A model generated the notes under the pieces. It was not told the DNA's origin. It ran no database searches and saw only the letters and a list, made by a program, of their open reading frames with translations. From Halicephalobus mephisto (lineage: Eukaryota > Nematoda > Chromadorea > Rhabditida > Panagrolaimidae): a DNA stretch of 64,000 nt. The stretch covers positions 1 to 64,000 of the forward strand of contig SWDT01000074.1 of NCBI GenBank assembly GCA_009193035.1, given 5' to 3'. Below, one piece after another: positions 1 to 64,000 of this stretch. The translations under genes were made by a program, and so were the position numbers. Positions within the stretch are counted from its first letter, which is position 1. The number at the start of each line of letters is the position of its first letter.

Positions 1-77
1 TAATCAGTAGTTAATTTTGCTTTAACCACTGTCTTTTTAAAATAAATCAACTTTTATGAAATCTCTTTTTGATATGG

Positions 78-1431
78 TCAAACAAAGTTCAAAAAAAGAA
101 GAGAAAGAAAGATCAAGAAGTATGAGGCTTCTCGAATTGGAGAAAGATTCAAAATCCCATTGCACTTGTCTCCCAAACAACTACATACAGTAACCAGTTG
201 AGAATCAGTGTCGTAATTGAAGAGATCGGACATTTTGACTTCCCTGCACATATCGTACCGATCGAATATCTGCATTGTCCGATTGACGAAGCCGAATCGG
301 TTCATAGAAGTTGAGCATCCACGCATGGTGAGACGTTTCCCAGTCGATCTCCCTGGAAATATTACGGATTACATTGATTCTGATAAGATTGATGATGTTT
401 ACCCATGACCACGAGATCTTGGATAAGAGTCAAGCAAATAGTCCTGCAAGGGACGAACCCGATTGAATTAGGATTCATAGGATGATCACATTGGTCTGTA
501 AAGTTTCTGGGTTCGAAAAAGTATTTGGAAAAGTAGCCTTCTCGAAAGAGGGGTTCATATCCGGATGACATACAACTGTAGCAGCGATTTGTTCGGATGA
601 ACCCTGAAAATGCAGTTTTTAAAGTAGTTTCAATATTGACTAATGTGACTAATGATCAATTTCTCTGATAACCACTCAAATAATCATATTGATAGATATA
701 AATAAAAGAGATGTATTATTCTTCCAAGTACTGTTGCTTTGCAGTTAAAAAGTAATGTAAAGAAGAAAGCAAAAACCGTCTCTTCTAATCGTTTTGATTT
801 ATGGATTTATTAAAAACAATAATTTTAATAGTAACGTTGGGTAATATTAATATTGATAATTTCTATGGATCTTATTTGCTATCCAGATTGTCGGGATCTG
901 CGGATATGAGTTAATATGATTAGTAACATGGTCTTAGGGTCTATTTATCTATATAATTAACAATCTATATTAAGAATAAAAGGGACTTAAAGCCATGTGA
1001 AAGTCAGATCTACTTTTCTATATTTCTACTGTATTATCTAAATTTAGTTCCTTACTGACAATTAATGCTGTCTTTTTCATGCGCGTTCCATTCATCTCTT
1101 AGAAGATAATACAGATAGTCTTCATTTTCATTTGAATAGTGACTTCAAGAGATACGAAACCACCTCAATCACTATCCATTCAATATTTTTGAAAATTGTA
1201 TATAAGAAAGAATAATCTCATTCAGTGATCACCCAAAATAGTCACTAAAGTTATCAAAAATAATAAATTTGATAAAATATTTAAATAACGATAAAACATA
1301 GAGATTTTCAACCACTATCAAGAAATCCAAAATCAACCCTTACCTTCTGTTCCCGTCACCAAAACCTCCAGAATCCCACTGACCAGTAAAATAAGTCTCC
1401 AAATATTCCATTTTATCCTTTTCCAACGCAT
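78..1431 (-). CDS. Ly6/three-finger (quiver-like) GPI-anchored protein, 3 exons
   Basis: Exons 1344-1431, 403-603 and 78-352 join in phase into 187 residues. Residues 1-27 start MRWKRIKW and form a hydrophobic signal peptide (LILLVSGILEVLV). The mature part begins RCYSC and holds ten cysteines in the three-finger order: CYSC, QCD, PCRTIC, RGC, MC, CSC, and the closing KCN of the Ly6 fold. A hydrophobic tail (YFLIFLSLLFLNFV) ends the protein, as expected for GPI attachment. Splice signals are strong: acceptors ATTTTCAG and ATTTCCAG, donors GTAAGG and GTAAAC. The 740 bp first intron is AT-rich. Proteins of this family are extracellular membrane-tethered modulators, often of receptors or channels, in neurons and epithelia; the partner here cannot be told. 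The start was chosen because it is the only ATG in frame with the signal peptide. Confidence 0.8.
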
Positions 1432-1960
1432 TTGTTACGGACTTGTCTGTCCAAATTCATCTACCTCGAACACAACAGAAACATTTCCTGAGTCTTCTTA
1501 ATTTCAATTACAATTTCAAATCTGGATCTGGCAGCTGAAAAGGACAAAGTTATTTCTGCATTTGTCGTCAAACTAAAACTGAAATTGAGAATTTGGCGGA
1601 AGAGATCTTGTTCAATTTCGAGAGAAAGAGAGATTCCGGAGGTCGAGATCGAGAGACTGAAATTCGATCCAGGAAACGACTTGATATTGGATTTGTTGGC
1701 TAATATCGAGAAAAGGAGCAAAAACAAAAAGGAAATAAAATGGAACATTTCCTCAGGTAAAATAGGGAATTTAGAAAAACATTCAAAATAAGAGGAAGAC
1801 ATTTGTAACTTTTGGACTGAGATGTGGCGATTTGTCTTTTTTGTCGAAAAAGTAAATAAAGTGGTCTTGAACGAAAAATTGAAAGTAATAGAAATAAAAT
1901 AAATGTTATTAATGTTCAATGAGTCACAAAATTGATCAAAAATAACCTACTGTAATTGGA
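1432..1960. other. Unassigned spacer upstream of the Ly6 gene
   Basis: An open frame on each strand lies between 1461 and 1919, but both are low-complexity (Ser/Phe/Lys-rich) and have no domain I recognise and no convincing splice sites. I see no supported gene. Confidence 0.5.
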
Positions 1961-1961
1961 A

Positions 1962-2292
1962 AAAAATTATTTAAATTTCTTAGTTTTAACAAAAATTTAA
2001 TTTTTGTAGAAATTAAAAATTCTCAGTTTTAATAAAAAATTTAATTTTTGTAGAAAATAAAAATTCTCAGTTTTAACAAAAATTAAAATTTTATAGAAAT
2101 TAAAATTTCTCAATTTTAACAAAAAATCCAAATTTTATAGAAATTAAAATTTCTCAATTTTAACAAAAAATTCAATTTTTGTAAATATTTAAATTTCTCA
2201 GTTTTAACAAAAAATTCAATTTTTGTAAAAAATAAAAATTTTCAGTTTTAACAAAAAATCCAAATTTTGTAAAAAATAAAAATTCTTTAAAC
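1962..2292. repeat. AT-rich minisatellite, unit about 44 bp, about 7 copies
   Basis: Direct repeats of a unit built on TCTCAGTTTTAACAAAAAA followed by an AATTTTTGTAGAAATTAAAA-type half. Copies differ by scattered substitutions and one-base A/T indels. Confidence 0.85.
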
Positions 2293-2582
2293 ACGTAATG
2301 ATATCATTTTTATAATTTAAAACCAGGTATATTTTTTATTTATTGAAAGAGCATTCGTTGGATCAATTCATGAAACGTCAAAGCTTTCCATTTGTCAATT
2401 AACGAACAAAAAATAATTGCGCAAAGTACTAGAATCTAAACCAAACATTTCTTCATTGACAGCAGGACCCGAATTGAGTCAATTGACTCTTTTCCGGGAT
2501 TTTTCTTGGACTTGCTCCTCGTTTGCCCTCATTTCATCGGAGAAAGCGAAAAATACACTAGATAAATGTCAAAAGATTTTTA

Positions 2583-3380
2583 AAAAACTTATAAAAACCT
2601 AAAAGTTTACTTGAAAAAATTTATATAAATCTACGATATTATTTAAAAAACTTGTAAATCTAAACTTTTTTATTAAAAAAACAAAAATCTACGATGTTAT
2701 TTAAAAAACTTGTAAATCTAAACTTTTTTGTTAAAAAAACAAAAATCTATGATATTATTTATAAAATTTGTAAATCTAAACTTTTTTGTTAAAAAACATA
2801 TAAATTTATAATATTATTTTAAAAATTTGTAAATCTAAACTTTTTTGTTAAAAAACATATAAATTTATAATATTATTTTAAAAACTTATAAAACTAAATT
2901 TTTTTGTTAAAAAAAACATAAATCTACGATATTATTTAAAAAACTGATTAAAATGATATTGTGTATTTACATAAGCCTGCAATATTATTTTAAAAAATTA
3001 CACAAATTCATATCATTTTAATAATTTATATAAATCTAAACTCTTATTTTATAAAACTTATATAAATCTAAACTTTTTTGTTAAAAAACATAAATCTACG
3101 ATATTATTTAAGAATTTGCATAGATCTAAATTTTTATAAACCTAAAAATTTAATTGAAGAACTTTTATAAGCCTACGATATCATTTTAAAAAATTACACA
3201 AATTCACAATATCGTAAACAAAACACAAATCTAAACTCTTATTTTTAAAAAATTATAAACCTACAGTATCACTATAAAAATCCACACGAATTAAAGCTTT
3301 TCAAAATTTTTATAAATCTACAATATCGGAAAAATCATAAATCTAATATATCATAAAAAATCATACATCTAATATATCAT
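2583..3380. repeat. AT-rich minisatellite, unit about 60 bp, 8 or more copies decaying rightwards
   Basis: Each unit carries CTTGTAAATCTAAACTTTT, a T-run, GTTAAAAAA and AAATCTACGATATTATTT. Regular copies span 2583-3130; the same words continue in degenerate form to about 3380. Confidence 0.85.
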
Positions 3381-3399
3381 AAAAAATAAAAGCATGTTT

Positions 3400-4799
3400 T
3401 AACACCTTCGTTGAAATGAAATCTGAGAATGCCCTCAGGGAAAATGCCGAAAATCAGCTGCTATTTTTATTTTTCAAAGAAGGTGAAAAATTTTGGAGGA
3501 AATAAGAAAGAAAAAAATCTTAAATAAAATTTATTAAATTATAAAATTTAAAATTTCTCATCTGAGGCCCAAAACAAAAAATGTATTCTTTTTTGAAAGA
3601 CACAAAAATTTCATCTTTACCAAAATTTTGTCCGAGTTTAATTGGAAAATTTAATTTTCACAAATCCCTATTTTTCAGGACCTCAGTTTTCTTCCGAAGA
3701 TAATTCCTTGTTTCTTCCGAGAAAATTATTCAATTGAAATTGGGTGCGAAAAAATGGAAAAAAACTTGCAAAATTCGAAATCGTAAAGAAACAGTCTGAA
3801 AAAAATTGTTTTAAAAATCAAAACTAAGATTGTTAAAAATTTTTCTGAAAACAATTTTAATAAACTTTTTGATTTTGAAACATTTTATAAAATTCTAAAA
3901 ATATTTATCAATTTATGGAAAATTTTGATTGGATTTTAAAAAATTCTACAGGATTCTAGAAAATTATAAATTTTTATTAAATTATAGAAGATTCCAGAAA
4001 ATTTCATAAAATTCTAGAAAATTATAAATTTTTATTATTTTAAAATATTTCATAAGATTTTGAGAATTTTGATTGAATTTTGACAGATTTTACCAAATTT
4101 CAGAAAATTATAAATTTCTATTGTTTTAAAATATTTTATGAAATCCTTAAAGATTTTGAAAATTTCGACTAAATGTTTAAAAATGCTACAGAATTCTGGA
4201 AATTTTCACAAAATTTCGAAAATCTCTAAAATCTGAAAACTTCCAAATTCTAAAAATTCCACAAAACTAGGAATTTTCAAAAGTATTCTGATTTTTTAAA
4301 AATGTCAAAATTGCTTAAAAAATATTTAAAAATTACAGAATATTTTTTAAAATTCCGAAATAAAAATTTAAAACAATAAAATTGAAGATTTCCGTTTTAA
4401 AAAAACTGCTTTTAACAAATTTTAATTTTTCCAAGACTTGAGTGAAAAAGCAATTTTAGTCAATGTCGAAACTTGTTCTAAATGAACAAAATTTTAATGT
4501 TGGATTGAGCTTCATTAATTATTAAAGCAACGGGATGGATAAATGTCCATTTGAAGAACTAATTTACAGCACGCTTATTCAAACAGCCAAAAAGGTGCTT
4601 TTCTAATTTCGGTTATGTGACATTTGTGTCCCGAGAATTTTCACTCTAATTCTAGCAACTTTAATTCAAAAACGAAATTCAAAAAGCAATTTTAAATAAT
4701 TTTACATTTTTATATATACTCTTAAAAGTCGTTCTGAGCAAGTTTTCACTTTTTTATAGAATATTAAAATATAATTTTAGGTAACTTTAGAATTAACAT
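3400..4799. other. AT-rich non-coding DNA with degenerate repeats
   Basis: 3830-4330 repeats AAAATTATAAATTT and CAGAAAATT-type words irregularly. A less repetitive stretch at 4440-4790 shows no open frame or splice pattern worth calling. Confidence 0.5.
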
Positions 4800-5335
4800 C
4801 GTCTGGGGGTAACCATAGCCCGTCCCAAGCCAGGATAAAAGAGAAGGATTAATCTCTTGCTGAAGGATTGTAAAAAATAGGCATGAAACTGCTATGAGAA
4901 CTGAAGAAAAAGTAAATCAGGGATCAGGCGGGATCCACAGCAAGGTACTGGCTACGAAGCAAGCCCCCATCATACTCGATCTAAAAAAAGTTAAAAAAGT
5001 TAAAGGACCCCCGTTTTCAACTCCCGGGTGATTATCAGCCGTGAGTGCGGGGACGGATCAGAGTGGCCTGATCGCCGATGCGGAATATCGGTCTCCGTTG
5101 AGCTATTGCTCTAGAGACGTTCTTAGCATATTTCCCAGTTCCCCTTCTGTGTGCGGGTTGCTAGCCCTGGACACAGGTTCTATAAGGTTAGAACTGTCTT
5201 TACCTCCACATTTTCATGTGTACCCATTGTCTTCCATATGTGGTAACACCTGGGTTGGACGAGACGCGGGACGTTCACGGATTTGAAACCGCAACCTTCC
5301 TTGTGGCTAGCAGCGACTCGATCTAAAAAAATAGA
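4800..5335. mobile_element. GC-richer retroelement-like island
   Basis: This stretch is far richer in G+C than its surroundings and has no tandem structure. Two places, 4975-4990 and 5313-5329, end in the same words, ACTCGATCTAAAAAAA, followed by A-rich sequence, as two 3' ends of related SINE or LINE copies would. On the minus strand, TAGCCACAAGG (5309-5299) resembles a Pol III A box and a GGTTTCAAATCC-like word (about 5292-5279) resembles a B box, so a tRNA-derived SINE is the simplest reading. The opening AGCCCGTCCCAAGCC phrase recalls non-LTR retroelement untranslated regions, but I cannot name the family. No conserved protein is visible. A diverged non-mobile sequence remains possible. 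Confidence 0.45.
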
Positions 5336-6704
5336 AAAAGACCCTTAGAATTACGGATTAGTCTTCAGAATTCAGAATTCCCAAGATCGACTTAATTCTG
5401 ACTCCAGATTCAGAATTTACAAATCCGATTACATTATTATAAATACTTTTTTATTTATAACTTCAGAATTGGGATATAAATTCTTAAGATTCAGGTATCT
5501 TAACATGTTGATTTCGACATATATAAAAACCAAAAAAATTCAAATTAGTGAATTTGTATACAATTTTAAACAAATTTTTGACTAAATAATTTCGGAAAAG
5601 CTAACAGAGAAATTCATCAAAACGAAGCAGTTAAAGAAACGCAATTTTTATTTTGTGCAATTACGAAGAAACAACATCATTTTGACTTTTGATTAATTGC
5701 CTGAGGGTATTTTTAAAACCTACAAGACATATATTCCAGGTGTAATTTCTTATCCAATGAACGTTCTCATAAAATTCGTAAAAACTAAGTATTTTTAAAA
5801 ATTTGTAATTTTATAAATCCAATCGGAAAATATTTTTTAAGAAAAACTAACTTGACGTGGACCAAGCCGATCGTCGTTCATATTTTTTTTTAATTTTTAA
5901 TTTTTAAATTTTTTTAATTCGAACATATCTTGAACACAAATTTCTTCGTTCATAATTTTTAAACAAAATTACAAAATATAAAATTCTAAAATGTTTCGAA
6001 ATCTATTGGATGTTTTTTATATTTTTTAAAACTATGCAAACAGAAAATTTTATGATTTTTGGTCTTGATTGGAAAGCTCTAAAAAATTCTCGTCAAGACA
6101 TTTTGAAATTTTTTAACAAATATCATTTTTTTAAATTAATGTAATTTCCGAATTTAATGAATATTTTTGTAATTTTGCAATTTTCGGTCTTGATTGGAAA
6201 GCTCTAAAAAATTCCCATCAAGATATTTTGAAATTTTTTGACAAATATCTTTTTTTAAATTAATGTAATTTTCGAATTTACTGAATATCATTTACTTTTG
6301 TATTATAATGTAACTATGAAATTTTGTAACAAATATTTTTATTTTTCATTTTAGGACGATTTCTGAATTTTTTGGATGTTTTCGATTTTTGAAAAAGACG
6401 TGAATATTGGATTCTTTGGTTTTTGGTCTCGACTGGAAAGGTATAAAAATTCATATAAAGATAATTTTTCTTGAATTTAAAATTTCTTTAAAGCATTTCG
6501 AAATTTTATAAAAACATTATTATTATTTTTAAAAAAAGCTAAATTATATGAATTTAAATAAAAAATTAATCTCACAAAATGATTTAAATAATTGTTTTTA
6601 AATAACAAAATTTTCTACAATCATAATATTACAAAAAATCAAAAATAAATATTATTACGAAATTGTCTGTATGCATTTTTGAAAGGTTTTAGAAATTAAA
6701 CCCA
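5336..6704. other. AT-rich spacer with a two-copy 125 bp repeat
   Basis: GGTCTTGATTGGAAAGCTC occurs at about 6061 and again at about 6186 within two direct copies of a roughly 125 bp unit, with a diverged third trace at about 6424. No gene is visible in the rest. Confidence 0.6.
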
Positions 6705-7365
6705 AGATTTTGGATAGTGTCTATTTCGAACATAAGTGAGGACTTTTTAGTCACTATCCAAAAACAGCTCCAATACACACAAACCAATTGTTGATTCTGT
6801 AATAATTACGAAATGTAACACAATCGTCACATTTTTCTTAATATTTGACATTTGTGACGAAAAAAACTTTATAGTGACGATTTGTATTTTTACTGACCCA
6901 AAAGTTACACTTTTTGTGTAGAGATTTTGGATAGTGTCTATTTCGAACATAAGTGAGGACTTTCTAGTCACTATCCAAAAACAGCTCCAATACACACAAA
7001 CCAATTGTTGATTCTGTAATAATTACGAAATGCAACACAATCGTCACATTTTTCTTAATATTTGACATTTGTGATGAAAATTAAAACAATAGTGACGATT
7101 TGCATTTTTACTGACCCAAAAGTTGCACTTTTTGTGTAGAGATTTTGGATAGTGTTTATTTCGAACATAAGTGAGGACTTTCTAGTCACTATCCAAAAAC
7201 AGCTCCAATACACACAAACAAATTGTTGATTCTGTAATAATTACGAAATGCAACACAATCGTCGCATTTTTCTTAATATTTGACATTTGTGACAGAAAAA
7301 AATTTAATAGTGACAATTTGTATTTTTTTCTGTACCAAAAGTTGCACTTTTTTTGTGTGTAATAA
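6705..7365. mobile_element. Foldback/MITE-derived array, three copies of a unit of about 219 bp
   Basis: Three direct copies begin at about 6705, 6922 and 7141. Each copy contains an inverted repeat (TTTTGGATAGTG ... CACTATCCAAAA), then ACAGCTCCAATACACACAAA, a GTGACGA-rich part and CCAAAAGTTGCACTTTTTGTG. The right end, TTGCACTTTTTTTGTGTGTA, matches the terminal inverted repeat of the element at 11757-12136, which lies in the opposite orientation. No matching left end is seen, so the array looks truncated. It lies 3' of the lin-29 stop codon, possibly in its untranslated region. Confidence 0.75.
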
Positions 7366-7859
7366 TTTCCACTAATTTTACTTTAAATCGCATTTATTCA
7401 CAAAACAAAAAACAATAAAAACACAGCGGATTTAGACAAAGTTGAACTCTGTATTCAAACAATGGAAAAACTGGCTAACAAACTTTTTGGACGGATTTCA
7501 TTTTTGGAGCCGGGCGAGTCTTGAAACGATAAATATCGATAAAACTTTTTTGGCAACACCAAAGAATCGTCGAAACGTTCAACGTTGACGTGAAATTTTG
7601 TGTTTTACTGTAGAAACCAAAAAAGTTGGCACTCGTAAAAGGGACCAATAAAATTAAAATAAAAAATTAATGCCCCGTGAATCGTGAGAAACTACCGTAA
7701 TAAAAATTCAAAATATCACTAAAGCCATAATTTTGTGTGGCAAAAAAAATCTTGAAGCGATTTGAAATCGCTCAAATTGGCTACAAAAAGAGATCAAAAA
7801 AAACTAAAATTTAAAAAAAAATAAAAACCTCGAATTAGTTAAATTCTAAAATTCTAAGT

Positions 7860-36753
<28,894 letters not shown>

Positions 36754-37199
36754 CTAAAGCGAGAAATTTAAATATTTTAATTTTTTTAATTTTCAAACAT
36801 TATAATTTTTTAATTTTCAAACATTTTAATTTTTTTTTAATTTTCAAATATTTTAATTTTTAAATTTTCGAATATTTTAATTTTTTAAATTTTCAAAAAT
36901 TACTGTAACTTTTTATTTTTTTTAAATCGTTTCCAAAAAATATAATTTTTTCAATTCTAAAAATTTCAGAAATGTTTTATTTTTAAAAAATATTTAAAAA
37001 ATTATTGATTGTTAAAAATTTGAATAATTTTTTTTCGAAAAAATTTTTTTGGTCAATGTGAAAAAAACTGAAAAGTTGGAGTTTTCTTTTTCCAAAAAAA
37101 AGGAAAAACGGTCATCTTTTTCGATTCGGTGGGAATTGAAGAACATGGGAATCAACTTTTTCAAAAAAATTCTTCATCTACAGTAGCCAATGAAAATAT

Positions 37200-38110
37200 G
37201 AACTTGATTGCTACAGTATCTAATTTTATTTTTTCAATCTTTAATTCTTAGACTTTTTTGAACAACTTTATTGTAGACAAATTTTTAAAAATATATCTAC
37301 CTACAGTAATCCGAAAAGTGTAAAATTTAAATTTACAGTATCCAATTTTTAAAATTTTTTTAAATTCTTAATTTTTAAAATTTTTTAAACAATTCTACTT
37401 CAGACCAAATTGTCAAAAAATCTGCACCTACAGTAATCCGAAAAAATATAAACTTCCTAGTTACAGTATCCAATTTTAATTTTTTTAATTTTTAAACTTT
37501 TTTGAACAATTCTACTTCAGATCAAATTGTCAAAAAATCTGCACATACAGTAATCCGAAAAAATATGACTTAAATCTACAAAACTTAATTTAAAACTTAA
37601 TTTTTTTTATTTTAAGAAAAACTTAATATCCTACCATTTAATTTTTTATTGAAACTTTTTTTTGAATTTTTTTGAATAACTTTTGCTTTCGACCATTCAT
37701 TCCACCATTAGTCACGTTTTCAAAAAAATTCGTCATTTACAGTAACCAAGAAAATTATGAACTTCAAATTTATAGTATCTAATTTTAATTTTTGTTTTTA
37801 AAAATTTTTATTATTTTTAAATTTCTTTAATTTTTTAAATTTTAGTAAAATTTTTAAAAATATTTGTAGCTACAGTAATCTACAAAATTATGAAATTTAA
37901 TTTTTTTTAAGTTTTTTATTATTTTGAAATTTCTTTAATTTTTTAGATTTTAGAATAATTTTATTTTAGAAAAATTTTTTAAAATATTTGTAGCTACAGT
38001 AATCTACAAAATTGTGAAATTTGATTTTTTAAATTTTTAGAATAATTTTATTTTAGAAAAATTTTTGAAAATATTTGTACCTACAGTAATCTGCAAAATT
38101 GTGAAATTTG
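37200..38110. repeat. Minisatellite, unit about 120 bp, about 6 copies
   Basis: Units carry GCACCTACAGTAATCCGAAA, TTACAGTATCCAATTTT and TTTTTTGAACAATTCTACTT; from about 37850 a related form carries GTAGCTACAGTAATCTACAA. Confidence 0.82.
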
Positions 38111-38839
38111 ACTTTAAAATATTTGATTTAATTTTTTTTATTTTAAAAAACCTTTAACTTCCTACAGTTTCCTTTTTCGATTTTTCAGACTTTTTCGAAC
38201 AACTTCAGACCATTCATTCCACTACCGGTCAATTTGTCAAAAAAATTTGACACACTTTTTACCCATTGCCGCTAGCCAGTCATTTTTTAAAACTAGATTT
38301 TTTGAATTTTTTGCCCTTCAATATTTTTCTAACGACAGGTTTCCCTAAGGCAAAAAAAAAATTCTCAGTTCTTTGTTCTTCGAAATAACGGCAAAAATTA
38401 AAATAATTTTTCACACATCGTTTAAAAAAAATAAAAAAACTAGTTTTAGAGAAATGGCTACAGTACTAAAAATAAAAATTAATTAAAAATAAATTAAAAA
38501 TTAAAAATTATAAAAAAGTTTTGAAATTTTCTCAACACGAATTTTCGGGATTTTTATTTTTAATTTTTTTTTGATTTTGAAAAATTTCAATATTTTAGAA
38601 AATTAAAATTTAATAAAAATAAATAAAAATAAATATTATTTCGAAATTTTCGGAATTTTTATTTTTAATTTTTTTTTTGATTTTGGAAAATTTCAGAAAA
38701 TTCAATGAGATTTTAGGAGATTTCAGAATCTTGTATTAGATTCTGGAAGATCCTCAAATCTTCTACAGTATTCTATTTATGATGAAAATTAAAAATTATC
38801 ATTGTTTCGAAATTTCTAGAGAATGTTTGGAAAATCATG

Positions 38840-38995
38840 ATTTTTTAAAACTTTACAGTACCTTTGGAAAACTTTGACTTTTATGAAATCGTACAGTATC
38901 TTCGGAAAATTATGATTTTTAAAAACTTCTACAGTATCTTTGAAAAATTTTAAGTTTTATGAAATCCTACAGTATCTTCGAAAATTCCAAGTTCA
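38840..38995. repeat. Short tandem repeat, unit about 40-45 bp
   Basis: CTACAGTATCTTCGGAAAA and TTTTATGAAATCCTACAGTA alternate in about four copies. Confidence 0.7.
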
Positions 38996-40439
38996 AAAAT
39001 TAAAAGCTTTAAAAATATAATATATTTACAATTTTGCTGTTTTTTACTATATTTTGACGAAAATAACTTGCACTTTTAAAAATTCAGTTTGAATAAAAAG
39101 TATATTTTTGTTGCTTAAAATCCGGTCTTTTGTTCCAGAAACATGACTTCAGAAAAGATCTAAAATCATACTACAAAAACGTTTTTAATTCAAAAAAAAA
39201 TTAATTCTTTGAATTGAATAAAATAAAAAAACTTTTTTTAAAAATCAATTAAAAAAAATTAAAATATTAAGAAAATCAAATTAAAAAAAAAATAAATTTT
39301 AATTTTTTTTCTAAATTTTTTTAAAAACTATTTTTTTTAAATTCTTTAAAATTCTTTTTTTTTATTTTTTTTTAAATTCTTTAAAAATTATTCTTTTTTA
39401 AATTCTTTAAAATTATTTTTTTCTAAATTATTTCTTTTAAATTATTTTTTTTATTTTTTTTTAAAATTACTTTTGTAAAATAAATGAATTTTCGTTTAAA
39501 AAAATTTTTTAAATAAATAAAGTTTTTGAAAATAATTTTTTTTTAATTTTTTTACAGATATTACGGTAATTGAAAATAAACTTACTTTTCTATTTCAATG
39601 AATTAAGGACTTCAGCCAAAGATACCGTACCTTCGAAGAGCTCAATTCGATCTTGATAATTGTAAATTTCCGTTTCGAAAATAATTTATTTTATTCAATA
39701 ATTTCAAAGATACTGAAACAAAAAAATCAATAATGTTCTAAATTACAAAATATCTTAAAAAATAAAATAAACAAATTCAATTTTTAAAAATTTTCAAAAA
39801 AAAAAATAATTTTAAAATTCAATTTTTTTAATAATTAATAATTTTAAAAAAATAAATTTAAAAAAAAAGGATTTTTAAAATTTCAAAATTTTTTAAAAAT
39901 ATTTTTTACTTTTTTTTAATTTAAAAAATTTTTTTTTAACTTTTTAAAAAATATTTTATTTTTTTAATTTTTAAAATTTTTTTTAAAATTATCTTTAAAA
40001 AATTAAAAATTGCGGGAAATTAATCCGTTTTTGAAAAAAATCCGAATTCTAAAAAATTGAAGAAAAACGAATCGTTAAAAAACAAAAATGCCAAGGTTTC
40101 CTTTTTCGAAAATGGCTTAAAAAACTGTTGACCAGTTTTTGGCGAATCAAAAAATCAAACTCCGCCTTGATTTTTTACAAAATAAAAGTTTTATTTTTTC
40201 CAATTTTCAGATTTGAACGAAAATGTACATCTTCAATTTTGTTCAGTTTATTTGTAGAAAATAAAAAAGGATACTGTAGGAGGAAGAAGAGAGATAATCT
40301 CCAAAATAAATAATTCTGTAGTTTTAAAACTAAAATTACGAATGAATTGTAATTCATAATTTCAAATAATTTATGGTCTCGAGCCGAAAACGTGAATAAT
40401 TCTAATTCTAAGAATTACAATTTTTTAATTTTCGTAAAA

Positions 40440-41000
40440 AAAATCGATTTACTGTAGTTTTAAAAATTGATTTTTTCCTAGGTCTTGAAAGAAAAAATAA
40501 ATTTACTGTAGTTTTAAAAATTGGCTTTTTTCTAGGTCTTGGGATGGAAAATTGATTTTTTCCTAAGTCTTGACGCGAAAGATAAACTTACGGTAGTTTT
40601 AAAAATTGGCTTTTTTCTAGATCTTGACACGAAAGATAAATTTACTGTAGTTTTAAAAATTGGCTTTTTTCTAGGTCTTGGGATGAAAAATTTTACTTTT
40701 TCTAGGTCTTGACGCGAAAGATAAATTTACTGCAGTTTTAAAAATTTTACTTTTTCTAGGTCTTGACACGAAAAATAAATTTACTGTAGTTTTAAAAATT
40801 GAATTTTTTCTAGGTCTTGACGCGAAAAACTTTACCTTTCCTGGATCCTAAAAGGAAAAACTGATTTACTGTAACTTCAAAAATTAATTTTTTCGAATCT
40901 CAACACGAAAAATAAATTTATTATAGTTTTAAAAATTAATTTTTTCGAATCTCAACACGAAAAATAAATTTATTATAGTTTTAAAAATTAATTTTTAAAT
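40440..41000. repeat. Minisatellite, unit about 55-60 bp, about 9 copies
   Basis: Units are TTTACTGTAGTTTTAAAAAT then TTTTTTCTAGGTCTTGACGC and GAAAGATAAA. Both shared words (CTGTAG and GGTCTTGACGCGAAA) occur in every unit. Confidence 0.9.
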
Positions 41001-41409
41001 TTACAGTAATTTTTGCTTTGAGATTTTGGAGAGTTAGATTCCAAGTTTTGACAAAAAAATTTTATTTATTTCAATTTCAAAAATCAAATTTTTCGAGATT
41101 TTGACAGAGAAATTTACACATTGTACTTTTACAATTGTTTTTGGATTTCGAAATACCTGAGTCACAATGTGTTCAAAAATCTAATTTTTTTTTGTTTTGA
41201 AACTATAACTTTATTCATCATAATCCTACAATCCAATTTTTCTCAATTTCAAAACAAAAATATTAATTACTATAATTTCAAAATTTATTTTTTTTTAATT
41301 TCAATTTTTTTTAAATTTAAAAATGAAAATTACTCAGCATAATCTTAAAACGAACATTTATTTCTTATAATTTTGTGAAAATTAAAGTTTTTCATCAGTC
41401 TCGAAACGA

Positions 41410-41740
41410 AAAATTGACTTACTTTAATTGTATAATTTAAATTTTCTTCGATTTTGAAATAAAAATCTCAACTACCGTAATCTCGAAATTCAAATTTCTT
41501 TCGATTTCGAAATAAAAATCTCAACTACCGTAATCTCGAAATTTTAATTTTCTTTGGTCCCAAAACGAAAATCTCAACTACCGTAATTTTGAAGTTTTAA
41601 TCTTCTTTGGTTCCAAAACGAAAATCTCAACTACCGTAATTTTGAAGTTTTAATTTTCTTAGGTCTAAAAACGAAAATTTCAACTACCGTAATTTTGAAA
41701 TTTTTATTTTCTTTGGTCCTAAAACGAAAATCCATCGTAA
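41410..41740. repeat. Minisatellite, unit 57 bp, about 6 copies
   Basis: Units are CTTTGGTCCCAAAACGAAAA plus TCTCAACTACCGTAATTTTG plus AAGTTTTAATTTT. Confidence 0.9.
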
Positions 41741-41962
41741 ATCAACCCAATTTTTCCTCATTTTCCTTCATCCCAAGACCAGTTTTTCCATTGTCATCTT
41801 CATGACCAAATTTCCCACATAACTGACAATCAAAAAAATATTTTCTAAATTTTCTCAAAAAATAAAAAAATCAATTATATCTTCCTAAACCAAGTTTATT
41901 TTTTTCGAATAAATTCCAGAAAAAAATTTTTTTTCAAAAGACTTTAAAAATTCAAAAAACAC

Positions 41963-42020
41963 CTATCGGTGACAGCTTGTGCCTCGGGGTGCGCGAGTCA
42001 GTCCTGCCCTTTGGACCATT
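41963..42020 (-). other. Possible untranslated 5' exon of lin-29
   Basis: A 58 bp GC-rich island in AT-rich repeats is bounded on the minus strand by a CATCAG acceptor and a GATAG|GTGTTT donor. Its frame opens MVQRAGLTRA and closes with TAG exactly at the donor, so it could only be a leader. No transcript evidence is available. Confidence 0.2.
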
Positions 42021-42039
42021 CTGATGAAATTCAAAAAAA

Positions 42040-42420
42040 AAATTTTCTGACCAGTCAATTCTAAAATCCTTAATTTCAATAAAAAATTCCAAAATTTCTC
42101 TTAAAAAATCATCAAAAAATTTTAATTTTTAAAATTATCCAAAAATTTTCTAAAATTATTCAAAAAATTATTTTTAAAATTATTTAAAAATTTTCTAAAA
42201 TTATTCAAAAAATTAACTTTAAAATTATTCAAAAAATCAATTTTAAAATTTTCCAAAAATTTTCTAAAATTATTTAAAAAATTAATTTTAAAATTATTTA
42301 AAAAATTATTTTTAAAATTATTTAAAAAACTACTTTTAAAATTATCCAAAAATTCCAATTTTTTTAAATAATTTAAAAATTCAAAAATTTTTTAAAACCT
42401 AAAAATCAAAAATTTTAAAA
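42040..42420. repeat. Short tandem repeat, unit about 22-23 bp
   Basis: AAAATTATTTAAAAAATTA and TCCAAAAATTTTCT words repeat; the array is open on the minus strand and would encode Asn-Phe-Leu-rich text, not a plausible protein. Confidence 0.8.
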
Positions 42421-42802
42421 CCAAAAATTACATCCTAATTATTTTTTTTCAACTTATTAATGCTTCAAAAAACAGCAAAAATTTTGTACTTTCAAAACTC
42501 AAAAAGGACAAAAATCAAAATTCAAGAATTCCAAATTCAACTATTACAGAACCTCAAGAAATCAGTCAACCCGAAGGCAGATAAACCCAAGTCCTTCCGC
42601 TCAAAAACATCTGCAATAGTCACGAAACAACGCCTTGAGGACGGACCATCACACTTGTTTAGAAAAACCCTCAACTTAAGCTAGTGTTTTATGGCGTCCC
42701 TCTGGGAGATTAAACCACAACTGTAAACTTTATATCGTCACATACAGACGTTTTCATGAAATAATTAGTCTTCAATTATAGAACAAGATAAAGTTAAGCT
42801 GC

Positions 42803-45642
<2,840 letters not shown>

Positions 45643-47109
45643 TCAATTTTCTTTCGATTTTTGTCCTGTTCTCTTCCTCGGGACCGTTTTAGCATCGGTA
45701 TTTTTGTACTTTTTCACATCATTTCTGCTCATCGTTCTTCGATCTCTGCAACCTTTCCCGCCTTCCCAGAACACAGTTGTAGTTTTGGTTACTGTACCTT
45801 TACAAAAATTACAGTTTTCCTTCGAAAACGGCTGTTCCGTCGAGCAAAATCCACATATCATCCTGTTTGCAAATTTCATCTCATGGTCTTTTTCAACTTC
45901 ATCATGACAGACATCACAAGGATAAAGTTTTCCACAACATGGAAATCTGAAAAATTAACTTTCAAAAAAGTATTAATAAAAGTTGTAATTTTTCATTTTA
46001 TGAACTTTCGTGAAAATTTCGACCTCGAAAAACAACTATATCCCCTGTAACCCTGATCCAGAAGTTTCCAAATCTATGGAAATAAAATATGTATTTCAAA
46101 AAATCACTACAATGCAGTTTCTTTTCGATTTCGTAATTTTCAATTTTTTAGGATCAATTTTTCGAAAACTGAAGTAACCCAAAATATCAATCAAGTGACC
46201 AAAAAGGTCAATTTAAAAAAAATCCAAAACCAAGACGAATTTTAAATGAACAACAACCGTAGTTTAAAAAACACCAATTACGAAATCGTCACGCAAGTTA
46301 CTTTAGTTTCTAAAAACTTCTAAAATTCAGTCTAAACGTTACATCAGTTTATATAAACAAGTCTCATATTGAGATTATAGGAGATTTTTATAATATACTT
46401 AACACTTAGTGCAACGTTTTAATATAAAAAAAAGTCATACCACAAAATCCAGATAAAAAAATTTGGATCGATACAAAACATAGGCTAAATATATCTTTAA
46501 AAACTTTCTTTCGAGAAAAACCTCAATGAGTCTTTATCTTGTGCAAATTAATGTTATCCTATACCTAGATTTATTTCGAGTACTTTTATAGATGGTGAGA
46601 GTATTTGAGAGAGTATCTGTAGTAAAAAGTTTAATACGAAAATTAAAAGTTTTCTAAATGATTTAGTTCTCGAAAATAGTCCAATATATATACCATTACA
46701 GTTGACTCTAAAAATATGGTTGACACAAAAATATTTGCTTGATAAATTATTTAATAACTTTTAAAAATTTCTACAATGAATTCCAAAAAACTAATTTATC
46801 TAAAATCAAAAATTTTTTAAATTTCCAAAATTTGAAAAAAATTAGTTTTACAATAATTAATATCACACTCACCACTGAACATCTGAAACTTTTACCGTAA
46901 TGCTTGCAAGTACCGTTTTAGGAAAGGCTGACCTTGGATGGATGATCGAATTCATTTGAGGTTTCTTCTTCGGACCCCTGGCCCCTTTCACGTGTTCTCT
47001 TGAGGAATCGCCGAAGTCAGTCCTCTGAAGGCAAATGAATGAATAACGAATCTGAATTCCGTGTTACATTGTCGACACCAGCGATATTAGGGGCTCCATA
47101 AGGAAGACT
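45643..47109 (-). CDS. CHY-type zinc-finger protein, reading frame uncertain
   Basis: Exon 45643-45946 encodes FPCCGKLYPCDVCHDE, then MICGFCSTEQPFS, CNFCKG and FWEGGKGCRDRRTMSRND, and ends in a basic tail. These are the zinc ligands and the conserved end of a CHY zinc-finger subfamily found in fungi and invertebrates. Upstream exons look like 46873-47024 (or to 46876) and 47068-47109, with good splice sites. The expected CKHY start of the finger is present (CKHYGKSFRCS, 46908-46876), but in a frame different from the open upstream text (RTDFGDSSREHVKG...) and with a stop just upstream. Using the alternative donor GTGGTG at 46875 gives an unbroken product that skips CKHY. Either a base is missing here or the gene is damaged. 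The N-terminal start was not found. CHY proteins act in redox or ubiquitin-linked roles; the function of this one is unknown. Confidence 0.6.
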
Positions 47110-47113
47110 CTGA

Positions 47114-47759
47114 AATCATCATTGTAATAAGTAATATTTTATGCTAAGGAAGAGTAATTGATTGCAGAAAGAGCAACTTTGCGAGGAAGATTTATAATTA
47201 TTAAGAACCTTATTTTAAAATTGCACTCCTAATTATATTATATGAGAGTTAAATATATCTACGCTGTGTGGTGTATGTCCGTAATTCAATTAATAATTGT
47301 CAAAAGATAACTCATTTAATGATGAGAAATGGATGCTTATTGATAACTGATATCAGAGTGCATATTTATTTTCAATAATATTTTTAATGAGATACTAAAT
47401 AATAGTAGGGCTTCATAAGATTAATTCCTAGAGATATATTTTTCAACCGAAAGATAGGTTTAAATTCGTAATTTCTATTTTATATATCATTATAAATCAA
47501 ACATGTGATTATGAAGCATTTTATATTTTTTAAGAATTTTACAAAATCCAAACGAGTTAATTCAAGTTTTAGTTGTTAATACAAACAAAGTTTCATATAT
47601 AACAAGAAATGGTCTAGGGAAATTCAACTTCACTTAATCCTCAAATACTAATGATCTATGTAATTGTTCATAGCATATCAGATTCTTTTCGAACAAAGAT
47701 ATAGATGCGTTTGATGCACTTTATACAGAATTGTTGAGTCTATTATTTGTTCCATCAGA
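47114..47759. other. AT-rich spacer between CHY gene and CAD region
   Basis: No exon of either neighbour is visible here. It should hold the 5' end of the CHY gene and, if CAD were whole, much of its N-terminal coding sequence, which is absent. Confidence 0.5.
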
Positions 47760-48990
47760 GGTATTTCTCGGGAGGGGGGTCGGCCATTTCTGGCTGGTTT
47801 TTTCACCTCATCATCGAGTCTTATTGCTGCTAGAGAGGATCATGCACTTTATAGGCGGATTCGTGGATATGTGCATTTTGGGGCCCCGGGCGCCTGTGCC
47901 CGCCCGTGCTTGTCCTGCTGGCGGGCTTCCGTCAGTCCACGTCCCGTTAATTTTTGGGTCTCCTCTTTGCCTCACCCTCCTACACTTCTCAACTCGCTGT
48001 GATAAATAGTACGAACCGAACGAATTAATTGTTGGCGGGCGCGTCTTGAAGAACACGGCGGGTACAGCAAGTATAATCGCCCGGATCTACTACTTGCCTG
48101 GTGACACCCCATACCTGCACTCTTCCGTAGGTATCGGCGCGCTCGTTTTCGGTCTACGTCCGCAGCCGATTTGCCCTCTGGGTCGAGGATCTGGCGAGTA
48201 CGCTCAAATTCGCTTCGACGTAATACGGTCACTTAGAAGCGCCTTATAGCAATATCGATCACGCTTTGCTCTCCACCCCGGGACTCCTTGTGCCCGTCTA
48301 CGTTGGCGTACAGGCAGTTGATAACGTAGAGTATAGTCCGCGCGCTTGACACTTGTCTCTGCCTGCACCGGCCTGCCGTCGTTCCCACGGGAGCGGGATG
48401 TCGTCGTCCCCAGTCGACCTTGACCGAATTTGGAGTACAAGCTCTGAGAGACTGCTTATCATTAGTCATTCGCTCCACTTCGGCTGTTGGAGAGTGCAAT
48501 ATCCAGTATGCTTTGCCCCAAAGAACTTGAAGTGGGTTTAATTGTTTGTCAGTGAATTTTGCATTTATGGTTAGTACTATATCATTGAAGTCAATGCCCG
48601 TCTTCCATTCGGGCTCTTGCTGTAAGGCCACTGGTTACCCTTGGCCTATGTCGCGCCTCAACTTGCCTCTTGGGGAAAGACTCCTGATTTGAGGAACTGG
48701 TACCTCAGAAGACACGGCTTGCTTCGAACCTGCTCTGATTATTGTGTTTTAAGATTCCTAGATGGGATTTAAACTAATTTGCCAAAGTTTCAACCAGAAT
48801 ATGGTTCCTCTATGAAGTCCTGGAGAAGTCATGGAATCGGAAGAAGCTTCGAAGAAGCGTTCCAAAAGGCCTCAGAAGGTCAGTGATCACTACGAGGTTT
48901 CACGCCTTTCATGCGGCGGGATTCGGACTGACCGGAAATGTTCACGGAACTCTACGGATAAGAGAATTCTCTCGATTGCTAAGCCTCTTA
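47760..48990 (+). pseudogene. pyr-1: Eroded first-half CPSase region of CAD, broken by stops and frame changes
   Basis: In CAD order, but in changing frames, are LTEFGVQALRD running into VGECNIQYAL (48420-48515), YYIIEVNARL (48575-48604), KIPRWDLN (48751-48774, followed at once by TAA), GSSMKS (48803-48820) and GIGRSFEEAFQKA (48833-48871). They match the conserved carbamoyl-phosphate synthetase stretch up to the allosteric and oligomerisation region. Weaker traces, such as an SIIA phrase near 48070 and a GRGSGE phrase near 48185, reach back to about 48050. About 60 bp separate VGECNIQYAL from YYIIEVNARL, more than twice the usual spacing. 47760-48050 is GC-rich, but I cannot match it securely. 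No glutaminase domain is seen upstream. This may be genuine decay or a poorly assembled stretch of a working gene. The open minus-strand frames here are read as shadows. Confidence 0.75.
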
Positions 48991-49000
48991 GTAACACATA

Positions 49001-52000
49001 GACACATATTCCAAGCCGCTGAGCAACATTTCCTCTTTCATGAGTGGACGGAAATCGATAAGTTCTTCTTGTATCGCATGCAGAATATCATCGATATCTA
49101 CAAGAGGATCCAGCAATTTACTGGGAAATCCTTACCGAGGAAGTTACTGCTAGAAGCGAAACAAGCTGGATTCAGTGACGCCCAAATTGGTAAAACAATG
49201 AAGGCTGCGGAAGGACTGATCAGACAGCTGAGGAAGGAGTACGGAATTAAGCCGATGATAAAGCAGATTGACACTCTTGCTGCCGAATGGCCTGCAACAA
49301 CGAATTATTTGTACTTGACCTATAATGGAGTGGAGAACGATGTTGAACCTGACATGGTGAGTTAGCAAGTAGATGATAGTAGTTATTGATTAATTTCCAG
49401 AAGAATTCCGTTGTCGTCCTTGGAAGTGGTGTCTACCGTATTGGTTCTTCTGTCGAGTTCGATTCCTGCTGTGTCGGTTGTGTCAGAGAACTCAAAAAGC
49501 TCGATTACAAGACGATCATGATCAACTGCAATCCGGAAACTGTCTCCACTGATTACGACATTTGTGATCGTCTTTACTTTGAGGAAATCTCCCTAGAAAC
49601 TGTCGGATGCATCTATGAATTTGAAGAACCGAAAGGATTGATTCTCGCCTTTGGAGGGCAAGCCCCGAATAACATCGCTATGTCCCTCGCGCGAGCCAAA
49701 TTCGATATTCCGATCCAAATCTTCGGGACGACTCCGGAGAACGTCGACAATGCTGAAGACAGATACAAGTTCAGTAGACTCTTGGACAACCTGAAAATCA
49801 GTCAACCAAGATGGAAGCGTGCTAATAATGTCCTCGAAGTGGAAGAGTTCTGTGAAGAAGTCGGATACCCTTGTCTCGTTCGACCTAGCTATGTCCTTTC
49901 TGGAGCTGCTATGAATGTTGCTCATAACAGAGAAGACATGGTGAGTTTCCTCGACCAAGCCGTGGTTGTTGCTAAGGAACATCCAGTTGTCGTCTCCAAA
50001 TTCATCGGTGGAGCGAAGGAAATTGATGTTGATGCTGTAGCTAGATACGGTCAAGTCATTGCAATGGCTATTTGCGAACATATTGAAAACGCGGGAATTC
50101 ACTCTGGTGACGCTACTCTCGTTTGTCCTCCCTTCGATTTGACCGAGAAGACAATCAGAGAAATCAAGTCTATTACGACGAAAATTGCTGGGGGATTAAA
50201 AGTCAATGGACCTTTCAACATGCAGTTGATTGCCAAGGATGATGAGTTGTTCGTGATTGAATGTAACCTCCGAGCCTCTAGATCCTTCCCCTTTGTCTCT
50301 AAGACTTTGGATTTCGATTTCATTGGAGCTGCTACTTGTGTTATGATGGACAAGCCGGTCAAGGTTCCAGAAGAAGTCATGTGGGGGAAGAAGTTGGGTG
50401 ATCAGAAGAAATTTGGAGTTAAGGTTCCTCAGTTCAGTTTCCCCAGACTTGCTGGAGCTGATGTCATTCAAGGAGTCGAAATGGTCAGTACTGGAGAAGT
50501 CGCTTGTTACGGCAAGAACCATCTGGAAGCGTACTTGAAGGGATTGATCGCTACTGGATTCGAGATCCCGCGGAAGAACGTCTTCCTTTCTTTCGGGGGA
50601 GTTCCTTCCAAGACGGAGATGCTCGAAAGCGTTGAGACTTTGTCCAGACTTGGATTCAACCTATTTGCCAGCAAGGGAACTGCTGATTTCTATAATTCTG
50701 AAGGGATCCATGTCAAGACTGTAGAATGGCCATTTGAGGAAGGTGGAGCTGCAAACTCTGGGTTCAGCTCGAGTGCCAAAACTGCTGCTCAAGCTAAAAC
50801 CGTTGCTGATTATTTGGAAAACAAGGACTTTGATCTTGTCATTAACTTGCCTATCAGAGGAAGTGGAGCTTACAGAGTTTCTGCGTACTGCACTCCTGGT
50901 TACAAAACTCGAAGAATGGCTGTGGACAATGGAATATCCCTGATTACTGACATCAAGTGCGCAAAGATGTTGATTAAGGCTTTGGAACAGATGAAGAGCA
51001 AAGGAGAGAGCTATCCTGCTTTCAACTCCATGTTTGACTCCATCTCTTCCAAGCAATTGAAGCGATTGCCTGGTTTGATTGATGTTCATGTTCATATGAG
51101 AGAACCGGGAGGAGAACACAAGGAAACTTGGCTCACTGGATCTAGAGCTGCAATTGCTGGAGGTGTCACAATGATTCTTGCTATGCCGAACACGAATCCG
51201 CCTTTGGTTGATGAAGAAAGTTTTAACGTCGTCGAAAGCAAGGCTTCTGTGACTTCTATTGCTGATTATGCTCTTTATATTGGAGCTACTCCAAATAACG
51301 TCCCTGTAAACCCAAAATTAGCAAAGAAAGTGGCTGGAATGAAGATGTACTTGAATGAGACTTTTGCTGCTCTCCAAATGCCAAACATTGCTGATTGGCA
51401 GAGACATTTTGAATCTTTCCCGAAATCTAGACCAATCGTCTGCCATGCTGAGAAACAGACTTTGGCTGCAGTTTTGACAGTTGCGAGATTGACTGATCGG
51501 CATGTCCACATTTGTCATCTTTCTACAGCTGAGGAGATTCAACTTATTAAGAAAGCCAAACTAGATGGGTGGAAAGTGACCTGTGAAGTTTGTCCTCATC
51601 ATCTTCTTCTCACTCAAGAGGATTTGGATAAGGGATGGCAAGAAGTTAGACCAAGACTAGCCACTCAATCTGATGTTGATGCTCTTTGGGAGAACCTTGA
51701 ATTCATTGACTGCTTTGCTACTGACCATGCTCCTCATACGGAAGCTGAGAAACTCAATGGAACTCCTGGTTTTCCTGGAATTGAGTACATGCTTCCATTG
51801 TTGTTGACAAAGGTCAAGGAGAAGAAGTTGACAATGAAGCAACTAGTTGATCGCCTTTACTACAACCCTAAGGCTATCTTCAACCTACCGGAACAAAAAG
51901 ATACGTACATTGAAGTTGCTCTTAATGAGGAATGGACCATTCCGGAAAGTGGAGGCGAAAGTAAAGCCAGTTGGACTCCATTTGCTGGAAGACAAGTTGT

Positions 52001-53275
52001 CGGGAAAGTTCGCAATGTCGTCATTCGGGGGGAGGAAGTCTACGTTGATGGACACTTCGTGGCTGAACCTGGATTTGGAAGAAATGTGAGACTCTTTGAG
52101 GAGAAACAAGAAAAGAGAGTTCTTGAACCGGAGGATTCCTTTGAGAGTGATAAGGACAGGAGAGTTTCTGGTGACAGCAATGGACGAAGTGTGCAAGAAT
52201 TGTCTCCAGTGAGATATCCTTTGAGATCTCTTTCTCCAGAGAAGAACTTGATCTACAGAAAAAACATTTTGAACGTTGAAATGTTCACCAAGGACATTAT
52301 TCATCAGATTTTGGAGGAAGCTGATCGATGCAGAGTTGCTGTAGAGACGAATCAAAGAATCTGCGACACTTTGGCTGTGAGTTTCATATATGGATTTTAT
52401 ATGATCCGTTGATGACGAATTTTTAGGGTAAAGCAATGGCTTCTATGTTCTATGAAGTTTCCACAAGAACTAAATGCTCTTTTGGATTCGCGATGAAGAG
52501 ACTCGGTGGAGCTGTTGAAGACATGGATGCGACTTCATCTTCGGTAAAGAAGGGAGAATCTCTGGAAGATTCTATTGCGATGATGGATGCTTATTCTGAC
52601 ATTATTGTTCTTCGTCATCCGGAAGTTGGGGCGGCAGAAAAGGCTGCAGCTGTCGCTAGAAAGCCAGTCATTAACGCTGGAGATGGAACAGGTCAACATC
52701 CCACACAAGCTTTGCTTGACCTCTATACTCTTCGTTCTGAACTTTCAACTATCAACAACTTGACTATTGCCCTTGTTGGAGACTTGAAGAATGGAAGAAC
52801 TGTCCATTCTTTGGCCAAGATTCTCTGCTGCTACAAAGACATTACTTTCCACTATGTCAGCCCGACGAAGGAGCTTGGAATGCCTCAGGAAGTCATTGAC
52901 TATGTTCAGGAGCATTCTCCTAACTTTGTCCAGCACCAATTCACAGATCTAGCTGAGGGAATAAGAAATGTGGATGTTATTTACATGACCCGGATTCAGA
53001 AGGAACGATTCTCGAATCCAGCGGACTACGAGAAAGTCAAAGGAAAGTTCATCTTAACTTCGCAGGTCCTCGATGAGGCTAGGGAAGAGTCTACTGACGA
53101 CTACAATGTCCTCCGTCCTCAGAAGAAGCTCCCGATCGTTATGCATCCCCTTCCTCGTGTGGACGAGATCAGCACTGAAGTAGATGCCGATGAGAGGGCT
53201 GCTTACTTCAGACAAGCCCAAAATGGAATGTACGTCAGAATGGCCTTGTTGAAGCTGATCCTTGGTGTTCAGTAA
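49001..53275 (+). CDS. pyr-1: CAD multienzyme: C-terminal CPSase half, dihydroorotase and aspartate transcarbamoylase
   Basis: Exons are about 49001-49356, 49401-52376 and 52427-53275, with introns of 44 and 50 bp. The first part ([34 protein letters not shown]) leads into the second ATP-grasp half ([50 protein letters not shown]) and an MGS-like regulatory domain ([13 protein letters not shown]). The dihydroorotase has its metal ligands: [11 protein letters not shown], the carboxylated lysine in KMYLNET, CHAE, HICHLS and DHAPHT. A linker with RRVSGDS near 52157 precedes the transcarbamoylase ([31 protein letters not shown]). Together these give the first three steps of de novo pyrimidine synthesis in the cytosol. 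Every catalytic motif in this part is intact. The 5' half is damaged (separate entry), so the frame entering 49001 is uncertain. The gene converges on dyf-5, 155 bp away. Confidence 0.96.
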
Positions 53276-53376
53276 TTCTTATTTTTCGTTGAGTTTTTAT
53301 TGTGAAATTTTCTTGTTGGTAATCTTTGGATGTTTCCTATGAAGTGTACTTGGAAAAGTTGGGACTTGATAACTCG

Positions 53377-53382
53377 TTTATT
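53377..53382 (-). promoter_or_regulatory. Poly(A) signal AATAAA of dyf-5
   Basis: AATAAA on the minus strand lies about 50 bp past the dyf-5 stop, inside the short gap shared with the convergent CAD gene. Confidence 0.6.
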
Positions 53383-53430
53383 TTACAGTAATTTGGGGTT
53401 TTCCCTACATTCGTAATCCAGATACTGAAC

Positions 53431-55710
53431 TCAATTTCTCGTGTACTTTGCTGCCCAATTTGTCCTGCCACTGGTCGATGTGAGCTTTGCTGGATTGTTT
53501 TCAGCATTGTGGTTGGTTGCAGCATTGTTTTTAGCCCCGAATGAGGGAACGTACCCTGGAGGTATTTGTTGGATTTGATAGTGAATAAAGAATGCTTACC
53601 GTAAGCATAAGCGAATCTGGCCTGGACACTTGACCGTGCTTGAATGGGAGAAGAGGCGTTTTGAGCTTCTTTATTTGCCCTCAAAGTCGCCCCTAGTCCA
53701 TTTGTCGTGAGATTTGACGTCATTGCGGGATTATTGCTGTTTTCGTTTTTAACGACGCCTGGAAATTGAATGGTGGATTTTTAAAAGTGGAAATTGATAT
53801 ATGGAAAGTTACCTGGGACGTATCTAGACTTGGCTAAGTAGATGTCTTTTGCGGCGTTTTTTTTCCCGCTGGGATTTCGATTTGTTCTGTCCACCAAGGT
53901 CTGCTTTTCAGGTGGCTCATTACTGCAAGAGTGGTAATTAGTAGTCATATATCAAATTGTGGTAAAAATGAAGAAATAGAAAGAGAAGTCACCCACAAGA
54001 ACGACATCTTGGGCAGAGCTCTCGTTGCTCCGCCTCCTTGTTTTACTTTTGGAAAGATAGAGTTAGAGGTTAGATTAAAGTTGGTGTTATTCTGGTTTTT
54101 GGCCAGTCTATTATTGTTATTCTTCAAAGACAAGAGAGAAGGAAGAGGTTGAGCATACGTTGGGGCTGTTGTTTTGCTCAGAGGGATGTTTCTGTTGATC
54201 TGGCGATCCGATCCGTCCTTCGGAGCCGAGAACTTCTTTGCAGAGTCTTCTCTCTGGTTTTCTTGGATCTGAAGGGGGAGGGATTCGATGGGAGCCACTT
54301 TTTGGCCGATTTTAGCGACATTCTTCTTCCCCACGACCAGCTTGGAGTCGGACTGAGTCGAATTCGCGGAATTCTTCCTTGTAGATGAAACTGCAGGCTG
54401 AGAAACTGATGGAGCGCCGAGCTTCTGGTTTACTTGGAAGTATTTGTACTTTAAGCACTGTAAAAAGAGAGTTGATAATGGGGATTTGGGATGTACTCAC
54501 ATTCGCGGCACTAGGTCTCTTTTCCGGTTGCCACAGCATCATGTCCTGCATTAATTTCATTGCATCTGCACTAGCTGTGTTGATTATGGTCTCCAACGGG
54601 ACTCCTTGGCATTGCTGGAACCGGAAGTTCATCGCGGCTGCCAATCGATAGCCTTCGGGCCAGTCCTCCTTTGTTGGCGTTCCCATGATTGTGAGGATTT
54701 TGAAGATCTGGTCGAGTTCAGAAGTCCCCGGGAACAACGGCCTCAGCATATAGAGCTCAGCCATGATGCATCCAAGAGCCCAAAGGTCTATTGGACTATT
54801 GTAGTTGGTGGACCGGAGGAGGATCTCTGGAGCTCTGTACCAGCGAGTCGAGACATAGTCCGTGAATGGCGGTCTCGACCTGATCTCCCTAGCAAGCCCG
54901 AAGTCAGCGATCTTGACTAATTCCGTTCCGTTGCACATGATATTCTCTGGTTTCATGTCTCTATGGAAGAATCCTGCAAGATTTCATATAAAGTTCGCAA
55001 AACCGAAAATTGATATATGGAAGTAAATTTGCTCACCATTCTTGTGCATATAAGCAAGTCCTTGGAGGACTTGATAGATAATATTTCTGATGATGGACTC
55101 AGGGAAGTATCTGTCTCTGAAATTTGCATGAGTAATAAAGAAGCGGAGGAAACGAATCTGACCTATCTTTCATTAGTTCATAAAGATTTTCTTGCATGAA
55201 CTCGAAAACGAAATAAAGAATATCATTTTCTCTTATGACTTCACGTAATTTTATAATATTTGGATGATTCAGCTTCTTTAGGGACTTGACTTCTCGCAAA
55301 TTCATGGCTTCATCCCAGGAGTAGAATTTTTTCTTCATCCTGAAAAAGATTTAAATGAACGAGTGAGGAAAACTTCCTAATAGTCTCGCTAAATTGCGCC
55401 CTTTATAAAAATTAATGTCTGATTATTAACTGATTAGAAAAGTGATAACTATTCATTCTGCATTGGCACTAAGGACTTTTTCAGGTTTGCAACCACTTTT
55501 GCCTAGTTATACGTGGTTTGGGGATTCTTCATTTTGGAACATCTGTCCTTTGTGGAGTTTGTCCTCTTACCGTTTAATGGCGACAATGTCTCCCGTGTCA
55601 ATCTTCTTTGCCAGTGATACTTCTCCGAAAGTGCCGTCTCCAACTTTTTTTGTCAATCGATACCTGTCTGCCAAAGTCTGTCCGCCTCCAGGAGCCGGTG
55701 CAGATTGCAT
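53431..55710 (-). CDS. dyf-5: DYF-5-type MAK/ICK ciliary protein kinase, 8 exons
   Basis: Exons are 55571-55710, 55163-55339, 55037-55116, 54501-54973, 53997-54457, 53813-53922, 53600-53758 and 53431-53555; phases agree and give 574 residues. The start, [12 protein letters not shown], precedes the glycine loop GDGTFGEV (24-31) and VAIK with Lys46. The catalytic loop is HRDMKPEN (136-143; Met replaces the usual Leu), DFG is at 156-158 and the activation motif TDY at 170-172 is followed by [10 protein letters not shown]. The long, Ser/Asn/Lys-rich, non-catalytic tail ends [12 protein letters not shown], the conserved end of MAK/ICK kinases. In C. elegans DYF-5 restrains cilium length and controls kinesin undocking in sensory neurons. 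No defect is seen. Confidence 0.93.
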
Positions 55711-57891
55711 GTTTCTTGGATTTTCGTTTTTCCTTGGGAGGAAAACTAATGAACGTAGGAAATATTTCTTTGCAATTAGCCGAGCTCAATGACAAAAGCA
55801 ACTTAAACAAGTAAAAGCGATGAATCAACAGTCTTTTTCGAGAGTAATGTTCCCCATGAATCTCCGTCGGGATATAGTTTCCAATTCGACTAATTAACCC
55901 GTTTAAGTACAGTAATCCGGAATAAATGTGAATACTGACCTGAAATTCTATTTTTTAGTTGCTGTAAAATTTCAAAAATAATATTCACGGAGAATTATTG
56001 AACCGTAATTTTTCGTTTTTCCGGCATTCCACGCAAACAAGAAAATCTATATCTGGAACCTTTAGACAAACCCAAAACGCTGAGGACAATTCGAACATAG
56101 ATTTAGCTGTAGATGGATGAAAATGGCCACAGGGAATCAAGACTAGGAAAAGAGAAAAAAGAACGCAAAAGGTAGTCAGGGGCAACCAGGGCCACTGAGA
56201 AATGAAATTTTGGCTCCAACGTTCTCTTTAAACATTAATGGGATTGAAATTGAGTAATGTATTCTTTTCATAAATTATAGAGATTTGATAATTAAGATGA
56301 GGTAGAGTGAAATGTTAAGACGCCATAATGGGATAAGCAACAGTAAGGAAGTTGGATTAGACGAGAAAATTTAATTTGTGGGTAATCAGGAAAGTAATAA
56401 AATTGTACAGTATTCCACTTTGTCTTGGCAGTATAAGTAAGCACTTTTTATTTCTTACAATTACGGACTTATGAAATCACTTTCTAAATTGGGAAAAACA
56501 GCTGTTTAGTTTCATACTCGTGTTGCTTTTCGTCGTCCTTTCATTAAAGCAATAATAACTGAACTAGTAGTCGGCAATTAAATCAACCATCAATCATGAT
56601 GGGACTAATACTTTTGCACTCAACGATTTTATTCTCATTTTCTATGGACACAATTTGAGTAGGGGTCCTGACAAGAGAGATGATTAATTTATTCTTTGAA
56701 TGATAGCTTAGTTATTGATGCTTTAAGCGTCATTCGTGACGAGACTAATACATTTTCCTTTGAAAATTCCTTCTTGATCTTCATTCTCAAGGAACAAATC
56801 CGAAGTAGTGGTCTTGTCACGAAAGGCGTTGGATTTAGTTTCCGAACATTAACCGAACTAGTTACCTTTCGAAGTACTGCAATGTATTTAACTCTCCTCA
56901 GGCAGCTGGAAGGAACACTTGAATGGGTACATTTGATTCCCTTTCGTCGTGAAGTTTAATTAAATATTAAAGAAAACTAGTATTAGTAACAATTATAGCA
57001 AAAATATTGCATTATGTAATATTTTAAGAAATACTTTGTTTATCAGAGAAGGTTAATCGAAAACAGTTTATGAAAGAAGAATCTATGGGATCTTGTTGCC
57101 AAAGCAGGATCTCAAGTAGTCATGACAACATTTCCCAACATCCAGAGATCGAGAGCCATTTGTGGGAATTCATTGTCTTCAATTTCCAAAAGGGCCTGGA
57201 CATTGGCCTCAAGAGGAAATGAAACAAAGCACCACAAGGCAGTTTTTTAAAACGACATTTCAATTTGCAGGTACTGTATCCAATAGAAGTAGCGTCTAGG
57301 AAATCTTTATTCTTCGATTTTCTGGACAATATCCAAGATGACCTTCAATGTTAGTGAACTGGAAGTGGTCTTTAACCGTCTGTAATCATCTATTTTTCGT
57401 CATGAAAGAATTAGGAAGTTAAACTTGAGTCGAAATTATTGGTCTCAGCGATCACTGTCGACTGTCGGAAAATTGCCTCGACTGCCGGAAGACCAATCCA
57501 GTCTTTGAATTTCAAAAAAGTGAATTTGACTCCTCTCCTTTTCACTTCCGATCAACAAGTTGACGTTTCTCCTAACATTTCGTAATAAATTTTATTTTCT
57601 GTACAATGGCCTCGGAACAGTTATATTTCAATGTCATTTCCTTAAAAAGATAAACAGCATTATTTCTACTTCCCATCGAAAAAATTAATTTCATCAAGGA
57701 ACCTGCGCAAGTCAATCAGACGATTGACGGATCGATAAGGTATCACCCCGAAGGGACCGACACGGCCTTCTCCGTTTTCTTTGTCATTCGCCCCCGATTG
57801 AATATTTCTTCGTCAACTGATTTTGTTCATTTAAAATTCTGTCCTAAAGGCATTCAATTTCGGATATTTCACTGCGGGAGTTCATCTGGAG
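55711..57891. other. Divergent spacer between dyf-5 and the LAPTM-like gene
   Basis: 2.2 kb with no supported gene. A 67-codon minus frame at 55985-56185 has a hydrophobic start but no conserved motif. 57120-57330 is a little richer in G+C without a recognisable product. Promoters of both neighbours should lie here. Confidence 0.5.
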
Positions 57892-60392
57892 ATGAATGCA
57901 GAATTCCAAGCTCAGAGGTATCCGTTGATAAAGATTGCCGACGAAATGGATCCATCTTTGGATAGCCGAAGATCTGTGGGTTTTTATCGTTTAAAATTAT
58001 TCTAACTTACCTCAACCTACTCGATTAATTTAAACATAGTTAATTTAAAATTTCCTATTTTTTATATTGACAAATTACCACTAATTCGAAACTCTTTTCA
58101 CATGTTTATCCTTGTTTGTATTTTACCACGCCTTCTGCCAATCGACTCAAACCTTTAACGGTCTGTCTTTGTTCTCTCCCGATTAACGTCATTAAAACAA
58201 TTTTCCCTACGCCAAACTCGTAAAATTTCATCTTCCGAAAACCTCGTCTCAGCAGAAGCTCAAGAGGTCTTGTCTGTGAAGGATGTAAAGATTGGACTCT
58301 GGAACAAAAACGAAAAGTTCCAGAGGAGATCAAAACCAGTTTGGTCTCATTGGCTTTGCTCTTTTCCTTTTGGCAGATGCGCATTTGACTTCGAATCCAT
58401 TTTTCTGGATTTGAGAGTCTGATTCTATTGGAGGAGTGCTTGGGATTTACGGAAGAATGTTTTGAAATTCTTTGGAAATTGTGTATTAGAGTAAGTTAAA
58501 TAGTGGCTGTAATGGACGATTTTTATAATTTTGTAAATACTATTCAGAAAGCTTTCTTATTGAATTAGATTTAGATAGCGTCTAGAAAAGTCCTACTCTT
58601 ACATTTCCTGGACACTACCATGTGTTTTCTCTGCTGTTTAATTTGAATAGTGTTCAACAATAACGATTTTATAAACTTTCTAAACACTATTTGGTCTTTT
58701 TTGAAGCGATAATAAATATAGATAATATCGAACAAAATTTTAGATCAAAGTTTTTTAATATTGTCAAAGTTGACTTCTGTTAAAAAACACGGATAGTGTC
58801 CAATATTGTTCAAAAATCGTTCTTTTTAGACAATACTTAAATTTACATTTTTCCGCCAATTGGCCTCCCGGAATCCTGCAAATTACCCTCGGGGTTTATC
58901 TCTATAAATCCGTTATTCTGGCCTAGTTTAAATCCCCGCTGTCCTTTAAAACCAAGATCCGATCAGTTTCTTGTCAGATGACTCAATCTTCGGAGATTTT
59001 TTGCTTTTGATATTCTTTCTTATTTTCCATAGCATTGCTACCTTTCCGTCACTAAACCAAATTGATTTTCTACTTTTTTTGAAAATAATTATATTCCATG
59101 ATACAGTAATTGATACTCGACCTTGTACACCACTTGGTTAGACAAAATTATATTTCCCTGTGGCAAATAACAGGTTTTCCTCATTTTTCTTGTTCGTACA
59201 AAAACGAAAGATCTTTTCCGCTCCGTCGCTCAGTTGTTTCTCATGAAAAAAAAGAAAGTGGAGATTCGAATCCTTCTTACTTGAACTCTTTCAGTGTTCC
59301 ATGGGAACGGAAGGTGAAAATGACACTTGTCTCTGCAATCTTCTTCATGTCAGAACCGGAGCTCTTATCGTAGCAGTTGTGGAATTGATCTACGTCATTT
59401 ACCAGATCGTTACGACTGCTTGGTTTTTCGACAGTAATAATGAGCATTATTTGTTGGCAGTTTTTTTAATTTTAATTTGTTTTCTACTGGCATTGATCGC
59501 CGTGATTTTGTTGATTGTTGGAATCAGGAGGAGAAATCCATATTTGGTGGTTCCTCATTTGTTGATGCAGGTGGGTTTTCAGAAAGTTAGTTAAAAATTG
59601 ATTAAAAATAGCGAGTTAAATTTCTGACGTTTTAACGATTCTATAAAATTTAAGTGTCTGAAAAGAACGATTTTCAGAATTTTTCGGATACCATCCAAGA
59701 TTACGCAATAAATGACTGTTGTTGAAAAAGTTTAGATAATGTTCGCAAGATTTCAAAAAAATAACTTTTCGAACTCTGGAAGTCAATTCCACTGCATAGT
59801 TATGGATAGTGTCTACAAAATCTCGAAAATTGTTCTTTTTGGACACTATCCAATTTTACTCACAATGGAAGTAATTTTGTAATGTTCAGAAAGTCCAAAA
59901 ATTTGCATTTCTCGAAGACTCCGAATTTTTCTAAATAATGACTATTCATTGAATAATTGAGAATAACATGAAAATTTTTCGAAACCTTGTTGTGCAAATA
60001 CAATTCAAACTTACAACCGTGGAAAATATCATTTGTTTTGTGAATTTTTTCAGATAGCAATAATAGTAAGTTCCTTTTTCCTTTCTTGCTACCTCCTTCT
60101 TCTCCTTGTCGGAGGAACCTCAGTCGACGTAGAAACCATAATTTACGAGGACTCCCCTAGAGGGGATCTGGGCCGTGCTCAATCAAGCAGATATGATCCA
60201 ATTCCTCTCAACATCCTAACTCGAGGATTGAGAAATATCATCCTCGTCTTGCTGTTCATCACACTGGCTTTCTTGGCATTCCAAATATGGTTCTTCTTTG
60301 TTGTCAGAAATTGCTACCGGTACTTATACAGATTAGCTTTGGAGAAGCCATTACTCAACGGCAGTACTGATACCAAGTCTAGCAAGATCTAA
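57892..60392 (+). CDS. LAPTM4-like four-pass lysosomal membrane protein, 3 exons
   Basis: Exons are 57892-57975, 59295-59570 and 60054-60392, all joining in phase 0, for 232 residues. The core begins CLCNLLHVRTGALIVAV, whose Cys-rich HVRTG opening is typical of LAPTM proteins. Four membrane segments follow at about 51-70, 80-105, 121-142 and 181-204. The third and fourth are joined by a polar loop rich in acidic and Ser residues, and the fourth ends FFVVRNCYRYL. The short tail (residues about 212-232) is Ser/Lys-rich. LAPTM proteins sit in late endosomes and lysosomes and help sort transporters and lipids. The first exon (MNAEFQAQRYPLIK) is less certain, since its intron is 1.3 kb and translation could start at ATG 59301. 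No close named orthologue is recalled. Confidence 0.7.
58560..58850. repeat. Cluster of foldback sequences with ATAGTG arms
   Basis: AGATAGCGTCTAG ... GGACACTACC (about 58573-58619), AATAGTGTT ... AACACTATT (about 58645-58691) and GGATAGTGTCCAA ... TAGACAATACTT (about 58795-58850) are imperfect inverted repeats resembling the arms of the foldback units at 6705-7365. They lie in the first intron of the LAPTM-like gene. Confidence 0.6.
59803..59852. repeat. Perfect hairpin TGGATAGTGTC ... GACACTATCCA
   Basis: Two 11-base arms, 59803-59813 and 59842-59852, are exact reverse complements with a 28-base loop, in the second intron of the LAPTM-like gene. Confidence 0.85.
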
Positions 60393-60463
60393 ACTGGTAA
60401 TTGTTGCGAACTCCGTGCCATTGTGACAAGATATTTTTATCCAAACGGGCAAATATAAGGAAG

Positions 60464-60469
60464 AATAAA
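60464..60469 (+). promoter_or_regulatory. Poly(A) signal AATAAA of the LAPTM-like gene
   Basis: AATAAA about 72 bp past the stop codon, the first such hexamer downstream. Confidence 0.6.
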
Positions 60470-61912
60470 GAGATTTAACTTAAATCATTTGAGAAAACAA
60501 AAAGTACACTTGGTTTCACTTGTACAAGAATCTAGCGGACCTTTTTCTAAGGTAGTAGTGGAAAATATTATGACCAATCGTCCATCGTTGAAGGTTAAAA
60601 ATAGCAAAATTTCCTTTTGAGTCAAAATTTAATTAAATTCTAATGAAGAATTGGGTTTTATTGTTTTTAATTTATTCACGTCATTTATAATTATTGGTTT
60701 TTTAGCATTTGATATTAGAAAAAACAGCCTCATTATTGATTATTGTTACCTTTTTTATTTCCACTATTAATGAAGCCAACGTTAATAGCATTGTGTTCAA
60801 ACAGTGTGTTCGATCATGGGGTTTTTGATAAGATTGATGTGAATGATTTTATAACATGCAAATATTTTATCTATGATTTGCATATTTGTCTCTCCCTATT
60901 ACTGGAACATTTAATTTTAGAACATTCATTTAAACATTTGAGTATATAAAGAATTGAATCTCACTTCCTATACGGAATCAAAAATAACCACATATTTCGA
61001 TTTAAAAGATCCTGATTGTTCGATTTATTGTATATTTCCGTTTCGTAGTAATTGAATTACTTACTATTAGTCTCATCTATTAGTTTTAAAAAATAATCAT
61101 GCAATAGAACTGATCTAAATCACTCAATACACTATGAGGAGAAACATGCTCTGTCTAGCAATATAAAAAATGTTAACATATTAGTTTCCACATTTCACAT
61201 TTTTATTAATCGTAATTTTTGCTTTGTTAAGTAAACTTTGAGTCACTTAAACTGACTCAGCATTTAAGTAATTTGTTTTTGATTATATGAAAGCAAGATC
61301 TTTGTTTAATTAGCGGTCTTTCAAATACAAAGTGGAGCTATATCCTTGATTTTTGTTCTTAAATTGATTTCCACGGCTTAAATACTGCTGATTTTTCAAT
61401 TTAAAGGAAAATGTCAACAGTGTTCATATATGTGCGGTAGATTAGTTAAAGAGAGAAAGGAGCTAGATTTATGATCAACTTTTAAATGAAAAATATTTTT
61501 TCATTTTCCCATTCATCACTTCACGTACATCAGCACTTGCGTTCAGCTCTGTGAATATATTTTTGAATTTATTGATTTCGTAACTTTTGTGGAAGTTATT
61601 GATTGCGTGGATATTATAGAATTAGTTTCGTTATAATCAGTTTTATATTTTGCATCCCTAGTGCAAGCAGTCGTGGATAGTGATTAGAAAATTTAGGAAG
61701 TTGAGTTTTCTGCACACTATCCAAGATTGTTCGCGTCAGAAAGTTCATTGGAAAAAACTAAGTACTGTTCGGAAAATTATAAGAATTGTTTCTAATACAC
61801 TATTTATATTTTTAATATAAGAATTTAAGCAAAAGGTAATTTTCCGCTGCAATATTTCTGTGAGATCCGTGTTTATTTATGTTTTTCAAAGAATTTCTTT
61901 TAAAGAACGAAA
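60470..61912. other. Spacer between the LAPTM-like and CNT genes
   Basis: AT-rich with no supported gene. Contains another foldback (61674-61723) and the presumed promoter of the nucleoside transporter. Confidence 0.5.
61674..61723. repeat. Hairpin TGGATAGTG ... CACTATCCA
   Basis: Exact 9-base arms at 61674-61682 and 61715-61723, the same arms as at 59803-59852, 190 bp upstream of the CNT start. Confidence 0.8.
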
Positions 61913-64000
61913 ATGTCTCACTCAAAATCGGAGACTTCTTTTAATTCAAAGTCTCATCCGATACATAACGGAGCTGTGAATAGTGGCTTTGATTATGAAA
62001 CAGAACAAAACCCAGATGGACCAACTCATATCAGGACTCTCGAGTACCAAAAGACCCCTGTGCCAATGGAGTTAGATGATGATTATCCAGAGCATTATGA
62101 TGAGGAACCAAAAGGGATTATGAAATACGTTTTCAAAGTTCAAAACACACTAGATAAACTTGTTAAAAAGTACTCAATATTTATTAAAATTATCATTATT
62201 GGAATATTGGTCATACTATATCATGTCTGGCTGGGTAAGTGACCTTCTGTACACGTGATTTTTTTCAAATTACCACTCCAGGACTCGCACTGGCAACGAA
62301 TTTCCAAAGAGCCGAATTCATGTTGATTGCAACAGTGATTGTTTGGGTCGGGTGTATATATTACCTTCTGTTAAAGCCCAAATTTGGGAAGACAGTGAAC
62401 AAGAACGTTATTTTTCCTATTAAAGAAATGTTCAACGTTATCTCAGATATTGTTTACGTTAAAATGTAAGATTTAGAGCTGGTAATTTTATTTCTATCTA
62501 TAATTTCGGATTTATATTTCACGTTTGTTTTTTAATCATGAGTAATTTCAGTGGATTTTACTTGTTGTTAATTGCTGCTATTGTTGCTTTCCTGATAATC
62601 GACACTAAAAATGACAGAAGCAGGCTCTTGGGTCTATGTGGAATAGCCTTCTTCATCCTCTTCATGTTCGTCTTCTCCAAGGCTCCAAGTAGAATAAACT
62701 GGAGACCCGTCATCTGGGGTTTCTTCATGCAGTTCGTCCTCGGCTTTCTTGTCCTCAGATGGGAGTGGGGCGCCGATAAGTTCGAGAAGTTCTCCCACTA
62801 TCTTATTGTCTTCTTAGAATACACCAACCATGGGACCAGCTTCGTTTATGGCTTCTTGGTTAACCCTCCGAATATTTGTGGGATGAATCAGGCCGTTTTT
62901 GCTTTCAGTAATCTTCAAGTGGTGGTGTTCTTCGGATCTATTGTGGGAGTACTGTATTACTATGGCATTGTTCAAGTAGTGCTGAAATGGATGGCTTGGT
63001 TCATGCAAATAACGATGGGCACGACAGCGACAGAATCACTGAACGCATGTGCTTGTGTGTTCTTTGGGATATCCGAATCGCCGCTATTGATAAAAGTACG
63101 GTAATTTCCTGATAATTAAGATTTTCTATTCCAAATTTTTCGTAATGAAATCAACGTTTATATTTCCATCTTGTTTTTAATGAAGGTTAAATTTACGTTT
63201 TCTAGCCCTATATGGAAAAAATGACTGCAAGTGAACTCCATGCCGTCATGACCGCCGGCTTCGCATGTATCGCCGGATCACTCTTTGCCACATACATTGC
63301 CTTCGGGACTTGCCCTGTTTATCTCCTTTCTGCTACAATAATGTCAGCTCCAGCAAGCTTGGCTTGTTCAAAGATACTTTTCCCCGAAACTAAAAAATCG
63401 AAACTATTGAAAATTGAGGACTTGGATCTCCCAAAAGGACAAGAGTCCAATGCCCTCGAGTGTATCTCCAATGGAGCCGTGATGGCGGTGGAACTAGTGG
63501 TGGCCATTGTTGCCAACTTGATTGTCTTCCTGGCTATTTTGGCTTTCATCAACAGCATTATTTCCTTTGTTGGATCTATGATTGGACACGAAGGATGGAA
63601 TTTCGAAATGATTGTGGGCTACATCTTCTTCCCATTGGCCTACATTATGGGTGTAACTGCGAGTCCTGCAGAGACACAACGAGTTGCAGAGTTGATGGGG
63701 ATTAAGACTGTACTGAATGAGTTCATCTCGTATCAGAAATTGGGCGAAATGGTGGAAGAAGGAAAGCTATCTGTAAGTTAGTGGTAAACTTCGAAAATAA
63801 AAGACATAATTGCAGCCACGGAGCTCTATGATTGCCACATACGCCCTCTGTGGATTCTCCAACTTTTCGTCTATCGGAATCCAACTCGGTATCCTGGGAG
63901 GAATAGCCCCAGGAAAAAAACCGTTGCTGTCTAAAATTGCCTTCCGAGCGTTGTTAGCAGGATCCATTGCTTGTTTCATAACGGCCTGTCTTGCGGGAAT
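61913..64000 (+). CDS. Concentrative nucleoside transporter (SLC28/CNT), partial at window end
   Basis: Exons are 61913-62234, 62282-62465, 62552-63095, 63206-63772 and 63816 to beyond 64000, all in phase, giving 600 residues so far. A long acidic cytoplasmic N-terminus (MSHSKSETSF..., ELDDDYPEHYDEEP) precedes the first membrane segment. The CNT core is clear: NPPNICGMNQAVFAF and LQVVVFFGS before the transport domain, FGISESPLLIKPY (a variant of the GxxEAPLL substrate motif), MTASELHAVMTAGF, SAPASLACSKI, then the second half starting ALCGFSNFSSIGIQLG, with its nucleoside- and Na-binding FSNFSSIG loop. These proteins carry nucleosides into cells using the Na+ or H+ gradient. The start ATG follows AACGAAA. 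The end of the gene lies outside the window. Confidence 0.95.

What the first reader, a model, noticed from the sequence alone, without database searches (positions are those of the whole stretch)
47760..49000. 5' half of CAD/pyr-1 is shattered while the 3' half is perfect
Conserved CPSase peptides occur in the right order (VGECNIQYAL, YYIIEVNARL, KIPRWDLN, GSSMKS, GIGRSFEEAFQKA) but in all three plus frames, with an in-frame TAA straight after KIPRWDLN and about 35 extra bases between two motifs. From about 49000 on, over 1,400 codons are free of damage. Normal decay would hit both halves. Options are a bad assembly patch, a recent rearrangement that joined an old CAD copy to a living one, or an organism keeping only a truncated CPSase-DHOase-ATCase.
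Basis: partly seen in the sequence, partly recalled or inferred. Interest (0 to 1): 0.8.

Follow-up and report, generated by a model that had tools for sequence, protein, structure and literature searches.

The report
Misjoined contig splits a normal gene
The gene is not broken: the assembly pasted two separate stretches of a roundworm genome together through error-ridden sequence, and the missing front half of this pyrimidine-making gene sits intact at the end of another contig.

Summary
The window is the start of contig C322 (98,230 bases) of a 59.9-Mb nematode-like assembly. The CAD/pyr-1 3' half is clean from 49,027 (1,384 codons). The 5' half is intact on contig C216 and runs off that contig's end at base 1, in frame with window 49,027. 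Window 47,805-49,026 is an error-ridden copy of C216:1186-1 (score 576; 20 shuffles reach at most 130). Window 46,782-47,147 is a 93% copy of the start of a third contig, C53:147-516, with a weaker continuation to C53:939. A CHY zinc-finger gene is split the same way between C53 and this contig. So C322 is a false join of (left + C53) with (C216 + right), most likely through one poorly corrected chimeric read (inferred). Genome searches found no second copy of either half of CAD. It is an ordinary full-length CAD, not a pseudogene, a recombinant or a truncated enzyme. The 'extra bases' are mostly a noisy copy of a 46-base intron.

The parts
45643..45954 (-). Last exon (zf-CHY domain) of a zinc-finger gene whose earlier exons are on contig C53:3152-238(-); marks the true right-hand neighbour of the left part of the contig
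   Evidence: Pfam PF05495; follows the C53 exon directly in 5 of 5 homologues P0241-P0245; all 7 genome matches of P0241 are on C53 or C322
46782..47147 (+). Error-ridden copy of C53:147-516 (93% identical), with a frameshifted copy of the CHY gene exon
   Evidence: 93%; 25 edits over 366 bases, z 48; frameshifted exon copy
47148..47755 (+). Probable, very noisy copy of C53:517-939 (moderate support)
   Evidence: Segment test 131 against at most 60 in shuffles and 57 in 70 decoys, with bounds taken from the alignment itself; fairer local test 105.2 against at most 103.8 in 300 shuffles and 86.6 in 50 decoys
47756..47804 (.). Inferred chimeric junction between the C53-side and the C216-side copies
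   Evidence: ends of the two local alignments; the interval matches neither contig significantly
47805..48397 (+). Very noisy copy of C216:1186-654 (CAD CPSase-A coding sequence)
   Evidence: local score 78.4 against at most 39.0 in 300 shuffles and 30.6 in 48 decoys, query 47,756-48,397;
48398..49026 (+). Error-ridden copy of C216:653-1: about 83-94% identical per 100-base block up to 49,000, 63% in the last 27 bases; frameshifts and a noisy copy of a 46-base intron
49027..53275 (+). Intact 3' half of CAD/pyr-1: CPSase-B, MGS, DHOase, ATCase; exons 49,027-49,356, 49,401-52,376, 52,427-53,275
   Evidence: Pfam; 1,384 codons, one stop at the end, GT..AG introns

Best explanation
Contig C322 is a misassembly. 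Its left part (1 to about 46.78 kb) truly continues into contig C53. Its right part (49,027 onward) is truly preceded by contig C216 read on its minus strand. The stretch 46.78-49.03 kb is poorly corrected long-read sequence that runs from the left locus into C53, jumps at about 47.76-47.80 kb to a point 1.2 kb inside C216, and runs on into the right locus. It is most simply one chimeric read used as a bridge. Shown here: the overlaps with two contig ends, the split of two genes, single copies of both CAD halves, indel-dominated errors. Inferred: the nature of the sequencing, that one read was the bridge, and why it was not polished. In the animal, CAD is an ordinary full-length pyrimidine-synthesis gene. 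The confidence given is for the misassembly as such; for a single chimeric read as the cause I put about 0.75.
For: All 8 genome matches of the reference P0058 (a CAD that lacks the ATCase end) lie on C216 or C322, the N-terminal part clean only on C216 and the CPSase-B/DHOase part only on C322. The window's CPSase-B/DHOase frame and the C216 frame each find, besides themselves, only each other at 29% as paralogous halves; the ATCase exon finds only itself. C216 ends at base 1 where the window becomes clean, in frame. Window 47,805-49,026 aligns with C216:1186-1 at 576, against a mean of 107 and a maximum of 130 in 20 shuffles. Window 46,782-47,147 matches C53:147-516 at 93%. The matches lie at the ends of contigs of 831,604 and 79,751 bases. 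The CHY zinc-finger gene is split between C53 and C322. Over 48,398-49,026 against C216: 12 substitutions, 35 deletion events (27 of one base; one 10-base end gap is due to where I cut), 20 insertion events (14 of one base). Cross-checks, each core against the other contig, are negative.
Against: The middle is very noisy. Single 200-base blocks match weakly: z 4.8, 1.1 and 2.5 against C53 and 3.0, 0.0 and 4.8 against C216. In the reverse direction, C53:517-650, 651-800 and 801-940 fit the window no better than shuffles (z 0.0, 0.4, 0.7), and C216:1200-1001, 1000-801 and 800-651 give z 2.8, 0.8 and 7.3. The bounds in the segment test came from the alignment itself; in the fairer local test the C53 core only just exceeds the best of 300 shuffles (105.2 against 103.8), while the C216 core clearly does (78.4 against 39.0). 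Edit distances of about 38-47% exceed what I would expect of ordinary raw reads (recalled). Deleted bases are not enriched in homopolymers on the C216 side (21 of 52 against a background of 0.48; on the C53 side 9 of 11 against 0.58). The first 146 bases of C53 do not clearly match the window (score 37, shuffles up to 43), so the left edge is unresolved. No raw reads were available, and genome-search counts are lower bounds.
Confidence: 0.97

Rival explanations
1. Same false join, but not one chimeric read: two low-quality overhangs, one at the end of the left contig and one at the start of the right contig, were glued by a scaffolder or gap filler. (A variant within the misassembly reading, so its odds are part of the 0.97.)
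For: The noise is worst in the middle, and a short interval at 47,756-47,804 matches neither contig. Scaffolding a nematode draft with PBJelly has been done (Halicephalobus mephisto, PMC6872716, passages seen), but that is a different assembly.
Against: A single chimeric molecule needs fewer steps; the window holds no N to mark a scaffold join.
Confidence: 0.22
2. A real genomic rearrangement: an old, decaying duplicate of CAD exons was fused to a living CAD 3' half.
For: Frameshifts and stops in recognisable CAD sequence.
Against: No second 3' half was found for the clean 5' half on C216, and no second clean 5' half for the 3' half here. Errors are indel-dominated, 55 indel events to 12 substitutions. 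Clean C216 ends exactly where the clean window begins. A second, unrelated gene is split at the other edge in the same way.
Confidence: 0.01
3. The organism keeps only a truncated CPSase(B)-DHOase-ATCase.
For: None beyond the window itself.
Against: Intact small-chain, GATase and CPSase-A domains are on C216 (Pfam PF00988, PF00117, PF25596, PF02786), in frame with the window's 3' half.
Confidence: 0.005

Closest known systems
CAD / C. elegans PYR-1 (GLN, CPS-A, CPS-B, DHO, ATC on one chain)
   Same: All five domains are in the genome in the usual order, split over C216 (GLN, CPS-A) and this window (CPS-B, DHO, ATC). PYR-1 domain list from PMC12811246, passages seen.
   Different: Nothing biological that I found; only the assembly splits the gene.
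Misassembly of a contig through a chimeric or low-quality long read
   Same: Two loci joined mid-contig, true neighbours left as contig ends, bridging sequence full of uncorrected indels.
   Different: Sequencing method and assembler are unknown. The general phenomenon is recalled. Of PMC6719893, on scaffolding and misassembly detection with Hi-C, only passages were seen; its one mention of chimeric reads concerns Hi-C reads.

Membership tests
CAD multifunctional protein | Small-chain/GATase, CPSase-A, CPSase-B, DHOase and ATCase encoded in one reading frame | tested here: met
   Pfam domains on C216 and window; C216's last codon continues in frame at window 49,027. Met only across two contigs.
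CAD multifunctional protein | Single transcript across the two halves | not testable with these tools
   No RNA-seq available
Pseudogene | Disabled copy besides, or instead of, a functional gene | tested here: not met
   The clean halves are complementary, and no further copy of either was found
Chimeric-read misassembly | Junction sequence duplicates two other contig ends, with uncorrected errors | tested here: met
   C216:1186-1 and C53:147-516; continuation to C53:939 moderate
Chimeric-read misassembly | Raw reads support the alternative joins and not the written one | not testable with these tools
   No raw reads held

The most novel reading that the evidence does not exclude
The sequenced stock carries, at low frequency, a real rearrangement joining these two loci, and the assembler happened to capture it from a single noisy read.
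Probability: 0.01. Interest if true: 0.15.

Novelty: not a real feature. Interest (0 to 1): 0.05.

Why it matters
It matters only for the quality of this assembly: contig C322 should be broken near 47.78 kb. Left uncorrected, annotation would report a truncated CAD and a truncated CHY zinc-finger protein, and comparative work could infer a false gene loss or a false synteny breakpoint.

Tried and rejected
Looked for inverted repeats that would indicate a hairpin (missed-adapter) read in 46,500-53,300: 14 pairs, the longest 28 bases at 71%, none spanning the stretch. Searched Pfam with three of the open frames of the noisy stretch (47,674-48,006 +, 47,811-48,086 -, 48,233-48,634 -): no family. 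The first block control charged gaps at the ends of the target and gave meaningless scores; it was discarded and redone, and a fairer local control was added. Tried to name the species: the assembly size and contig number (59.9 Mb, 331) do not match Halicephalobus mephisto (61.4 Mb, 880 scaffolds; PMC6872716, passages seen). The CAD hit of highest identity in the list is Panagrolaimus superbus (76% over 73% of the query; the hit of best score is Caenorhabditis auriculariae, 62%), and the best named CHY hits are Panagrolaimus. In one search I set one exon end a base off; corrected. One search for papers on chimeric reads and contig misassembly listed 3 papers; passages of one were seen.

Full report
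What is there. From 49,027 to 53,275 the gene is clean: three exons with GT..AG introns, 1,384 codons and one stop at the end, holding the CPSase-B, MGS, DHOase and ATCase domains.

Where the rest of the gene is. The window is bases 1-64,000 of contig C322 (98,230 bases) in an assembly of 59,891,389 bases in 331 contigs. Searching that assembly with a nematode CAD protein (P0058, Toxocara canis, which lacks the ATCase end) gives 8 matches, all on C322 or C216. The ATCase exon finds only itself. The CPSase-B/DHOase frame and the C216 frame find, besides themselves, only each other at 29%. Contig C216 (831,604 bases) carries, on its minus strand from about 2,620 down to base 1, the small-chain domain, the GATase and CPSase-A. 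Its open frame runs off the end of the contig: the last exon, 456-1, has exactly 152 codons, and the next codon is window 49,027. The two clean parts together make one CAD.

What the shattered stretch is. Window 47,805-49,026 aligns end to end with C216:1186-1, score 576 against a mean of 107 and a maximum of 130 in 20 shuffles. Over 48,398-49,026 the differences are 12 substitutions, 35 deletion events and 20 insertion events; 41 of the 55 indel events are of one base, and one is a 10-base end gap due to where I cut. The intron carries indels too (2 deletion events in 46 bases, read from the alignment). This looks like uncorrected long-read sequence, not like an ageing pseudogene, in which substitutions outnumber indels (both recalled). 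The 'extra bases' between VGECNIQYAL and YYIIEVNARL are mostly the noisy copy of a normal 46-base intron, C216:502-457. The stop after KIPRWDLN arises from an indel relative to C216.

The other side. The disturbance does not stop at 47,760. Window 46,782-47,147 is a 93% copy of C53:147-516, at the very start of a third contig of 79,751 bases. A local alignment carries on to C53:939 at window 47,755 (score 452 for C53:10-939, 20 shuffles at most 178), but most of that score comes from the 366-base copy. For the rest alone, 47,148-47,755 scores 131 against C53:517-939, with shuffles at most 60 and 70 decoy segments at most 57. Those bounds were taken from the alignment itself; a fairer local test gives 105.2 against at most 103.8 in 300 shuffles and 86.6 in 50 decoys, which is moderate support. 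The same fairer test for the C216 side, 47,756-48,397, is clear: 78.4 against at most 39.0 in 300 shuffles and 30.6 in 48 decoys; testing each core against the other contig gives nothing. Block by block, several pieces of the core are no better than shuffles.

A second gene confirms the link to C53. The minus-strand exon at window 45,954-45,643 is the zf-CHY end of a zinc-finger protein, and its preceding exons lie on C53:3152-238. In 5 of 5 homologues these follow one another, for example residues 465-540 on C53 and 542-635 in the window for P0241. The homologues were found with a query in which I had joined the exons, but they are natural proteins from other sources. The window also holds a frameshifted noisy copy of that C53 exon at 47,122-46,882. 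All 7 genome matches to P0241 are on C53 or C322.

How it arose. The left part of C322 belongs with C53, and the right part belongs with C216. The written contig follows neither. It goes into C53, jumps near 47.76-47.80 kb to 1.2 kb inside C216, and comes out in the right part. One chimeric read used as a bridge explains this in a single step. Identity is highest at 46,800-47,100 and 48,400-49,000 and lowest between them, but the outermost pieces, 46,632-46,781 and 49,000-49,026, are weak again, so the idea that reads anchored in the clean flanks polished only part of the bridge is an inference that fits only in part. Gluing of two noisy overhangs is the main rival and makes no difference to the biology.

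What is left open. The first 146 bases of C53 do not clearly match the window, so the exact left edge is uncertain. The middle is noisier than I would expect of raw reads. No reads were available, the genome searches give lower bounds on counts, and the species could not be named. None of this affects the conclusion that the shattered half is an assembly artefact.

Noticed in passing
window 45,643-45,954 and C53:238-3152: A second gene, a CHY zinc-finger protein, is split by the same misjoin; an annotation of it from this assembly will be truncated.
   Followed up: yes
L014 (C53) 969-1,294 and 1,486-1,657: An intron of the zinc-finger gene holds inverted repeats (71-base arms at 85%; 29-base arms at 100%, 114 bases apart), which look like short inverted-repeat elements.
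   Followed up: partly
window 1,969 onward: The left part of the contig is crowded with AT-rich tandem repeats (189 rows from Tandem Repeats Finder over the window, 150 of them shown), with 1-kb blocks as low as 12% G+C.
   Followed up: no
L014 (C53) 1-146: The first 146 bases of contig C53 do not align clearly with the window although the bases after them do; either that contig end or the window is wrong there.
   Followed up: partly
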